64,000 nt of DNA from contig NZ_JATM01000002.1 of the NCBI RefSeq assembly GCF_002003665.1, positions 62,001 through 126,000 of the forward strand, read 5' to 3'. The DNA is from Bombella intestini (GTDB lineage: Bacteria; Pseudomonadota; Alphaproteobacteria; Acetobacterales; Acetobacteraceae). Both the position numbers and the translations under genes were made by a program. Under the pieces are notes generated by a model that searched no databases, was not told the origin of the DNA, and saw nothing but the letters and a program-made list of their open reading frames with translations. The stretch's first letter is position 1, and each line of letters begins with the position of its first letter. Shown in pieces: positions 1 to 64,000 of the stretch.

Positions 1-1
1 C

Positions 2-1006
2 TGCAAGGTGGTGGATCGTACCGGCCTGATTTTGGATATTTTCGGAGCAAGAGCCGCCACACGGGAGGGTGTGCTTCAGGTCGAGTTGGCGCATCTGGAA
101 TATCAGCGGTCCCGCCTTGTCCGACTCTGGACGCACCTTGAGCGTCAGCGTGGTGGCTTTGGCTTCCTCGGTGGGCCAGGTGAAACGCAGATTGAAGCGG
201 ATAGACGGATGCTGGATGAGCGTCTCGTCAAGTTACGCAAGGAGCTGGAGCAGGTCCGCCGGACCCGTGGCCTGCATCGTCATGCTCGCCGTAAGGTGCC
301 GTTTCCGGTTGTGGCTTTGGTTGGTTATACCAATGCGGGGAAATCCACTCTGTTTAACCGCATTACCGGGGCGGGTGTCCACGCACAGGACCAGCTTTTT
401 GCCACGCTGGACCCTACGATGCGGAACTTGACCCTGCCTTCTGGCCGCCGGGTGATTCTTTCCGATACGGTGGGCTTTATTAGTGACCTACCCACCGAAT
501 TGATTGCTGCCTTCCGGGCAACGCTGGAAGAAGTGGCCGAGGCGGACATCATCTTGCATGTGCGTGATGCGGCCCATCCAGATAGCGCTTCCCAGCGGGA
601 AGATGTGCTGTCTGTTCTGCGTGACATGACAGCGGATGACATGCTGGATGAAGCATGGCCGGAACGGACGATTGAAGTTCTGAACAAGGCGGACCTTCTG
701 GGGGGAACAGATGCCGTGCCCCGGCGTGAGGGGAGTGTGGCTGTCTCCGCCCTGACAGGGGAGGGCCTGCCGGACCTCATGGAGGCTATAGATGCCTTTA
801 TGACACGGTCCATGAAGCATTTTGCGGTAAGTCTTTCCGTTACGGATGGTGCCGCATTGGCTTGGCTGTATGAACATGGTGAGGTGATGGAACGGCTGGA
901 TGATGAGGAGATGCTGCATCTTCAGGTTCGTCTGTTCCCAGCAGATCAGCAGCGTTTCATGCGGCAGTTTCCAGCTCTCCCCCTCACGCCACAGCTGGCC
1001 GACTGA
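2..1006 (+). CDS. hflX: GTPase HflX, 5'-truncated by the window edge
   Basis: Ribosome-associated GTPase of the HflX family, which acts on stalled or heat-damaged 50S and 70S ribosomes. The reading frame is open from base 2 and the first visible residues already lie inside the N-terminal domain, so roughly 100 residues and the true start are outside the window; the in-frame GTG at 8 is probably not the start. Counting from that GTG, the HflX signature FGFLGGPGETQIE is at 51-63, followed by a coiled-coil linker. The G domain has GYTNAGKS (G1) at 106-113, FATLDPT at 131-137, DTVGF at 153-157 and NKAD near 227. The end carries the usual C-terminal domain. A hairpin terminator follows. Identification is secure. 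Confidence 0.95.
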   Translation, partial: CKVVDRTGLILDIFGARAATREGVLQVELAHLEYQRSRLVRLWTHLERQRGGFGFLGGPGETQIEADRRMLDERLVKLRKELEQVRRTRGLHRHARRKVPFPVVALVGYTNAGKSTLFNRITGAGVHAQDQLFATLDPTMRNLTLPSGRRVILSDTVGFISDLPTELIAAFRATLEEVAEADIILHVRDAAHPDSASQREDVLSVLRDMTADDMLDEAWPERTIEVLNKADLLGGTDAVPRREGSVAVSALTGEGLPDLMEAIDAFMTRSMKHFAVSLSVTDGAALAWLYEHGEVMERLDDEEMLHLQVRLFPADQQRFMRQFPALPLTPQLAD

Positions 1007-1025
1007 TAAGCCATTTTCTCATAAA

Positions 1026-1062
1026 GAAAGGCCTCCGGGACAGTTGTGCCGGAGGCCTTTTT
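1026..1062 (+). terminator. Rho-independent terminator of hflX
   Basis: A perfect 9-bp stem (GGCCTCCGG at 1030-1038 with CCGGAGGCC at 1049-1057) is preceded by an A-rich run and followed by TTTTT. It lies 20 bases after the hflX stop and 23 bases before the convergent SulP stop. The flanking A and T runs would let it act in both directions. Confidence 0.85.
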
Positions 1063-1084
1063 CATGTCGAACCGTTAAGGCGTT

Positions 1085-2539
1085 TCAGATAGTAAAGGCC
1101 TCTTCATCGGATTGTTCTGTCAGGATGCCATGCTGGGCGTGGTCTAGCCCGCAGACTGTGACCTCCTTGCCGTGTTTGCGGAATTTGCTGACGATCTTTT
1201 CTAGGGTCTGTACGGCTGTAATGTCCCAGAACCGGGCATGGGAGAGGTCCAGCGTTACACGGTGGGCGTGGGTCGTGTAGGTCATGGCCTCGGCCATAAG
1301 GTCTGCCGAGGCGAAGAAAATCTGCCCCTGTATGTGATAGGTCAGTATGTCATGCTCCTCTGTGGAGCGGACCTGCACCAGCCGGGCTGTATGCCATGCA
1401 AAGAACAGGCCAGAGAGCAGCACACCGACCAGTACGCCCGCTGCCAGATTGTGAGTAAGGACAACCACGCCGACAGTAACGAGCATGACAAGGCTGGTTA
1501 GTTTTGGGTGATGGAACAGGTCTTTCAAGCTGCCCCATGCAAAGGTGCTGATGGAGACCATGATCATGATGGCGACAAGAGCGGCAACAGGCACACGGGC
1601 AACCCACGGATGCAGCACGACCATCAACAGTAGGAGAAAGGCCCCGGCTGTAAAGGTGGAGAGCCGCCCCCGCCCGCCATAACGCAGATTGCCGACCGTC
1701 TGGCCAATCATGCCGCATCCGGCAATTCCACCAAACAAACCCACAAAGATGTTGGAAATGCCCAGACCGGTACATTCTCTTTGTGGTGAACCGTGTGTGT
1801 CTGTCAGCTCATCAACTACACTTGCCGTCATTAGGGATTCCAGAAGCCCGACAGCCGCCACCGCTAGCGCATAGGGGAAGGTGATGGCGAGTGTTTCTGC
1901 ATTCAGGGGGAGCTGAGGCAGAGTGAATTGAGGCAGACCAGTCGGCAGCGGCCCGAGGTCAGCAATGGTGCGGACTGGCATTGGGTGAATGGCCGTGATG
2001 GCCGTTAACACGATGATGCAGATGAGCGGCGAAGGAATAGCCTTGGAGAGCCGGGGCAGAAGATAGATGATGACCAGCCCAATGATGATGAGCAGATGCG
2101 TCTGCCAGCTCACCCCTAGCATCTGTGGTACCTGTGCGGAGAAGATGAGGATGGCCAGCGCATTGACAAAGCCAGTACGGACCTCGCTGGAGACAAACCG
2201 CATGAGGGAATGAAGGCGCATCAGGCCGAAGAGGACTTGTAGCCCCCCCGCCATCAGCGTTGCTAGAAGCATATACTGCACGCCATGAGTATGGACGAGC
2301 GGTGCTAGCACAAGGGCGACTGATCCGGCAGCACCGGAGATCATTCCCGGTCTGCCACCAAAAATGGCGATGGAAACGGAAATAACGAAGGACGCAAAGA
2401 GCGAAACAGCAGGGGACACACCAGCAATATAAGAGAAGGCGATGACCTCGGGGATGAGGGCAAACGTCCCTACCATGCCTGCTAGAATCTCTTTGACCGG
2501 TCGCTGGGTCCATTGTTGGATGTAGGAATCAGTGGCCAT
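1085..2539 (-). CDS. SulP-family anion transporter with STAS domain
   Basis: Inner-membrane SLC26/SulP permease of 484 residues, a usual bacterial length. The N-terminal part has about ten or more hydrophobic segments, including the conserved early stretch LIPEVIAFSYIAGVSPAVSL and the GGRPGMISGAAGS motif. Residues from about 375 to the end form a cytoplasmic STAS domain. Family members carry sulfate, bicarbonate or dicarboxylates, and the sequence alone does not decide the substrate. No sulfate-assimilation or carbonic-anhydrase gene is adjacent. The start has an AAAGGA about 12 bases upstream, slightly far. It is convergent with hflX and apparently monocistronic. Confidence 0.9.
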   Translation of the reverse strand: MATDSYIQQWTQRPVKEILAGMVGTFALIPEVIAFSYIAGVSPAVSLFASFVISVSIAIFGGRPGMISGAAGSVALVLAPLVHTHGVQYMLLATLMAGGLQVLFGLMRLHSLMRFVSSEVRTGFVNALAILIFSAQVPQMLGVSWQTHLLIIIGLVIIYLLPRLSKAIPSPLICIIVLTAITAIHPMPVRTIADLGPLPTGLPQFTLPQLPLNAETLAITFPYALAVAAVGLLESLMTASVVDELTDTHGSPQRECTGLGISNIFVGLFGGIAGCGMIGQTVGNLRYGGRGRLSTFTAGAFLLLLMVVLHPWVARVPVAALVAIMIMVSISTFAWGSLKDLFHHPKLTSLVMLVTVGVVVLTHNLAAGVLVGVLLSGLFFAWHTARLVQVRSTEEHDILTYHIQGQIFFASADLMAEAMTYTTHAHRVTLDLSHARFWDITAVQTLEKIVSKFRKHGKEVTVCGLDHAQHGILTEQSDEEAFTI

Positions 2540-2821
2540 AAATGCGGCGGGTCCTTTCTCTCTGTTACGGATGAGGATGCAAGGTCAGCCCTGCTGGAAG
2601 TGCTACCGTACTGTCAGGCCCGGTATGGCCGATGATGTTGTGACTATAGGCTCCACGAGAAAAGCTGTGAAGCATTGTGGCTGCAAAGTACGGAAAGCCT
2701 CGTGCGTTCTGTGGGGCGATGAGAGGGGTAGAGAGTCTATTTTTTAAAAAAAATATGACAAAAATGCTTTTGAGGGCTGGACGAGGCAAGCAGGATTTAA
2801 TAGATGTCATGTCGCTGTGTG

Positions 2822-2897
2822 GCGGATGTAGCTCAGTTGGTAGAGCGCCGGTTTGTGGTACCGGTGGTCGCGGGTTCGAATCCCGTCATTCGCCCCA
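2822..2897 (+). tRNA. tRNA-His (GTG)
   Basis: A complete cloverleaf. The 7-bp acceptor stem is GCGGATG with CATTCGC (one G-T pair), and the anticodon loop TTGTGGT (2853-2859) holds GTG at 2855-2857. The T-arm is GGTTCGAATCC and CCA is encoded at 2895-2897. The discriminator base is C (2894). The base just before the tRNA (2821) is G, so the histidine-specific G-1:C73 pair is encoded in the DNA. Confidence 0.97.
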
Positions 2898-2948
2898 GCC
2901 CTCCCCTTAAAAAATTGAGTGACTAACGCAGCTTCTTCTGCAGTGCGT

Positions 2949-4613
2949 TTATTGGTCTTGTGTTGTGACGCCGATCACATGCAGCCGGTCAAATCGTGCT
3001 GTGTCGTTGCTGTCGCTGGAGATGCGGGCTAGCTCCTCAAGGGAAAGCGGGCCGGTTTTAAAGGTAATGGTCCGGCGTTCAGGTGCTAGTAGGAAGTCCA
3101 GCACGGGGGCTAGAATAGGTTTCTGAAGGGCCAGCGTATTAAAGCGGGGCGTGACCATATAGCCTTGTTCAGCCATCATGGAGCCTTTTGGAGCATCCAG
3201 AACAGGTTTTGCTGCCTCTGGTTTATCAGCCGGTTTACTGGAATCGGACGGAGTATCAGGCTGGTGAATCAGGATGCCGTAATAGGCGAAGATGTCGAGC
3301 CCTTGCACGGTCAGCTCCGTTCCCAGACATTGCCCTGCCTGAAGAAAACGGGACACGCTGTTATCGCCCAGATGGAGCGGGTTGATGTCGGGTAGATTGA
3401 ACTCCACAGTCATCAGGCTGGGGCTGTCTTTGCCGAAGAGGGTGCGGAGCTGAAGAGTCTCCTGCCATTCGCTCATTTTCTTCTGAGAGGTAGAAACGAT
3501 GTGATAATCCGTTGGCAGGCTGATGGGAGCGGCCTGTAGCGAGGGAGGTGGTGAAAGACGGGTGGTTAGCCCCCGCAGCTCTCCTTCCGTGCGGAGGTCG
3601 TTATTTTCTCCTGCCCGTCTTTCCCCTGCCAGATGGTTCAGAATGAGGATGCGGCGTAGATCATGCTGGTTGAACAGAAGGGACAGGCCGTCAATTTCCA
3701 GCTTACCCGGCTTTTCCCATAGGGTGGCGGCGGGGTCTTGCCAGAAGGCTTCCGATGGGTTGCCAGAGTGCTGGAAAGGCCGTTTTAGCCATTGGATATA
3801 GCCTTCCCGGGCTTCCAGATGCTGAAGTGCTAGATTCATCTCCATGGGAGCATCTATTTGGAAAGGCGCCCCAGTATTGTTGGGGAGGAGAATCTGCCGC
3901 AATACAGGGGGAACGATGCTTTCCTTGCCACCTGGTAGGTAAACGGACATGGAAAGACCGTCCATAAGCGTATGAACACGCAGCCCCTGCCCATAACCTT
4001 CCACAACAAGACTCTCAGCCGAGAGGGTCCGTATCGTGAAAGGTCGTGATGATGTCACGTTCTCTACAGCCGGTGTCGCTGAAGAGGGATTATCCATCTG
4101 CGTGACATGAAGGTGAGTGAGCTGCATATGCTCAAAGCGCAGTGCCGTAACGTCTTCTGGTTCAAAAGACATAATGGCCGCTAGGGAGCGCATACTGTCC
4201 GCTTCGCCGCGTCCTTCATGAAGCGTTTCAGCAGATGAGGGGATGTGGAGGTGATGGAAAGAGGCCTCTGTGGCCGTAATCTTGTGGGTATGGTCAGTAT
4301 AGCTTGGAGAATCCAACAGCAGGCTGGCTAGTCTCAACGTTCCGCTGGAAAGTAGCTTGGGGTAGCCAAAACGAACCCTCCGGGCGTGGAAATCTGTATC
4401 TTTATAATGGAAGGAAACATCATACAGCGTTACCCCGCCCAGTAAGAAGGCAGGTCGTACTTTCGTATAATGGAAGTTCGCCTCGGCGGGCAGAGCCGCT
4501 CTAAAGCGGTCCAAAGCGTGGGAGAGACGGATTCCTGCCTCGCGGTAGATACCCAGCCCACCCAGAATCAGGATGAGAAAGGCCAAACAGAGGGGAAGCC
4601 GTAACCGTTGCAT
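2949..4613 (-). CDS. Large membrane-anchored protein of unknown function
   Basis: I do not recognise this 554-residue protein with confidence. It begins with a short basic stretch and one hydrophobic segment (about residues 3-22 of the chosen start), consistent with a signal anchor. A long soluble, presumably periplasmic part follows, rich in beta-type alternation (for example LLGGVTLYDVSFHYKD, VRFGYPKLLSSGTLRLASLLL). That layout resembles AsmA or DUF2125-type envelope proteins, but this is only inference. An ATG at 4622 is possible, but GAGG sits only one base before it and 10 bases before the ATG at 4613, which favours 4613. It stands alone, transcribed away from the rplM-rpsI operon. Confidence 0.6.
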   Translation of the reverse strand: MQRLRLPLCLAFLILILGGLGIYREAGIRLSHALDRFRAALPAEANFHYTKVRPAFLLGGVTLYDVSFHYKDTDFHARRVRFGYPKLLSSGTLRLASLLLDSPSYTDHTHKITATEASFHHLHIPSSAETLHEGRGEADSMRSLAAIMSFEPEDVTALRFEHMQLTHLHVTQMDNPSSATPAVENVTSSRPFTIRTLSAESLVVEGYGQGLRVHTLMDGLSMSVYLPGGKESIVPPVLRQILLPNNTGAPFQIDAPMEMNLALQHLEAREGYIQWLKRPFQHSGNPSEAFWQDPAATLWEKPGKLEIDGLSLLFNQHDLRRILILNHLAGERRAGENNDLRTEGELRGLTTRLSPPPSLQAAPISLPTDYHIVSTSQKKMSEWQETLQLRTLFGKDSPSLMTVEFNLPDINPLHLGDNSVSRFLQAGQCLGTELTVQGLDIFAYYGILIHQPDTPSDSSKPADKPEAAKPVLDAPKGSMMAEQGYMVTPRFNTLALQKPILAPVLDFLLAPERRTITFKTGPLSLEELARISSDSNDTARFDRLHVIGVTTQDQ

Positions 4614-4809
4614 GTTGAACATACCTCACTTGGGCCGTCTTATATGAACCGGCACAATACCCTTTGGCAGGGGCATGAGCAAATGGGGGAGAGGGCTATC
4701 TGGAGCAGAAGAGGGGCTAAAAGGCATATTATTTTACGGTATTAAATTACCACATGTAGAAAATGGCTGTTTTCTGCCATCTCTGGCGACATGTTCTAAA
4801 ATAAAAGGC

Positions 4810-4838
4810 TTGACCTTTTCCGTCACTCTCGCAATAAG
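4810..4838 (+). promoter_or_regulatory. Putative sigma-70 promoter of rplM-rpsI
   Basis: TTGACC at 4810-4815 and AATAAG at 4833-4838 are separated by 17 bases. The -35 matches the consensus well and the -10 only moderately. It would give a leader of about 120 nt before rplM. Its placement ahead of a ribosomal-protein operon supports it. Confidence 0.4.
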
Positions 4839-4923
4839 GCCCACATCCTGAATCTGTTTCCGGCTTTCAGGGTGTCTGTCTTGATTATAAGGGTGGGCAC
4901 TGGTCGGGGGCAGTCCTTTTCCT

Positions 4924-4946
4924 GATGCCGCAACTGTTGTGGCATC
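4924..4946 (+). promoter_or_regulatory. Leader hairpin before the rplM start
   Basis: A 10-bp stem with one G-U pair and a 3-base loop (arms 4924-4933 and 4937-4946) ends 21 bases before the rplM ATG, next to the GGA ribosome-binding site. In E. coli the L13-S9 operon is autoregulated by L13 through its mRNA leader, so this could be a comparable element. That role is inference. Confidence 0.4.
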
Positions 4947-4967
4947 TCAAACTGGAAATGATACGTC

Positions 4968-5438
4968 ATGAAGACCACACTTTCGCTGAAACCCGCGGAG
5001 GTGACGAGAAACTGGATCCTGATCGATGCCGAAGGGCTGGTTCTGGGCCGTCTCGCCACCATCATTGCCAACCGTCTGCGCGGCAAGCATAAGCCGCAGT
5101 ACACACCGCATGTTGATTGCGGTGATGCGGTTGTTGTCATCAACGCTGAGAAGATCGCCCTGACAGGCAACAAGGTCGGTCAGAAGCTCTTCCATTACCA
5201 CACCGGCCATCCGGGTGGGATCAAAGAGCGCACCATCACGCAGCGTCTTGAGGGCAAGAACCCCGGTCAGGTCGTGGAGAAGGCTGTTGAGCGTATGATC
5301 ACTCGTGGTCCGCTGCAGCGCGCTCAGATGAAGCACCTGTACGTCTACGCTGGTACGGAGCACCCGCATGAGGGGCAGAAGCCCGTCAAGCTGGATGTTG
5401 CTTCCCTGAACCGCAAGAATACCCTGAAACGTCAGTAA
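4968..5438 (+). CDS. rplM: 50S ribosomal protein L13
   Basis: Early-assembly 50S protein L13. The family core is clear: [25 protein letters not shown] near the start, then [14 protein letters not shown] and [16 protein letters not shown]. At 156 residues it is a little longer than E. coli L13 (142), mostly from a C-terminal extension. It is first gene of the conserved rplM-rpsI operon, with rpsI starting 11 bases after its stop. A leader hairpin and likely promoter lie upstream. Confidence 0.98.
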
Positions 5439-5449
5439 GGCCTGCCATT

Positions 5450-5953
5450 ATGTCAGAAACTCAAGAGCGCCCCGCCGCCGAGCTTACCGGCACTTTGCAG
5501 GACCTGGCCAATGCGGCTCCTGCTGTTGCTAATGCAGCTCCTGTTTACGAAGCCAAGCGTGATGCGCAGGGCCGTTCCTATGCAACGGGCCGCCGTAAGG
5601 ACGCTGTGGCTCGTGTATGGATCAAGCCGGGTAAGGGTGAGATCACCGTTAACGGCCGCCCTGTCACGAACTACTTCGCACGCCCTGTGCTGCGTATGCT
5701 GATCACACAGCCCTTCTTGCTGACAGATCGCTACAACCAGTTTGACGTGTATTGCACGGTCACTGGTGGTGGTCTTTCCGGTCAGGCTGGTGCGGTCCGT
5801 CACGGTATCTCCCGTGCCCTGACTCACTACGAGCCGGAGCTGCGTGGCGTGCTGAAGATGGCCGGCTTCCTGACACGTGATAGCCGTGTTGTTGAGCGTA
5901 AGAAGTACGGTAAGGCTAAGGCTCGCCGTTCCTTCCAGTTCTCCAAACGCTGA
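5450..5953 (+). CDS. rpsI: 30S ribosomal protein S9
   Basis: Small-subunit protein S9, whose basic C-terminal tail reaches the P-site tRNA. The core from about residue 40 reads [20 protein letters not shown], and the tail ends in RRSFQFSKR with the conserved terminal K-R. The protein is 167 residues against 130 in E. coli; the extra length is an Ala/Pro-rich N-terminal extension of about 37 residues, as seen in many alphaproteobacteria. It is the second gene of the L13-S9 operon and is followed by a strong terminator. Confidence 0.98.
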
Positions 5954-5990
5954 TCTTTTCAGCCTTACGGAAAACTGGCCAACGCCAGGG

Positions 5991-6022
5991 AAAACCCCCA
6001 CCTTTACGGGTGGGGGTTTTTT
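5991..6022 (+). terminator. Rho-independent terminator of rplM-rpsI
   Basis: A perfect 12-bp stem, AAAACCCCCACC (5991-6002) with GGTGGGGGTTTT (6009-6020), has a 6-base loop and continues into TT. It lies 38 bases after the rpsI stop. Confidence 0.9.
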
Positions 6023-6180
6023 CTTGTCTTCGATTTTGAGCCTATTGGGTACGTGTGAAATAAAGTTTCAAAAATATCTTATTGAGAGATATAGTATTGC
6101 ACATAATGCCCCCTTGACGACACACCCTATAATCTCTGAAATGTAACCCCTTGGAACTGATCGGGAAGGCAGAAAGTATC

Positions 6181-7266
6181 ATGGTAGAGTTCAAAATCGA
6201 ACGGACAACCACGCCAACATCCGCAGAGCAACGGCAGGCCTTGATGGCGGATCCGAAATTCGGGCGGGTCTTTACGGACCATATGGCTGTTATTCGCTAT
6301 ACGGATGAAAAAGGCTGGCATGATGCCAAAATTATTCCCCGTCAGCCTTTGCAGATCGATCCGGCTTCTACCGTGCTGCATTATGGTCAGGAGATTTTTG
6401 AGGGGTTGAAGGCCTATCGTGGCAAGGGTGGGGCTATCACCTTGTTCCGCCCGGAGGCTAACGCAGCTCGCTTTGCGGCCTCTGCCCGCCGCCTTTCTAT
6501 GGCAGAACTGCCAGAAGAGCTTTTTCTTGGTGCTATCAAGGAGTTGCTGAAGGTGGATCATGATTGGGTCCCGTCTAACCCGGAGCAGAGCCTGTATCTG
6601 CGCCCCTTCACAATCTCCAATGAGGTCTTCTTGGGTGTGAAGCGGGCCAATGAATATTTATTCATTGTGCTGGCAAGCCCTGTTGGTGGTTATTTCAGTG
6701 GGAATGGCAGCATCCCGGTTTGGGTGTCCGAGACCTATACTCGTGCAGCACCCGGCGGAACGGGTGAGGCCAAATGTGGCGGCAATTATGCAGCCAGCCT
6801 GCTGCCCCAGCAGGAAGCTGCTGATCATGGTTGTAGTCAGGTGCTGTTTCTTGATGCAAAAGAACGCCGCTTCATTGATGAAATGGGCGGTATGAATGTC
6901 ATGTTTGTACGCAAGGATGGCAGTGTGGTGACCCCACCACTGGGCGGAACGATCCTGCGGGGGATCACGAGGGACAGCATCCTCAAGTTGGGCCGTAAAA
7001 TGGGTCTGACGATGGTCGAGGAGCCTGTGGCTATTGAAGACGTGTTCAAGGCTGCGGCGGCTGGCGAGATTACGGAGGCTTTTGCCTGCGGTACAGCGGC
7101 GGTTATTTCACCGATTGGTGAGTTCCGCCGGGAATCTGGCTCTGTAGCTTTTGGTGATGGCAAGACAGCCGGTCCGGTCACCATGAAGCTGCGTACCGCT
7201 CTATGTGGTCTCCAGCGTGGGGAGGAACCGGACCCGTTTGGTTGGGTCCATTCCGTATCTCTCTGA
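6181..7266 (+). CDS. ilvE: Branched-chain amino acid aminotransferase
   Basis: PLP-dependent class IV aminotransferase that interconverts leucine, isoleucine and valine with their 2-oxo acids using glutamate/2-oxoglutarate. At 361 residues it belongs to the longer, eukaryote-like BCAT subgroup. LHYGQEIFEGLKAYR is at 66-80, the PLP lysine is K198 in GEAKCGGNYAAS, and GGTILRGITRDSIL follows. The frame extends upstream to a TTG at 6151, but ATG 6181 has purine-rich AGAAAG just upstream and matches the usual N-terminus. A TATAAT hexamer at 6128-6133 may be part of its promoter. Confidence 0.95.
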   Translation: MVEFKIERTTTPTSAEQRQALMADPKFGRVFTDHMAVIRYTDEKGWHDAKIIPRQPLQIDPASTVLHYGQEIFEGLKAYRGKGGAITLFRPEANAARFAASARRLSMAELPEELFLGAIKELLKVDHDWVPSNPEQSLYLRPFTISNEVFLGVKRANEYLFIVLASPVGGYFSGNGSIPVWVSETYTRAAPGGTGEAKCGGNYAASLLPQQEAADHGCSQVLFLDAKERRFIDEMGGMNVMFVRKDGSVVTPPLGGTILRGITRDSILKLGRKMGLTMVEEPVAIEDVFKAAAAGEITEAFACGTAAVISPIGEFRRESGSVAFGDGKTAGPVTMKLRTALCGLQRGEEPDPFGWVHSVSL

Positions 7267-7295
7267 ATGTGAGATGAGAGCCGTGCCGGAAGCCG

Positions 7296-8051
7296 TTAGT
7301 CGGTTTTCGGCAGGACGGCTCGTAGTCGGTGCTGGAGCGTTTCCATAAGCTCCGGGTCTTGCGGGGCATCGGGCTGTTCCAGCTCTCGTTGCATAGCTTG
7401 AAGAATATCCGGTGTGGCGTCTTTCACGGCCATACGCCAGTAGCGGAGGGCTTCATTCGGTTGCCCCATGCCTAGCAGTGCGGTGGCGTAGTTATGCTGT
7501 CCTCGATAATCCCCGCCATCGGCAGAACGTTGATACCATTCCAGCGCAGCGATCGGATTGGCCGGGGTTTCCCATCCTTCCTCAATGAAACGGGCCAGAA
7601 GATTCATGGATTTTGCATGGCCCCGCAGTGCTGCACGGCGAAATAGAAGAAAGGCCGTTCGCCGGTCAGTCTCTACCCCCATGCCCCGCATATGGCAGAT
7701 GCCGAGATTGTAGATACCCCATAAATCGTCCAACTGAGCGGCTTTGCGATAATGGCTGACGGCTTCTGCGAGGTCCAGCGGGCACCCCCAGCCGAATTGT
7801 GAGCAGCGACCAAGCATATTGTGGGCAGGGCCATAATTGGCAGAGGCCGCTATGGTGAACCATTCCCGTGCTTTATCGACATCTCTGGGGACGTATTGGC
7901 TATCTAGTAGCACTTTTCCCCATAGTACCTGCTCTAACACATGGCCATTTCGGGCCTGACGGTAGATTTCCGCAAGATTGGCCGGCAGTTCAGGCTCTTG
8001 CTGGCGAGGGGGGGAAGGTTTGAAAAATCGACGGACTCGGGCGAACACCAT
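7296..8051 (-). CDS. Sel1-repeat (TPR-like) protein
   Basis: A 251-residue protein made largely of about five Sel1-like alpha-helical repeats (examples: AREWFTIAASANYGPAHNMLG, AVSHYRKAAQLDDLWGIYNLG, FLLFRRAALRGHAKSMNLLA). Such repeats serve as protein-interaction scaffolds, and the partner is unknown. The first 25 residues are basic and Pro-rich with no clear signal peptide. The frame is open to 8105, but ATG 8051 has AAGGA five bases upstream and is the better start. It is convergent with ilvE and downstream of tRNA-Leu on the same strand. Confidence 0.8.
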   Translation of the reverse strand: MVFARVRRFFKPSPPRQQEPELPANLAEIYRQARNGHVLEQVLWGKVLLDSQYVPRDVDKAREWFTIAASANYGPAHNMLGRCSQFGWGCPLDLAEAVSHYRKAAQLDDLWGIYNLGICHMRGMGVETDRRTAFLLFRRAALRGHAKSMNLLARFIEEGWETPANPIAALEWYQRSADGGDYRGQHNYATALLGMGQPNEALRYWRMAVKDATPDILQAMQRELEQPDAPQDPELMETLQHRLRAVLPKTD

Positions 8052-8198
8052 GACGTTCCTTACTCTGCTGGACGGAGCAGGTCTGCAAAGAGATTGTGAG
8101 ATCAATCAGGCACTGGGACCAGACAGATACGCTTTTACAGGAGGATAGGGTGGTGACGAGCAGAAATGCAACGGTATAGGGCTGGAAAAGGAAGCCTG

Positions 8199-8285
8199 TG
8201 GTGCGCGCTGCGGGACTTGAACCCGCACGTTCTAACCGAACTCGAGATTTTAAGTCTCGTGCGTCTACCATTCCGCCAAGCGCGC
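8199..8285 (-). tRNA. tRNA-Leu (TAA)
   Basis: An 87-nt class II tRNA on the minus strand. The acceptor arms are GCGCGCT (8285-8279) and AGCGCGC (8209-8203), and CCA is encoded at 8201-8199. The anticodon stem CGAGA/TCTCG encloses a loop with TAA, and there is a long variable arm. It reads UUA/UUG leucine codons. Confidence 0.97.
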
Positions 8286-8301
8286 ACAGGGAATGAGGTG
8301 T

Positions 8302-8973
8302 CTATATCATGGCCAATAAATGAGCACCATTCTGTGAGAGCCATTTTTCAGCTTTTTTGCGACCTAGTTGTCCGCCCGGGGCATATTGGTCCACAAGAGC
8401 CCAGAAATCTGGCCCGTGATTGAAATGGCTGAGATGGGCGAGCTCATGCACCATCACATAAGTGTATATGTCTGGCGGTGCCATGATGAGCCGCCAGCTG
8501 AGCATGATGCGCCCTTGCTTTGTGCAGCTCCCCCAGCGGCTTTTGACATCACGCAGAGTGAGTTTTGCCGGTGAAGCACTCATTCTGAGGCTTTCCTGCT
8601 GGAAGAGAGATGGAAAAATTCTTTCAGCCCGACGTTTCAGGAAGATGGAGAGATAGCGTGAGTGTTCTTCCGGTGGGTGGCCGATATGTAGTCCGTTTTC
8701 TGTTAGGCGTGTACGTCCATCCAGCGTAGTGGTGGGGAGAATGGAGATGGACTGCCCCTCTAACCATATGTGCCCTTGCTCTACGGCAGAGAGAGGTAGC
8801 TCTGATATGGCCTGTGTCAGCCATTGGGACTGGCTTTGCAGGAAGCGCATACCCTGCTGACGGGTTACCCCGGCAGGCAGAGTAACGATGATGGCTCGTT
8901 TGCGAATATCCAGACGAAGGATAATTCGCTGTGCTCGTGAAGATACACGCCAGAGAACAGGCGGACTCAGCAT
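8302..8973 (-). CDS. YgjP-like (DUF45/M48-type) zinc metalloprotease
   Basis: A 223-residue protein of the YgjP/WLM-like metallopeptidase family. The zinc motif HELAH is at 176-180, with a third ligand in NHGPDFW at about 186. The preceding family signature VKSRWGSC is near 143-150. There is no signal peptide, so it is probably cytoplasmic. The substrate of the family is not established. It starts six bases after the stop of the YcgN-like gene, so the two are probably cotranscribed, along with the binding protein gene upstream. Confidence 0.85.
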   Translation of the reverse strand: MLSPPVLWRVSSRAQRIILRLDIRKRAIIVTLPAGVTRQQGMRFLQSQSQWLTQAISELPLSAVEQGHIWLEGQSISILPTTTLDGRTRLTENGLHIGHPPEEHSRYLSIFLKRRAERIFPSLFQQESLRMSASPAKLTLRDVKSRWGSCTKQGRIMLSWRLIMAPPDIYTYVMVHELAHLSHFNHGPDFWALVDQYAPGGQLGRKKAEKWLSQNGAHLLAMI

Positions 8974-8979
8974 GAAGGG

Positions 8980-9474
8980 TCAGCTATTGTTGTGCCTGTG
9001 GTGTACAATGCAGGGAGGTGCATTTTCAGGCCAGTTTCCGGGCCAGTCGGTAATGTGGTCTTCCAGCATTCCAGCGCGCCGCTCGCTGATGCAACGCCCA
9101 CTGGCCGAGGCCCCCGCCTTTATGACGCTATCGCTTGTTCCGGTACGGAGAGGGTGCCAATCCGGCAGGTCAAATCCATCCCGCAGGAGGCGATATGCGC
9201 AGCTTGGTGGGAGCCAGTCGACTTCCTCTAGAATGGCGGGGGTTAGGGAAATGCAGTCCGGGACTTTCCTCTGGCGTCGTTCATAATTGGTGCAGCGGCA
9301 GGTCTGTGTGTCGAGCAGGCGGCAGGAGACATCAGTCCAGATGATTTCGTCCGTATCCTCATCACGCAGTTTATTTAGGCAGCAGCGGCCGCAGCCATCA
9401 CAGAGCGATTCCCACTGGCTGGGTGTCATGTCTTGTAGGGAAGTGGTCCGCCAGAAGGGAAGGGGGTCTGTCAT
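8980..9474 (-). CDS. YcgN-like UPF0260 cysteine-cluster protein
   Basis: A 164-residue member of the UPF0260/YkgJ cysteine-cluster group. The N-terminal part has the CDGCGRCC cluster, followed by further conserved cysteines (VSCRLLDTQTCRCTNY, VPDC) and the family sequence LPPSCAYRLL. The cysteines suggest a bound metal or Fe-S cluster; the function is unknown. The frame is open to 9543, but the ATG at 9474 overlaps the upstream stop as ATGA (9474-9471) and matches the family N-terminus, indicating translational coupling. Confidence 0.88.
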   Translation of the reverse strand: MTDPLPFWRTTSLQDMTPSQWESLCDGCGRCCLNKLRDEDTDEIIWTDVSCRLLDTQTCRCTNYERRQRKVPDCISLTPAILEEVDWLPPSCAYRLLRDGFDLPDWHPLRTGTSDSVIKAGASASGRCISERRAGMLEDHITDWPGNWPENAPPCIVHHRHNNS

Positions 9475-10505
9475 CTTTGGGGCTTCTCCATCATCAATGG
9501 CATAGAGGAGGAATGGCACGGGAGCGTGGAATGAGTGAGCCATGCATTAAAGCGTTCACTCAGCATGAGCGCATGTGTTGCCCAGAAATTGTCACTGATT
9601 TCAAGTGATTCGGCGGGTAAAGTGTCGGGAAGATAGGGAAGATGAGGCGGATTGTGCAGAAGAATAGCACGTGTCTCATCGGTCTTTTCGGGGGGAAGCG
9701 TTGCGGGAATACCCCATACGGCAGGGCTATAAAGGATATGGTTCATGTCCGGCTGATAGGGCCGTGTCAGTGTGTCTTTCGTCTGGGGAGAGAGAATGAT
9801 GGCACCGGGGATGACCCCCATCAGAACGGTTTGTTTCTGTAGGATGCGTTGGGCATCGGTAGGTGAGTGCCACCAGACGATATAAGGCCTCAGCTGGTTG
9901 AGCTTATGGAAGGCACGGTCGATTCCGGCATTGGTGGAAAGCTCGGCATAGATTTTATTAGGGGGAACGTTATCGGCCAAAAGGGCGATTTCCAACGTCA
10001 TGCGGGGGCCGCGGAAAAAGGTTCGCTGACCGGGGTAGCGGGCAACATCCCACAAGGTTGTCCAATGTGGTGATGATGTGACGCGGGATGTATCCCGGAA
10101 GAGGATATTGCGGAAGAAACCAGCCGGTTGGCCGCATCGGTCCAGCGTGTGCAGGGGTTGTAGCCATGAGCGTGCACAGGCGATGGCTGACTCTGTGCTA
10201 TCGAGCATGATGGCCTGAACAGTTTGCGGGTAAGCGAGAGCCTGTTGTTCTATTTCTTCCAGACCTCGATCTTCACGGCCTAGGAATTTGAGGTCTATGG
10301 AACTGGAGCTGCGCAGGACTGGCCCAACGAGTTGCTGCTCTGGGATAGCCCAATAATATGTTTTCCCCTGAGGGAGAGAGTCTGGCTGTGCGTTGGCGGA
10401 GGCAGCACCCATCATAGAGGCAAGAATCAGACAGTATGCTGATAAGTGGCAGGCGGAGTGACGACCCTTCCCAAAGAGTGTTTCGATTGGGTGAACTGCC
10501 GCCAT
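9471..10505 (-). CDS. PotD-like periplasmic solute-binding protein, orphan
   Basis: A 344-residue extracellular solute-binding protein of the polyamine-type (PotD/PotF-like) class. The N-terminus has a hydrophobic segment ending in an Ala-x-Ala site (ANAQ), consistent with secretion. The core has the typical stretch GPRMTLEIALLADNV followed by IDRAFHKLNQLRPYIVWWHS. No ABC ATPase or permease gene lies nearby, so the ligand and partner are unknown. The start is uncertain: the frame opens at 10577 and ATG 10505 is preferred because it gives a shorter signal peptide; neither has a good ribosome-binding site. The stop overlaps the next start as ATGA. Confidence 0.75.
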   Translation of the reverse strand: MAAVHPIETLFGKGRHSACHLSAYCLILASMMGAASANAQPDSLPQGKTYYWAIPEQQLVGPVLRSSSSIDLKFLGREDRGLEEIEQQALAYPQTVQAIMLDSTESAIACARSWLQPLHTLDRCGQPAGFFRNILFRDTSRVTSSPHWTTLWDVARYPGQRTFFRGPRMTLEIALLADNVPPNKIYAELSTNAGIDRAFHKLNQLRPYIVWWHSPTDAQRILQKQTVLMGVIPGAIILSPQTKDTLTRPYQPDMNHILYSPAVWGIPATLPPEKTDETRAILLHNPPHLPYLPDTLPAESLEISDNFWATHALMLSERFNAWLTHSTLPCHSSSMPLMMEKPQR

Positions 10506-10929
10506 AATGACGTTGAATAGACGGCGGTTTCTGTAAGAAGACGGGCTCTGGTAGTTCCGGGGGCGGGATATTCTCATAACGTGTGCGGCACCGTACAGAC
10601 TGTTGAGGTGGCAGTGTGAACCAAGGAAAGATCGGTTTAGGGGACTGGCGGATACGAGAGCTTATTACATAGTGATTCTTGAAACTTCGTTACAGATGGC
10701 GATGAGAAACGAAATAAGACATTTTTATGCCTTTTTTTGAGGGTAGAATAAGGAGCTATTATTAGCTTAATTTTATTCAGCGAGAGGCCTTTCCCATTAT
10801 TGGGGGGTGCTTTGGCTTTTTTTCGTGTGGTGCTATAGATGGAATAATGGCCTGCGAAAGGGTACGTTCTGTTTTCTTTTCCGCATGAGCCTTAGTGTTT
10901 CGTAAATTTAGAAGGGCAGCAGTCGTATC
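10506..10929. other. Long intergenic region, no gene seen
   Basis: About 420 bases between divergent genes. The stretch 10670-10800 is AT-rich and contains a small perfect hairpin, AGCTA-TTAT-TAGCT at 10754-10767. No convincing ORF or tRNA is visible. It presumably holds the two divergent promoters. Confidence 0.5.
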
Positions 10930-11373
10930 ATGAATGGTCTACTGGAACTTGGGCAGGCAGTGCTTGCTGCCCAGGGAAAGATTTTCAAGGAATGTGCAAA
11001 GCGGCATGGAATCCGGTTGTGCTTTCTTGTTGTAGCACTCGTGTTCCTTGCTTTTGCGGCTGTCACGCTTCATTGGGTGTTCTGGGCGTTTTTCCGGCAG
11101 GTCTGTCATCTGGGCCTTCTGCTGTCTGCGACCTGCGTGTTGGGGCTTGATATCCTGTTCGCTGTTATCTTCCTGCTTCTGGCACTGCGTGCTGGTCATA
11201 CTGGCACCGCAGAGGAGCGTGCCCGTATGGAGCGGGATAGGAAGCTCCATGAACTGAAGCAGAATTTCGCTCTGACATCCCTGCTGGGTCTCGCTAGTGG
11301 GCCGGTGGGGCGTAACCTCGGTGGATATGCATGGCGTTTCGCTAAAGGGGCCTTTACACGCCGGAAAAAGTGA
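10930..11373 (+). CDS. Two-TM membrane protein (holin-like fold possible)
   Basis: A 147-residue protein of unknown function. Two hydrophobic segments (about residues 30-54 and 61-87) are joined by a short turn. A charged amphipathic stretch (EERARMERDRKLHELKQNF) and a basic tail (RRKK) follow. The layout resembles YqjE/holin superfamily membrane proteins, but I cannot assign it. It lies ahead of the DUF1656-HlyD-NodT genes on the same strand, with 269 bases between. The ribosome-binding site is weak (AGAAGGG about 13 bases upstream). Confidence 0.65.
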   Translation: MNGLLELGQAVLAAQGKIFKECAKRHGIRLCFLVVALVFLAFAAVTLHWVFWAFFRQVCHLGLLLSATCVLGLDILFAVIFLLLALRAGHTGTAEERARMERDRKLHELKQNFALTSLLGLASGPVGRNLGGYAWRFAKGAFTRRKK

Positions 11374-11399
11374 TTTTACCGGTTTCATTGACGTATGAG

Positions 11400-11430
11400 A
11401 GAAAAGAAGCGGCCTTTAGGGGCCGCTTCT
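11400..11430 (-). terminator. Terminator-like hairpin oriented leftward
   Basis: A perfect 10-bp inverted repeat (11405-11414 and 11421-11430) with a 6-base loop. On the minus strand it is followed by TTTTCTCTC, whereas on the plus strand no T-run follows. It lies 30 bases after the stop of the rightward two-TM gene, so it may still end that transcript weakly, but its T-tract faces the other direction. Confidence 0.5.
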
Positions 11431-11642
11431 GCCATGGGCTGTTTTTCCAGTGCGATTCTGCTCGGATTGATGGCATTTCATGCTGTCTCTCAGGTGGAAG
11501 TCCGGTATGGTACCTTCGATAAAACGAAGAACCGACCTGTCTGGATGAACACCAGACCTTTTGCAGGTGCGATGGGGAGCAATGTGAGCATAGCGTCAGA
11601 TACATCACCCGCACGGTCCCGGTTTTTCGGGGGATGCGGCGT

Positions 11643-11840
11643 ATGATGCTTTCGGAAGTCAGCCTCTGTGGTGTGTTTGTTTCTCCCATAGCTGTTTATG
11701 CGGTTTGCGCTGTGCTGGTGACACTGGCTTTGCGCTACGGGCTTTGGCGTCTTGGTGCGCTGGGCTGGTTCTGGCATGTCGCTTTGTTTGAGATCGCCCT
11801 GTATGTCTGTGTTCTCTGTCTGCTGGTTATTTTCGTCTGA
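11643..11840 (+). CDS. DUF1656 (AaeX-like) small membrane protein
   Basis: A 65-residue inner-membrane protein with two hydrophobic segments and the family motif WHVALFEIALYVCVLCLL near its end. DUF1656/AaeX proteins are small partners of FUSC-type aromatic-acid efflux pumps (AaeAB type). ATG 11643 has GGGGGA eight bases upstream; an earlier in-frame ATG at 11634 lies inside that site. The HlyD gene starts 15 bases later, so the two form an operon. The usual FUSC permease gene is not found next to it. Confidence 0.85.
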   Translation: MMLSEVSLCGVFVSPIAVYAVCAVLVTLALRYGLWRLGALGWFWHVALFEIALYVCVLCLLVIFV

Positions 11841-11854
11841 GGTGGAGCGGGGGT

Positions 11855-12766
11855 ATGAACTGGTTCCGGCGTCTCTTACGCCCAATACTGACATTGATCA
11901 TCATCGCACTGGCCATTGGGCTGGGATACGTCGTATGGGACCTATATGTCCTTGACCCTTGGACACGTGATGGCCGGGTGCGTGTCTATGTCGTTACGGC
12001 GACTCCTGAAGTGTCTGGTACGGTTGTTTCTGTCCCTGTCGTGGACAATCAGTTTGTTCATAAAGGCGATCCACTTTTCACGATTGATCCGCTGCGTTTC
12101 AAACTCAGGATTGATGAGGCAAGAGCCCGTCTGGCTGGCGTTACGGAAGATTATAAGCTGAGTGTCTTGAATGCGAAGCGGCGGCGGGGATTGGGGGGCG
12201 TTGTATCCCGGGAGGAACAGGACGTCTTCGACTCCGAGATGGAAGTGCGCCGTGCCCGATTGGAGGAAGCACGGTCCGCTTTGGATACGGCCCTGCTAAA
12301 CCTTCAGCGTTCTACGGTTTATTCTGCCGTGGATGGATATGTGACTAACCTCAATCTGCGTGTTGGCGATTATGTGACAGCCGGACAGTCCCGCATGGCT
12401 GTGATCGATGCCAACAGTTATTGGGTGTATGGTTATTTTGAAGAAACCAAGATGCATGGCGTACACGTTGGGGATAAGGCCCGCATCAAGCTGATGGGTT
12501 ACCGCCATATACTTAAGGGGCATGTGGTCAGTATCGGCCGAGGCATTAATGATGCGAACGGCGTGTCGGATAGGCTTGGCCTACCGGATGTAAATCCGAT
12601 CTTCACATGGGTGCGGCTGGCGCAGCGTATTCCTGTACGTATTGAGATTGATGAAATGCCGCCGGAGGTTATCCTTTCCGCTGGCATGACAGCCACCGTG
12701 GCCGTAGGGAAGGAAAAAGCCGGAGGCAGGGGCCTGCTAACGACATGGCTGCAGGATCACCTGTGA
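11855..12766 (+). CDS. HlyD/AaeA-like periplasmic adaptor of an efflux pump
   Basis: Membrane-fusion protein of 303 residues that would bridge an inner-membrane pump and an outer-membrane channel. It has an N-terminal anchor (LTLIIIALAIGLGYVVWDLYV) and then the biotinyl-lipoyl-like beginning EVSGTVVSVPVVDNQFVHKGDPLFTID. A short helical hairpin (about 90-145) follows, then the second lipoyl half and beta-barrel (DGYVTNLNLRVGDYVTAGQ, VYGYFEETKMHGVHVGDKARI). GGAG precedes the start. It sits between the DUF1656 and NodT genes. The substrate class (aromatic acids or similar) is inference from the AaeA-like type. Confidence 0.9.
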   Translation: MNWFRRLLRPILTLIIIALAIGLGYVVWDLYVLDPWTRDGRVRVYVVTATPEVSGTVVSVPVVDNQFVHKGDPLFTIDPLRFKLRIDEARARLAGVTEDYKLSVLNAKRRRGLGGVVSREEQDVFDSEMEVRRARLEEARSALDTALLNLQRSTVYSAVDGYVTNLNLRVGDYVTAGQSRMAVIDANSYWVYGYFEETKMHGVHVGDKARIKLMGYRHILKGHVVSIGRGINDANGVSDRLGLPDVNPIFTWVRLAQRIPVRIEIDEMPPEVILSAGMTATVAVGKEKAGGRGLLTTWLQDHL

Positions 12767-12767
12767 G

Positions 12768-14276
12768 ATGAAGAAACGGTTTGTTCCCCTTGCTATCAGT
12801 AGTTGCCTTTTCCTGACATCTTGTATGGTCGGGCCGGAATATAAGCCGGATAGGATGAAGGTGCCGGGCCATTTTACCAGTGAGCCCCACCCAGCAACGA
12901 AGGAAGAAATTGCCGAGACGGAAGCCAATCTTCGGGATTGGTGGGCGCAGTTCCATGACCCGGTGCTGGATAGACTGGTCGAACAGACCATTAGGGGGAA
13001 TTACGACCTTCAGGTCGCAACCGAACATGTGTTAGCGGAGCAGTCCATCCGCAGGCAAGCGCAGTCCAATTGGTATCCGCAGTTAGATGCTAATGCCGGG
13101 GGCGGGGACAGCCGTTACTCCATTAATGTTGATAACTGGCCTTTGCGCCCGGGCAATCCGAATAACCATCCTAATGCTTCCGTGCTGACCTATGGTGCTC
13201 GGGCGAGTTGGGAGATTGATGTTTTCGGTCATATCTCTCGGCAGGTGCAGGAGCGTAAAAGGCTGGTAGAGGTGAGCATTGAGGAGCGGCGGGGGCTGCT
13301 TCTGTCTTTGTTAAGCCAGCTAGTGACAGATTATATCGAGCTGCGGACCATCCAGACACGGATGAGCGTGACGGAAGACTCCATCCGCACGGCTCGTGAT
13401 AGCACTAATCTGGTGGAGAGGCTCTTCAACAACGGTGTCGGTAATACTTTGGCGATTGCCCAGTCCCGGACAGAAGAACATGCTGAACTGGCCCGCCTTC
13501 CCCCCTTGCGGGCACGGCAGGAGCAGCTCATCCATGCCATCAATGTGTTGATGGGTGAGATGCCCGGTAAGGAACAGCCCGATCTAGAAGAACGGAAACC
13601 CATTCCAACCCTACCGCCGTTCCCGGCTATGCTTCCTTCAACCGTGTTGACCAACCGGCCAGATATCCGCTCTGCTGAGCGGCGTTATGCGGCGAGCGTG
13701 TCCCGCATTGGGATTACGATTTCTAATCTTTACCCCAATTTCAGTATTCCACTGACATTCAATCCCAATGCCTCAGCCGCTTATCAGGCTTTTCAGCTGG
13801 GGGGGATGAGTTGGAATGTGATGATGATGGCGTCTCTGCCTATCTTGCACGGGGGCAAATATAGTGCCCAGATTGCTCAGGCTAGAAGCGAGGCAGAGGC
13901 CAGCCGCCTGCAATATCGCCAGACTGTTTTGAATGCCTTCCGGGAGGTAGAAGATAGTCTGGATGACTGGCATCAAGATAATGAGCTCGTGCGAGAAGAG
14001 CGGGAGGCCGCCACGCAGGCCGGGCTTGCCTTGTCTCGTGCCCGCAAGCTCTATGCTGCCGGATTGACGGGCTATCTGGATGTTCTGAACTCCCAGCAGA
14101 CCTACCTGTCCCGCCGGGTGGCCGCAGTGTCGGCAACGGGTAAGCGTATGGATGATGCCATTTCGCTCTATATTTCCTTCGGTGCTGGTTGGCAGGGGCG
14201 GGAGCTTTCCAACACCACTCTGCAGGTGGAACAGCATGAAAGTAGAGATATGATCTTGCGGGCCTTCAGCCGGTAA
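12768..14276 (+). CDS. NodT/OprM-family outer-membrane efflux lipoprotein
   Basis: A TolC-like outer-membrane factor of 502 residues. The signal peptide ends in a lipobox LTSC with lipidated C19, then MVGPEYKP, the hallmark of the NodT/OprM group. Two repeated outer-membrane efflux protein domains follow (about 65-260 and 290-480), including VLTNRPDIRSAERRYAASVSRIG and the second-half motif SRARKLYAAGLTGYLDVLNSQQ. It starts one base after the HlyD stop, so translation is probably coupled. It is the exit duct of the export set. Confidence 0.93.
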   Translation: MKKRFVPLAISSCLFLTSCMVGPEYKPDRMKVPGHFTSEPHPATKEEIAETEANLRDWWAQFHDPVLDRLVEQTIRGNYDLQVATEHVLAEQSIRRQAQSNWYPQLDANAGGGDSRYSINVDNWPLRPGNPNNHPNASVLTYGARASWEIDVFGHISRQVQERKRLVEVSIEERRGLLLSLLSQLVTDYIELRTIQTRMSVTEDSIRTARDSTNLVERLFNNGVGNTLAIAQSRTEEHAELARLPPLRARQEQLIHAINVLMGEMPGKEQPDLEERKPIPTLPPFPAMLPSTVLTNRPDIRSAERRYAASVSRIGITISNLYPNFSIPLTFNPNASAAYQAFQLGGMSWNVMMMASLPILHGGKYSAQIAQARSEAEASRLQYRQTVLNAFREVEDSLDDWHQDNELVREEREAATQAGLALSRARKLYAAGLTGYLDVLNSQQTYLSRRVAAVSATGKRMDDAISLYISFGAGWQGRELSNTTLQVEQHESRDMILRAFSR

Positions 14277-14290
14277 GTCAGGGGGATGTT

Positions 14291-15241
14291 CTAGCTCAGG
14301 TCGGAACGGTTGGCCTGCATCGTGCTGAAGCGCAGATTAAGTGCACGCACCTTTCCCGTTCGGTCAGGGACATCCAGTGTGACGGTCGGGTCCAACCGCA
14401 TGGCGTCATAGCCGGCAAGATGGACGATACCGACAGGGTTATGAGGGAAGGTAACCTCGCAAAGTAGGCCAGTATGTGGGTCAGTTTGCCACGGTCCTAA
14501 GTAGTTGCATCCGGCGGGCATTAGGGCGGTAGTATAGCCTTCGTGATAGCTTGTTAGTGCTATGGCAAGCTGGCCGGAACTGAATATCTTGCCATGACGC
14601 AGGGCAACCCCCTGCCAGTGCTGGAGTCGGGGCCAGTGAGAGGCCATGCGGGAGAGGGCGAATACACCGGCATTGAGAGTCGGGCGGACGCCAATACTGC
14701 GGCAGATCGCACGGGGTAGCCGTGCCAGACGGGCATTTTTATACAGAATGGAGCGGAGCTGTACGAGGTTGCAAGGTAGCCACCGCAGCCGGAAGAGCGG
14801 CTTGTGGAAAAAGATTTCCGGCGTGATGGCCAGAGCGTATGGTGTCTGTTCGGCGGCCTGAAAAAGCAGGATGACGGCTTGACTGTCCTGCACCCAAGCG
14901 TCCGCATCAATCCAGACGAGCGTATCGTGGGTTGGGAAGATTTGGTCCAGCCACATTTTAGATAGTTCAATGGCTAGATTGGGCCGTTTGCGAAGTGCTC
15001 GGCGTGAGACATGGGGGAAGGCTTTCGGGCTGCGGACAATAAGCCCTTGCTGCTCTAGCTGGAGACGCTGAGACTGTGTCAGCCCGCCATCAATGCAGGC
15101 AATGTCTACCTGCTCTAGAGCCGGAAAGCGGCGAATAGAGGCGATGAGTTCTTGGAGCAGTGGGAAATAGCGGCTGTCACTGCCTGTAATGATAAGCCGG
15201 CGGGGTGTTCTGGCAGGGGGGAGACTGTCAGTAGGCGGCAT
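14291..15241 (-). CDS. Putative glycosyltransferase (GT-A type, DxD)
   Basis: A 316-residue protein with features of a nucleotide-sugar-dependent GT-A transferase: a beta-alpha start (RLIITGSDSRYFPLLQELIASI), and a DxD motif in WIDADAW (D112-D114) ending a typical beta-strand. A later LNAGVFALSR resembles the acceptor-side motif of GT8-like enzymes. There is no signal peptide or membrane segment. Substrates are unknown. It is convergent with the NodT gene and divergent from the small-protein/DnaJ pair. Weak upstream GGAAG supports the start. Confidence 0.7.
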   Translation of the reverse strand: MPPTDSLPPARTPRRLIITGSDSRYFPLLQELIASIRRFPALEQVDIACIDGGLTQSQRLQLEQQGLIVRSPKAFPHVSRRALRKRPNLAIELSKMWLDQIFPTHDTLVWIDADAWVQDSQAVILLFQAAEQTPYALAITPEIFFHKPLFRLRWLPCNLVQLRSILYKNARLARLPRAICRSIGVRPTLNAGVFALSRMASHWPRLQHWQGVALRHGKIFSSGQLAIALTSYHEGYTTALMPAGCNYLGPWQTDPHTGLLCEVTFPHNPVGIVHLAGYDAMRLDPTVTLDVPDRTGKVRALNLRFSTMQANRSDLS

Positions 15242-15359
15242 GGAGAACTGTCTTCCGGTAAGGTTGGGTAGAGTTGCGGGAAATGCAGAGGCAAAACCCC
15301 GTTTTCTATTGACCTTACCTTATAGGCACACCACTTCTTTAGAAAAGAAAGGTTTTCCC

Positions 15360-15518
15360 ATGACAGGTACGCCAGCACAGTCAGCCGCCGATTTTTTGCG
15401 CCCTAGGGTGCGGACTCTCATTAAGGAGGCTGAGGCAGAAGGCTACTCAAAAAGCAGGGTTTTAGCCGTGCTGATCGACCTGTTGGATGATACGGATCTG
15501 GAGGATGCAGGACAGTAA
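15360..15518 (+). CDS. 52-residue protein coupled to a DnaJ-class gene
   Basis: A small acidic protein with two predicted helices: AADFLRPRVRTLIKEAEAEG and SKSRVLAVLIDLLDD. I do not recognise the family. The frame is open further upstream, but ATG 15360 has AAAGG nine bases upstream. Its stop and the next start overlap as TAATG at 15516-15520, so the DnaJ-like protein is probably made by coupled re-initiation. That suggests a partner or modulator of the chaperone, comparable in principle to CbpM with CbpA, though it is shorter and no homology is claimed. Confidence 0.75.
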   Translation: MTGTPAQSAADFLRPRVRTLIKEAEAEGYSKSRVLAVLIDLLDDTDLEDAGQ

Positions 15519-16435
15519 TGGCGACTGACCCATATAAGGTTCTTGGTGTAAGCAATACGGCTTCGGACAAGGAAATCCGCAGTGCCTACCGTCGGCTAGT
15601 CAAGCAGTATCACCCTGATCGTAACCCCGGTGATACCAAGGCCGAGGAACGCTTCAAGGAGATTGGCAAGGCGTACGAGATTATTGGAGACGAAGAAAAG
15701 CGTGGCCAGTTTGATCGTGGCGAGATCGATGCGGATGGTCAGGTGCGTGGCCCCTTTGGCGGTGGCTTCGGCGGTGGCGCTGGTGCCGGTGGTTTTGGCG
15801 GTTTCGGGGGATTCTCTGGCGGTGGCTTCAACCCCGAGGACCTAGGGGATATTTTCGGTGCTTTTGGCGGCGGCGGTGGTTTTCGCTCTTCCCGGCCTCG
15901 TCGGGGTGAGGATGTGCATGGTGAATTGCGTATCAGCATGGAGGAATGTGCCCTCGGAACTCGCCGTGAGGTCAGCCTTGGTGGTGGGCGTGAGGTTGCT
16001 GTTGCCATTCCGGCCGGTATTGAGGATGGTAAAACCCTCCGGCTGAAGGGCAAAGGTCAGCCGGGGCAGCCCGGTATGGATGGCCGCCCCGGTCCTGCTG
16101 GTGATGTGCTGCTGAAGATTCATGTGGCTGAAGACCCTTATTATAAGCGTGAGGGTCGTAATCTGCGTGTCACGCAGGATGTTGACCTTCATACGGCTGT
16201 GCTAGGGGGCAAGGTGCATGTCCGCACTCCTGCCGGAACGGTTGCGCTGAAGGTTAAGCCGCACTCTGATAGTGGTACGGTCCTGCGGTTGGGAGGGCGT
16301 GGTATTGCTGCGGATAAGAACCATGCAGCGGGTAACCTGCTGGTGACCCTGCGTGTGACGCTGGGGACTATCTCGCCAGAGCTAGAAGCCCTTCTGCGCC
16401 GTGAAGCTGATAGGGAAGCGGAAGTAAAAGGCTGA
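15518..16435 (+). CDS. DnaJ-class (CbpA-like) Hsp40 co-chaperone
   Basis: A class B Hsp40 of 305 residues that would stimulate DnaK. The J domain covers residues 1-70 with HPD at 32-34. A Gly/Phe-rich linker spans about 75-125. The C-terminal peptide-binding region begins at about 130 (RRGEDVHGELRISMEECALGTRREVSL). The cysteine-rich zinc-finger repeats of true DnaJ are absent, so this is CbpA/DjlA-type, not dnaJ itself. It is translationally coupled to the 52-residue protein upstream. Confidence 0.92.
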   Translation: MATDPYKVLGVSNTASDKEIRSAYRRLVKQYHPDRNPGDTKAEERFKEIGKAYEIIGDEEKRGQFDRGEIDADGQVRGPFGGGFGGGAGAGGFGGFGGFSGGGFNPEDLGDIFGAFGGGGGFRSSRPRRGEDVHGELRISMEECALGTRREVSLGGGREVAVAIPAGIEDGKTLRLKGKGQPGQPGMDGRPGPAGDVLLKIHVAEDPYYKREGRNLRVTQDVDLHTAVLGGKVHVRTPAGTVALKVKPHSDSGTVLRLGGRGIAADKNHAAGNLLVTLRVTLGTISPELEALLRREADREAEVKG

Positions 16436-16590
16436 TATCAGGCACGGGCGGCCCCACCGGGTGTGGTGTGAAACTATGTGAAGGGGCAGGGCAGGCCATT
16501 CCACCGTCTGTGTAAGGTGCGAGTGGCCTGTTTCTGTTATGCTGGCGCCGGCCCCATGCAGGGCGAGGCGAAGCGGGAGAAGAGAGGGCC

Positions 16591-16737
16591 ATGGTCTGGG
16601 GAGCGTCTTTCTGGCAGCGTGTCAGGCAGTCCAGCGTTCTGGGTGCATTGGTAGCCATTGTGTTTGTCGTGGCTGTGTGCGTGTTGGGCGTGGTGGGTAT
16701 TTTGCAGGTTGATGGGTTCCACCTCGCCGGTGGTTGA
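16591..16737 (+). CDS. Small single-TM protein, 48 residues
   Basis: A short ORF supported by AGAGAGG four bases before its ATG and by its composition. It has a polar, basic start (MVWGASFWQRVRQSS), one hydrophobic segment of about 22 residues (residues 16-37) and a short tail (QVDGFHLAGG). No homologue is recognised. It lies alone between the DnaJ-like and peptide-transporter genes, 59 bases before the latter. An inner-membrane location is inferred from the hydrophobic segment and the positive-inside rule. Confidence 0.5.
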   Translation: MVWGASFWQRVRQSSVLGALVAIVFVVAVCVLGVVGILQVDGFHLAGG

Positions 16738-16796
16738 ATTTTGCGCTATGTGAGGGAAGTATCAGTTTCCTTCCCGTAATGGAGTAGCGTGCTTTC

Positions 16797-18365
16797 ATGA
16801 CCGATCAACAGCACTCTGCGGTGAATTTCCTATCCGCACGGCGGCAAGCTTTTGCTGTCGTCATGGCCATCGAGCTATGGGAGCGTTTCGGTTATTACGG
16901 GATGCAGGCTGTTCTGACCGTCTTTATGGTCGTTCAGCTGCATATGCATGACCATGACGTCAACCTCATGCAAGGTGGGTTGGGGTTTCTCATGTACAGT
17001 CTCCCAGTGTTGGGGGGGCTGCTTGGGGATCAGTGTTTGGGGTCGCGGTTGACCATGCTCATGGGGGCTGTCGGGCTGACGGCAGGGTATGGGCTGCTAG
17101 CTCTCTCTCTTGGCTATCCAGATGTTTTCCTTCCAGCATTGACGCTAATTGCCCTGTCGAATGGGCTGTTTAAACCCAATGCAGGGACATTGGTACGCCG
17201 CATCTATGCCGGGGATGGTACGGCACTGGATGCCGCCTTTACGCTCTATTACATGGCCATCAATGTCGGTTCGACTGTTTCCATGCTGCTTATGCCATGG
17301 CTTCAGCAGCGTTATGGGGCGGCTGTGGCCTTTCTGGCGTGTTCTGGGGGGCTTCTAGTCGGGCTGGGTTATTATGCTGTGCGTGGCGGGCGGATGCGCC
17401 GTTTTCTGGTAGGGCGGGCGGCTGAGGCCTTAAAACAGCATGGGCCTACAGCCCTGCCCATCCCATTGATGGAGCGTTTGTCCGGCCCTGTAAGAAAAGG
17501 TGCTCTGGGCGGAGGAATTCTGCTTGTTCTGCTGGCTGTTTGGGCTTTTTGCACATGGGTGCTGCATAGCCCGACCTTGGTCAGGCTCTGCATCATTGTG
17601 GCCGGAGGGGGCCTGATCCTGCTCTGGGTCTGGCTTTATGCGCGGGCAAAGGAAAGTGAGAGACCCGGCCTTTTGCTGACTTACATCCTTTGCACCCAGA
17701 CGATGGCCTATCAGATTTTTTATCAGCAGATGCAAACCTCTCTGACACTCTTTGCTATGCGGGATGTGTCCGGTGTGTATCAACTTGGCCCTTGGCGTCT
17801 GTTCACCATGTCTGCCGGGCAGTTTCAGGCATTGAATCCGATAGCCGTCATGCTGTTTAGCCCAGTACTGGCGTGGCTGTACCGGCGTCATGCGAGCAAG
17901 GGGCATGATGCCTCTCCAGCGGTGAAAATTCTGTTGGGATATGGTTTGGTGACGCTGGCCTTTTTCATTTGGTGGGTGGCGTCTGGCCATAGTGCGGGGT
18001 TGGTGTCGCCGTGGGTGATGGTGGCAGGTTATGGCACCATGTCCCTCGGGGAACTTCTGACCATTGGGCTTGGTCTGGCTATTGTGGCCCGCTATGCCCC
18101 AGCCCGTATTAGTGCGGTTCTGATGGGAGCGTTGTTCCTGCTCTGGGGTATCGGCATGTATCTGGGTAGCCTTGTAGCGGACCTTGCGAGTGTCCCGGTG
18201 GATGCTAGCGGTAGTTTGGCAGGTTATGTGGCCCTGTTTAGAGGGCTGTTTCTGGGGTGTGGGGGGCTGTGCGTGATCATGGCCCTTTTGCTGCCACTAA
18301 CCCGTCGTTTGGGGCAGCAGCATCGTGATCAGCAAAAGGGGAAAGTTGTAAAAGAAGTCACATGA
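16797..18365 (+). CDS. POT-family proton-dependent oligopeptide transporter
   Basis: A 522-residue MFS transporter of the POT/PTR2 family, importing di- and tripeptides with protons. The family signature ELWERFGYYGMQAVL lies in TM1 at about residues 26-40, GGLLGDQCLGSRLTMLMGA follows, and LIALSNGLFKPNAG matches the PTR2 second signature region. About twelve to fourteen membrane segments are visible. It is apparently monocistronic. The ribosome-binding site is weak. Confidence 0.93.
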   Translation: MTDQQHSAVNFLSARRQAFAVVMAIELWERFGYYGMQAVLTVFMVVQLHMHDHDVNLMQGGLGFLMYSLPVLGGLLGDQCLGSRLTMLMGAVGLTAGYGLLALSLGYPDVFLPALTLIALSNGLFKPNAGTLVRRIYAGDGTALDAAFTLYYMAINVGSTVSMLLMPWLQQRYGAAVAFLACSGGLLVGLGYYAVRGGRMRRFLVGRAAEALKQHGPTALPIPLMERLSGPVRKGALGGGILLVLLAVWAFCTWVLHSPTLVRLCIIVAGGGLILLWVWLYARAKESERPGLLLTYILCTQTMAYQIFYQQMQTSLTLFAMRDVSGVYQLGPWRLFTMSAGQFQALNPIAVMLFSPVLAWLYRRHASKGHDASPAVKILLGYGLVTLAFFIWWVASGHSAGLVSPWVMVAGYGTMSLGELLTIGLGLAIVARYAPARISAVLMGALFLLWGIGMYLGSLVADLASVPVDASGSLAGYVALFRGLFLGCGGLCVIMALLLPLTRRLGQQHRDQQKGKVVKEVT

Positions 18366-18564
18366 AATTGACGCTGTAGATCGGACCGATATGGTACAGA
18401 CAGATTTCATCTCTGGATGTTAGCGATAAATTTTATTAAAGGGACAGTGTTATCCCTTACGGCAGTGCTGTCTGCAGCCTGTTTTAGCATTGTCGTGCTG
18501 AAGGCTGCCATGGTGCGTCTGGCCTTCAGGTCCCTCTCCGATCAACGGCTATAAAGGCTAGTGT
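18366..18564. other. Intergenic leader region of the OprB porin gene
   Basis: About 200 bases with no ORF. It contains an imperfect hairpin at about 18477-18515 (outer arms AGCC and GGCT). It is likely the promoter and untranslated leader of the porin gene. No known riboswitch pattern is recognised. Confidence 0.4.
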
Positions 18565-20154
18565 ATGCGTGGAATGTGGCAGAAGGCGGCTGGTACGGCG
18601 GCAATGGGTATTGCTCTGATGCTGGGGAGTCATGCCGTTTTTGCACAGGATTCCGCCTCTGCTTCATCATCTGTCAGACAGGGAGGTGGCTCCGTTGGTG
18701 ATGTTACACCTGCTCAACGTCAGGAATTGTTGAAGGCAGGGCATTACGGTGTCACTAAAACGGATGAGCAGCGGGCTTTCGGGTCTGTGCCGCTTCCGAT
18801 CCCGGGAGATTCTTTTTCCCGTGGGGCCTCCGAACAGGCAGCCCCAGCGCAGCAGAAGGGGCTTTTCCCCAATAGTTGGCATGATTTTGTCAATCAGGAT
18901 GGGTTTTTCGGGGACCCATGGGGCGCACGGAGCTGGCTGGCCGATCACGGTGTGACGGTGGGTGGGCGTTATTTTCAGGATTCGGCAGGCAATCCATTCG
19001 GGGGGAAATCCCGTGCGGCTCGCTATGCGGATGAAGAAGCCCTGTCTCTGGATTTTGATCTGAAGAAGCTGACAGGTGTCGCCTTCAATGCTGGTGTACT
19101 GCATTTCCTGACCCTAGCCCGTCAGGGGGCTGGGCTGGGGAATACACTGCCTGTCATTGATAGCCCGATGGAGATTTATGGCGCAGGTGAAACCATGCGC
19201 CTTGGCCGCCTTAGCTGGGAAATGCACTGGAATAATTATGTCCAGACCGAGGTTGGTGAGATCAATACGGAGAATGACTTCGAGCAGTCTTCCACCTATT
19301 GGGGGGCTAACCTGTACTGCCAGTTTCAGAATAACGGCATCTGCGGTATGCCGCAGTCTATCGCCATGAACTCGGGCTACGGCTTCTACCCTACGGCCCA
19401 TCCGGGGGCGTGGATCAAGCTCTACCCGGCGGGGAATGACCATTATTTGGTGCAGTTTGGGGCTTACAGTGTGGACCCGACTATTTCCGGTGTACGGAAT
19501 GGTTGGAAGATGAATCTACATGGGGCGACTGGCACCTTCCTGCCATTTCAGCTTGGTTGGCATCAGGGTGGCGGTGATGATTATAGCGGCCCGTTGCAGA
19601 CGAATATAAAGATTGGTGGTTATTGGGATACGTCCGAAGTTAAGAACGTTTATGGCCAGATGGGAACCTATAATATCCCGGCCTCGGCAGCGCAGGATGC
19701 ACCAGTCTCCAAGGTGCGGGGACGGTTTGGTGGGTGGTTCCAATTCGACCGCATGTTGCAGCGTGATGGTGCAGACCCTCATCGTGGCACAGCATTTTTT
19801 GCTTCCTTCACATGGGGTGATCCCCGTACGGCCATTGCCCCTTATTTCGTGACGGCTGGTATCACCCGTAAAGGTACCTTTGCCAGCCGCCCCGATGATA
19901 CGATTAGCTTCGGCATGAAAGCTCTTTGGGCTAATCCGAAAGTCACACATTGGATAGAGCACCTCCAGCATACGGGGCGGGGTGCTGGGCTATATGCTCC
20001 ACATTCGGAAGAAGCTATCGAGCTTAATTACGGATATCGTCCCACACGTTGGCTGCTTTTGCGACCGGGGCTGCAGTATCTTTGGAGTCCGGGAGCTGTG
20101 AAGCGGTATAAGGATGCCATGCTGATTGATTTGGAATCTTCCATTTCTTTCTAA
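18565..20154 (+). CDS. OprB-family carbohydrate-selective porin
   Basis: An outer-membrane porin of 529 residues. It has a signal peptide (residues 1-28, ending AVFAQ), then a low-complexity Ser/Gln-rich stretch of about 70 residues. The OprB barrel begins around GDPWGARSWLADHGVTVGGRY and ends in the C-terminal Phe (LESSISF) typical of outer-membrane barrels. Internal motifs such as GWHQGGG and GYRPTRWLLLRPGLQYLWSPG match the family. In acetic acid bacteria these porins admit glucose and other sugars for periplasmic oxidation. ATG 18574 is an alternative start. A terminator follows. Confidence 0.92.
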   Translation: MRGMWQKAAGTAAMGIALMLGSHAVFAQDSASASSSVRQGGGSVGDVTPAQRQELLKAGHYGVTKTDEQRAFGSVPLPIPGDSFSRGASEQAAPAQQKGLFPNSWHDFVNQDGFFGDPWGARSWLADHGVTVGGRYFQDSAGNPFGGKSRAARYADEEALSLDFDLKKLTGVAFNAGVLHFLTLARQGAGLGNTLPVIDSPMEIYGAGETMRLGRLSWEMHWNNYVQTEVGEINTENDFEQSSTYWGANLYCQFQNNGICGMPQSIAMNSGYGFYPTAHPGAWIKLYPAGNDHYLVQFGAYSVDPTISGVRNGWKMNLHGATGTFLPFQLGWHQGGGDDYSGPLQTNIKIGGYWDTSEVKNVYGQMGTYNIPASAAQDAPVSKVRGRFGGWFQFDRMLQRDGADPHRGTAFFASFTWGDPRTAIAPYFVTAGITRKGTFASRPDDTISFGMKALWANPKVTHWIEHLQHTGRGAGLYAPHSEEAIELNYGYRPTRWLLLRPGLQYLWSPGAVKRYKDAMLIDLESSISF

Positions 20155-20175
20155 CTGGGGATGTAAAGACGGATA

Positions 20176-20209
20176 GAGGGGACTGCCTGATTGTGCGGTC
20201 CCCTTTTTT
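20176..20209 (+). terminator. Rho-independent terminator of the OprB porin gene
   Basis: A 9-10 bp stem, AGGGGACTGC with GCGGTCCCCT (one G-T pair), has an 8-base loop and is followed by TTTTT. It lies about 22 bases after the porin stop. Confidence 0.85.
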
Positions 20210-20293
20210 GTGTCTGGTTTTTGGGCGGGAAGGTCGTTTTGCTGTTGTTCCGTTTTTCAGAAGATGGATATACTTACGGAGGCGGAACAATAT

Positions 20294-21655
20294 ATGGGAT
20301 GGATCATGCAGCACTGGCGGTATGTTGTGATGATGATGGGCTTGTGTGGTGGGGTCGATCTGGGGCTGGAGGGCGCACAGGCCGCCCCTAGCGAGCAAGG
20401 TGGGTCCGTTCAGGCTACGCAGGTTGGCTCTGCTTCTTCAGGCTCGGTGGGTTCATCCCCGGCCCCGGTACCCAGTGCTGTACAGCCTGCCACAGTGCCT
20501 TCAGCAGGGAAAAGTTGGTTCTCCGACATTGATGTTGGCCTGCAGGTAGAAGGTGGGGCGATGGCCAATACGGGCCATCCTGATAATGGCATGAATTTTG
20601 GCCAGCTGCTCCAGTCTCATAGCGATACGGGGATGCTCAATCAGGTTGCTCTGACGATCACAAAACCTGTGGATTCGATTGGTGAGGGTTATGGTCTGGG
20701 GGCTAATATCCAGATGCTTTATGGCTCCGATGCTAGAGCGTACATTACCACCGGGATTTCTGACCGCTGGCTGGATCATCACCGTTATCAGCTAACGCCC
20801 ATTCAGGCTAACATCGCCCTGCATATGCCGTGGCTGGCAAAAGACGGGTTGGATATGCAGCTGGGGATTCTTTCGTCTCCCATGGGGGTGGAGGTGCTGA
20901 ATCCGGCAGGACGTGCTTTTTATACCATGTCTTATACGGCGCAGTATTCCAATCCCTTTGAGCATGTTGGTTTTTATGGGCAATGGCATCTGAATTCTCA
21001 TTATGCCGTTCTGTTTGGGATGGATGCAGGGAATCAGAAGTCCTTTGGCCGTGGGAATAATAACGGTGAGCCAGCGGGTTATGTAGGGTTTAATGCCAGC
21101 CAGTTGGCTGGTGGTGCCCTATCTGTGACTTATCTGCTGCGTGTCGGGCCAGAAGACCCCCGCCGCCTGCTGGGTAGTCATCGGGCACATGAGGCACAGC
21201 GTTTTTGGAATGACATCAACGCTACATGGCAGATCAATCCCAAATGGAGCCTGACAGCTGAGGCCACGCAGGTTCATGATGAAGGGTTGGATGCCAATAC
21301 ATGGAGTGGCGTTGTATGGGGAGCCTATGCAGCCACTTCGACCCTGACCTTTAACGCTCGGGCAGAAGTATATCGGGATAGTACGGGCCAATTTGTCGTG
21401 CAGTACCCGGAAGATACAGGTTACGGGCGGTCACTGCTGGGCCTGCCTGCACGCACTTATACCGCCCCAGCGACTACCTACGGCGATTTGTCCTTTAACG
21501 CCGTCTGGCGGCCGAACATCGGCCATCACATCAAGTTGCTTCAGATCCGCCCAGAAATTCGGTTTGATCGTTCGCTCAACAATACCCGCCCTTTTGCTGA
21601 CTTCCGGCATCAGAATCGTATCTTGATTGGCGGGGATGTGACGCTCGGTTTCTGA
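20294..21655 (+). CDS. Beta-barrel porin-2 (OmpL-like) outer-membrane protein
   Basis: A 453-residue outer-membrane barrel of the OmpL-like porin-2 (BBP2) group, distinct from OprB. The signal peptide covers about residues 1-27 (ending AQAA), with a Ser/Pro/Val-rich linker to about 75. The barrel follows with aromatic alternating strands, the stretch EVLNPAGRAFYTMSYTAQYS, and a C-terminal Phe (GDVTLGF). The frame is open to 20210. ATG 20294 is chosen because a signal peptide follows it directly and GGAGG lies upstream, though somewhat far. ATG 20264 and 20306 are alternatives. Substrate unknown. Confidence 0.8.
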   Translation: MGWIMQHWRYVVMMMGLCGGVDLGLEGAQAAPSEQGGSVQATQVGSASSGSVGSSPAPVPSAVQPATVPSAGKSWFSDIDVGLQVEGGAMANTGHPDNGMNFGQLLQSHSDTGMLNQVALTITKPVDSIGEGYGLGANIQMLYGSDARAYITTGISDRWLDHHRYQLTPIQANIALHMPWLAKDGLDMQLGILSSPMGVEVLNPAGRAFYTMSYTAQYSNPFEHVGFYGQWHLNSHYAVLFGMDAGNQKSFGRGNNNGEPAGYVGFNASQLAGGALSVTYLLRVGPEDPRRLLGSHRAHEAQRFWNDINATWQINPKWSLTAEATQVHDEGLDANTWSGVVWGAYAATSTLTFNARAEVYRDSTGQFVVQYPEDTGYGRSLLGLPARTYTAPATTYGDLSFNAVWRPNIGHHIKLLQIRPEIRFDRSLNNTRPFADFRHQNRILIGGDVTLGF

Positions 21656-21664
21656 GGGAAGAAA

Positions 21665-21691
21665 TAGGGCACGGTCTGTTCCGTGCCCTTC
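21665..21691. terminator. Hairpin between convergent porin and queF genes
   Basis: A perfect 9-bp stem, AGGGCACGG with CCGTGCCCT, has a 6-base loop and lies 10 bases after the porin stop and 9 bases from the queF stop. The T-run is short on both sides, so termination strength is uncertain. Confidence 0.55.
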
Positions 21692-21699
21692 ATGTGGTT

Positions 21700-22188
21700 T
21701 TAGCCACGCCCCCGGTAGCCGGGAACATCCTGTGCGGGAATCCAAACATCAGCCGGGGCGGGGCCTGTTTGCCAGAAGACATCAATCGGCATACCGCCAC
21801 GGGGATACCAGTAGGCTCCGATACGCAGCCATTCTGGGTCTAGTAGCTCTACAAGGCGTGTGGCGATGGTCACAGAACAATCCTCATGGAAGGCCCCATG
21901 ATTGCGAAAGCTGGTGAGATAGAGTTTGAGAGACTTGCTCTCTACAATCCAATCCCGCGGGATGTAGTCGATGACGATATGGGCAAAATCCGGCTGGCCT
22001 GTCACCGGGCAGAGGGATGTGAATTCTGGTGCGGTGAAGCGGACAACATAACGCCGCCCTTTATGGGGGGCCGGGACACGCTCCAGCTCGGCAACATCGG
22101 GCGACTCCGGCTGGATGGTCTGTCGGCCAAGTTGGTTGAGTTTTTCCGTGCCGGGAGCGGTGGGGCCTTTGGGTGTGTGATCGGTCAT
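21700..22188 (-). CDS. queF: NADPH-dependent 7-cyano-7-deazaguanine reductase QueF
   Basis: Reduces preQ0 to preQ1 in queuosine biosynthesis. At 162 residues it is the short, single-domain QueF type. The active-site cysteine is C60 in [13 protein letters not shown] with the conserved Asp at D67. The QueF motif ESKSLKLYL (83-91) binds NADPH, and [11 protein letters not shown] holds further conserved residues. AAAGGA lies eight bases upstream of the ATG. No other queuosine gene is in the window, and no preQ1 riboswitch pattern was found upstream. Confidence 0.96.
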
Positions 22189-22341
22189 GAAACTGGTCCT
22201 TTGCCGCAGGAATAAAAAAATGAAGGCATAAAATCTGATGCTGTACGGGGTTAATACACGGTTCGGATTTGCAAAAAAATCAGTTTCGGTGCAGTAAGGG
22301 CATCATTCTGTCCCAATCTGTCACTTCCTGAAAGATCGTTC

Positions 22342-24162
22342 ATGGACATCCGTAACATTGCCATTATTGCCCATGTCGATCATGGGAAAACAACACTCGT
22401 CGATCAGCTACTCCAGCAGTCTGGTACTTTCCGTGAGAATCAGGCCGTCACCGAGCGTGCTATGGATAGCAATGATCTTGAGCGTGAGCGCGGGATTACC
22501 ATTCTCGCTAAATGTACCTCTGTTGTGTGGAAGAACACCCGCATCAACATCATCGACACACCGGGCCACGCCGACTTCGGCGGTGAGGTGGAGCGCATCC
22601 TGAGCATGGTGGATGGTGCCGTGATTCTGGTGGATGCCGCTGAGGGTGCCCTGCCGCAGACAAAATTCGTGCTTGGTAAGGCTCTGGCCCGTGGCCTGCG
22701 CCCGATGGTTGTCGTCAATAAGGTGGACCGTGGCGATGCTCGCCCGGACGAGGTGCATGATGAGGTGTTCGACCTCTTCGCTGCCCTTGGTGCCAATGAT
22801 GAGCAGCTGGACTTCCCCATGCTTTACGCTTCTGGCCGTCAGGGCTGGGCCGATACAGAGCTGGAAGGTCCGCGCGAAAACCTGCATCCGCTGTTCGACC
22901 TCGTTCTTAAGCATGTTCCGAGCCCGGGTCTGGACAAGGACAAGCCGTTTGCCATGGTCTCCACCATTCTGGAGAGCGATAACTTCCTTGGTCGTATCCT
23001 GACAGGCCGTATCGAGCAGGGTCGTGCCAAGGTGAATATGCCTATTCGTGCGCTGCGTGCCGATGGCAGCGTGGTCGAGGCAGGTCGTATCACCAAGCTG
23101 CTGTCCTTCCGTGGTCTGGATCGTGTGCCTGTCGAGGAAGCTGAAGCGGGTGATATTGTCGCCATTGCTGGTCTTTCCGAGGCTACCATTCCTGACACGC
23201 TGGCCGAGCCGTCCATCGAGGAGCCGCTGCCCTCCACACCGATCGACCCGCCGACCCTCTCCATGACCTTCCGTATTAATGACGGTCCGCTGGGTGGTCG
23301 TGAAGGCAAGAAGGTGACGTCCCGCCAGATCCGTGACCGCCTCTTTAAGGAGACGGAAGGCAACGTGGCCATTAAGGTGACGGACAGCCCGGAAAGCGAG
23401 GCTTTCGAGGTGGCTGGTCGTGGTGAGCTTCAGTTGGGCGTTCTGATTGAGAACATGCGCCGTGAAGGCTTCGAGCTGACCATCGGTCGTCCTCGTGTGC
23501 TGTTCCGTGAGAACCCGGAAACGGGTGAGCAGGAAGAGCCGTTTGAGGAAGTCGTCATCGATGTGGACGAGCCTTATTCCGGTGTGGTCGTGGAGAAGAT
23601 GTCTCTGCGTAAGGGCGTGATGCAGGACATGCGTCAGTCCGGCGGTGACAAGGTTCGCCTGACATTCATGATCCCGTCCCGTGGTCTGATCGGCTATCAC
23701 GGCGAGTTCCTGACCGACACCCGTGGGTCCGGTCTGATGAACCGTCTCTTCCATTCCTACCAGCCGCATGCTGGTGCGATTGAAGGCCGCCGTAACGGCT
23801 CCCTGATCTCTGCCGAGGATGGTGCAACAACGCCGTATGCATTGTTCTCTCTTCAGGATCGTGGGACGCTCTTTGTGGATGCAGGTGAGAAAATCTACAC
23901 CGGCATGATCCTTGGTGAACATTCCCGTGAGAATGATCTGGAAGTGAACGCCGTGCGTGAGAAGAAGCTCACGAACATGCGTGCCTCCGGTAAGGATGAT
24001 GCTGTTGTGCTGGTTCCGCCCCGCAAGATGAGCCTCGAGCAGGCCATTGCCTACATCGAGGATGATGAGCTGGTGGAAGTTACACCATCTGCCATCCGTC
24101 TGCGTAAGCGTTATCTGGACCCGCACGAGCGCAAGCGTGCCGCTCGTGGTGCGAAGGGCTAA
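22342..24162 (+). CDS. typA: Ribosome-associated GTPase TypA/BipA
   Basis: A translational GTPase of 606 residues acting on the 50S subunit, important in stress and cold. It has AHVDHGKTTLVDQLL (G1) at 10-24, RGITI (G2), DTPGHADFGGEVER (G3) and NKVDR (G4). Domains II, III and V follow, ending in the TypA-specific C-terminal domain (EFLTDTRGSGLMNRLFHSY, then SAIRLRKRYLDPHERKR). Codon use is strongly biased, producing long antisense reading frames that are not genes. A terminator follows. Confidence 0.98.
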   Translation: MDIRNIAIIAHVDHGKTTLVDQLLQQSGTFRENQAVTERAMDSNDLERERGITILAKCTSVVWKNTRINIIDTPGHADFGGEVERILSMVDGAVILVDAAEGALPQTKFVLGKALARGLRPMVVVNKVDRGDARPDEVHDEVFDLFAALGANDEQLDFPMLYASGRQGWADTELEGPRENLHPLFDLVLKHVPSPGLDKDKPFAMVSTILESDNFLGRILTGRIEQGRAKVNMPIRALRADGSVVEAGRITKLLSFRGLDRVPVEEAEAGDIVAIAGLSEATIPDTLAEPSIEEPLPSTPIDPPTLSMTFRINDGPLGGREGKKVTSRQIRDRLFKETEGNVAIKVTDSPESEAFEVAGRGELQLGVLIENMRREGFELTIGRPRVLFRENPETGEQEEPFEEVVIDVDEPYSGVVVEKMSLRKGVMQDMRQSGGDKVRLTFMIPSRGLIGYHGEFLTDTRGSGLMNRLFHSYQPHAGAIEGRRNGSLISAEDGATTPYALFSLQDRGTLFVDAGEKIYTGMILGEHSRENDLEVNAVREKKLTNMRASGKDDAVVLVPPRKMSLEQAIAYIEDDELVEVTPSAIRLRKRYLDPHERKRAARGAKG

Positions 24163-24190
24163 GGCTCCGCATCCGTTTCGGGATATATGG

Positions 24191-24220
24191 AAAGGCCGGG
24201 GCATTGCTCCGGCCTTTTTC
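24191..24220 (+). terminator. Rho-independent terminator of typA
   Basis: The stem AAAGGCCGG (24191-24199) pairs with CCGGCCTTT and continues into TTTT after a short loop. It lies about 29 bases after the typA stop. Confidence 0.85.
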
Positions 24221-24296
24221 TATGTCAGGCTGTATCGGGTTCCTGCCCCCTTGTGGCATGATGGTGGGGCTTCACAAGGGAAGAAGGGAAAATGTC

Positions 24297-24590
24297 ATGA
24301 CCAAGAGCCTCTATGCCACGATGAAAGCACTCCCCGGCCATAGGGAGAAGGTTGCCAGCCTGCTGACAGCCCTAGCCGAGAATGTACGGGCCGAGCCGGG
24401 TTGCGTGCGGTTTATTGTCTATACGTTGGAGGATGAGCCGGACCTGTTCCATGTTGAGGAAAGTTACCGGGATGAGGCGGCTTTCAAGGCCCATATGGGG
24501 ACCGAGCATGGGCGTGTGTTCAATAAGGCTATTGAGACTCTTGTTGAAGGCGGGGCTTCAAAGGTTGTTTTCCTGAAGAAAGTCGCCTGA
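24297..24590 (+). CDS. Antibiotic-biosynthesis-monooxygenase-fold protein
   Basis: A 97-residue protein of the ABM superfamily (YgiN-like putative quinol monooxygenase). It has the dimeric alpha/beta barrel pattern: SLYATMKALPGHREKVASLL, then RAEPGCVRFIVYTLEDEPDLFHVEESYRD and FKAHMGTEHG. The frame is open upstream to 24204, but ATG 24297 has AAGGGA eight bases upstream and gives the normal family length. The substrate is not known. It is a monocistronic unit with its own terminator. Confidence 0.88.
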   Translation: MTKSLYATMKALPGHREKVASLLTALAENVRAEPGCVRFIVYTLEDEPDLFHVEESYRDEAAFKAHMGTEHGRVFNKAIETLVEGGASKVVFLKKVA

Positions 24591-24618
24591 CAGAACCTGT
24601 CATCAGGTAGATAAAAGA

Positions 24619-24654
24619 AAAGCAGGTGACCCAGTCCGGGCACCTGCTTTTTTT
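24619..24654 (+). terminator. Rho-independent terminator, convergent pair
   Basis: A 10-bp perfect stem, AAAGCAGGTG (24619-24628) with CACCTGCTTT (24641-24650), is followed by TTTT. It separates the monooxygenase-like gene from the convergent ferredoxin-NADP reductase gene; the A-run on the left lets it serve both. Confidence 0.88.
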
Positions 24655-24672
24655 ATGGGCGGCGAAACCGTA

Positions 24673-25719
24673 TCAGGGCGTGCCCGGTTGGCCCCGGCTC
24701 GTGGAATGTTCAAAACGCAGAGCCTTGTCGGGATGGGCGACATGATGCGCCGCATGGGCTGCTACTGCCCCTTCGGAGAAGCCTTGAAGGATTAGCTTCA
24801 TTTTGCCGGGATATTGGGCCACGTCACCAATGGCAAAGATGCCTTCAAGACTGGTCTGCATAGTGGCTGGGTTCACGGCGATAGTGCTACGCTGTGTTTC
24901 CAGCCCCCATGAGGCTACAGGGCCAAGATCGGTTGAAAGCCCATAGAAAGGCAGCAGTACGTCAGCTTCCAGAGAGCGGACTGTCTCATCCATGGCAATG
25001 AGGTCTACATGGGTCAGCTGGCCGTTTTCGCCCTTTAGGCCATGCAGCTGGTAGGGAACGACCTTCTCGATAGCCCCGGCGGTAATTTTTGCTTCAATCT
25101 GTGCCAGTGTCTCCGGTGCTCCACGGAAGCGGTCCCGCCGGTGGACGAGGTAAACTTTCTCGGCAAGGTCGGAAAGGGAGAGGGCCCAGTCCAGCGCAGA
25201 ATCTCCGCCGCCTGCTACAACAATGCGCTTGCCGGTGAAGTCGGCCCGTTTCTTCACATAATACTGCACGGCACCGCTGCGTTCATAAGCATCCAGCCCT
25301 TCCAGAGGGGGACGGTTTGGTCCGAAGGCACCGGCACCGGCAGCGATGATGATAGCTTTGGCATGGATTGTGTCGCCACGCTCATTCTTCAGGGTGAAGG
25401 CCCCGGCCTCACCTTCCAGATGGCTAACCCGGCTGCCAAGCAGGCGGGGCACGTTGAAGGGAGCAATTTGCTCCTCTAGGGCGGCAATAAGGTCTCCGCC
25501 GGTGATAGAGGGATGGGCCGGAATGTCATAAATCGGTTTTTCCGGGTATAGGGCGGCACATTGCCCCCCCACACTGTCGAGAACATCCGTCAGGATGCAG
25601 TCCAGACGTAGCATCCGACATTCAAAAGCGGCAAAAAGTGCCGTTGGGCCTGCGCCAATAATGGCGACATCTGTCGTGTGGGTAGAAGCTGCATGTGTCA
25701 TGCTAGTATTCATAAGCAT
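24673..25719 (-). CDS. Ferredoxin/flavodoxin-NADP+ reductase (TrxR-like type)
   Basis: A 348-residue flavoprotein of the YumC/TrxR-like ferredoxin-NADP+ reductase class, a homodimer that exchanges electrons between NADPH and ferredoxin. The FAD-binding GAGPTALFAAFE is at about 22-33. The class motif SVGGQCAALYPEKPIYDIPAHP follows. The NADPH-binding GGGDSALDWALSL is near 168, and GIFAIGDVAQYPGK is the second FAD contact. The redox CxxC of true thioredoxin reductase is absent, which separates the two. GAGG lies seven bases before the ATG. It is divergent from tsaE. Confidence 0.93.
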   Translation of the reverse strand: MLMNTSMTHAASTHTTDVAIIGAGPTALFAAFECRMLRLDCILTDVLDSVGGQCAALYPEKPIYDIPAHPSITGGDLIAALEEQIAPFNVPRLLGSRVSHLEGEAGAFTLKNERGDTIHAKAIIIAAGAGAFGPNRPPLEGLDAYERSGAVQYYVKKRADFTGKRIVVAGGGDSALDWALSLSDLAEKVYLVHRRDRFRGAPETLAQIEAKITAGAIEKVVPYQLHGLKGENGQLTHVDLIAMDETVRSLEADVLLPFYGLSTDLGPVASWGLETQRSTIAVNPATMQTSLEGIFAIGDVAQYPGKMKLILQGFSEGAVAAHAAHHVAHPDKALRFEHSTSRGQPGTP

Positions 25720-25891
25720 TTTTTCGCCTCACGAGTAGAGGTTTGTTTTTTACATGTCCGGTAGTGTGGCTTCTTTTTTATTCTTCCGACAGAAACGGAC
25801 GTAGACGGTAGAGGCTTTCTCTTGTGTCTTGATGACGCTTCGGTAATGGTGGCAGACATCATATCAGGTAGCGATACGGGGCATTTTTCCT

Positions 25892-26365
25892 ATGGACGTG
25901 CATCTTTCTTCTCCTCAGCAGACGGTTCTTCTGGCACGGCATCTTGCAGGGATGCTCGGCAGCGGGGACTGTCTGGCTCTTCAAGGGGAGATGGGTGCCG
26001 GTAAAAGCACATTTGCCCGGGCATTAATCCGCCATCTGGTAGGTGATGAGTCTCTGGAAGTCCCCAGCCCGACTTTTGCACTGGTCCAACCCTATGACAC
26101 CAAGGCTGGAACGGTGTTCCATTATGATCTCTGGCGTCTATCCGGCCCAGATGAATTGTATGAACTGTCTTGGGATGATGCTTGTGAGAGTATCATGCTG
26201 GTGGAATGGCCAGAACGTGCCGAAGAGCTGATGCCTGAGGATGCACTGTATTTCATGTTCGTACATGGGAGGGGTGAGGAGGAACGTGTTGTAACCCTGC
26301 GTGGTTGGCCGGAGGAACGACTGAAGGCTCTTTCGGCAACGTTGGTGGAGGGGCTGACGCCATGA
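25892..26365 (+). CDS. tsaE: tRNA t6A biosynthesis ATPase TsaE
   Basis: A 157-residue P-loop ATPase that works with TsaB and TsaD to make N6-threonylcarbamoyladenosine in ANN-reading tRNAs. Walker A GEMGAGKST is at 32-40. The family motif VPSPTFALVQPYD and the aromatic HYDLWRLSGPDELYEL follow, then VEWPERAEELMP. Its TGA overlaps the addB ATG (ATGA at 26362-26365). In many alphaproteobacteria amgK and murU lie between tsaE and addB; here they do not. Confidence 0.95.
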   Translation: MDVHLSSPQQTVLLARHLAGMLGSGDCLALQGEMGAGKSTFARALIRHLVGDESLEVPSPTFALVQPYDTKAGTVFHYDLWRLSGPDELYELSWDDACESIMLVEWPERAEELMPEDALYFMFVHGRGEEERVVTLRGWPEERLKALSATLVEGLTP

Positions 26366-29300
26366 CACAAGCATCTCCATTGAATATTGCGAGCGTCCCA
26401 GCTTCTTGCCCCTTTCTGGATACAGTCGTGCGGAACTGGTTGGACCGTGTGGGAGGTGACGCTCACTCGGCTGGGCGGAGTGGTGGTGATAGCGGTACGA
26501 TTCTCGTGCCCGGTCGCCGTGTAGCCCGTGCCCTCATGGAGGCTTTCCTACGGGTTTTGGATGGCCAACCGGCTTTGCTTCCGGCCATTGTGTCTTTGGG
26601 CGATTTGGAGCAGCAGAGCCTCTTCCCCATGACGTTGGATGAGAGTTTACCGCCTGCTGTAGGGCCGGTTTTTCGGCTGGCTATGCTAGCACGGTTGATT
26701 CTGGCAGCACCTTTTTTCACCACCGCATCCGGCCGGGAAGGTGGCACGATTGATCGTGTCTGGCCATTGGCGCAGGCTCTGGCAGAATTAATGGATGATG
26801 CTGAGCGGAATGGTGTAAACCTTCACGAGACCCTACCAAAAGCTGTAACGGATGACTTTGCCGGGCACTGGCAAAAGACGTTGGAGTTTCTTCGGATTGT
26901 CACGGAAGCATGGCCTGCGATCCTTCAGGAGGAAGGGCGCAGCAATATCATGGCTCGTCAGGTTGCTTTGATTGAGGCACAGGCCCGCCTTTGGGCGGAT
27001 ATGCCACCGGATTATCCGCTCTGGGCTGTGGGATTTGTGGATGGCTCCGCAGGTGTGGCCACAGCATTGGAGGCCGTAGCAGCACTACCGCAAGGTATGG
27101 TGGTCTTTCAGGGGCTGGATTGCCATATGGATGAAGAGCTGTGGGAACAGCTTCCTCCAACGCATCCTCAGGCCCTGTTTCATGAGTTTCTATCACGGGC
27201 CGGGGTGAAACGGTCGGATATTGCCTTGTGGGGAGATGTGCTGCGCCCGGAACGGGAAAATCTCTTTCAATATGTCATGTTGCCAGAGGCAGGTATTGCC
27301 CGCTGGGGGCAGCCTGTGGGGGACGTCACGCCTTCTGGGATCAGCCTGTTACCAGCAGCGGACTCGCAGCAGGAGGCGCAGGCCATTGCGTTGATCCTAC
27401 GGGATGTGGCTAGCCAGCCGGGGCGGACCGGTGCATTGGTAACGCCGGATCGTGGGCTGGCAGATCGTGTCCGGGCCGAGTTGCTGCGTTTTGGTATTCA
27501 TGCGGATGATAGTGCTGGGGAGCCGCTGGTCCGTACCTCGACAGCTGTTTTTCTGCGGCTTATCGCTCAGGCAGTAGCGGCCCGGTTCAGCCCGGTTGCG
27601 CTACTGTCTGTTCTCAAGCATCCACTGGTGGCTCTGGGGATGAGCCCCGGCCGTGCCCGTGCCAGTGCTCGCCTTCTGGAGAGGCGGCTTCTGCGTGGTC
27701 CCGCACCTCAGCCGGGGCTAGAAGGGCTACGCCATGCTCTTGACGTATTGCAGGAAGCGCAGCGGACGGATAACGGCTATCAGGCTGATGCCCCAGATAG
27801 TCCAGAACGCCTCGAGCTTTTTCTGGATAAGGTGGAGGAAGCGTTTAGGCCTTTGTTAGGTGTGGCAGAGGCCGCCCCTGTACCAGAACTGCTAGCGGCC
27901 CTTCTGGAGACTGCCGAGCGGCTCGCCACAGTGGAGGATGAGGGGCACAAAGCCGACCAGTCCCGCCCCGGTTCCCGGCTCTGGCTGGGAGAAGATGGTG
28001 GAGCTTTGTCCCGGCATTTCGTTGAGTTGATGAGCCATACGGGTGATCTTCCTCCTCAGCCTCTGAAAGTGCTGGAAGGTCTGCTGACGGCTAGTATGGC
28101 AGGCAAGACACTGACGGGCCTGCGGGGGTATCAGGGGGGTGTAGAACTCGCCCATCCTAGAATTTCCATTTATGGCGTGTTGGAAGCGCGCCTTCTGGCC
28201 TTTGATACTGTTATTTTGGGCGGTCTGAATGAAGGTGTCTGGCCCCCCGCGGCGGAATCTGGCCCGTGGATGAGCCGTCCGATGCGTCAGCGTGTCGGTC
28301 TGCCTTCGCCAGAGCGGCGCATTGGGGCACAAGCACATGACTTCGTGGCTGCTGTATTAGCGTCGAAGACTGTTATTCTCTCCCATGCAGGGCGGCGGGA
28401 AGGGTCTCCAGCGGTTCCCGCTCGGTGGCTGATGCGTCTTTCGGCGTTTCTTGAAGGGCAGCAGATCACGCTTCCCCATCACCCAGCATTGGTATGGCAG
28501 ACCATGTTGGATATGCCCATCGGGGAGGCGAGGCCAGTGGCCCCGCCAGAACCATGCCCCCCTCTACATCTGCGCCCTCGGCAGTTGAGCATCACCAAGC
28601 TTGATCTGCTCAAGCAGGACCCATACGCTATCTATGCTCGTTATGTGCTGGGTCTGCGGGCTTTACCCCCCTTGGAAGAGGGGGCGGAGCATGCTGATTA
28701 TGGGAATATTGTTCATGCTGCGTTGGAGCGCATGGTCCAGCAGCATCCCAGCACATGGCCGAAGCATGCGGAACAGACGCTACACCGTCATTTTGACGAG
28801 GTGCTTGATGAAGCAGTGGTGAATCCGGCTCTTGCCAGTTGGTGGCGGCCCCGTCTGCACCGCATTGCCGATTGGGTGTTAGCGCAGGAGTATTGGCGTC
28901 GAGTAGGGCGTTTGAATTGTACGTCCTATACCGAGGTGCCGATGGACTACACGTTGCGGGGCTTGCCGGGTGGTGAGTTTCGTATCATCGGCCGGGCGGA
29001 TCGTATTGATTTGTGGGATGAGCCGGGCGAGGCCCCAACAGGGTGCATCTTTGATTACAAGACAGGGAAAGCTCCCGAAAACAAAGAGGTAGTTGGGGGG
29101 TGGTCATCCCAGTTGGTGCTGGAAGCTGCTTTTCTGGAAAAGGGGGCTTTTGAAGGGTTACCCGCTTTGAAAACGCAAGCGTTAACCTACTGGCAACTGA
29201 GCGGAGGGATGACGGTTGGTGAGAAAAAACCCATTCCTGGTCCAAGGTCAGGGGCATCGCTGGATGATCTGGTAAGTCCAGTCCTTGAGCAGTTGCGGAC

Positions 29301-29436
29301 CCTTCTAGCTGATTATGATAACCCATCCCAGCCTTACCGGTCCCAGCCTTGGGCCGGGAAAACGGCTCGTTATAGCGATTACACCCAGCTTGCCCGTGTG
29401 GCGGAGTGGCGTCTGGCAGGAGGCAATGAGGAATGA
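26362..29436 (+). CDS. addB: Double-strand break repair protein AddB
   Basis: Nuclease/helicase-like subunit of the alphaproteobacterial AddAB complex that resects DNA ends for RecA. At 1024 residues it has the long alpha-type AddB layout with a degenerate helicase N-terminal part. A C-terminal PD-(D/E)xK RecB-like nuclease follows, with DYGNIVHAALERMV and the catalytic IFDYKTGKA near residue 895. The ORF extends to 26305, but ATG 26362 overlaps the tsaE stop and is the natural start. Its own stop overlaps the addA start as ATGA. Confidence 0.95.
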   Translation: MTQASPLNIASVPASCPFLDTVVRNWLDRVGGDAHSAGRSGGDSGTILVPGRRVARALMEAFLRVLDGQPALLPAIVSLGDLEQQSLFPMTLDESLPPAVGPVFRLAMLARLILAAPFFTTASGREGGTIDRVWPLAQALAELMDDAERNGVNLHETLPKAVTDDFAGHWQKTLEFLRIVTEAWPAILQEEGRSNIMARQVALIEAQARLWADMPPDYPLWAVGFVDGSAGVATALEAVAALPQGMVVFQGLDCHMDEELWEQLPPTHPQALFHEFLSRAGVKRSDIALWGDVLRPERENLFQYVMLPEAGIARWGQPVGDVTPSGISLLPAADSQQEAQAIALILRDVASQPGRTGALVTPDRGLADRVRAELLRFGIHADDSAGEPLVRTSTAVFLRLIAQAVAARFSPVALLSVLKHPLVALGMSPGRARASARLLERRLLRGPAPQPGLEGLRHALDVLQEAQRTDNGYQADAPDSPERLELFLDKVEEAFRPLLGVAEAAPVPELLAALLETAERLATVEDEGHKADQSRPGSRLWLGEDGGALSRHFVELMSHTGDLPPQPLKVLEGLLTASMAGKTLTGLRGYQGGVELAHPRISIYGVLEARLLAFDTVILGGLNEGVWPPAAESGPWMSRPMRQRVGLPSPERRIGAQAHDFVAAVLASKTVILSHAGRREGSPAVPARWLMRLSAFLEGQQITLPHHPALVWQTMLDMPIGEARPVAPPEPCPPLHLRPRQLSITKLDLLKQDPYAIYARYVLGLRALPPLEEGAEHADYGNIVHAALERMVQQHPSTWPKHAEQTLHRHFDEVLDEAVVNPALASWWRPRLHRIADWVLAQEYWRRVGRLNCTSYTEVPMDYTLRGLPGGEFRIIGRADRIDLWDEPGEAPTGCIFDYKTGKAPENKEVVGGWSSQLVLEAAFLEKGAFEGLPALKTQALTYWQLSGGMTVGEKKPIPGPRSGASLDDLVSPVLEQLRTLLADYDNPSQPYRSQPWAGKTARYSDYTQLARVAEWRLAGGNEE

Positions 29437-32400
29437 CTGCGTTTTCAGTACAAGGTAAGGCTGATCATCAGAAGGCCCTTGATGCCGCCAATCAAGCCCA
29501 GAAGCGGGCTTCGAATCCTATGGCTTCTGTGTTCGTTTCGGCCTCGGCAGGGTCAGGAAAGACGAAGCTGCTGATCGACCGGCTCCTTCGCCTCATGTTG
29601 CCTTTGGAGCAGATTGGTGAGGATGGCCAACCTATGCTGTTGGAAGGGTCGGAGCCTTCCCGCATTTTGTGTCTGACCTACACGAAGGCCGCCGCTGCCG
29701 AAATGGCCCATCGTTTGCAAAGCCATCTCGGACACTGGGTATCCCTTTCGGATGAAAAATTGGGGGATGCGTTGGCGGCGTTGGATGTTCCCAATACGCC
29801 TGCCACACGGGAACGTGCCCGTGGCTTGTTTCTGAAAGTGCTGGATGCGCCGGGCGGTTTGCAGATTGAGACCATTCATGCCTTCTGTCAGTCCCTTCTG
29901 CGGCGTTTCCCGCTGGAGGCAGAGCTGGACCCGCATTTTGTTCTGATGGAAGGAGCGGATGGCCAGATGATTCTTCGCCGTGCGCTGGAGGATAGTCTGG
30001 CGCAGAATCAGGACCCTGTGCAGGTGCTCGCTGCTCTGACGGGGTTTGATAGGCTGATGGGCCTTCTGACGCAGTTTAATGCTCAGTCTGGTTTGCTCCA
30101 GCCTTTGCTGCGGCTCTGGGAGATGTGGCCGGATCGGGTGAAGGAAGCTTATCAAGGGCTGTTGGAGGCGGGGAGTGAATCTTTAGCGGCCCTGAAGGCT
30201 GAAGCCTGCCGACTGGAAGATGAAGAGGTATGGCGAGCTGAGATTCAGGATGCTTTGCCTCATCTGTCGGATCGCAAAAGGGAGGATTTTGAAACGTTTC
30301 TGAGATGGCTGGAGTGTGACAATCCGGCCGAGCGGGATGATACGTTTCTATTGTCGCTCTTATTTATCAAGGAGAATGGCGATATCAGGAATATGAGTCG
30401 CTATTTGGGGGCAAAAGCGCGTAATGCCGCTCCTGAGCTGGAGCAGCGTCTCCTTGATGAAGCCAGACGTCAGCAGGAGATGCAGGAGCGTATCCGCACT
30501 CAGCGGCTTCTGGAGATCAATATAGCCTTTATGTCCCTTGCGCTGCCGGTCATGGGGCGGTTTGCTGATGAGAAACGGAACCGTGGAGCGGTCGATTATA
30601 ATGACCTGATCGCCCGGACTCGTGATGTTCTGCGGGAGCCGGGAGCGGCATGGGTTCTGTACAAGTTGGACGGCGGTATTGATCATCTTTTGCTGGATGA
30701 AGTGCAGGATAATTCTAGCCTACAATGGGAGATTGCCGGTGCTTTGACAGCGGAATTTTTCTCTGGCGTTGGGAGGCGTGAGGAGACGCCTCGGCCTCGG
30801 ACTGTCTTTGCGGTGGGGGACTTTAAACAATCCATCTACAGATTCCAAGGAGCAGAGCCGGAGCAGTTCCATAAATGGCGGCATGAATTCGCCCGCCGTG
30901 TGAAAGGCGCTGGTTTTCTTTGGGAAGACCCGCAGCTGAACGTTTCTTTCCGGTCTCTTCCGCCTGTTCTTGATTTTGTGGATGCCGTCTTTGCTGGTGA
31001 TGATAATACCGCATTGGATGGCTTGCGGGAACAGGGAGATGACAGTGCGCTTGCGCATCAGTCGGCCCGTTCTGGCGGCGGTGGGCGTGTGGAGTTGTGG
31101 CCTCTAGTCCCCCTTAAGGCAGAGGAAGACATTAATCCGGTTAGAGAAGAAGCCAACCCGTGGCGTGCACCGAAGAAGAATGAGGATAAGCGGAGTGCCT
31201 CGCAGCGTCTGGCTGATGCATTAGCTAGACATATTCAGGAGCAGATAGGCCGCCCGCTCCAGCCCGGTACAGCACCGTTACAAGCCGGTGAGGTGATGAT
31301 TCTGGTGCGTAAACGCTCTGACTTTTTGCGGGCGTTGATCCGGGCTTTGAAGGCACGGGGCTTACCGGTGGCAAGCTTTATCAGAAGCGGGCTGGTGGAA
31401 CAGGCTGCCGTTCAGGACTTAATGACACTCTGTGATGCACTTTTGCTGCCGCAGGATGACCTCAGTCTGGCTAGTGTGCTGACGTCCCCTCTGGGTGGTT
31501 TGAGTGATGATTCTCTCATGGCTCTGGCAACGGCAGACGGACGGCGGCGGGAGCTGGGGCGGGACGGTATGCCGCTTTGGAGCCTTCTAGCCCGGCGACA
31601 CAAAGAGCGGCCAGAATGGCAGGTGGCGTGGGAGCGGTTACAGGCCCTTTATAAGCGTGTGGATTACGATACGCCTTATGACATCCTCATGCAGGCTTTG
31701 GGTGTACAGGGGGGACGTGCCCGTCTTTTAGCCCGTCTTGGTGCTGAAGCCGCCGAACCTGTGGATGAGCTGCTGACAGCCGCCCTGACGTATGAAACCC
31801 AGCATCCCCCTTCTCTTCAGGGTTTTTTGCAGTGGCTACGGGCTAGCAATGTGGAAAGTAAGCGAGAGGGCGAAGCCGAGATTGATGCCGTACGGATTAT
31901 GACGGTGCATGGGGCCAAAGGGTTGCAGGCTCGTTTGGTCATCCTGCCCGACACGACTGGTCAGGCAGAGAGGGTTGATCCTCTTTCTTGGGTAGAGCTA
32001 GATGCCGCCATGCCCGACACCAGCCCTGCTGGGGATGAGCTGTATGGTCCTCTTTGGGTGCCGTTGAAGAATATGGAGACGGATCAGATAAAATTATTGA
32101 AGGCCCAGCGGCAGGCCCGTCAGGAGGAGGAGGAGAACCGTCTGCTTTATGTAGCGCTGACCCGGGCCAGTGATGCGTTGCTTATCTGTGGTTGGGAGCC
32201 TGGCAAAAAACCCAAGGAGAGTACCACGTGGTATGAGTATTGTCTTGCGGGCATGGAGCGTCTGAAGAAAGAAAAAGCAGCCGTCACCGTCACGTCTTTT
32301 GAGGATGATTGGGTGGGGGATCGTTTCGTGCTGGAGATGCCCGTTACGGCGGCCCCACCTTTGGGGAAAGGGCGTTCTGGCTCTACACAAGCTCAGCTTA

Positions 32401-33110
32401 TGCTGCCCGTCTGGATGGGACAGGCACCAGAGTGGCAGGTGACGCCTGCGCCGCATGAAGATGCCCTAGCCCGTCCGCTTGCACCGAGTCGGCCGGAGGA
32501 TGCAGCCTATGGTCCGTTGCCTGCGTCCCGGTCGCCGCTAGAGATTATGCGGGATGGGCTTGTCATTCCCCAACCGGCCCGCCGCCGTCAGGATGCTATG
32601 GAGCGTGGAACGCTAGTACACAGGTTGTTACAGTTCTTGCCAGATGTGCCAGCCGCTGAGCAGCAGATGAAGGCCGAAGCGTGGTTGCGGCATACCATGC
32701 CAGGGCTGGCGGAAGAGGATGTCGTTAGTCTGGCAGAGCATGTTGTGTCTGTTGTGGGGATGGATGTCCTTGCGCCACTCTTCGGGCCGGGGAGCCGAGC
32801 CGAGCAGGGGGTTTCCGGCACTCTGGGTCGTCCGGGGGATGGCACGGGGCGGGTCGTACTGGGGCAAGTGGACCGTTTCTGCTTTGATGGCCAAACTGTA
32901 TGGCTTTGCGATTATAAGACGGGCCGTTCCCCTTCTCGGGTGGAGCGTGTGCCAGCGGCCTATCTGGGGCAGATGGCCAGTTATCGGCGTGTCATGCAGG
33001 GCCTATATCCGGGGCATCCAGTCCGCTGCTTCCTTGTCTGGGTGGATGGTCCTTCTGTGATGGAACTGCCGGAATCTCTGCTGGATGAGCAGAATATGCC
33101 CTTGGGTTGA
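29433..33110 (+). CDS. addA: Double-strand break repair helicase-nuclease AddA
   Basis: A 1225-residue UvrD-type helicase with a C-terminal nuclease, the motor of AddAB. Walker A SASAGSGKT is at 36-44. Motif Ia is LCLTYTKAAAAEMAHR. Motif II is DEVQDNSSLQWE, motif III is VGDFKQSIYRFQGAEP, motif V is TVHGAKGLQA and motif VI is LYVALTRASDALL. The C-terminal RecB-like nuclease has GTLVHRLLQFLP and CDYKTGRSP near 1160. It is coupled to addB through an ATGA overlap. Confidence 0.96.
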   Translation: MTAFSVQGKADHQKALDAANQAQKRASNPMASVFVSASAGSGKTKLLIDRLLRLMLPLEQIGEDGQPMLLEGSEPSRILCLTYTKAAAAEMAHRLQSHLGHWVSLSDEKLGDALAALDVPNTPATRERARGLFLKVLDAPGGLQIETIHAFCQSLLRRFPLEAELDPHFVLMEGADGQMILRRALEDSLAQNQDPVQVLAALTGFDRLMGLLTQFNAQSGLLQPLLRLWEMWPDRVKEAYQGLLEAGSESLAALKAEACRLEDEEVWRAEIQDALPHLSDRKREDFETFLRWLECDNPAERDDTFLLSLLFIKENGDIRNMSRYLGAKARNAAPELEQRLLDEARRQQEMQERIRTQRLLEINIAFMSLALPVMGRFADEKRNRGAVDYNDLIARTRDVLREPGAAWVLYKLDGGIDHLLLDEVQDNSSLQWEIAGALTAEFFSGVGRREETPRPRTVFAVGDFKQSIYRFQGAEPEQFHKWRHEFARRVKGAGFLWEDPQLNVSFRSLPPVLDFVDAVFAGDDNTALDGLREQGDDSALAHQSARSGGGGRVELWPLVPLKAEEDINPVREEANPWRAPKKNEDKRSASQRLADALARHIQEQIGRPLQPGTAPLQAGEVMILVRKRSDFLRALIRALKARGLPVASFIRSGLVEQAAVQDLMTLCDALLLPQDDLSLASVLTSPLGGLSDDSLMALATADGRRRELGRDGMPLWSLLARRHKERPEWQVAWERLQALYKRVDYDTPYDILMQALGVQGGRARLLARLGAEAAEPVDELLTAALTYETQHPPSLQGFLQWLRASNVESKREGEAEIDAVRIMTVHGAKGLQARLVILPDTTGQAERVDPLSWVELDAAMPDTSPAGDELYGPLWVPLKNMETDQIKLLKAQRQARQEEEENRLLYVALTRASDALLICGWEPGKKPKESTTWYEYCLAGMERLKKEKAAVTVTSFEDDWVGDRFVLEMPVTAAPPLGKGRSGSTQAQLMLPVWMGQAPEWQVTPAPHEDALARPLAPSRPEDAAYGPLPASRSPLEIMRDGLVIPQPARRRQDAMERGTLVHRLLQFLPDVPAAEQQMKAEAWLRHTMPGLAEEDVVSLAEHVVSVVGMDVLAPLFGPGSRAEQGVSGTLGRPGDGTGRVVLGQVDRFCFDGQTVWLCDYKTGRSPSRVERVPAAYLGQMASYRRVMQGLYPGHPVRCFLVWVDGPSVMELPESLLDEQNMPLG

Positions 33111-33358
33111 GGAGAATGTTGTTAGAAGTCTGTTACCCTCTGTCTAATATAGAGAAAACATATTACGCTATGCGGCAATACCTGTTTCTCAAGCAGATGT
33201 TTCATCTGCAAAGGTAACAGTACTAGAGAGGTACTTGATTAAAAAAGAGTGTGTAAGGCCCCCGTTGCGGCACAGGGGCGACACAGCTGGTTACCTGTCT
33301 GATTAGATCAGAGATACCAGGCGTGGATTACAGTGTTTGTGAGGGGAAGGATTATATT

Positions 33359-33688
33359 ATGAGCGAGCATACGGTAGCAGTGACGGATCAGAGCTTCGAG
33401 GCAGATGTTCTCAAGGCTGAAGGTTTTGTTCTGGTGGATTTCTGGGCGGAATGGTGTGGCCCATGCCGCATGATCGCTCCGGCGTTGGATGAGATCGGCC
33501 GGGATTATAAGGGCCGTGTCACCGTGGCAAAGGTGGATATCGACTCCAACCCTGAAACACCTACGACATTTGGCGTACGTAGCATCCCGACGATGATTCT
33601 TTTTAAGGCTGGCAAGCCGGTAGCCCAGCAGATGGGTGCCCTGCCTAAGAGCCAGCTCAAGGCATGGCTGGACTCTCATATCGGATAA
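33359..33688 (+). CDS. trxA: Thioredoxin
   Basis: A 109-residue cytoplasmic thiol-disulfide reductase. The active site WCGPC is at 32-36 within VLVDFWAEWCGPCRMIAP, the cis-Pro segment is RSIPTMILF, and the conserved K and D are present. ATG 33359 follows AAGGA by eight bases; the longer frame from 33323 lacks a site. trxA after addA is a common alphaproteobacterial order. The 250-base leader holds several small inverted repeats (33193-33209 and 33287-33320). Confidence 0.97.
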   Translation: MSEHTVAVTDQSFEADVLKAEGFVLVDFWAEWCGPCRMIAPALDEIGRDYKGRVTVAKVDIDSNPETPTTFGVRSIPTMILFKAGKPVAQQMGALPKSQLKAWLDSHIG

Positions 33689-33721
33689 TACAGTTCTTTT
33701 ATCCCGAATGAGGTTTGATCA

Positions 33722-33765
33722 TGGCCCGATGGTGGAGTAACCCTCTGCTGTCGGGCTGTTTTTAT
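33722..33765 (+). terminator. Likely terminator of trxA
   Basis: GCCCGA (33724-33729) pairs with TCGGGC (33751-33756) around a 21-base partly paired loop, followed by TGTTTTTA. It lies 35 bases after the trxA stop. The long loop makes it less certain than the others. Confidence 0.5.
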
Positions 33766-33814
33766 GGGGATATGCCGGTGGAGGCGATGGTCAGCTTCCA
33801 GCAGAGGGTGTAAG

Positions 33815-35005
33815 ATGGCCCTTATGTCAAAAAAGCCTGATTTTCCTGCCCCCGTTATGATTACCACCTCGGCCGGGGTGTTATCTCTTTGTGAGAAGTT
33901 GCGTCACGAGCCATTTGTGACGGTTGATACGGAGTTCGTGCGGGAGAAAACCTATTGGCCTCGTCTGTGCCTTGTTCAGCTTGGTGGCGTTGAGGATGTG
34001 GCCCTGATTGATGCCTGCGCACCGGGCATTGACCTTTCCCCACTAGCCGCTCTTCTGGCTGAGCCGGATTGCGTGAAGGTTTTTCATGCTGCTCGGCAGG
34101 ACCTTGAGATTTTCCTACATCTGTTTGATGAACTGCCTGTTAATGTGTTCGATACACAGGTGGCGGCTATGGTGGCTGGCTTTGGTGAGCAGGTTGGGTA
34201 TGACAATCTTGTTTCTTCCATGACAGGCCAGAGCATTGATAAGTCGCACCGTTTCAGCGACTGGGCGGCTCGTCCACTGTCCAAAGCTCAGATTGCTTAT
34301 GCCAGTGCAGATGTGACCCATCTGCGGGTCATTTACGAAAAACTGCTTCATCAGCTAGGGGAGCAGGGCCGTCTCCCGTGGGTGAAGGATGAGCTTGCGG
34401 CTTTAGGTGAAGTTAGCTTGTTCCGGCCCGATCCTAGAGGCCTCTGGGTGAAGCTGAAACCACGGACTAATAACCGCAAAGTGCTAGCTATTCTGCGGGA
34501 GGTTGCCGCATGGCGGGAAGAAGCTGCCCAGCAGGCTGATTTACCTCGCCAGCGCATCATTCGAGATGAAAGCCTGTTGGAGATTGCCGTCTCCCGCCCG
34601 CAAGATAGCGGGTCGCTGGCCCGGATACGTGGTGTTACGGCTGATTTCTCCAGAAGTGAGCTAGGGCGTGGGATTTTGGCCGCCGTGCAACGAGGAGAGC
34701 AGTGTCCGGAGAGTGAACGGCCAGAGTTGCCGAATAAACGCAGAACGGAACGTCCCCGGGCACCGTCTGGTGTGCTTGCTCTTCTCAAGGTTCTTCTCAC
34801 GGCACGGAGTGAGGAGGGACGTGTGGCTGCACGGTTGATTGCCTCTTCTGACGAGCTGGAGCGTCTGGCGCAGGGGGAAACGGATCTGCCGGTTCTTAAG
34901 GGATGGCGAGCCGAGCTTTTCGGCCATGAGGCACAAGCCCTGTTGAGGGGAGAAAAGGTTCTGTTTGTCAGCAAGGGGCAGTTGCAGGTAGTGGACAGGG
35001 CATAA
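33815..35005 (+). CDS. rnd: Ribonuclease D
   Basis: A 396-residue 3'-5' exoribonuclease involved in tRNA 3'-end maturation. The DEDD motifs are visible: Exo I VTVDTEFVREKTYWPRLCLVQ, Exo II VKVFHAARQDLEIFLHLF and Exo III AQIAYASADVTHLRVIYEKL. An HRDC domain follows at about 210-290, then a second HRDC-like C-terminal part. ATG 33815 has AGAGGG six bases upstream; the frame is open to 33764 without a site. Confidence 0.95.
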   Translation: MALMSKKPDFPAPVMITTSAGVLSLCEKLRHEPFVTVDTEFVREKTYWPRLCLVQLGGVEDVALIDACAPGIDLSPLAALLAEPDCVKVFHAARQDLEIFLHLFDELPVNVFDTQVAAMVAGFGEQVGYDNLVSSMTGQSIDKSHRFSDWAARPLSKAQIAYASADVTHLRVIYEKLLHQLGEQGRLPWVKDELAALGEVSLFRPDPRGLWVKLKPRTNNRKVLAILREVAAWREEAAQQADLPRQRIIRDESLLEIAVSRPQDSGSLARIRGVTADFSRSELGRGILAAVQRGEQCPESERPELPNKRRTERPRAPSGVLALLKVLLTARSEEGRVAARLIASSDELERLAQGETDLPVLKGWRAELFGHEAQALLRGEKVLFVSKGQLQVVDRA

Positions 35006-35126
35006 CCTTTTCTGTCCGGGGTGCATGAGGGCAGCGGGCCGGTTTTGGGTTGGCCCGGTTTCTGCTAAATATACGGTGCAGGATCGCCACGATACTATGC
35101 TGTGGGAATGAGTGGAGAAAACGTGG

Positions 35127-35828
35127 ATGGCTATGGAATGGACAGACGAGCTGATCGCACGGCTCAAGGAGCTTTGGGAGCAGGGCCTCTCAACGGCTGA
35201 GATCGGTCGCCAGCTTTCTATTACAAAAAATGCGGTTGTCGGTAAGGCTCATCGTCTTGGCTTGCCGCCTCGTCCTTCACCTATCCGCAATAAGACAGCT
35301 GCGGAGGGGGCCGCTAAGCCTGTTCGCTCCCGTGCTAAGAAGGCTGAAGCTGCACCTGTTGCGGCAGAGACAGAGGTAGGGACGCCTGCACCGTCTGCTC
35401 AGCCTGTGGAGAAGAAAAAGGCACCGGTTGCCAAAACGGTAAAAGCCTCTGCGGATGGGGCTGCAAAACCGACCAAGAGTAAGGCAAAGGCCGATAAGCC
35501 TGCCAGTGAAGGGAAGCCCGTTAAGGCAGCTGCGCCGAAGGAGGATACGATTTCCCCTGTGGTTGTAGAGGCGGCGAAAGAAGCCGAGCCAGCTCCGGCT
35601 CCCCGTCCGGCTGCACCGCCTATTCCGCAGCGTAAAGTGGCTCCGCCCCGCCGTGTACGGGGGGCATTGGAGCGTGCCTCACGACAGGGGCCGACCTGCC
35701 AGTGGCCCATCGGTGATCCGGGTACGCCAGAGTTTCATTTCTGCGGGGCTACGCCTCTGCCTGGTAAGCCTTACTGTGCCGAACATGCGGCTATTGCCTA
35801 TGTGAAGATCCGTGACCGCCGCCACTGA
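35127..35828 (+). CDS. gcrA: GcrA cell cycle regulator family protein
   Basis: A 233-residue GcrA-type transcription factor, an alphaproteobacterial sigma-70 cofactor that in Caulobacter responds to GANTC methylation by CcrM. The N-terminal helix-turn-helix (EWTDELIARLKELWEQGLSTAEIGRQL, then NAVVGKAHRLGLPPRPSP) covers residues 3-55. A low-complexity Ala/Lys/Pro linker fills about 60-175. The C-terminal sigma-interacting domain ends CQWPIGDPGTPEFHFCGA and PYCAEHAAIAYV. The linker makes it longer than Caulobacter GcrA. GGAG lies nine bases before ATG 35127; ATG 35133 is an alternative. Confidence 0.93.
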   Translation: MAMEWTDELIARLKELWEQGLSTAEIGRQLSITKNAVVGKAHRLGLPPRPSPIRNKTAAEGAAKPVRSRAKKAEAAPVAAETEVGTPAPSAQPVEKKKAPVAKTVKASADGAAKPTKSKAKADKPASEGKPVKAAAPKEDTISPVVVEAAKEAEPAPAPRPAAPPIPQRKVAPPRRVRGALERASRQGPTCQWPIGDPGTPEFHFCGATPLPGKPYCAEHAAIAYVKIRDRRH

Positions 35829-35855
35829 GTGATGGGGGCGTGGTAATCTGCCACG

Positions 35856-35898
35856 AAAAAAGGCTGCCATCCCGATGTGGGGGTGGCAGCCTTTTCTA
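35856..35898. terminator. Bidirectional terminator between gcrA and bactofilin
   Basis: A perfect 12-bp stem, AAAAGGCTGCCA (35858-35869) with TGGCAGCCTTTT (35884-35895), is preceded by an A-run and followed by T-rich sequence. It serves the convergent gcrA and bactofilin genes. Confidence 0.9.
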
Positions 35899-35920
35899 TT
35901 TCATGATGCTGAACTGTACG

Positions 35921-36421
35921 TCAGCCTTTCTGAGTCCCCGTCTGGGCATCAGCCATATCATGGGGCTGAGTATGGACGTGGTCTTTTGTCCCTGGGAGTG
36001 GGGAGGTGATCATGCCCAGTTTACCGGTGATCTGTCCGCCTTCTTCCACCTGTAGGCGGCGACATTCTGCATCGCCGATAAGACGCCCACTGGCACGGAC
36101 AGTGAGTGTATTGCGGACGGTCAGCTCGCCTTCCAGCGTACCAGAAATCTCCGCAGTTCCTGCTTCGGCAGCACCACGGAAAGACCCTTCAGGAGAGATG
36201 ATAATCTCTTTGACGGTCAGATGCTCCACCTCGAGGGTTCCCTCAATGATGAGACGTTCGATGTTCTCGATGTTCCCACGGATGGTGACGCCACTGTGTA
36301 CAACAAGCGTGCGAGCATTATCGGCATAGCCGCCATTATCCTGACCATGGAAGCGGCTGGAGGAGGCCCGCTGGCGGGGAGCGGAACCGGGCATGGGGGA
36401 AGGAGGCGTAGGTAAAGACAT
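35921..36421 (-). CDS. Bactofilin (polymer-forming cytoskeletal protein)
   Basis: A 166-residue bactofilin. A disordered N-terminal tail (about 35 residues, rich in Ser/Pro/Arg) precedes the right-handed beta-helix core with its regular hydrophobic/Gly turns (TLVVHSGVTIRGNIENIERL, then AEISGTLEGELTVRNTLTV). A disordered C-terminal tail follows. These proteins polymerise without nucleotides and position cell-wall or morphology enzymes. AAAGGA is close to the ATG. No peptidoglycan enzyme gene is adjacent. Confidence 0.92.
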   Translation of the reverse strand: MSLPTPPSPMPGSAPRQRASSSRFHGQDNGGYADNARTLVVHSGVTIRGNIENIERLIIEGTLEVEHLTVKEIIISPEGSFRGAAEAGTAEISGTLEGELTVRNTLTVRASGRLIGDAECRRLQVEEGGQITGKLGMITSPLPGTKDHVHTQPHDMADAQTGTQKG

Positions 36422-36678
36422 GATTTCCTTTGGTCAGACAGTTGGGTGGGGCTGTATGGGCCACAGGTCTGTTGAAATATGATGCTGGAACCCCGTTCCA
36501 GCAGAAGATGTGTAACCGAAATGGAGCCAAAAGGCGTTCCCGGCCAGAGTGACCATCCCAGTAAAGGAGGCTTTTCGCTAGCCTGTCAATGCTGGGTGTC
36601 AAAGATGCATTGATATGCCAGCTACGGGCGTTATGGTAGCAGATAGATTGCCTGAAAAATGAAAGAAAGTCGCTGTTT

Positions 36679-37665
36679 ATGTCTTCTACCGCTCCCAGAT
36701 ATGACCTTCTCTGCATCGGTAACGCCATTGTGGATGTACTGGCCACCGTCAGTGCTGAGACGTTGGCCGAATTTGGTGCTGCACCGGGCAGCATGACCTT
36801 GATTGACGCCCCCACAATGGCACGGATTGAAGAGTGTATCCGTGTCGAGCAGGTAGCCGGTGGTGGTTCGGCGGCGAATAGTGCAGTCGTAGCCGCACGG
36901 ATGGGCACGAAGACAGCTTATCTGGGTAAGGTCGCTGCGGATAAGGCCGGTGATGAATTCACCGCTGATATGAAGGCGCAGGGTATTGCTTTTCCTTCAG
37001 CCCCACTGTCTGGGAATGAGAATATCCCAACAGCCCGCTGCATTGTGCTGATCACCCCGGATGGTCAGCGTACTATGTTCACTTATCTGGGGGCCTGTGT
37101 GGAGTTCACCCCGGAGGATGTCGTGGCGAAGGTTGTGGCAGAATCAGCCATCACTTATCTGGAAGGTTACCTGTTCGATCGTCCGCAGGCGCAGGAGGCT
37201 TTCTACCATGCAGCTCGGTTAGCTCATGAGGCTGGGCGTAAAGTGGCTTTGACATTGTCTGATGCGTTCTGCATCCAGCGGCATCAGGCGGCGTTCCGTT
37301 CCTTTGTAGCGGAATCAGTTGATATTCTGTTCGCAAATGAGGGAGAGATTCTGGCCCTATATGAGACGGAACATCTCGATGAGGCTCTGAAGGCCCTTTC
37401 CGGCGATGTAGCGCTGGGCGTGGTGACACGTGGGGAGAAGGGGGCCGTTGTTCAGGCGGGTGAGACACGTCATGAGGTGCCGACAAAGCCTGTGAAGGTT
37501 GTTGATACAACGGGTGCGGGTGATGCTTTTGCAGCTGGTTTTCTGGCTGGCTACAGCCGGAAACGTCCTCTGGTGGAATGTGCTACGCTGGGGAACGAGG
37601 CCGCCGGCCATGTTATCACTCGGCTCGGTGGTCGGCCTGATGCAGGTTTCTCCCTGAAGGTCTGA
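36679..37665 (+). CDS. PfkB-family kinase, probable adenosine kinase
   Basis: A 328-residue sugar/nucleoside kinase of the PfkB (ribokinase) family. It opens with YDLLCIGNAIVDVLA. The first PfkB signature region is VAGGGSAANSAVVAARMG, and the second signature DTTGAGDAFAAGFLAGY near 277-293 contains the catalytic Asp. The N-terminal sequence and overall pattern match bacterial adenosine kinase-like proteins of alphaproteobacteria; a sugar substrate cannot be excluded. It is divergent from bactofilin and ends in a terminator. Confidence 0.88.
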   Translation: MSSTAPRYDLLCIGNAIVDVLATVSAETLAEFGAAPGSMTLIDAPTMARIEECIRVEQVAGGGSAANSAVVAARMGTKTAYLGKVAADKAGDEFTADMKAQGIAFPSAPLSGNENIPTARCIVLITPDGQRTMFTYLGACVEFTPEDVVAKVVAESAITYLEGYLFDRPQAQEAFYHAARLAHEAGRKVALTLSDAFCIQRHQAAFRSFVAESVDILFANEGEILALYETEHLDEALKALSGDVALGVVTRGEKGAVVQAGETRHEVPTKPVKVVDTTGAGDAFAAGFLAGYSRKRPLVECATLGNEAAGHVITRLGGRPDAGFSLKV

Positions 37666-37685
37666 TAAATCAGTCAGGTGAAAGA

Positions 37686-37722
37686 AAAGGCCAGTTTCCT
37701 TTCGGGAAGCTGGCCCTTTTTA
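37686..37722 (+). terminator. Rho-independent terminator of the adenosine-kinase-like gene
   Basis: GGCCAGTTTCC pairs with GGGAAGCTGGCC (one G-T pair), followed by CTTTTTA. It lies about 25 bases after the stop and 20 bases before the convergent hpnK stop. Confidence 0.85.
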
Positions 37723-37742
37723 TGGGAGTAATGAGGGATTGT

Positions 37743-38591
37743 TCAGAGGGCATCCCATGTTGTGGTCTGGATAGCGTTGACCGTTAGAAGGTCTTTTGTC
37801 GCGGGGCTGGTCAGTGTGGCGAGTTCTTGTTCTGGCTGATAACCGGGCATGAGAGCTGCCATCTGGTTGTTCTGGCCTTTCGCTGGGTGAAAATAGATTT
37901 CACTGACACCGGGTGGCAGTTGCGGGATAAGGTGATGGATGCGCTCTGGCGTCATATGGCCAGACCAACGCAGGCCGAAGCAGGAATCATTTGTCTTCAT
38001 GCCTGCATTATGAATTTGGTGGCGGAGGATGCGGGTCCATTGTTCCAGAGCACGATCCCCAAGGCTGGGTTTTTCTCCTAGCGGGGCAGCGGGTTCCATG
38101 GGCGTGCGGACTGCTTTTAGCCCGTATGCTTTGCCAACATGGAGCATTATATGCCCGATGGTCGGGTGCAAATGCATGTGTTTATGGGCGTTGGCATGGT
38201 TCAGCTCCAGCCCCGTGCGGGCGAATTGCTGGAACTGGGCGTGGATTTCCTTCTTCAGGGCGGCGCGTGTGGCGGGGGAAAAGAAATACTGGAAGCCTAG
38301 CGCAAGCTGGTTGCTGCCAAACCAGCCTTTCTGATCCGTGATGATGGGCAGATGGAGAAGGGAGTCGCCCTCAATAACAACAAGATGTAGTCCCAGCTTT
38401 AGGTTGGGCATTCTTTGTGCCCGTCTTAGAGCGTCCTCAAAAGCGGGGGCAGCGACCATGAGGCTGGCCGTACTAAGAAGGCCATTACGGTGGGCCTCTT
38501 CAATAGCTTCATTGACTTCCACACTCATGCCGAAATCATCAGCAGAGAAAATGACACGGCGGTCGGGGGCAACGGTCATGGTCTGGCTCAT
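37743..38591 (-). CDS. hpnK: Hopanoid biosynthesis protein HpnK (YdjC-like deacetylase)
   Basis: A YdjC/ChbG-like carbohydrate deacetylase that removes the N-acetyl group from the sugar on bacteriohopanetetrol during cyclitol-ether formation. The metal-site motif is RVIFSADDFGMSVEVNEAIEEAH. GLHLVVIEGDSLL and LNHANAHKHMHLHPTIGHIML carry the other conserved His and Asp residues. The start is uncertain: ATGs at 38624, 38591 and 38579 are in frame and none has a clear ribosome-binding site; the last two fit the family N-terminus best. It lies downstream of hpnJ but beyond a strong terminator. Confidence 0.92.
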   Translation of the reverse strand: MSQTMTVAPDRRVIFSADDFGMSVEVNEAIEEAHRNGLLSTASLMVAAPAFEDALRRAQRMPNLKLGLHLVVIEGDSLLHLPIITDQKGWFGSNQLALGFQYFFSPATRAALKKEIHAQFQQFARTGLELNHANAHKHMHLHPTIGHIMLHVGKAYGLKAVRTPMEPAAPLGEKPSLGDRALEQWTRILRHQIHNAGMKTNDSCFGLRWSGHMTPERIHHLIPQLPPGVSEIYFHPAKGQNNQMAALMPGYQPEQELATLTSPATKDLLTVNAIQTTTWDAL

Positions 38592-38685
38592 GGGAGAAAG
38601 GGAATGGATACGAGGGCACATCATGTGCGGCGGATAGCTCTCATGATGCCTTAATCAGGCCCGCATGGGAATGTCGGAGCAAGGC

Positions 38686-38721
38686 ATAAAAAAGGCGGCC
38701 CGGTGGTGGGGCCGCCTTTTT
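38686..38721. terminator. Strong hairpin terminator between hpnJ and hpnK
   Basis: AAAAAAGGCGGCCC (38688-38701) pairs with GGGGCCGCCTTTTT (38708-38721) around a short loop, a long GC-rich stem with A- and T-runs on both sides. On the minus strand it lies 25 bases after the hpnJ stop and about 95-110 bases before hpnK. Confidence 0.88.
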
Positions 38722-38745
38722 CTGTTCGACTGTCTCAGACCGTCA

Positions 38746-40170
38746 TCAGGAAGAATGACGCTGACGGAGGAATTGGAAGAACTCCACACCCTCACGCAGG
38801 CGCCGTTTGAGCATCTGCGGGTCGGTAACCATTTCCTTGAGGATGGCAAAAATCTTGGAAGGGCGGAAGTAGAACTCCTTGTAGAAGGTCTCCACGCTCT
38901 TGAAGATTTCCGTATGGGAGAGGTGCGGGTAATGCAGCGGAGCGATCTGCACGCCGTTATCGTCAATCAGCTCGGCTTCTTCTTCGTTCAGCCAGCCATT
39001 TTCAGAAGCCTGCTTGTGCAGGAATGTACCCGGATACGGTGCAGCAAGGGAAACCTGCATGGTGTGCGGGTTGATTTCCTTGGCGTATTCGATGGTCTCA
39101 CGGATAGTCTCTTTTGTCTCACCCGGCAGGCCAACGATGAAGGTCCCGTGAATCTTGATGCCCAGCTTGTGACAGTTCTTTGTGAACTCACGAGCTGTTT
39201 CGATGCGCATGCCCTTCTTGATGTTGTGCAGGATCTGCTGGTTTCCACTCTCATAACCAACGAGCAGCAGACGCAGGCCATTATCCCGCAGAACCTTCAG
39301 CGTCTCGTAAGGCACATTGGCTTTAGCGTTGCAGGACCATGTTACACCCAGCTTGCCCAGCTCACGGGCGATGGCCTCGGCACGGGGGAGGTCATCGGTG
39401 AAGGTATCATCGTCAAAGAAGAACTCTTTCACCTGCGGGAAGTATTTCATGGCGAGCTTGATCTCGGCTGCCACATGCTCGGGGCTGCGTGTACGGTAAC
39501 GGTGCCCGCCCACTGTCTGCGGCCACAGGCAGAAGGTGCAGCGAGATTTACAGCCACGGCCCGTATAGATGGAGATGTACGGGTGTTTTAGATAGCCGAT
39601 GAAGTAATCTTCAATCTTCAGGTCACGTTTGTACACTTCCGTGACGAAGGGGAGGCTGTCCATGTCCTCAATCATGGCGCGGTCTTTATTGGTGATGATC
39701 TCACCATTCTCATTGCGCCATGTGATGCCGTCTACTTCAGCAAGGGGTTTACCTTCGGCAATTTCCTTGATGGTGAAGTCGAACTCATTACGGGCCACGA
39801 AGTCAATCGGGCTTCCCTGTGCCAGACTCTCATCCGGCTGCACGGCCACCTTGGCACCAACCATCCCGATCTTCAGCTTCGGGTTGGTGTCCTTCAGCAT
39901 TTGGGCCACGCGGACATCAGACGGGAAGGAGGGGGTGGAGGTGTGCATGATCACCAGATCACGATTTTTCACATCCTCAAGGATCGGCCCCATACCCATC
40001 TTGGCCGGAGGGGCGTCAATCAGGCGTGAACCGGGTACCATTGCTGCAGGCTGGGCCAGCCACGTGGGATACCAGAAGGAGCGGATTTCCCGCTTGGCCT
40101 GATAACGTGAGCCAGCACCACCATCAAAACCATCAAAAGATGGGGGCTGCAGAAACAGTGTTCTCAACAT
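38746..40170 (-). CDS. hpnJ: Hopanoid biosynthesis radical SAM protein HpnJ
   Basis: A 474-residue B12-binding-type radical SAM enzyme that rearranges the glucosaminyl head group of bacteriohopanetetrol into the cyclitol ether. The N-terminal half (to about 180) is Rossmann-like and may bind cobalamin. The radical SAM CxxxCxxC is C207-C211-C214 in GRGCKSRCTFCLWPQ. ATG 40170 has AGGAG nine bases upstream and the family start MLRTLFLQPPSFDGFDGGAG; the longer frame from 40311 has no support. It lies downstream of hpnI on the same strand. Confidence 0.96.
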   Translation of the reverse strand: MLRTLFLQPPSFDGFDGGAGSRYQAKREIRSFWYPTWLAQPAAMVPGSRLIDAPPAKMGMGPILEDVKNRDLVIMHTSTPSFPSDVRVAQMLKDTNPKLKIGMVGAKVAVQPDESLAQGSPIDFVARNEFDFTIKEIAEGKPLAEVDGITWRNENGEIITNKDRAMIEDMDSLPFVTEVYKRDLKIEDYFIGYLKHPYISIYTGRGCKSRCTFCLWPQTVGGHRYRTRSPEHVAAEIKLAMKYFPQVKEFFFDDDTFTDDLPRAEAIARELGKLGVTWSCNAKANVPYETLKVLRDNGLRLLLVGYESGNQQILHNIKKGMRIETAREFTKNCHKLGIKIHGTFIVGLPGETKETIRETIEYAKEINPHTMQVSLAAPYPGTFLHKQASENGWLNEEEAELIDDNGVQIAPLHYPHLSHTEIFKSVETFYKEFYFRPSKIFAILKEMVTDPQMLKRRLREGVEFFQFLRQRHSS

Positions 40171-40253
40171 GAACGGACACTCCTGATAATGTCGGCCTGT
40201 CAACGCCGGTATCGTTGACGGGGGAAAGGTGCACTCAAGGTGAATTGAGCTTG

Positions 40254-41447
40254 TTATAGGGACTTCGGAAGTTTTTTGCCACGGGAGATGTGCAGCGACC
40301 GCCCCCGCCACGTTACATGCGTGCCACGAGCGCTACCAACCATAACCAGGGCTGAGAGCCAATCTCGGAAGATGAGATGGGGCAAAAGGCTGGGCATAGC
40401 GCAGTTTGTAAGCTGTCCGATGCGGCGTGTCATGGCGTGGCGGCAGAGAAGTCCGCCCCCTAGCAGAGCCCAGGAAAACAAGCGGGCTGGTGCAAAAAGG
40501 ACACAGAGGCTCCCCCAGAAAAGCGGTAGCTGGAGGGCAGAAAGCCCATAGCCGACCGGCTCCACACTGCGGACAGTCCGCCCCCAGCGGAGTTCGTGGC
40601 GGAATAGATCGCCTATATTTGTCTCAGCTACGGTGGTTTGACAGATGGTGTGGGCTAGGGCGATTTTCCCACCGTTGCGGCGGATGCACTGCCCGAGTAC
40701 GGCATCGTCAGCAACATGCTGGACTAAGGCTTCCAGCCCGCCGATTTCTGCTAGATGTTTCCGCCGCAGGGCCATGGTGGCCCCCAGACAGTCCTGCCGC
40801 CCCATAAGGCGGGACATCATGACACCGGGTAGGAAATTGGTGTTGATGCTACAGGCTCCCAGTTTGCGGACAAGCGTTTGGCTGGCTGGCAGCCCCGCAT
40901 AGAGAGTCGTGGCAAGCTGGACGCCATCTTGCTGAAGTGCCTGCACAATGCTGGTGACATAATCCGTACTGACATGAATGTCGGAATCGGAAATGATGAG
41001 TACGTCATGCTTGCAGGCGGGGAACATGTTAATGAGATTGCCCACCTTGCGGTTAGGGCCATGTTCCGTCTGGTCAATGACGATAGCTACATCTTGTTCT
41101 GGGTAACGCGTCTGTAGTTTCTGGACGACCTTTATAGCGGGGTCGTTCTCGTCTTGAAGGCCAAAGACGATTTGCCGTGCTGCTGGGTAATCCTGCTGGA
41201 AAAACGTTTCCAGTGCCTCTTCCAGAAGTGGCTCGTCCCCGTGTAGGGGCTTCATGATGCTCACACCCGGCAGGGAGTCTTCACGAGGGGCGGATGTTAC
41301 CTGTTGAGGGGACGGAGACGCATCACCGGGGATATGAACAGTTCGGCGGAAGCGTTCTAATAGGACTGTCCCTATGGCACCCTGTATGTATCCGGCCAGT
41401 GAAAAGGCGCCGCTCACGGCAGACGCTATCGTAAGCAGTGAAGGCAT
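40254..41447 (-). CDS. hpnI: Hopanoid biosynthesis glycosyltransferase HpnI
   Basis: A 397-residue membrane-bound GT2 enzyme related to ceramide glucosyltransferase. It adds N-acetylglucosamine to bacteriohopanetetrol, before HpnK and HpnJ act. It has an N-terminal hydrophobic segment, then GVSIMKPLHGDEPLLEEALETFFQQDYPA (nucleotide-sugar site). LIISDSDIHV carries the metal-binding Asp residues and RWGRTVRSVEP is a QxxRW-like motif. C-terminal hydrophobic segments follow. The gap to hpnJ is about 83 bases. No strong ribosome-binding site is visible. Confidence 0.94.
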   Translation of the reverse strand: MPSLLTIASAVSGAFSLAGYIQGAIGTVLLERFRRTVHIPGDASPSPQQVTSAPREDSLPGVSIMKPLHGDEPLLEEALETFFQQDYPAARQIVFGLQDENDPAIKVVQKLQTRYPEQDVAIVIDQTEHGPNRKVGNLINMFPACKHDVLIISDSDIHVSTDYVTSIVQALQQDGVQLATTLYAGLPASQTLVRKLGACSINTNFLPGVMMSRLMGRQDCLGATMALRRKHLAEIGGLEALVQHVADDAVLGQCIRRNGGKIALAHTICQTTVAETNIGDLFRHELRWGRTVRSVEPVGYGLSALQLPLFWGSLCVLFAPARLFSWALLGGGLLCRHAMTRRIGQLTNCAMPSLLPHLIFRDWLSALVMVGSARGTHVTWRGRSLHISRGKKLPKSL

Positions 41448-41524
41448 CAGCGAGGATGTCCGTTAGAATGATAATGTTGATATGGCAGAATGGCCCCCTG
41501 CTGGCGGATAAAGGCCGTCTGCTT

Positions 41525-41549
41525 GGCTGGCAGGAAAAACCTGCCAGCC
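41525..41549. repeat. Perfect 10-bp hairpin between hpnM and hpnI
   Basis: GGCTGGCAGG (41525-41534), a loop of five A, then CCTGCCAGCC (41540-41549). On the minus strand the loop is five T, and no T-run follows on either strand, so it is not a standard terminator. It sits in the 175-base gap between the hpnM stop and the hpnI start, where it could modulate read-through or transcript stability. Confidence 0.7.
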
Positions 41550-41622
41550 CTGCTATGGCGATTCCAGTGGTTAGATATGGTTTTGGAAGGGTCTGAAAAG
41601 AGAAAAGCCATGCAGTCCAGTT

Positions 41623-42288
41623 TTATTCTTGCAGGAAGTCATCTGCTTTCTTTGTCAGCGTACGAGCCAACCCGCTGGCACCACTCTGACTGAAGATGGT
41701 CTTAAAGTCGGATCGCTGGGCAGCAACTTGGCTGATATGGCCATCCAGCAGGATGTCCACGATACGCCAGCCATCTGGACCCTGAACCATTACGTAATCA
41801 ATGGGTGTGGCGGACTCGGGAGAATCGTTCTTGTTGCCAATGGTCGTATGGACGATGGTACGTCCTTCGTCCACGCTGCTCTGGGCAACGGTGAAGGTAG
41901 CGTCTGTTCCCGGTTTGAACGTGGACGCATAACGGGCAATGGTAAACCGCTTGAAAGCGGTGATAAGGGCATCGCGCTCACTGGGGGAGAGCTGGTCGTA
42001 ATGCAGACCAACTGAACGCTTGAGAATAGCATCCATGTTGAAAGCCCGGTCAACTTGCGGGGCAATCATGGCGCTGCGCTTGCCAATGCCAGCCCCAGAA
42101 TGTTCGGACTGTTCCAGCGCTTTATAAAGGCCGGCAATTGGGGCCTGCGGTGTAGAAGGAGCCGCCGCCGGGGCAGTAGCCGCAGAGCGACTGGCCGCTT
42201 GTGCGGAGTAGGGGGCGATGGCGGTGGGGACAGCTGCTAGCAAGGCCATCATGCCAGTGGAAAACATAAGACAACGTTTCATATGCAT
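41623..42288 (-). CDS. hpnM: Periplasmic MlaC/Ttg2D-like protein HpnM
   Basis: A 221-residue periplasmic protein of the MlaC/toluene-tolerance Ttg2D family found in hopanoid clusters (HpnM), thought to carry lipids with the RND-like HpnN. The signal peptide covers about residues 1-31 (ending AQAA), with an Ala/Pro-rich linker. The MlaC fold contains YDQLSPSERDALITAFKRFTIARYAS and DGWRIVDILLDGHISQVAAQRSDF. AGGAGG lies seven bases before ATG 42288; the frame open to 42327 is not needed. hpnN itself is not in the window. Confidence 0.9.
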   Translation of the reverse strand: MHMKRCLMFSTGMMALLAAVPTAIAPYSAQAASRSAATAPAAAPSTPQAPIAGLYKALEQSEHSGAGIGKRSAMIAPQVDRAFNMDAILKRSVGLHYDQLSPSERDALITAFKRFTIARYASTFKPGTDATFTVAQSSVDEGRTIVHTTIGNKNDSPESATPIDYVMVQGPDGWRIVDILLDGHISQVAAQRSDFKTIFSQSGASGLARTLTKKADDFLQE

Positions 42289-42640
42289 GCTCTTTCCTCC
42301 TATGTGCCTGTTCATGCAAGAGGCCATGGGACTCTTGGCACGGGGTCCCTACGGGATGCTGCGTAACTGTGGTGAATCTGCTACAGTTGGCAGGGTAGTA
42401 TAGCGCACTATGATTGAATGAACGAGTCTGACGGCGTTATAGCAGTGGCATGGGGCATCAGGGGTGTGCAGAAGGGGAGTAAGGATATCCTCTTGTGCTT
42501 GCATTTCCTTGCTGCTTCTGCAAAGGAACCGGCAGGTTTCGTGGTGGGTCCCAGCGATGGAAGGATATTCTGTACGCTAGGCACGGGTGTTCTGATACCG
42601 TGATGCAGCCCCCAGTGGAAAGAATGATCAGAGGATTATA
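42289..42640. other. Divergent intergenic region between hpnM and hpnH
   Basis: About 350 bases with no supported gene. A 61-residue frame at 42418-42603 lacks a ribosome-binding site and any family resemblance. The region should contain the two divergent hopanoid promoters, but I see no clear consensus hexamers. Confidence 0.5.
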
Positions 42641-43840
42641 ATGGCCGTACCATTGATGCAGGCTGTCCGAGTTGGACGGTACGTTCTCAAGCAGCACCTG
42701 ACCGGACGCAAACGCTATCCGCTGGTGCTGATGCTTGAGCCGCTGTTCCGCTGCAACCTGGCTTGCGCAGGTTGTGGCAAAATTGATTATCCCGCAAAGA
42801 TTCTCAATCAGCGCATGAGCTATCAAGAGTGCATGGACGCTGATACCGAGGCAGGTGCCCCCGTGATTGCCGTGGCCGGTGGCGAGCCGCTGCTGCATAA
42901 GGAAATGCCGCAGATCATCGAAGGGCTGGTCGCACGCAAGAAGTACGTTTACCTCTGCACCAATGCTCTCTTGCTGGAGAAGAAGATTGACGATTACAAA
43001 CCGTCACCTTTCTTCTCATGGGACATCCATCTGGATGGTGACCAGCAGATGCACGACTCGTCTGTCTGCCAGGAAGGCGTGTATGAGCGGGCAGTTAAGG
43101 CCATCAAGCTGGCTAAGTCTAAGGGCTTCCGTGTGTCCATCAACTGCACGCTCTTCGACGGTGTAAAGCCGGAGCGTGTGGCGGCATTCTTTGATGAAGT
43201 CATGAAGCTGGGTGTTGATGGTGTTATGACGGCACCGGGTTATGCCTATGAGCGTGCCCCTGATCAGGAACACTTCCTGAACCGCCAGAAGACCAAGACC
43301 CTGTTCCGGGATATTTTCCGCCTGGGTAAGGGCCATAAATGGCGCTTTACGCAGTCTCCGTTGTTCCTGAACTTTCTTGCAGGAAATGAGACCTATCACT
43401 GCACGCCGTGGGGTAAGCCGCTGCGTACAGTTTTTGGCTGGCAGCGCCCCTGCTATCTGCTCGGTGAAGGCTACGCTAAGACCTTTAAGGAGCTAATGGA
43501 CGATACGGCGTGGGATCAGTACGGCACGGGTGCTTATGAGAAATGCGCCGATTGCATGGTCCATTCCGGTTATGAGTCCACTGCGGTGATGGATGCGGTC
43601 CGCCGCCCTCTGCATTTCATCAAAGTGGCCCTTCAGGGGCCGGAGACTGAAAAGCCTATGGCTCCAGAGATCTCTCTGGCCAATCAGCGTCCGGCTTCTT
43701 ATGGTTATGATGATGAAGTAGCCCGTCAGCTTGAGCGTATCGAGGGCGAGGAAGCCAAGAGCGGTAAGAAGCCTGCTCGTGGGCCGCGTGTCCGCATCAA
43801 TGGCCGTACGGAAGGCTCTGCTGCTCCGGCTGCTAAGTAA
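42641..43840 (+). CDS. hpnH: Adenosyl-hopene transferase HpnH (radical SAM)
   Basis: A 399-residue radical SAM enzyme that adds the 5'-deoxyadenosyl group to diploptene, the first step of C35 side-chain formation. The cluster motif CxxxCxxC is C38, C42 and C45 in FRCNLACAGCGK, GGEPLLHKEMPQI follows, and the C-terminal part has further cysteines (YEKCADCMVHSGYE). AGAGG lies six bases before the ATG. It is divergent from the hpnM-hpnI-hpnJ-hpnK genes. The next step enzyme HpnG is not in the window. Confidence 0.97.
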   Translation: MAVPLMQAVRVGRYVLKQHLTGRKRYPLVLMLEPLFRCNLACAGCGKIDYPAKILNQRMSYQECMDADTEAGAPVIAVAGGEPLLHKEMPQIIEGLVARKKYVYLCTNALLLEKKIDDYKPSPFFSWDIHLDGDQQMHDSSVCQEGVYERAVKAIKLAKSKGFRVSINCTLFDGVKPERVAAFFDEVMKLGVDGVMTAPGYAYERAPDQEHFLNRQKTKTLFRDIFRLGKGHKWRFTQSPLFLNFLAGNETYHCTPWGKPLRTVFGWQRPCYLLGEGYAKTFKELMDDTAWDQYGTGAYEKCADCMVHSGYESTAVMDAVRRPLHFIKVALQGPETEKPMAPEISLANQRPASYGYDDEVARQLERIEGEEAKSGKKPARGPRVRINGRTEGSAAPAAK

Positions 43841-43924
43841 GGTAAGGGCTGTTTTTCCCTCCTGCCCTGATGAGGGCTTCACTGCGTCTTGTAGCGTGGA
43901 GCAGATCAGGGCAGGATAAGTCCT

Positions 43925-45220
43925 ATGATGATTCCCGTTCTGACAATTCTTCTTCTGATCTTCCTCAATGGCATTTTCGCTACGGGAGAGCTGGCTCTTA
44001 TTTCGGCCAAGAGGGCTCGGCTGTCCAATTTGGCACAGAAGAAAGTAGCAGGCGCAGAACGGGCGCTTAAATTAGCTGAAAATCCTCAGAATTTCCTGCC
44101 AACTGTACAGATCGGCATGACTCTCGTTTCCATTCTGGAAGGTGCCTTCGGTGGCAGCCAGTTGGAAGAGGGGGTTCAGCGGCTTATTGAGCATTGGGCG
44201 GTTCCGGAACCTTTTGCGGGGGAGCTGTCCATCATCATCGTTGTGGCGTTGATTACATTCGCCATGCTGGTTTTTGGTGAGCTGGTGCCCAAGCAGATTG
44301 CTTTGCGGCGTCCGGAAACTATTGCCATCCGTCTCTCCTCTACTTTGGTGGTGTTGGCCTGGTGCACGAGGCCGGTTGTTTGGTTGTTGAGCAAAACAAC
44401 AGACCTCGTTCTGCGGTTGATCGGTATTGGCTCCATGCCCCGCGTAACCGTGACGGAGGAGGAGCTGAAGGCCGTTCTGCAAGAAGGTATGCAGGCGGGC
44501 ATATTGGAGACGGAAGAACGGGCGATTATCGAGCGTCTGCTCCGTCTAGCGGATCGTCCCGTTCGGGCCATCATGACGCCTCGTAATGAACTGTTTTGGG
44601 TAGACCGCAATGCCGATGCGGAAACGTTGACTAAGAAGCTGCGCCAGTCTTCTTATGGACGCATTGTGGTGTGTGATGGTGATGTAGATCACCCCGTTGG
44701 TGTCATGCTGGCTAAAGATGTGATGGATAGGCTTCTTCTGGGCCTGCCTCTCTCCGTAGAAGCTGTCCTGCGGACACCGCCTGCTATCCCAGATAGCCTA
44801 ACAGCGCAGGGGATGATTGAACGCCTCAAAGGTATTTCTTTAGGGATTGTGTTTGTCTTTGATGAATACGGGTCTTTTGAAGGGATTGTGACACCTTCAG
44901 ATGTGTTTGAGGCCATTATTGGGGATGAAGCACTGGACGTTTCGGCAAGAAAAGTCACGGAAGCTGACGGGAAAGAAGAATATATCCTCGATGGCACCAT
45001 GCCGATTGATGATGTGTGCGTGCGTTTGGATATTCCCGTTCCGCCTGAGGATGGTCGCTATCACACACTTGGTGGGGCCGTGATGGCCCTGTTGCGGCGT
45101 GTGCCGGCCAAGGGGGATAAGGTCGTTTTCTCTGGTTGGCTTTTTGAGGTGCTGGAGATGGAGCGTCGCCGTGTTCTGCGGGTACGGGCTAGCCGGTGGG
45201 GGGCTCTGGCAAAAAATTGA
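43925..45220 (+). CDS. CorC/HlyC-family transporter with CBS domains
   Basis: A 431-residue hemolysin C/CorC-like inner-membrane protein (CNNM relatives), associated with Mg/Co export or resistance. The DUF21 transmembrane domain (about 1-185) has FLNGIFATGELALISAKRARL and TFAMLVFGELVPKQIALRRPE. A CBS pair (about 205-330) contains MTPRNELFWVD and VFVFDEYGSFEGIVTPSDVFEAIIG. The CorC_HlyC C-terminal domain (about 345-425) follows. AGGATAAG lies before the ATG. It is 84 bases after hpnH, so possibly cotranscribed. Confidence 0.93.
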   Translation: MMIPVLTILLLIFLNGIFATGELALISAKRARLSNLAQKKVAGAERALKLAENPQNFLPTVQIGMTLVSILEGAFGGSQLEEGVQRLIEHWAVPEPFAGELSIIIVVALITFAMLVFGELVPKQIALRRPETIAIRLSSTLVVLAWCTRPVVWLLSKTTDLVLRLIGIGSMPRVTVTEEELKAVLQEGMQAGILETEERAIIERLLRLADRPVRAIMTPRNELFWVDRNADAETLTKKLRQSSYGRIVVCDGDVDHPVGVMLAKDVMDRLLLGLPLSVEAVLRTPPAIPDSLTAQGMIERLKGISLGIVFVFDEYGSFEGIVTPSDVFEAIIGDEALDVSARKVTEADGKEEYILDGTMPIDDVCVRLDIPVPPEDGRYHTLGGAVMALLRRVPAKGDKVVFSGWLFEVLEMERRRVLRVRASRWGALAKN

Positions 45221-45302
45221 CGGCTTCCCACTTCTGGGGCGGTCCATTATGTTAATGGTAAATAAAATACTTGTAGCATTTTTATAAATGAACAATGGAA
45301 GT

Positions 45303-45319
45303 CCCATATAATATATGGG
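45303..45319. repeat. Perfect AT-rich palindrome upstream of dksA
   Basis: Arms CCCATATA and TATATGGG around one central base, within an AT-rich stretch (45245-45380) of the 282-base gap before dksA. It could be an operator or a weak hairpin. Confidence 0.55.
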
Positions 45320-45410
45320 TTATAAAGTGTGATGTTGAAAAAAATGGCACTATTCTCTCCCTGAAATGGAATATTCACCAAAAAAAACGGGTCTCTGTCT
45401 TGGAGATTTC

Positions 45411-45435
45411 TGACCGGACCGATATAAACCGGTCA
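45411..45435. promoter_or_regulatory. Inverted repeat close to the dksA start
   Basis: TGACCGG (45411-45417) and CCGGTCA (45429-45435) are perfect 7-base arms around an 11-base spacer, 67 bases before the dksA ATG. It may be a regulator-binding site or a leader stem-loop. No factor can be named. Confidence 0.4.
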
Positions 45436-45502
45436 TCAACTTCTCTGTCCGTGTCGCTGTGGAGCGGTGAGGTGGGGGAGGCTCTGCGAGAGGGAGTTCT
45501 GA

Positions 45503-45916
45503 ATGATCACGCTTTCACCTGACTACCGTCCTTCAGAAGATGAAGAGTTCATGAATGAACAGCAGCTGACGTATTTTCGGCAGAAGCTTCTTCATTGGCG
45601 GATGGACCTTCTCAAGGAAGCCGGGGAGACTTTGGCTAGTCTGTCTGAAGGGGGTATCCGTGAGGCTGATTTGACGGACCGTGCCACCGTGGAAACGGAT
45701 CGTGCCTTTGAGCTGCGGACTCGTGACCGTGCTCGTAAGTTGATTATCAAGATTGATATGGCTCTGGCCCGGATTGAGGATGGGTCTTATGGCTATTGTG
45801 AAGAAACGGGTGAGCCTATCGGCCTTCAGCGGTTGGAAGCTCGCCCGATTGCCACATTGTCGCTGGAGGCGCAGGAGCGTCACGAACGGCATGAAAAGAT
45901 TTACCGAGACGACTGA
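45503..45916 (+). CDS. dksA: RNA polymerase-binding transcription factor DksA
   Basis: A 137-residue DksA of the alphaproteobacterial type that acts with ppGpp in the secondary channel of RNA polymerase. The N-terminal helix EQQLTYFRQKLLHWRMDLLKEAG and the coiled-coil tip DLTDRATVETDRAFELRTRDRARKL are present. The zinc-finger region is degenerate: only one of the four cysteines remains (YGYCEETGEPIGLQRLEARP), as is usual for the one-cysteine form in this class. GGGAG precedes the ATG. An AT-rich leader with inverted repeats lies upstream. Confidence 0.95.
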   Translation: MITLSPDYRPSEDEEFMNEQQLTYFRQKLLHWRMDLLKEAGETLASLSEGGIREADLTDRATVETDRAFELRTRDRARKLIIKIDMALARIEDGSYGYCEETGEPIGLQRLEARPIATLSLEAQERHERHEKIYRDD

Positions 45917-45972
45917 TTAGGGGTTGCATGGCGGGGACGAACAGGCTAGTTAACCCGCCATAGGACAGCAAT

Positions 45973-46047
<75 letters not shown>

Positions 46048-46145
46048 TTCTTTCAGGCTTCCAGTTTTCTGTTGAGGCCATATATTGTCCCTATATTTCA
46101 TGAAAAATGAAATAGTCCGTTTCCTTATGGAGAAGCACGTTCAGT

Positions 46146-46508
46146 ATGGTTGATACGGTTGTTCTGTATGGGATTAAGACCTGCTCTACCGTCAAGAAAG
46201 CCATGAACTGGCTGGAAGAGCGGGGCATCGCTTTCCGCTATCATGATGTTCGCAAAGATGGGCTGACAGCGTCTCAGCTAGAGGGATGGGCGAAGATTGT
46301 AGGGTGGGAGAAGCTCCTCAACCGTTCCAGCCTGACATTTCGCCGTCTTGATGATGCAGCGAAGCAGGACCTGACGGAAACCCGTGCCGTGGCCCTGATG
46401 CTGGAACACCCAACCTTGGTGCGCCGCCCTGTCCTTGAGAAAGGAGAGACGGTCATGGTGGGGTTTAAGCCGGAGATTTATGAGGAGCTGTTCAGCCAGA
46501 AAGCCTGA
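46146..46508 (+). CDS. ArsC/Spx-family (YffB-like) glutaredoxin-fold protein
   Basis: A 120-residue ArsC-superfamily protein. The N-terminal TVVLYGIKTCSTVKKAMNWLEERGI has a single active-site-type Cys (C13) in a CxxV context. FRYHDVRKDGLTASQLEGWAKIVGWEKLLNRSS and RRPVLEKGETVMVGFKPEIYEELF follow. The pattern matches the YffB subgroup, whose role is not firmly known. It is probably not a true arsenate reductase, since no ars genes are adjacent. A GGAG lies 13 bases upstream. Confidence 0.88.
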   Translation: MVDTVVLYGIKTCSTVKKAMNWLEERGIAFRYHDVRKDGLTASQLEGWAKIVGWEKLLNRSSLTFRRLDDAAKQDLTETRAVALMLEHPTLVRRPVLEKGETVMVGFKPEIYEELFSQKA

Positions 46509-46619
46509 TGCAGGGCTCTGAATAGAGGGAAAAGGGTCCTCGTTGGCCTGAGTGGGAAATGATAGAAGAGGCTCCAGTCTGGTTCTGGGGCCTTTTGTCA
46601 TTTGAGGAGGGAGAAGTTT

Positions 46620-47666
46620 ATGGAGGTGTTTTCACGGCGGTCCTCTGTACTTCCTCCACGGCGGTCAGAAGAGACATGTCCTGTCATGGAGCCGGAGCAA
46701 GTACAGGCTTTGTTCCGGCGGCGTCTTACGGATATCTGTGCCCGTTTTGCAGAGTGGCAGGTGCCTATCATTGTTAGTGGGGTGATAGGGGACGTGCCAC
46801 CGGATCGCTGGCGTCGTCGAGAAGGGACGCCTCTGTTAGATGGGCAGACAGGTACATCTCTTTTGCTGGATATGTCCCCCTCTTTGTTGGAGGGGGAAGG
46901 GCTGCATGCGGGGGAGCATGTCCGTGTCTGCGGCCTGTTGAGGGCGCATCTGCACCGGGGGCAGATTACTCCTCGCTTTGAAGTTTTGTCCATCATACGG
47001 GATGCCGAAGAGGCGGCGGAGAGGCAACGAGAAGAGCTTTTGCAGCTTTTGCGGGAGATGCCCCCGCAACGGCGTAGTTTTCCCGTTCGTGAGGGGGCTA
47101 GGATGCTGTTGCTGGGTGTTGGTGTCGGGTTGGAGAGGCTGAAGGCTATTCAGCAGTCGCTCGGCGGTTTCTGGACAGAACGGAATGTAACGGTACGGTC
47201 GATACCGGATCATGGTGGCTGTGCAGAGCTTTCTTATCTGCATGGTGTGGAGCAGGATGTTATCTTGCTGGTGATTGCTGGAAGCCGTCTGGCCGAGATG
47301 GATTCTTCACCTTTCGTGAAAGGCCTGTTGCAATGTCCAGTCTATCGTGTCTTAGCGTATGATGTTGCAGCTGATAGTAGTGATACGGCTACCACCATCC
47401 TACCGCACATGGTGGACTGTTTTTTCCAAACAACGGCGGAGGCAGTCAGTTTTATTAGGCAGCAGAGCGGCGTAGTGCGGCGGCATCAGGAAGAAGAGCG
47501 GGCGCATCAGGAAGAGTTGGCCGCCTTACGGGCTAGCCTTGCCGCTCTGGCTGAGCGCCCTCGAGATGGTAGAAGCTCGTCAGCCCTTCTGCTGTTTTCA
47601 GTCGGGTTGTGTCTGGGAGGTGGGTTGGTAGCGATGGCCCTGTGGGGGCTGCCTCATCTTTTCTAG
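46620..47666 (+). CDS. XseA-like protein with C-terminal membrane anchor
   Basis: A 348-residue protein I do not recognise as a named family, but whose order of parts recalls exonuclease VII large subunit. An OB-like start (IIVSGVIGDVPPDRW, then GEHVRVCGLLRAHLHRGQITPRFEVLSI) covers about 40-125. A Rossmann-like middle follows (ARMLLLGVGVGLERLKAIQQSL; then DVILLVIAGSRLAEMDSSPFVKGLLQCPVYRVLAYDV; then MVDCFFQTTAEAVSFI). After that come a short coiled coil (HQEEERAHQEELAALRASLAAL) and one hydrophobic segment (ALLLFSVGLCLGGGLVAMALWG). XseA catalytic residues are not obvious. GGAGG precedes ATG 46620. Confidence 0.6.
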   Translation: MEVFSRRSSVLPPRRSEETCPVMEPEQVQALFRRRLTDICARFAEWQVPIIVSGVIGDVPPDRWRRREGTPLLDGQTGTSLLLDMSPSLLEGEGLHAGEHVRVCGLLRAHLHRGQITPRFEVLSIIRDAEEAAERQREELLQLLREMPPQRRSFPVREGARMLLLGVGVGLERLKAIQQSLGGFWTERNVTVRSIPDHGGCAELSYLHGVEQDVILLVIAGSRLAEMDSSPFVKGLLQCPVYRVLAYDVAADSSDTATTILPHMVDCFFQTTAEAVSFIRQQSGVVRRHQEEERAHQEELAALRASLAALAERPRDGRSSSALLLFSVGLCLGGGLVAMALWGLPHLF

Positions 47667-47699
47667 GGGGCATTTTAAGCCCCCTATTGAGAGTGCAGT

Positions 47700-49250
47700 T
47701 TAGGGTAGGAAGTCTGGCTTAGGCTGAGATGGTAGAAATTCTGCCAAGATAGGGGCCAGATTATGCAGATGCTGGGCAGATGCCGGGGAAAGCAGCAGCA
47801 ATGCCCGTGCAAGATCATAGGGCTGGAGGTCGGGATGCCCTGCAAGCCATGTGAGGAGTCCGTGAACACTCAGCCCATCTGGTTCATCAATAGGTGGCAG
47901 AGGGGTGTAAAGGAAGGCAGGTACCGCATTGGTTGGTATTATTTCCAGCGGTGTGCTGCCATGACCGGTCTCGTGTGGCAGATGGACAAACTGCTGTTGT
48001 GTGCTGGGTGTAATGCTCAGGCTGGCCATGCCAAACGGACAGGGTGCATCCCCGAGGGTGAAGGGTGAACGGTCCTGCCCATAGAGGGTAAGGAGGTGTG
48101 GGGTGCTTTCCAGCCGGAATCCGATGAGCGGTTCATGGTGATTCGGTGGATCGCCTTCCAGCAGTCTTCCTTCTGGGAAGCGCAGAAGAACGGTCTGCCC
48201 TGTTTCATAACGGGTAGAGAATTGCGGGTTCAGGAGCAGGTCACTGCGGACAGAGGAGCGTATCCGGTCATAGTGGAACGTGTCATGCTGCACGTGGCTT
48301 CGGATGGCTAAATCCGTCTCATCTTCCTGATGTTTCAGCTGAGCTTCCTCAAGCTGAGGCTCTACCAGTTTCTGCAAGCGGGAGAGGCCTGCCCGCAAGG
48401 CGCTCTCTCTTAGCTGGTTGGCCAGCTGGCGCATGGTTTGCAGGTTCCGCGTTTGCGGTGCCGTCATCTGTTCATTGCGGTTGTAATAGGCCCGCATAGG
48501 AGGGGGGAGTTCCTCCTCATTATGGGCCAGCGCGCAGATGTAATGCTGGATGCACCCACCCTCCCACAATTCCGGGTGGAGGGATTCATCGCCGGGTATA
48601 AAGGGACGCCCATTGGGGCGGAGTATCTGCTCGGGGGATAGCCCTAGCATGTGCGGGTCGGCCAGTTTAGCTGGGGCAGGTAGGCAGTCTAGCCGGGCTA
48701 TAAGTCGGACAAACCGATGATCGGCGAAAACAGGCGGGGCGTGCCATGTATGATTGGCAACGACATGGCCCGGTGGAGGCGTAAGCAAGCCAGCATCACC
48801 GTAAATCCGCCAGTGCAGAGCAAAGGCGGTAGTTTCGTCCTTGGCCTGATATAGTAGGGAGGTCAGTTCCCGGCTGGGGGCTAGATATTCATCTGCATCC
48901 AGAATGATGACCCAGTCATCCACAGGGGTGGTTTCGCCGTTTTCCTCGTCAACCACCTCTTGCGGCATGGCTTGGGTGACGTGGTGCAAATGGGAAATGG
49001 CCTGCCGGGTCATCTCCAGACGATGTTCTTCGGGAGTCTGGTTTGGCTCGGCTTCTACCGGGTGCCACGAGAGGGGCCAGTCTTGCCGGAGGCTCTGGAC
49101 AATCTGCCGGGCATCATCAAAGGCCCCGCTATCCATGATGGCGATATGTTCAATCCCAAGGGCCAGATGCCATGCTAGCCATCCCGACAGATTGCGGTCT
49201 GCCTGCTTAAGAAGAACGGCACAGGTAAGACGGGGAAGCCTATCGAACAT
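47700..49250 (-). CDS. Glycosyltransferase family 2-like protein
   Basis: A 516-residue protein whose first half is a GT2-type transferase (Glyco_tranf_2_4 group): CAVLLKQADRNLSGWLAWHLALGIEHIAIMD at the start, then the metal-binding DDWVIILDADEYLAPSRE (DxD at about D118-D120). The second half (about 280-516) is of unknown fold and may hold an acceptor-binding region. ATG 49250 overlaps the preceding lipoprotein gene's stop by 11 bases, suggesting coupling; the longer frame lacks support. The substrate is unknown. Confidence 0.78.
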   Translation of the reverse strand: MFDRLPRLTCAVLLKQADRNLSGWLAWHLALGIEHIAIMDSGAFDDARQIVQSLRQDWPLSWHPVEAEPNQTPEEHRLEMTRQAISHLHHVTQAMPQEVVDEENGETTPVDDWVIILDADEYLAPSRELTSLLYQAKDETTAFALHWRIYGDAGLLTPPPGHVVANHTWHAPPVFADHRFVRLIARLDCLPAPAKLADPHMLGLSPEQILRPNGRPFIPGDESLHPELWEGGCIQHYICALAHNEEELPPPMRAYYNRNEQMTAPQTRNLQTMRQLANQLRESALRAGLSRLQKLVEPQLEEAQLKHQEDETDLAIRSHVQHDTFHYDRIRSSVRSDLLLNPQFSTRYETGQTVLLRFPEGRLLEGDPPNHHEPLIGFRLESTPHLLTLYGQDRSPFTLGDAPCPFGMASLSITPSTQQQFVHLPHETGHGSTPLEIIPTNAVPAFLYTPLPPIDEPDGLSVHGLLTWLAGHPDLQPYDLARALLLLSPASAQHLHNLAPILAEFLPSQPKPDFLP

Positions 49251-49713
49251 AAATACGTACCATGTCGCTTTGAAGGGTCGGGTTGGAGCCGACCCGCATC
49301 TCGAGCTGGATGGGGCGGGCCCCGGCAGCCAGAATATGGCTGGCAACCGGATTGACGAGAGTCTGCGTTAGATGCTGAAGGGACTGTGCTTCAGCCTCTG
49401 GTGTCTTCTGCATGGGAGCCATGCCTTGGACGATAAACAGGATGTTCGTTTTGCGGCTCAGTGCCAGTTTGGTGGCTTTTTCTACCGCTGGGCCGTAGTC
49501 CTGCTCCGGTGTGCCGCCAGCGATCTGAAGGAAGGCTGGTTTTTCAGGGGCGGGGGTTGGCAGCGGTGGGGCCGCTGTCTTGGGCGGTCTGCCAGCCTGG
49601 GCATCAAATGTGCGCTGATCGATAGGATTACAGGCACAGAGAGGCGCTGCCAGCAGGAGCATAACGGTAAAACGGACTCGCAGGATGGAGCGGGGGACAA
49701 AAAGAGCCATCAT
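49240..49713 (-). CDS. Small lipoprotein of unknown function
   Basis: A 157-residue predicted lipoprotein. It has a basic start, a hydrophobic segment (FTVMLLLAAP) and a lipobox LCAC with Cys at about 28. A Pro/Ala-rich linker follows, then a folded part of about 100 residues (AVEKATKLALSRKTNILFIVQG and AAGARPIQLEMRVGSNPTLQSDMVRIYV) whose last strand pattern is typical of periplasmic domains. The family is not recognised. ATG 49713 gives a normal signal length; 49749 is an alternative and neither has a clear ribosome-binding site. It overlaps the glycosyltransferase gene. Confidence 0.65.
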   Translation of the reverse strand: MMALFVPRSILRVRFTVMLLLAAPLCACNPIDQRTFDAQAGRPPKTAAPPLPTPAPEKPAFLQIAGGTPEQDYGPAVEKATKLALSRKTNILFIVQGMAPMQKTPEAEAQSLQHLTQTLVNPVASHILAAGARPIQLEMRVGSNPTLQSDMVRIYVR

Positions 49714-49856
49714 AAAACAATTAGTTACAGGAAGCGGGGCATGACGCAAGAGGGAAGCAGGGCTGCTTTAAAAACTTCATTTTCCCTCTGTCCCTCTCTG
49801 GCAGTGGTGCTATGGATAAGAAGTCCTTTAGCTACCAATTACGGAGGAAGCGACCA

Positions 49857-50879
49857 ATGGCCGTTAAAATTGCAATCAACGGGTTCGGACGTATCGGGCG
49901 TCTGGTTCTTCGTGGCATCATCGAAAGCGGACGCACTGACGTCGAGCCGGTTCTGATCAACGATCTCGGCTCTGTGGAAGCCAACGCTCACCTTCTGAAA
50001 TATGACACTGTCCACGGTCGCCTGCCGGCTGAGGTCGAGGTCGTCAATGGCGATCTGCTCATCAAGACCCATCAGGGCCGCACGATCGGTCCCATCAAGG
50101 TGACAGCTCATCGCAACCCGGAAGAGATTCCGCTTCAGGGTGTTGATGTGGCCATGGAATGCACAGGCCTCTTCACGGCCCGTGACAAGGCTTCTGCCCT
50201 GCTGACAGCCGGTGCCAAGCACGTGCTGATCTCCGCTCCGGGTAAAGATGCTGACGCTACAATCGTGTACGGCGTGAACAATGATGCCCTGAAGCCGGGC
50301 ATGACCATTGTTTCCAACGCTTCCTGCACGACCAACTGTCTCTCCCCGGTTGCTTCCGTTCTGGATGAGACATTCGGCATCGAGCGTGGTTACATGGTGA
50401 CCGTTCACTCCTACACGGGTGACCAGCGCACCATCGACACACTGCACAAAGACCCGCGTCGTGCCCGTGCTGCTGCTGTCAACATCATTCCGACATCCAC
50501 AGGCGCTGCCCGTGCTGTTGGTCTGGTTCTGCCGCAGCTTAAGGGTAAGCTGGATGGTACAGCCATCCGCGTGCCGACGCCGAACGTGTCCCTCGTGTCT
50601 CTGGACTTCGTGCCGAAGCGTAAGCCGTCTTCCGTTGAGGAAGTCAACGAGGCTCTCCGTCAGGCTTCTGAAGGCCGCCTGAAGGGCATCCTCGGCTACA
50701 ACACGGAGCCGCTGGTGAGCCACGACTTCAACCACGTTCCGTTCTCCTCCACCTTCGATGCTACACAGACAGCACTGGTTGACGGTGGTGAGCTGGTTCG
50801 TATCTGCGCATGGTACGATAACGAGTGGGGCTTCTCCAACCGCATGTCTGACACAGCTTCTCTGTTCGGGAAACTCTGA
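49857..50879 (+). CDS. gap: Glyceraldehyde-3-phosphate dehydrogenase, type I
   Basis: A 340-residue glycolytic GAPDH. The NAD-binding [14 protein letters not shown] is at 7-20, IND at 34-36 suggests NAD preference, and the catalytic Cys is C157 in [17 protein letters not shown] lies nine bases before ATG 49857, ruling out the longer frame from 49812. It is followed after two bases by pgk, so the two are cotranscribed. Codon use is strongly biased, as expected for high expression. Confidence 0.98.
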
Positions 50880-50881
50880 TC

Positions 50882-52075
50882 ATGGCTTTTCGCACGCTTG
50901 ATAAGGCGGAGGTACGTGGCAAACGCGTACTTCTCCGCGCTGACCTGAATGTTCCCATGCATGAGGGTGCCATTACCGATACGACCCGTATCGAGCGTGT
51001 GCTGCCGACCATCCGTGAGCTGACTGAGAAGGGGGCTAAGGTCATCCTTCTCAGCCACTTCGACCGCCCCAAGGGCAAGGTCGTTCCTGAGATGTCGCTG
51101 GCACCTGTTGGCAAACGTCTGGGTGAGCTTCTGGGTCGCCCGGTTGCTTTCGCTACGGACTGCGTAGGCCCCAAGGCTAAAGAAGCCGTGGATGCGCTGA
51201 AGGATGGTGATGTTCTTCTGCTGGAGAACACACGCTTCCACGCTGAGGAAGAGAAGAACGATCCTGAGTTCTCCAAGGCACTGGCTGCCAACGGGGATAT
51301 CTATGTGGATGATGCCTTCTCTGCTGCTCACCGTGCCCATGCCTCTACAGAGGGCGTGGCCCATCTGCTGCCCGCTTATGCTGGCCGCCTGATGGAAGCC
51401 GAGCTGAAGGCTCTTTCTGCTGCGCTGGAAAGTCCGAAGCGTCCCGTTGGTGCTGTGATCGGTGGTTCCAAGATCTCCACGAAATTGGACCTGATCGGCA
51501 ACGTGCTGGACAAGGTGGACGTTCTGTTCATCGGTGGGGCTATGGCCAACACCTTCCTCGCTGCAGAAGGCGTGAAGGTCGGCAAGTCCCTCCAGGAATC
51601 CGACATGCATGAGACAGCCCGCAAGATTGCTGCTCACGCTAAGGAAAAAGGCTGCAAGCTGGTTCTGCCGGTTGATGCTGTCGTGGCTCGTGAGTTCAAG
51701 GCGGGTGCTGCCTCTGAGGTTGTGCCGGTGGACAAGGTGCCAGATGACACTATGATCCTTGATGCTGGGCCGAAGACGGCTGAGCTGATCTCCAAACATC
51801 TGGCCGACCTGAAGACTCTGGTCTGGAACGGTCCGCTGGGTGCTTTCGAGATTGCACCGTTCGATAAGGCAACTGTGGAAGTGGCTCGTGCCGCTGCCAA
51901 GCTGACTGAAGAAGGCAAGCTGCTGACGGTGGCTGGCGGTGGTGACACCGTTTCCGCTCTGCGTCACGCTGGCGTAGCCGACCGTATGAGCTATGTCTCC
52001 ACGGCTGGCGGTGCCTTCCTCGAATGGCTGGAGGGTAAGACCCTTCCGGGTGTTGAGGTGCTGCGCGCCAAGTAA
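50882..52075 (+). CDS. pgk: Phosphoglycerate kinase
   Basis: A 397-residue glycolytic kinase that makes ATP and 3-phosphoglycerate from the GAPDH product. [13 protein letters not shown] is the substrate-binding start and [11 protein letters not shown] follows. [38 protein letters not shown] is the hinge and nucleotide domain, and [11 protein letters not shown] near 350 closes the nucleotide site. It starts two bases after gap. A UUCG-loop terminator follows. Confidence 0.98.
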
Positions 52076-52100
52076 GATCAGCTTTGCTGGTTGTTACGGA

Positions 52101-52137
52101 AGAGGCGGTGTCCTTCGGGGCATCGCCTTTTTTTATG
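52101..52137 (+). terminator. Terminator of gap-pgk with TTCG loop
   Basis: A 10-bp stem (52104-52113 with 52118-52127, including two G-T pairs) closes a TTCG tetraloop and is followed by TTTTTTT. It lies about 28 bases after the pgk stop. Confidence 0.88.
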
Positions 52138-52156
52138 TTTGTTGGAGGTTCGCCAT

Positions 52157-52191
52157 ATAAAAAACGCAGCAGGAACGAACTCCTTACTGCG
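52157..52191 (-). terminator. Rho-independent terminator of rpoH
   Basis: On the minus strand the stem CGCAGTAAGGAG pairs with TTCCTGCTGCG (one bulged base and G-T pairs) and is followed by six T. It lies about 45 bases beyond the rpoH stop, back to back with the pgk terminator. Confidence 0.8.
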
Positions 52192-52234
52192 TTCTGCCCG
52201 GAACATTTACCGGGTTTCAAAAAGGGGAAAAGAC

Positions 52235-53155
52235 TCAGGCTTTGGGGTTGTCTTCCGACTCATCAGAGAATCCCTGTTCTTTGCGCCGTTCCTTGACGGC
52301 AGACGCCATGGCTTTTTGGAGTTTCTCCATAGCGCGGGCTTCAATCTGGCGGATGCGTTCACGGGAGACGCCATAATGATGGGAGAGTTCCTCCAGTGTG
52401 GAAGGGTCTTCCTTCAGGCGGCGTTCTGTCAGAATGTGGCGTTCACGCTCATTGAGGGTCTGCATGGCTTCGGTTAGAAGGGCCTTGCGACCGGCCATGT
52501 CCTCGCTCTCGGCCAGCGTGTCTTCCTGATTTTCGTTCTGGTCTACCAGCCAGTCCTGCCATTCCTGTTCACCATCCACACGCAGCGGGGCATTTAGGCT
52601 GTGGTCCGGTGCTGTGAGGCGGCGGTTCATGGAGATGACATCCTGCTCCGGCACGCCAAGGGTCTTGGCGATATGGTCGATCTGCTCCGGCTGGAGGTCG
52701 CCTTCCTCGTAAGCCTGCATCTGCCCCTTGAGGCGGCGAAGATTGAAGAAGAGCTTCTTCTGGGCAGCGGTCGTTCCCATCTTCACTAGAGACCAGCTAT
52801 GGAGGATATATTCCTGAATGGCCGCACGGATCCACCACATGGCATAGGTTGCCAGACGGAAGCCCCGTTCTGGGTCAAAACGGCGGACAGCCTGCATCAT
52901 GCCGATATTGCCCTCGCTGATCAGCTCGCTAACGGGCAGGCCATAGCCCCGGTAACTCATGGCGATTTTGGCAACGAGACGCAGATGTGACGTGACCAGC
53001 TCATGAGCGGCAGTGCTGTCATGCTTGTCGCGCCAGCGGCGGGCAAGGGCTAATTCTTGTTCGGAAGTGAGAAGAGGGAACCGCCGGATTTCCTGAAGAT
53101 AACGGGAAAGGTTGGTCTCTGGACCGATAGCGGGAAGAGTTGAGGGAGACTTCAT
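52235..53155 (-). CDS. rpoH: Heat-shock sigma factor RpoH (sigma-32)
   Basis: A 306-residue alternative sigma factor for heat-shock genes. Region 2 includes RLVAKIAMSYRGYGLPVSELISEGNIGMMQAVRRFDPERG and the -10 recognition segment LATYAMWWIRAAIQEYIL. The RpoH box QKKLFFNLR is at 132-140, and region 4.2 has LEELSHHYGVSRERIRQIEARAMEKL. AAGGAG lies nine bases before the ATG. A long leader with several inverted repeats precedes it (53202-53294), which could control translation. It lies near rluD and a DUF6476-like gene, as in other alphaproteobacteria. Confidence 0.97.
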   Translation of the reverse strand: MKSPSTLPAIGPETNLSRYLQEIRRFPLLTSEQELALARRWRDKHDSTAAHELVTSHLRLVAKIAMSYRGYGLPVSELISEGNIGMMQAVRRFDPERGFRLATYAMWWIRAAIQEYILHSWSLVKMGTTAAQKKLFFNLRRLKGQMQAYEEGDLQPEQIDHIAKTLGVPEQDVISMNRRLTAPDHSLNAPLRVDGEQEWQDWLVDQNENQEDTLAESEDMAGRKALLTEAMQTLNERERHILTERRLKEDPSTLEELSHHYGVSRERIRQIEARAMEKLQKAMASAVKERRKEQGFSDESEDNPKA

Positions 53156-53201
53156 ACGATTTCGACTCCTTGCACCCGGCTGATGAAAAGGCAGGTAAAC
53201 C

Positions 53202-53294
53202 GGACCAGCCCCTTCACCACAGGAACGATGAGACCAGCCCGTCCATCCTAATGCTGGTCTGCTCGTATCTCTATCGCAAATATGGCAATAGAGA
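53202..53294 (-). promoter_or_regulatory. Structured leader of rpoH
   Basis: Within the predicted untranslated leader, AGACCAGC (minus strand, 53260-53253) is perfectly complementary to GCTGGTCT at 53238-53231 and 7 of 8 bases complementary to GCTGGTCC at 53209-53202. The two pairings exclude each other. Further upstream, a 10-base inverted repeat with one mismatch occupies 53268-53277 and 53285-53294. Regulatory function is inferred only from this layout. Confidence 0.4.
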
Positions 53295-53324
53295 CATGTT
53301 CATTCTTTATGGGACGCTTCTTGT

Positions 53325-53352
53325 CCTATAATTCTCTAATTGATTCATTCAA
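53325..53352 (-). promoter_or_regulatory. Putative promoter of rpoH
   Basis: On the minus strand, TTGAAT (53352-53347) and TATAGG (53330-53325) are separated by 16 bases in an AT-rich stretch. They would give a leader of about 160 nt. The match to sigma-70 consensus is moderate. Confidence 0.35.
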
Positions 53353-53382
53353 GAAGTCAAACTTAATAAAAAGTTATGTAAG

Positions 53383-54384
53383 TCACCCTTCTGAAAGAGC
53401 CATTATCAGAGCTTGGAGGTCGTCCGGAAGAGGTGCAGAGAAATGCAGTTCTTCCTTTGTTCGTGGGTGGATGAAACCCAACGTGGCGGCATGTAGAGCT
53501 TGCCGGGGGAAGTCGAGGGCTTGGTGGCGCACATCTACGGGTAGTTTGCGGGCGGCAGCTGGTACACGGCGCAGATAGACAGGGTCGCCCAGCAAGGGAT
53601 GCCCATTATGGGAGAGATGAACCCGGATCTGATGGGTCCGCCCGGTTGCTAACCGACATTCCACAAGGGACACACCAGCATGGAAGGTCTCTTTTGTCGT
53701 GAAGCGTGTCAGGGCGTGTTTGCCGCCTTGGGTGACTACAGCCATGCGTTTACGGTCCCGTTTGTCGCGACCGATGGCCCCTTCAAATTCGCCTGAGGGG
53801 GGAAGAAGCCCCCATGCTAGAGCGAGGTAAGCCCGTTCCATTGTGCGGTTGGCGAAGGCCTCGGATAGGGCCTCATGGGCGAGGGGGGTTTTGGCTACAA
53901 CCATCACGCCGGATGTATCCTTGTCCAGTCGGTGGACAATGCCGGGGCGTTTCTCGCCGCCAATGCCTTCAAAATCCGGCCCGCAATGGCCGAGAAGGGC
54001 GTTGACGAGAGTGCCCGTTTCATTGCCGGGAGCGGGATGCACGACCAATCCGGCTGGTTTATCCAGCACAATAAGGTCTCTGTCCTCAAAGAGGATGTCC
54101 AGAGGGATGCTTTCTGCTTGTGGGCGGGCGGGTTCTGGCGGGGGAAGGCGTAGTTCTAGCTGCATCCCCTCACGCAGGGTGAAGGCAGGGTCTCGCCGGG
54201 GCGTGCCGTTGCAGGTAAGGTGCCCTGTTTCGATCAGAGCTTTAACACGGGAGCGGGACAGGGTACCGATGGCATCGGCTAGCATACGGTCAGCCCGCTG
54301 CCCCGCTTGCTCGTGCGTGATGGTGAAAGAGAAGAGTGCGGGTGCATCCGCTGGGAGAGAATCGGAAATGAATGAGTCGGACAT
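53383..54384 (-). CDS. rluD: 23S rRNA pseudouridine synthase RluD
   Basis: A 333-residue RluA/RluD-family enzyme that modifies uridines in helix 69 of 23S rRNA. The N-terminal S4 RNA-binding domain (about 20-85) has AGQRADRMLADAIGTLSRSRVKALIETGHLTCNG. The catalytic domain has GIVHRLDKDTSGVMVVAKT with the active Asp, and CRLATGRTHQIRVHLSHNGHPLLGDPVY. ATG 54384 is chosen over the upstream frame from 54519. It is divergent from, and overlaps by 17 bases, the membrane-protein gene at 54368. Confidence 0.95.
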   Translation of the reverse strand: MSDSFISDSLPADAPALFSFTITHEQAGQRADRMLADAIGTLSRSRVKALIETGHLTCNGTPRRDPAFTLREGMQLELRLPPPEPARPQAESIPLDILFEDRDLIVLDKPAGLVVHPAPGNETGTLVNALLGHCGPDFEGIGGEKRPGIVHRLDKDTSGVMVVAKTPLAHEALSEAFANRTMERAYLALAWGLLPPSGEFEGAIGRDKRDRKRMAVVTQGGKHALTRFTTKETFHAGVSLVECRLATGRTHQIRVHLSHNGHPLLGDPVYLRRVPAAARKLPVDVRHQALDFPRQALHAATLGFIHPRTKEELHFSAPLPDDLQALIMALSEG

Positions 54385-54784
54385 GTCCCCTAATCTAGTC
54401 GAGCCGGGGCAAAACAGCGAGTCGAACCCGCCTCGTACCCCTAAAGCTCTGGTGGCGGCTGTCATCATCATGGGGGTGATGATTATTCTGGGGACGGTCT
54501 TGCTGGTGGGGATCATCATTCATCGCATGATGAATCACTCAGCGTCACCTTCGGCTCCGTCTGCAGTGCAGACAATGGCGGGGCCATCGTCATTGGCAGG
54601 ACCAGCTTTGCTGAAATTGCCTCGTCATGTGGGTGAACAGGTTATGGCTGTTACGGCCCGTCCTGATGGTGCGTTAGCTGTTACGTTGCGAGATGGGCAG
54701 GGAAATGCCCGTATTCTACTGTGGCAGCCAGAGCAGGCCCGCCTTGTGGCAGAATTGACAGTAGCAAACCCTGCTGAACAGTGA
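54368..54784 (+). CDS. Single-TM protein, DUF6476-like
   Basis: A 138-residue protein with a polar N-terminus, one hydrophobic segment at about 28-52 (LVAAVIIMGVMIILGTVLLVGIIIH), a Ser/Pro/Ala linker and a small beta-type C-terminal domain (VMAVTARPDGALAVTLRDGQGNARILLWQ). This and its place beside rluD and rpoH match alphaproteobacterial DUF6476 proteins; the role is unknown. ATG 54368 has GGGAGA nine bases upstream; ATG 54383 is the alternative. The start region overlaps the divergent rluD start. Confidence 0.75.
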   Translation: MNESDMSPNLVEPGQNSESNPPRTPKALVAAVIIMGVMIILGTVLLVGIIIHRMMNHSASPSAPSAVQTMAGPSSLAGPALLKLPRHVGEQVMAVTARPDGALAVTLRDGQGNARILLWQPEQARLVAELTVANPAEQ

Positions 54785-54818
54785 TGGCACGAGACCATGA
54801 GGACAGGCTGGCGATGGC

Positions 54819-55145
54819 TCAGCCGTTCTCTGGTAGAGAGGTAGGACATTCCCGTAGGATGGAGGTCATTAGGCCGGGGAAGCGTTCTTCCAACACATCA
54901 AGACGGAGTGTGTTGTGGTGCTGGACCCCTTCCACACGGGTGTGCAGGATGCCGGCCTCTCGCAGGACCTGAAAATGATGCGACATGCTGGATTTTGGCC
55001 TGCCACGCAGAAGGGTCGTGCAGTTAGCCTCGCCCAGACTGTGCAGATGGCAGATGATGCCTAGACGGACAGGGTCTGCTACGGCCCGTAGCAGGGGGAG
55101 GAGAGTGATGTCTTCCGGGGCGGGGTGGTGATACAGCGCAGCCAT
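54819..55145 (-). CDS. ArsR-family transcriptional regulator
   Basis: A 108-residue winged helix-turn-helix repressor. LRAVADPVRLGIICHLHSLGEANCTTLL and the recognition helix SSMSHHFQVLREAGILHTRVEG are typical. The metal-site CVC of ArsR/SmtB is absent, so it may sense something other than a metal, for example through its remaining Cys in EANC. It is divergent from the Old Yellow Enzyme gene, with a strong palindrome between them (55203-55226). Confidence 0.92.
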   Translation of the reverse strand: MAALYHHPAPEDITLLPLLRAVADPVRLGIICHLHSLGEANCTTLLRGRPKSSMSHHFQVLREAGILHTRVEGVQHHNTLRLDVLEERFPGLMTSILRECPTSLPENG

Positions 55146-55202
55146 GAGAGCGTGTATCGGGAGTCGGAGGGCTGTTTGTCAAGGTTTTATAGTTTTATTC
55201 AT

Positions 55203-55226
55203 ATGGAACAAATTTCATTGTTCCAT
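55203..55226. promoter_or_regulatory. Operator-like palindrome between ArsR and OYE genes
   Basis: Perfect 9-base arms ATGGAACAA (55203-55211) and TTGTTCCAT (55218-55226) are separated by 6 bases. A further half-site ATGGAAC lies at 55231-55237. The position between divergent ArsR and oxidoreductase genes, and the size typical of ArsR-family operators, support a repressor site. Confidence 0.75.
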
Positions 55227-55332
55227 GTTGATGGAACGAAAAGGAAGTGTTAGCGTTTGAAAAGAACGGGAGGGACACCGTGTGTCTCCGTCTCTGTTAT
55301 CTGTCTGGTTATGTTTTTCAGGAGAAAACACC

Positions 55333-56418
55333 ATGCCAACACTTTTCGACTCCATTTCCTTCGGGTCCATCAAGGCGGCTAATCGTGTCGTCATGGCACC
55401 GCTTACACGGGCACGGGCAGGCAAAGATGCCGTACCGACATCCATCATGGCAGAGTATTATGCTCAACGAGCAAGTGCTGGCCTGATTATCTCCGAGGCG
55501 GTGGGTATTTCCCGTCAGGGTCTTGGCTGGGCCTATGCCACGGGTATCTGGAATGAGGAGCAGGTGAAGGGCTGGAAGGCCGTTACCGATGCCGTGCATG
55601 AAAAGGGCGGCAAGATTGTCTGCCAGCTCTGGCACATGGGGCGGATGGTTCATTCCTCCGTTACAGGCGAGCAGCCAGTGGCACCGTCTCCCTCAACGGC
55701 ACCGGGGCATATTCATACTTATGAGGGCAAGGCCCCTTATGAGGAAGCCCGTGCGCTGCGTCTGGATGAGATTCCGGGGATTGTGGAAAGCTATGCCCAT
55801 GCGGCCCGCAATGCGATGAAGGCCGGTTTTGATGGTGTGCAGATTCATTCTGCCAATGGCTATCTGCTGGATGAGTTCCTGCGGGACAGCACTAATCACC
55901 GGACGGACGCTTACGGCGGGTCTGTTGAGAATCGTCTGCGCCTGCTGCGTGAGGTGACGGAAGCTGTCATCAAGGAAGTTGGGGCCGAACATGTCGGCGT
56001 CCGTCTTTCTCCGAATGGGGAAGTGCAGGGCACGATTGATAGCAACCCAGAAGCTGTCTTCATCCCGGCGGCAAAGATGCTGAATGATCTGGGCGTGGCG
56101 TGGTTGGAACTCCGTGAGTCCAACCCGTCCAGCACCTTCACATTTGCTGGGGCTACGGAACAGCCGAAATTGTCACCGGAAATCCGTAAGGTCTTTACCC
56201 GTCCGTTGGTGCTGAATCAGGAATATACACGGGATGAGGCCCTGAAGGCCGTGGCGGAGGGTAAAGCTGATGCTATCAGCTTTGGTCGTGCCTACATTGC
56301 GAACCCGGACCTCGTGCGCCGTCTGAAGGATGATTTGCCGCTTCAGGATGATGACATGGCGACATGGTACGGCCCGATTGGAGCCAAGGGCTATACGGAT
56401 TATCCGTTCGCCAAGTGA
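55333..56418 (+). CDS. Old Yellow Enzyme family alkene reductase
   Basis: A 361-residue FMN-dependent ene-reductase (NemA/OYE group) that reduces activated C=C bonds or nitro compounds with NAD(P)H. RVVMAPLTRARA opens the TIM barrel, QLWHMGRMVH and GFDGVQIHSANGYLLDEFLRDSTNHRTDAYGGS hold the ligand-binding His/Asn and FMN contacts, and ADAISFGRAYIANPDL is the C-terminal phosphate-binding loop. AGGAG lies eight bases before ATG 55333. It is likely controlled by the divergent ArsR protein. Confidence 0.95.
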   Translation: MPTLFDSISFGSIKAANRVVMAPLTRARAGKDAVPTSIMAEYYAQRASAGLIISEAVGISRQGLGWAYATGIWNEEQVKGWKAVTDAVHEKGGKIVCQLWHMGRMVHSSVTGEQPVAPSPSTAPGHIHTYEGKAPYEEARALRLDEIPGIVESYAHAARNAMKAGFDGVQIHSANGYLLDEFLRDSTNHRTDAYGGSVENRLRLLREVTEAVIKEVGAEHVGVRLSPNGEVQGTIDSNPEAVFIPAAKMLNDLGVAWLELRESNPSSTFTFAGATEQPKLSPEIRKVFTRPLVLNQEYTRDEALKAVAEGKADAISFGRAYIANPDLVRRLKDDLPLQDDDMATWYGPIGAKGYTDYPFAK

Positions 56419-56439
56419 TGGGCTGATAATATCGCCTGA

Positions 56440-56481
56440 AAGCGGGGTGGCGACTGGTATTTCCGGTCCCACCCCGTTTTT
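56440..56481. terminator. Terminator between OYE and rlmB genes
   Basis: CGGGGTGG (56443-56450) pairs with CCACCCCG (56469-56476), with a second inner stem (GACTGG/CCGGTC) and a TTTTT run. It serves the convergent genes. Confidence 0.8.
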
Positions 56482-56492
56482 GTAGGAGGGTA

Positions 56493-57296
56493 TTAGTCTA
56501 GCGGGCGGGTCAGCTCGTACAGGGCTACGGCGGAAGCGTTGGAGACGTTCAGGCTCTCCATCGGGCCGGACATGTAGATTGAGGCGATCTCATCGCAGGT
56601 TTCCCGTGTCAGGCGGCGCAGACCGGCTCCCTCGGCTCCCAGAACCAGAGCGATACGGCGGTCGCCGAGCTGGTTACGGTCTAGCCTGGTGCCGCCTGCA
56701 TCCAGCCCTACAACCCAGAATCCGGCCTTTTGTAGTCCTTGCAAAGCACGGGAGATGTTGGTTTCCCGGATGATGGGCACGACATCTAGCCCGCCAGAGG
56801 CGGCTTTGGCCATGGTACCGGTTTCATCGGGCGTATGGCGGTCCTGCACTAGGAGGGCAGCGGCCCCGAAAGCAGCGGCCGAGCGCAAGATGGCCCCAAT
56901 GTTGCGGGGGTCCGTAACCTGATCCAGCACCAGAATGGGGCCGGGGCGGTCGATGACATCCACAATGGCGGGATTTTCCAGCGGTTCGACATTTAGGCAG
57001 ACGCCCTGATGCACGGCGTCCTTCCCACAGAGGGCATCCAGCTCTTCCCGGCTGACGATGCGGGGCTGATGCGCTGTGTCGGGCAGGGAGTCTGCGGCTT
57101 CCTTCGTAGCAAGAAGGCTATAGATGATTCGTGCTGGGTTTAGGAGGGCAGCCTCCACGGCATGCTGGCCGTAGATCCAGTAGCCTTTACCAGTAGCGGG
57201 GGCTCCGTGTTTGGTCGTGCTGCGGCGGGAGCGGTTGCGGGAGAGATTTTGCGCCTCGGGCAGTGCCACACGGCGGGAGGATGATTTTCTAGCCAT
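56493..57296 (-). CDS. rlmB: 23S rRNA 2'-O-ribose methyltransferase (RlmB/SpoU)
   Basis: A 267-residue SPOUT methyltransferase, probably for Gm2251 of 23S rRNA. After a basic N-terminal tail of about 40 residues, the substrate-binding domain begins at IYGQHAVEAALLNPARII. The catalytic knot has LVLDQVTDPRNIGAILRSAAAFGA, ALVLGAEGAGLRRLTRETCD and MESLNVSNASAVALYEL. ATG 57296 follows AAAGGA closely; the longer frame from 57332 is unlikely. It is divergent from tRNA-Tyr. Confidence 0.94.
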   Translation of the reverse strand: MARKSSSRRVALPEAQNLSRNRSRRSTTKHGAPATGKGYWIYGQHAVEAALLNPARIIYSLLATKEAADSLPDTAHQPRIVSREELDALCGKDAVHQGVCLNVEPLENPAIVDVIDRPGPILVLDQVTDPRNIGAILRSAAAFGAAALLVQDRHTPDETGTMAKAASGGLDVVPIIRETNISRALQGLQKAGFWVVGLDAGGTRLDRNQLGDRRIALVLGAEGAGLRRLTRETCDEIASIYMSGPMESLNVSNASAVALYELTRPLD

Positions 57297-57371
57297 AATC
57301 CTTTGTATAATCTTTCTTGATCGCATTGACATAGTAAGAAATGCGTATTATCACACGCACATCCTGAGTTC

Positions 57372-57457
57372 GGAGGGGTGCCCGAGTGGCTAAAGGGGGC
57401 GGACTGTAAATCCGCTGGCGTACGCCTACGTTGGTTCGAATCCAACCCCCTCCACCA
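57372..57457 (+). tRNA. tRNA-Tyr (GTA)
   Basis: An 86-nt class II tRNA. The acceptor stem GGAGGGG pairs with CCCCTCC, and the anticodon stem GCGGA/TCCGC holds a CTGTAAA loop with GTA at 57406-57408. It has a long variable arm and a T-loop TTCGAAT, and CCA is encoded at 57455-57457. An AT-rich, apparently acquired segment starts directly downstream. Confidence 0.97.
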
Positions 57458-57622
57458 GGATGTTTTTCCCTGAAAAGTTGGTTGTATTGGTGGGGACACT
57501 CCGTGTCGTTGAGCGCTCTGTTGCTTCTTAAATTGTATGGCCTTTCTTTCCGTTTCTAAATAGAACTTGTATTTGCAATAGAATATTTTATTTCTAATTG
57601 CGTGCTACGGAGCATATTATAC

Positions 57623-58441
57623 ATGTTATGGCCTTTTGAGTTGCATAGAGCTTATCATCGTCGAAACGATATACATGCTCGTTTTGGAGGGCAGCAACAG
57701 GGAGGCATTTCAACTCCAGCGAATGTTCCGGGTATTTTTATTTTTACTGGCCAGGGTGGTAGTGACGTCGGATACCAAGATGATTTTTTACCCGATGGAA
57801 CATTTCATTATACGGGTCAGGGACAGGTCGGCGATATGCTCATGTCGCGTGGCAATTTAGCTATTCGTGATCATGTGCAGAATGGGAAAGATATTCTTCT
57901 ATTCCACCAGACAAAAAAAGGTGGGTTGGTTCGTTTTGAGGGGATATTTGTATGTGGTGGGTGGGAGTTTAAGGATCAGATAGATATAACGGGGCAAAAG
58001 CGAAAAGCGATTGTTTTTGTCTTAGTACCACAAAAAGACTTCCTAGTAGAGATGGAAGATCAAGCGGTAGAGGTCGTTTCTAAGATTTCTTTAACTGATT
58101 TGAGAGAACGTGCCTTACAAGCAGCTAGCACGCCGCAGGTGAGTAGTGCACGGGCAGCCTTAGAGGATGTTCGGGTACGAAGTAAGGTTGTCAGAGAGTA
58201 TGTTTTAGCGCGTTCGGGCGGACGTTGTGAAAGCTGTGAAAAGGAAGCTCCATTCTTTACGGCACTGGGGCAGCCATATCTCGAAGCACATCATATTCAT
58301 AAGTTAAGTGATGGTGGTCCCGATCATCCTGCATCTGTGGCAGCTCTTTGTCCTAATTGCCATAGGCGGGCCCATTGGGGGGCTGATAGTACAGAGCTGA
58401 ATAATTTTTTATTAGATAAGATTAGTAAGTTTGAGGTATAA
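57623..58441 (+). CDS. SRA-like/HNH endonuclease, putative type IV restriction enzyme
   Basis: A 272-residue two-part nuclease. The N-terminal part (about 15-150) resembles an SRA-like modified-base reader: FIFTGQGGSDVGYQDDF, FHYTGQGQVGDMLMSRGNLAI, DILLFHQTKKGGLVRFEGIFVCGGWE. The C-terminal HNH domain has GGRCESCEKEAPF, YLEAHHIHKLSDGG and ALCPNCHRRAHWG, with zinc cysteines and the His/Asn/His catalytic set. This combination suggests McrA-like cutting of modified DNA. Base composition is far more AT-rich than the neighbours and no methylase is adjacent. ATG 57623 has CGGAG 10 bases upstream; GTG 57602 is an alternative. Confidence 0.78.
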   Translation: MLWPFELHRAYHRRNDIHARFGGQQQGGISTPANVPGIFIFTGQGGSDVGYQDDFLPDGTFHYTGQGQVGDMLMSRGNLAIRDHVQNGKDILLFHQTKKGGLVRFEGIFVCGGWEFKDQIDITGQKRKAIVFVLVPQKDFLVEMEDQAVEVVSKISLTDLRERALQAASTPQVSSARAALEDVRVRSKVVREYVLARSGGRCESCEKEAPFFTALGQPYLEAHHIHKLSDGGPDHPASVAALCPNCHRRAHWGADSTELNNFLLDKISKFEV

Positions 58442-58622
58442 AATTAAATAATTACGATTTATGTGATAAATTAAGTGTTTTTTATTATAAAAATATTTAA
58501 AAAGTATTGTTTATCTATCAAATGGTCCATTTTATACTGAGAGTAAGCATGTTAGTATTTTTTTATGATAACGATCAGTTCTGACGATCATGTCTGGAGC
58601 TGGTCAGAAGGGGCATATGGTT
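58442..58622. other. Very AT-rich intergenic segment after the HNH gene
   Basis: About 140 bases after the nuclease stop consist largely of A and T (58442-58580), unlike the rest of the window. I found no copy of the tRNA-Tyr 3' end that would mark an attachment site, and no ORF. Confidence 0.5.
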
Positions 58623-61160
58623 ATGGCGCCATCAGATAATCAGTCTTCTCACTATCGGAAACCAGAAGACATGATCCGCCTAGAAGGTGCGCAGGAGCAT
58701 AACCTGAAGGATGTTTCGCTGGAGGTACCACGGGGTTGTCTGGTGGTGTTTACCGGTGTTTCCGGCTCGGGCAAGTCATCTCTGGCATTTGGGACGCTCT
58801 ATGCCGAGGCGCAGCGGCGGTATCTGGAGACGGTCGCTCCTTACGCACGGAGGTTGTTCCACCAGCTGCCCCCACCGAAGATACGTAGCATCGAAGGGCT
58901 ACCGCCCGTTATTGCCCTTCAACAGCAGGCAGGCACGAGCAGTCGTTCGTCCGTGGGCAGTGTGACGACTCTCTCCAATATGTTGCGGATGCTTTATTCC
59001 CGGGCGGGGACGTATCCAGCTGGTGCGCCCATGCTGGAGAGTGACGACTTTTCCGCCAATACGCCGCAGGGAGCCTGTCCACGCTGTCAGGGTACGGGGT
59101 GGCTCTATGATGTCGTGGAAGAAAAGATGGTGCCCGACCCGACACTGACTTTGCGGGAAAAAGCTGTGGCCGCATGGCCCGGTGCGTGGCAGGGGCAGAA
59201 CCTGCGGGACATTCTCATGATGCGTGGGGTCGATCTGGATACACCTTGGCAGGACCTGCCCAAGGAAACACGGGATTGGATTCTATACACGGATGACACC
59301 CCGACAGAACCGATCTACCGGGGCCTGAACTATGTTGAGAGTCAGGCGGCCATCAAGAGGGGAGAACCGGCGACCTATCAGGGTACCTTCGCCAGCGCAC
59401 GCCGCCACGTGATGCAGAGTTTTCACGGCTCCAAGAGTGCGAAGATGCGTGCCCGTGCGGCGGCCTTCATGCAGGCGACGCGCTGCCCGGTCTGTCACGG
59501 TGCCCGTTTAAAGCCTGAGGCTCTGGCCGTGACGTTCGCAGGGCAGGATATTGCCGCTTTGTTCCATCTGCCTCTGGAACAGCTTCATGCCGTGCTGAAA
59601 GACCAGCTGGCAAGGGAGCGGCGGGGCGATGCTCAGGGGCGTGTGATTGAGGAGATCGGTACATCTTTACTCCGGCGGCTGGAGATTTTGCTGGAGCTAG
59701 GGCTGGGTTATCTGCAGACGGACCGGACTGTAGATAGTCTTTCTCCCGGCGAATATCAGCGTTTACGGTTGGGGACGCAGGTTCATTCTGCCCTGTTTGG
59801 CGTGGCCTATGTGCTGGATGAACCCGCTGCCGGACTGCATCCAGCGGATATTGAGGCCTTGCTGAATGTGCTGGCCCGTCTGCCCCGGGCTGGAAACTCC
59901 CTGTTGGTCGTAGAGCATGATCCTGTCGTTATGCGGCGAGCGGATTGGTTGGTGGATATCGGCCCCGGGGCGGGCAGTCATGGTGGGCAGGTTCTTTACA
60001 GTGGGCCACCGGATGGCCTCCGGCAGGTGGAAGCCTCCCGTACACGGCCTTATCTCTTTGCCCCGCCGCCTTTGGAGCGTGAGTCTGGTCGGCAGGTGGA
60101 GCGGTGGCTTCAGCTTGAGGGCATCACATGGCGGAACATGAAGGACCTGTCTCTGAAGCTGCCGCTTGGTGTTCTGGTGAGCGTGACGGGTGTTTCTGGT
60201 TCTGGCAAGTCCAGTCTGATCAGTCAGGCTCTGGTGAGTCTTTTGGGGCGTGCGCTGGGCCAGAAGGTCGAGGAAGCGGACGAACCGCAGGATGGTGATG
60301 ATACCACGCTGCTGGCGGATGAGGGTGTGGAGGCCCAGCCGGAGGGGTGTGTCGTTGCGGGGCTGGAGCATGTCCGGCGTCTGGCCATTATTACGCAGAA
60401 GCCTATCGGGCGGACGTCACGTTCTAATCTGGCCACTTACACGGGCATTTTTGACCAGATACGCAAACTTTTTGCGGCTACGGACGCGGCACGCAAGGCG
60501 AAGCTGGATGAAAGCTGCTTTAGCTTTAATGTGACCAAGGGGCGGTGCCCGCATTGCGAGGGGTTGGGAACGGTCTCGGTTGGTTTGCTCTTCATGCCCG
60601 GTGTGGAGGCTCCTTGCCCGGTCTGCCATGGGGCACGCTATAAGGACGAGGTGCTCGCCATCACGTTGCGGGAGAAAAACATCGCTGATGTGCTGGCTAT
60701 GACAGTGGAAGAGGCTTGCACCTTCTTTGCTGGCGATGGTGCATTGGTTCGTGGTTTGGAAACGTTGGAGCAGTCCGGCCTTGGCTATCTCCGCCTTGGC
60801 CAGCCCGCACCGGAACTTTCCGGCGGCGAGGCGCAGCGGCTCAAACTGGCAACAGAGCTACAGAAGCGCCGGCCCGCCCCCATGCTCTATATTCTGGATG
60901 AACCTACGACCGGCCTACACCCCTCCGATACGGATAGGTTGCTGGGGCAGCTTCAGTCGCTGGTGGAGCAGGGGCATAGCGTGGTGGTGACCGAACATAA
61001 CATGCGTGTAGCGGCGGCGAGTGACTGGGTGATCGACATCGGCCCCGGCAGTGGGGAAAAGGGCGGGAAGATTATTGCTTCCGGCCCGCCGGAAGAGGTA
61101 GCCCGGAATCCCGCTAGCAGAACAGGCCTGTATTTAGAGGCGGTTTTGGCAGGGAAATGA
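58623..61160 (+). CDS. Class II UvrA paralogue (UvrA2-like ABC ATPase)
   Basis: An 845-residue UvrA-family ABC ATPase, about 100 residues shorter than UvrA1, consistent with class II UvrA lacking the UvrB-binding domain. It has two ATPase halves: Walker A GVSGSGKSS near 45-53 with the altered signature SPGEYQRLRLG, and a second GVSGSGKSS with the normal SGGEAQRLKLA. Zinc modules CPRCQGTG/CPVCHGARLKPEAL and CPHCEGLG/CPVCHGARYKDEVL are present. Class II proteins are linked to DNA-binding drug or crosslink tolerance. ATG 58623 follows AAGGGG by nine bases; 58590 and 58617 are alternatives. Confidence 0.88.
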   Translation: MAPSDNQSSHYRKPEDMIRLEGAQEHNLKDVSLEVPRGCLVVFTGVSGSGKSSLAFGTLYAEAQRRYLETVAPYARRLFHQLPPPKIRSIEGLPPVIALQQQAGTSSRSSVGSVTTLSNMLRMLYSRAGTYPAGAPMLESDDFSANTPQGACPRCQGTGWLYDVVEEKMVPDPTLTLREKAVAAWPGAWQGQNLRDILMMRGVDLDTPWQDLPKETRDWILYTDDTPTEPIYRGLNYVESQAAIKRGEPATYQGTFASARRHVMQSFHGSKSAKMRARAAAFMQATRCPVCHGARLKPEALAVTFAGQDIAALFHLPLEQLHAVLKDQLARERRGDAQGRVIEEIGTSLLRRLEILLELGLGYLQTDRTVDSLSPGEYQRLRLGTQVHSALFGVAYVLDEPAAGLHPADIEALLNVLARLPRAGNSLLVVEHDPVVMRRADWLVDIGPGAGSHGGQVLYSGPPDGLRQVEASRTRPYLFAPPPLERESGRQVERWLQLEGITWRNMKDLSLKLPLGVLVSVTGVSGSGKSSLISQALVSLLGRALGQKVEEADEPQDGDDTTLLADEGVEAQPEGCVVAGLEHVRRLAIITQKPIGRTSRSNLATYTGIFDQIRKLFAATDAARKAKLDESCFSFNVTKGRCPHCEGLGTVSVGLLFMPGVEAPCPVCHGARYKDEVLAITLREKNIADVLAMTVEEACTFFAGDGALVRGLETLEQSGLGYLRLGQPAPELSGGEAQRLKLATELQKRRPAPMLYILDEPTTGLHPSDTDRLLGQLQSLVEQGHSVVVTEHNMRVAAASDWVIDIGPGSGEKGGKIIASGPPEEVARNPASRTGLYLEAVLAGK

Positions 61161-61167
61161 CATGGGC

Positions 61168-61196
61168 CCGCCCCACCCGAGGTTGGGGTGGGGCGG
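61168..61196. terminator. GC-rich 11-bp hairpin between convergent genes
   Basis: CCGCCCCACCC (61168-61178) and GGGTGGGGCGG (61186-61196) form a perfect stem with a 7-base loop between the convergent UvrA2 and dehydrogenase genes. Neither side has a T-run, so it may be a hairpin-only or Rho-aided stop. Confidence 0.55.
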
Positions 61197-61205
61197 ATTG
61201 GATGA

Positions 61206-62258
61206 TCAATCTACTGTCAATGTACTCATGTCGATGACGAAACGGTAATATGTGTCACCTTTTTCGAGATGTTCAAACGCTTTGTTGACGTCCTGAATGG
61301 GGATCATCTTCGTTTCTGGTAGGATGTTTTTGCTAGCGCAAAAATTCAGAACCTCTTGTGTTTCACGGATGCTCCCGATGAAGGAGCCAGCCACACGGCG
61401 GCGGCCGTAAATAAGCGGCACGCTGGAACTTTCCGGCATGGGGCCGATCTGCCCGATCATGACGATTGTGCCATCTACATCTAGCAGAGGCAGATAGGGG
61501 GTGACATCGTGTTTCACCGGGGTGGTGTTGAGAATGAGGTCCAGACTATGGGCCGCTTTTTTCATTTCTGTTTCATCGGTGGAAACCAGTACTCTTTTGG
61601 CGCCTAGCGCAAGGGCTTCTTGCTCTTTTGCGTGGCTGCGGGAGAGGACGGTGACTTCGGCCCCTAGGGCAACAGCCAGTTTTACGGCCATCTGTCCCAA
61701 TCCGCCAAAACCGATCACGGCTACTCGTTTGCCCGGCCCAACCTGCCATGTACGAAGTGGCGACCATGTCGTGACACCCGCACAAACCAGTGGTGCGGCT
61801 CTGGAAATATCCAGCCCTTTGGGTACCTTCAGCACAAATTCTTCACGGGCGACTAGATGTTTGGAGTAGCCGCCCATGTTGGGGGTTTTCTCCACGGCAT
61901 CCATGCCGCCATATGTGCCGCCGCACATTCCTTCACGGCAATATTGTTCTTCCCCTTTTCGGCATTGGTCGCATGTTTGGCAGCTATCAACCATGCAGCC
62001 AACCGCAACAATGTCGCCGACTTTGTGATGGGTAACATCCGGCCCAACACTAATGACACGCCCTATGATCTCGTGCCCCGGGACGGCGGGGTAAATTGTT
62101 TGTCCCCAGTCATTGCGTGCCCAATGCAGGTCGGAATGACAAACACCACAATAGAGGATCTCCATCACCACATCGTTGGGACGTGGAGAGCGGCGGTCGA
62201 AATGGAAGGGGGTGAGAGCTTCTTCAGCAGAGTTACAGGCAAAACCAATGGTACGCAT
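61206..62258 (-). CDS. Zinc-dependent NADP alcohol/aldehyde oxidoreductase (YahK-like)
   Basis: A 350-residue medium-chain dehydrogenase of the cinnamyl-alcohol/YahK group, reducing a broad range of aldehydes. The catalytic zinc site uses C40 in CGVCHSD and H62 in PGHEIIG. The structural zinc cysteines are C93, C96, C99 and C107. The cofactor loop GFGGLGQMAVKLA is followed by VLSRSHAKEQEALALGA, whose SRS suggests NADPH. AAGGGA lies seven bases before the ATG. It is preceded on the same strand by an AraC regulator, which probably controls it. Confidence 0.94.
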   Translation of the reverse strand: MRTIGFACNSAEEALTPFHFDRRSPRPNDVVMEILYCGVCHSDLHWARNDWGQTIYPAVPGHEIIGRVISVGPDVTHHKVGDIVAVGCMVDSCQTCDQCRKGEEQYCREGMCGGTYGGMDAVEKTPNMGGYSKHLVAREEFVLKVPKGLDISRAAPLVCAGVTTWSPLRTWQVGPGKRVAVIGFGGLGQMAVKLAVALGAEVTVLSRSHAKEQEALALGAKRVLVSTDETEMKKAAHSLDLILNTTPVKHDVTPYLPLLDVDGTIVMIGQIGPMPESSSVPLIYGRRRVAGSFIGSIRETQEVLNFCASKNILPETKMIPIQDVNKAFEHLEKGDTYYRFVIDMSTLTVD

Positions 62259-62363
62259 GGAACGATCCCTTCTCAGGAAAAGCAGCTATGAGACGGATCG
62301 ACTGTGAGTCTGCGATGTGTCTATTTTGTGTTCAATCATGCAGGGGGATGTTTGGTGCGTATT

Positions 62364-63320
62364 TTAGAACCAAACATCTTCATGCTGCTTTTTGTAGGTT
62401 TCCACACCTATGCGCCGGATATGGTTGAGGTCCGACTGTGGGGGACGGCCAAAGATTTTTTTGTAATCACGGCTGAATTGGGAGGGGCTATCATAGCCTA
62501 CCTGAAACCCCGCACTGGCGGCCTTCATGCCCTCATGCACCATCAGGCGGCGTGCTTCTTGTAAGCGAATTTTGGTCCGGTATTGGACGGGCGTCATGCC
62601 TGTTAGTTCGCCGAAGCGTTTATAGAAGTTGGATTGTCCCATTCCGGCTATCTTGACCAGTGTGCTGATTTCGAACCGTTTTTGAAAATGCAGACGCAGA
62701 TGGCTGATAGCCCGGTTAATGCGGGAAAGGTCACTTGTTCCACGTGCCACCGACTGGAGGATATGGCCTTGCTGGCCATGCAGAAAAAGATAGAGCAGCT
62801 CCTTTTTGTAGAGCTGGGCCAGAAATGTCTGGTCGCCGTCTTTAGCGAGTAACTCGACCAGTCGTAGCAGGGCATTTAGCAGGCTATCGGTTATCTGGCT
62901 TACCCCCATAGCAGAGACAGGGGAGATGTTTTCTTCTGGCAGGGCTAGTGTCCGGGTTTGTTGAGGCACGGTAGCCCGACTCTCCCAAAGGAGTTGTTCC
63001 ATTTCTGTCGGAGAGAAGCTGACACATAGGGCTAGATAAGGAGTGTCTACCGAGGCATGAGTGATCTGGCCAGAGACGGGAAGGTCCAGTGTGGAGATCA
63101 GATACTGGCCTTCACCGTAAGATAGGGGGTGGTCATGGAGGTGGAGAATTTTCTCTCCCTGTACGACAATATAGATGCGGGGTTCATAAACGACCAGAAC
63201 AGGGTCCGTCACTGTTTCAGTGCGGTAGAGGGTCAGGAAGTCGAACGCTGTATGCGTGACCTTTTCCGGGCAATGACGGAGGACTGCCGCTTGAAGGGCA
63301 GAAAGCTGGGTGCAGGACAT
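62364..63320 (-). CDS. AraC-family transcriptional regulator
   Basis: A 318-residue regulator with an AraC-type cupin N-terminal domain (about 20-180; VLVVYEPRIYIVVQGEKILHLHDHPLSYGEGQYLIST). Two helix-turn-helix motifs follow at about 215-305 (FEISTLVKIAGMGQSNFYKRFGELTGMTPVQYRTKIRLQEA, then AGFQVGYDSPSQFSRDYKKIFGRPP). GGAGG precedes the ATG. It lies between the YahK-like dehydrogenase and the MdaB-like reductase on the same strand, an arrangement common for aldehyde-responsive regulators. The inducer is unknown. Confidence 0.94.
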   Translation of the reverse strand: MSCTQLSALQAAVLRHCPEKVTHTAFDFLTLYRTETVTDPVLVVYEPRIYIVVQGEKILHLHDHPLSYGEGQYLISTLDLPVSGQITHASVDTPYLALCVSFSPTEMEQLLWESRATVPQQTRTLALPEENISPVSAMGVSQITDSLLNALLRLVELLAKDGDQTFLAQLYKKELLYLFLHGQQGHILQSVARGTSDLSRINRAISHLRLHFQKRFEISTLVKIAGMGQSNFYKRFGELTGMTPVQYRTKIRLQEARRLMVHEGMKAASAGFQVGYDSPSQFSRDYKKIFGRPPQSDLNHIRRIGVETYKKQHEDVWF

Positions 63321-63359
63321 GGCTTTGCCTCCGGTGTCTGATCTTCCTGACCTGACAGT

Positions 63360-63947
63360 TTATGGGGTGATGATAACCTGTTCGATGTGGCGGCGGTAAG
63401 CGGCCTTTATAGCCTCCACATTCGGATTTTTCATTACGTCGGTTGCTAGAAAGGTGGGTAGCTTTTGCATGCCGAGAAAGGCATGTGCCCGATAAAAGGG
63501 AAACAGCACGGCGTCGATTCCACCGCCCCCGAAGAACTGGTCTTTATCCTCAAAGGCCTCGAGAGGGGCATTCCATGTGGTGGAGACCATGAAGCGTTTA
63601 CCCTGTAGCAGACCACCGTCCCCATAATGTTTTGAGGGATCGTGCCGGCTGCGGCCATCGTTGCTGTAAAATACGCCATGAGCCTGTGTGAAGACGTTAT
63701 CCATATATTTCTTTAGAGGCCACGGTGTGCCCATCCACCAGCCAGGGAATTGGTAGATGACGGTCTCTGCTTTCTGAAAGGCCTTAATTTCGTCCTCAAC
63801 ATCATAGCCCTCATCAATGACAGTCTGACTGACAGATAAGCCATGATCGTGCAGGCAGGTCGCAGCAAGGTTCTGGAGGGTTTGGTTCAGCTTTCCTGCG
63901 GAGTGGGCAAAAGCTTTTGCACCGTTGATGAGATGGATGTGGGCCAT
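63360..63947 (-). CDS. MdaB-like NAD(P)H quinone oxidoreductase
   Basis: A 195-residue flavodoxin-fold NAD(P)H:quinone reductase of the MdaB group, with FAD binding. It begins HIHLINGAKAFAHSAGKLNQTL; WWMGTPWPLKKYMDNVFTQAHG is the quinone/FAD contact region and FMVSTTWNAPLEAF follows. ATG 63947 has GGGGA six bases upstream; the frame open to 63992 is not needed. Two-electron quinone reduction protects against redox cycling. It may share a transcript with the AraC gene, whose start is 40 bases downstream. Confidence 0.93.
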   Translation of the reverse strand: MAHIHLINGAKAFAHSAGKLNQTLQNLAATCLHDHGLSVSQTVIDEGYDVEDEIKAFQKAETVIYQFPGWWMGTPWPLKKYMDNVFTQAHGVFYSNDGRSRHDPSKHYGDGGLLQGKRFMVSTTWNAPLEAFEDKDQFFGGGGIDAVLFPFYRAHAFLGMQKLPTFLATDVMKNPNVEAIKAAYRRHIEQVIITP

Positions 63948-64000
63948 GTGTGGTCCCCTTCCGTGACTGGGTTGTGGAGATGTCCAGTTCATTAACAGGG

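Follow-up and report, generated by a model that had tools for sequence, protein, structure and literature searches.

The gene described here lies at positions 46620-47666 on the forward strand of the window, by which we mean the whole stretch of 64,000 nucleotides of Bombella intestini DNA that was analysed (contig NZ_JATM01000002.1, positions 62,001 to 126,000). It begins with an ATG at 46620, ends with a stop codon at 47664-47666 and encodes a product of 348 aa. It is not a chance ORF, given orthologues with 97 to 42% identity to the window protein (the closest named match, from Bombella favorum, at 97%), a conserved gene order and dN/dS values of 0.14-0.18. The limits proposed for it in a first-pass annotation are correct. 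The start M-[E/D]-[V/A]-F is shared by 21 of the 21 rows of orthologue alignment A2, and the G+C content is 0.566 in the gene and 0.554 in the window. No sigma-70-like promoter was found in a search of positions 46400-47800. The gene and its main parts are as follows.

46604..46613, +: purine-rich ribosome-binding stretch 5' of the ATG (read from the sequence)
46620..47666, +: whole gene, encoding a predicted tail-anchored XseA-superfamily protein without an active site, 348 aa (ORF, hhalign, Foldseek, alignment, hydropathy)
46689..47003, +: N-terminal helix and OB-like domain, residues 24-128 (model, hhalign to canonical XseA)
47094..47432, +: Rossmann-like former catalytic domain, residues 159-271 (model, hhalign, Foldseek, VIA-align)
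47433..47555, +: long helix with coiled-coil character, residues 272-312, well conserved (model, conservation)
47580..47660, +: predicted C-terminal membrane helix, residues 321-347, hydropathy peak 323-341 (hydropathy, model)

The gene is flanked on one side by an ArsC-family gene (46146-46508) and on the other by a convergent glycosyltransferase-like gene (47700-49346), and close to it are genes that we take, from their sequence, to encode GAPDH and PGK. Its chromosomal place, adjoining a small lipoprotein-like gene, GAPDH and PGK, is the same in 15 of 15 compared loci, which represent 14 genomes (L004 and L046 come from one genome). The dN/dS ratios of the gene against four orthologues are 0.142, 0.153, 0.176 and 0.182, two of the four being rough because dS exceeds 1; those of its neighbours range from 0.061 to 0.186 for the glycosyltransferase-like gene and from 0.056 to 0.197 for ArsC, and are at most 0.042 for GAPDH and PGK. 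These values indicate a protein that is fast-evolving yet constrained.

Some features of the surrounding sequence can be noted separately. The glycosyltransferase-like ORF overlaps the small lipoprotein-like ORF (49240-49749) by about 100 bases, and its true start is probably further downstream, as a shorter ORF in another Bombella genome (G007) suggests. The listed start of the GAPDH ORF at 49812 is probably too early (49812-49856), since the G007 orthologue has an in-frame stop there and its own ATG matches a later start, MAVKIAING. Upstream, at 38746-43840, are hopanoid biosynthesis-like genes, presumably hpnH, hpnI, hpnJ and hpnM to judge from their translations, whose order is kept in several relatives.

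Relationship to the exonuclease VII large subunit

XseA is the soluble catalytic partner of XseB. The first-pass annotation saw in the window protein a far-diverged relative of XseA, and would have given the idea up had a profile search shown no relation. By itself the protein gave nothing significant against Pfam, NCBIfam, PHROGs or the PDB sequences and no match to PF02601 up to E 10, and a Bombella-only profile showed no relation to canonical XseA in hhalign (probability 0.4). Orthologues from other genera answered differently: three of eight further members scanned (L038, L039 and L041) pass the PF02601 cut-off with E values of 1.1e-13 to 2.2e-14, and a more distant member, L083, matches it with E 2.8e-19. 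The sequence of E. coli exonuclease VII (8TXR) is found by L038 alone at E 7e-4 and by profile A3 at E 4e-6. As the Pfam-passing orthologues occupy the same chromosomal place, the homology carries over to the window protein. In hhalign, a 29-row family profile (A4) and a 14-row canonical XseA profile (A5) align over 247 columns that span the OB-like and catalytic domains, with probability 96.8 and E 2.1e-10. The kinship is thus borne out by PF02601 in the orthologues, by the profile alignment and by the structural match described below, and a negative profile result taken as refutation would have misled, the link being visible only through orthologues of other genera.

An AlphaFold model of the window protein (mean pLDDT 80.7, pTM 0.54) has OB-like strands at residues 47-127, a domain of alternating strands and helices at about 159-271, a long helix at 272-311 and a C-terminal helix at 321-347. 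The order of OB-like domain, Rossmann-like domain and coiled coil that had been read from the sequence is seen again in the model, and hhalign to XseA covers the first two of these. Structure prediction, which had been proposed as a second check, gave a concordant answer: the best PDB match of both AlphaFold models examined, one with pLDDT 73.8 and the other that of the window protein with pLDDT 80.7, is 8TXR (E 2.4e-12 and 3.2e-12, respectively). When superposed globally, the models fit 8TXR poorly (TM 0.25-0.38, rmsd 15-19 Å), so that it is the domains and their order that match and not their mutual placement; among the 50 VIA-align matches listed, only the range of 8TXR covers both domains. 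The Rossmann-like domain (159-286) also superposes on type II dehydroquinases with Z values of up to 11.3, nearly as high as the 12.6 of 8TXR, but these cover one domain only and show no sign of kinship beyond the fold, and we have set them aside as a shared fold.

The resemblance to XseA ends with the catalytic-type domain. PF02601 matches of the orthologues stop at profile position 158-161 of 315, and the window family lacks the half that follows the catalytic subdomain in XseA, having one long helix and a membrane helix instead; the window protein has 348 aa, as against 397-528 aa in the 14 canonical XseA rows. The C-terminal half of PF02601 comprises the XseB-binding helical part and an end domain, and XseB would not be expected to bind the window protein.

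Active site and C-terminal helix

We take the catalytic residues of XseA to be D155, R205, H238 and D241, numbered as in the 8TXR sequence; the title of that entry (H238A) bears out H238. A joint alignment of 45 rows (14 canonical XseA and 31 anchored proteins) has D-R-H-D in all 14 canonical rows. Among the anchored members one (L083) has D-R-H-D and 11 have D-R-H-N (nine rows of genus g78, which is probably Acetobacter, and two plasmid rows); given the D-to-N change, these 11 may or may not be active. The active site is lost in 19 of the 31, the window protein included. The arginine is kept in none of the 19, and single aligned letters persist in some of them; L033 and L036, for example, have the H and the D. 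In the window protein the four positions, all read from the 45-row alignment, are the following.

47145..47147, +: A176, where XseA has D155
47274..47276, +: I219, where XseA has R205
47364..47366, +: V249, where XseA has H238
47373..47375, +: D252, an unsure match to XseA D241, next to a gapped loop

Hence the suggestion that the protein lacks the catalytic residues was well founded. In comparisons that left out near-copies (15 of the 19 inactive and eight of the 12 site-bearing rows were used), identity is lower over the Rossmann-like domain than over the OB domain in 103 of 105 inactive pairs (31.8 versus 48.2% on average), in 0 of 28 site-bearing pairs (64.1 versus 47.1%) and in 5 of 91 canonical pairs (61.3 versus 42.6%). 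The helix at 272-312 reaches 55% identity in the inactive pairs; the linker helix, spacer and membrane helix of the inactive rows are conserved no better than the Rossmann domain. This pattern indicates that constraint has moved away from the former catalytic domain, as would be expected if catalysis had been lost while binding, assembly and anchoring were kept.

The membrane anchor that the first-pass annotation placed at the C-terminus is equally apparent from hydropathy. The C-terminal helix of the window protein has a 19-residue Kyte-Doolittle score of 2.28, the next-best segment scoring 1.26, and the peak ends 7 residues before the C-terminus; the preceding 20 residues contain four K/R and two D/E, and no charged residue follows. 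A terminal hydrophobic segment is present in 31 of 31 anchored members, the two plasmid proteins included, with a 19-residue mean of 1.86 to 3.37 and an end 0 to 13 residues from the C-terminus, and in none of the 14 canonical XseA rows, where hydropathy is at most 1.72 anywhere. With one hydrophobic helix at the C-terminus and a large N-terminal part without another, the window protein has the hydropathy of a tail-anchored protein, a call that is a prediction and not a localisation. The flanking charges point to a cytoplasmic location of the OB-like and Rossmann-like domains. Because the active site, the C-terminal half and the anchor-free state were all looked for and found wanting, we do not file the window protein as an exonuclease VII subunit; it is a member of the XseA superfamily.

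Distribution and mobile relatives

At E up to 0.1, a profile of the Bombella orthologues (A1, nine rows) reached further genera and matched 31 of 299 genomes of the family, 19 of them near full length and 12 weakly and over a short range. With profile A2 (21 rows) and E up to 0.001, the gene was found in 30 of 397 sampled family genomes and six of 102 genera, of which 10 (out of 11 sampled) belong to the window's genus, 13 to genus g78 and seven to four other genera; in a class-wide search of 289 genomes A2 matched the window's own genome only. Profile A3, which includes site-bearing rows, had matches in 257 of the 289 genomes of the class and 258 of the 299 of the phylum, and among the matches listed all but the window gene and genome G929 cover part of the profile, mostly 200-290; when a motif filter was applied to 51 such loci (L001, L088-L090, L092-L110 and L112-L139), 27 passed as canonical XseA. 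The match in G929 is full length and is not counted as new, since its coordinates fit the Sulfuricystis plasmid already in A3. Two single-protein scans of viral contigs matched none, and phage records gave two partial matches. Weak non-orthologous matches were inspected at four loci and looked unrelated; from the translations we take L015 to be a DUF58-like protein next to a MoxR-like ATPase, L020 to be a frame antisense to a porin-like ORF, and L018 and L026 to be DEAD-box helicases.

One sampled Bombella genome, G007, cleanly lacks the gene, with its flanks intact: the ArsC and glycosyltransferase-like genes are 291 bases apart there, as against 1191 in the window. The gene is therefore dispensable. 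No such gene was present in the stretches beside GAPDH in seven other family genomes, one of which (G399) has a relaxase-adjacent copy elsewhere.

The anchored members form one clade separate from canonical XseA (support 100/100, 45 rows). The full tree unites all inactive rows (94/98); when the Rossmann columns are removed, the second g78 group is placed with the site-bearing g78 rows (two changes), and a single inactive clade is not rejected (p-AU 0.30). The active site thus appears to have been lost in one or two events. The deepest anchored rows, which all have the active-site residues, are the plasmid rows and L083, and the tree tool flagged these as being on long branches.

In G399 the start of L083 is 16 bases downstream of a relaxase gene (PF11843, PF03432; DUF3363). 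After L083 come an antitoxin-like ORF, a ParE-like toxin gene, a TraG-type coupling protein gene and TrbB-, TrbC-, TrbE-, TrbJ- and TrbL-like genes, those without a Pfam match being named presumptively from their translations. L083 shares the layout and C-terminal anchor of the window family and is 42% identical to the g78 orthologue L038, but it keeps all four active-site residues, stands second, after the relaxase, in a TraG-Trb cluster and is not at the chromosomal core place. In record L086 of this cluster, the ParE-like toxin gene (PF05016) and the overlapping antitoxin-like ORF lie at 9482-10067, directly after the anchored XseA gene.

The two plasmid members come from Sulfuricystis pSTJ1 and Azospira pAZI09, of which one is mobilizable and one conjugative, and are annotated as exodeoxyribonuclease VII large subunit. 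They too have the same layout and C-terminal anchor; they differ from the window protein in keeping D-R-H-N and in having PD-(D/E)XK and PRTRC neighbours, and are 28 to 29% identical to L083. On both records (L084 8692-9579; L085 8702-9589) the anchored XseA-like gene points away from an adjacent PD-(D/E)XK gene, which on L084 is DUF3799 by Pfam, and there are PRTRC genes nearby. A mobile origin would be the simplest reading of these three long-branched records.

Possible functions

The reading that we prefer, with a probability of roughly one half, is that the window protein is a tail-anchored pseudonuclease in a membrane-bound assembly, where it would bind single-stranded nucleic acid without cutting it. 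The homology, the predicted anchor and the loss of residues are very nearly certain components of this reading, and the proposed nucleic-acid binding has about an even chance of being correct. The process served might be DNA uptake, conjugation control, control of exonuclease VII or transport. The protein is separate from the cell's exonuclease VII large subunit, and its ancestor was likely a membrane-anchored, active-site-bearing protein on conjugative elements, whose gene would have entered the chromosome next to the GAPDH and PGK genes in some acetic acid bacteria. One g78 group keeps D-R-H-N, whereas a second g78 group, Bombella and three other genera have lost the site and retained the OB domain, helix and anchor. 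We infer oligomerisation, the cytoplasmic side, nucleic-acid binding and the mobile-element origin alike. Against the binding step, the N-terminal and OB part of the window protein is not positively charged (13 K/R, 14 D/E), canonical XseA being similar; the poor superposition on 8TXR, the nearly equal dehydroquinase scores and the dispensability shown by G007 also count against the reading as a whole.

The fold might instead have been reused for a role apart from nucleic acids, in which the protein would assist membrane transport or serve the envelope. An amino acid permease gene is directly upstream of the anchored XseA gene in eight of nine loci examined (L051, at 5972-7294, and seven others; identified by Pfam at one of them), at a distance of 23 to 46 bases in three loci. 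However, the permease is missing from that place in L055, in the window and in another six Bombella loci, which represent five genomes, an ArsC gene occupying it in the window and those six, and in all of these the anchored gene is kept; with the OB domain conserved as well, we consider such a role improbable.

Slightly less probable still is a membrane-bound regulator that pairs with canonical XseA through the domains that both have, and either retains it at the membrane or keeps it off. Canonical xseA, which had been recommended as something to look for elsewhere in the window's genome, is indeed there, as is xseB; both were found in all 17 genomes searched, 16 of them carriers of the anchored gene. 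This presence in every carrier searched favours the regulator reading, as do the shared domains. Such pairing is disfavoured by the absence of the XseA half after the catalytic subdomain (PF02601 matches stopping at about position 160 of 315), and the window gene is not linked to xseA or xseB.

That the protein is still a nuclease and uses other residues is a poor prospect: the single letters kept in rows such as L033 and L036 might hint at it, but the arginine has gone from every inactive row, and nearly all inactive pairs show faster divergence in the former catalytic domain than in the OB domain. Chance or a merely common fold as the source of the likeness to XseA, which the failure of the window protein and the Bombella-only profile to find XseA might suggest, can be dismissed, as PF02601 is passed by orthologues whose gene order is conserved and in which the RGGG and GH motifs align in register.

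A broader scenario, which we offer as speculation and think rather unlikely to hold in full, is that a membrane branch of exonuclease VII arose in conjugation machinery, acting on transferred single strands at the secretion channel, and was domesticated by acetic acid bacteria, becoming in several lineages a core-genome pseudonuclease that would hold single-stranded DNA at the inner membrane undegraded. Among the literature matches listed, which mostly leave out subscription papers, none describes a membrane-anchored or inactive XseA.

In summary, the window protein is a case of remote homology that is overlooked by single-sequence and genus-level profile searches. In a tail-anchored branch of the XseA superfamily, with a site-bearing form in a relaxase cluster and an inactive form that selection maintains in bee-associated Bombella and its relatives, nature would have separated binding from cutting, and exonuclease VII would gain a testable link to DNA at the membrane.
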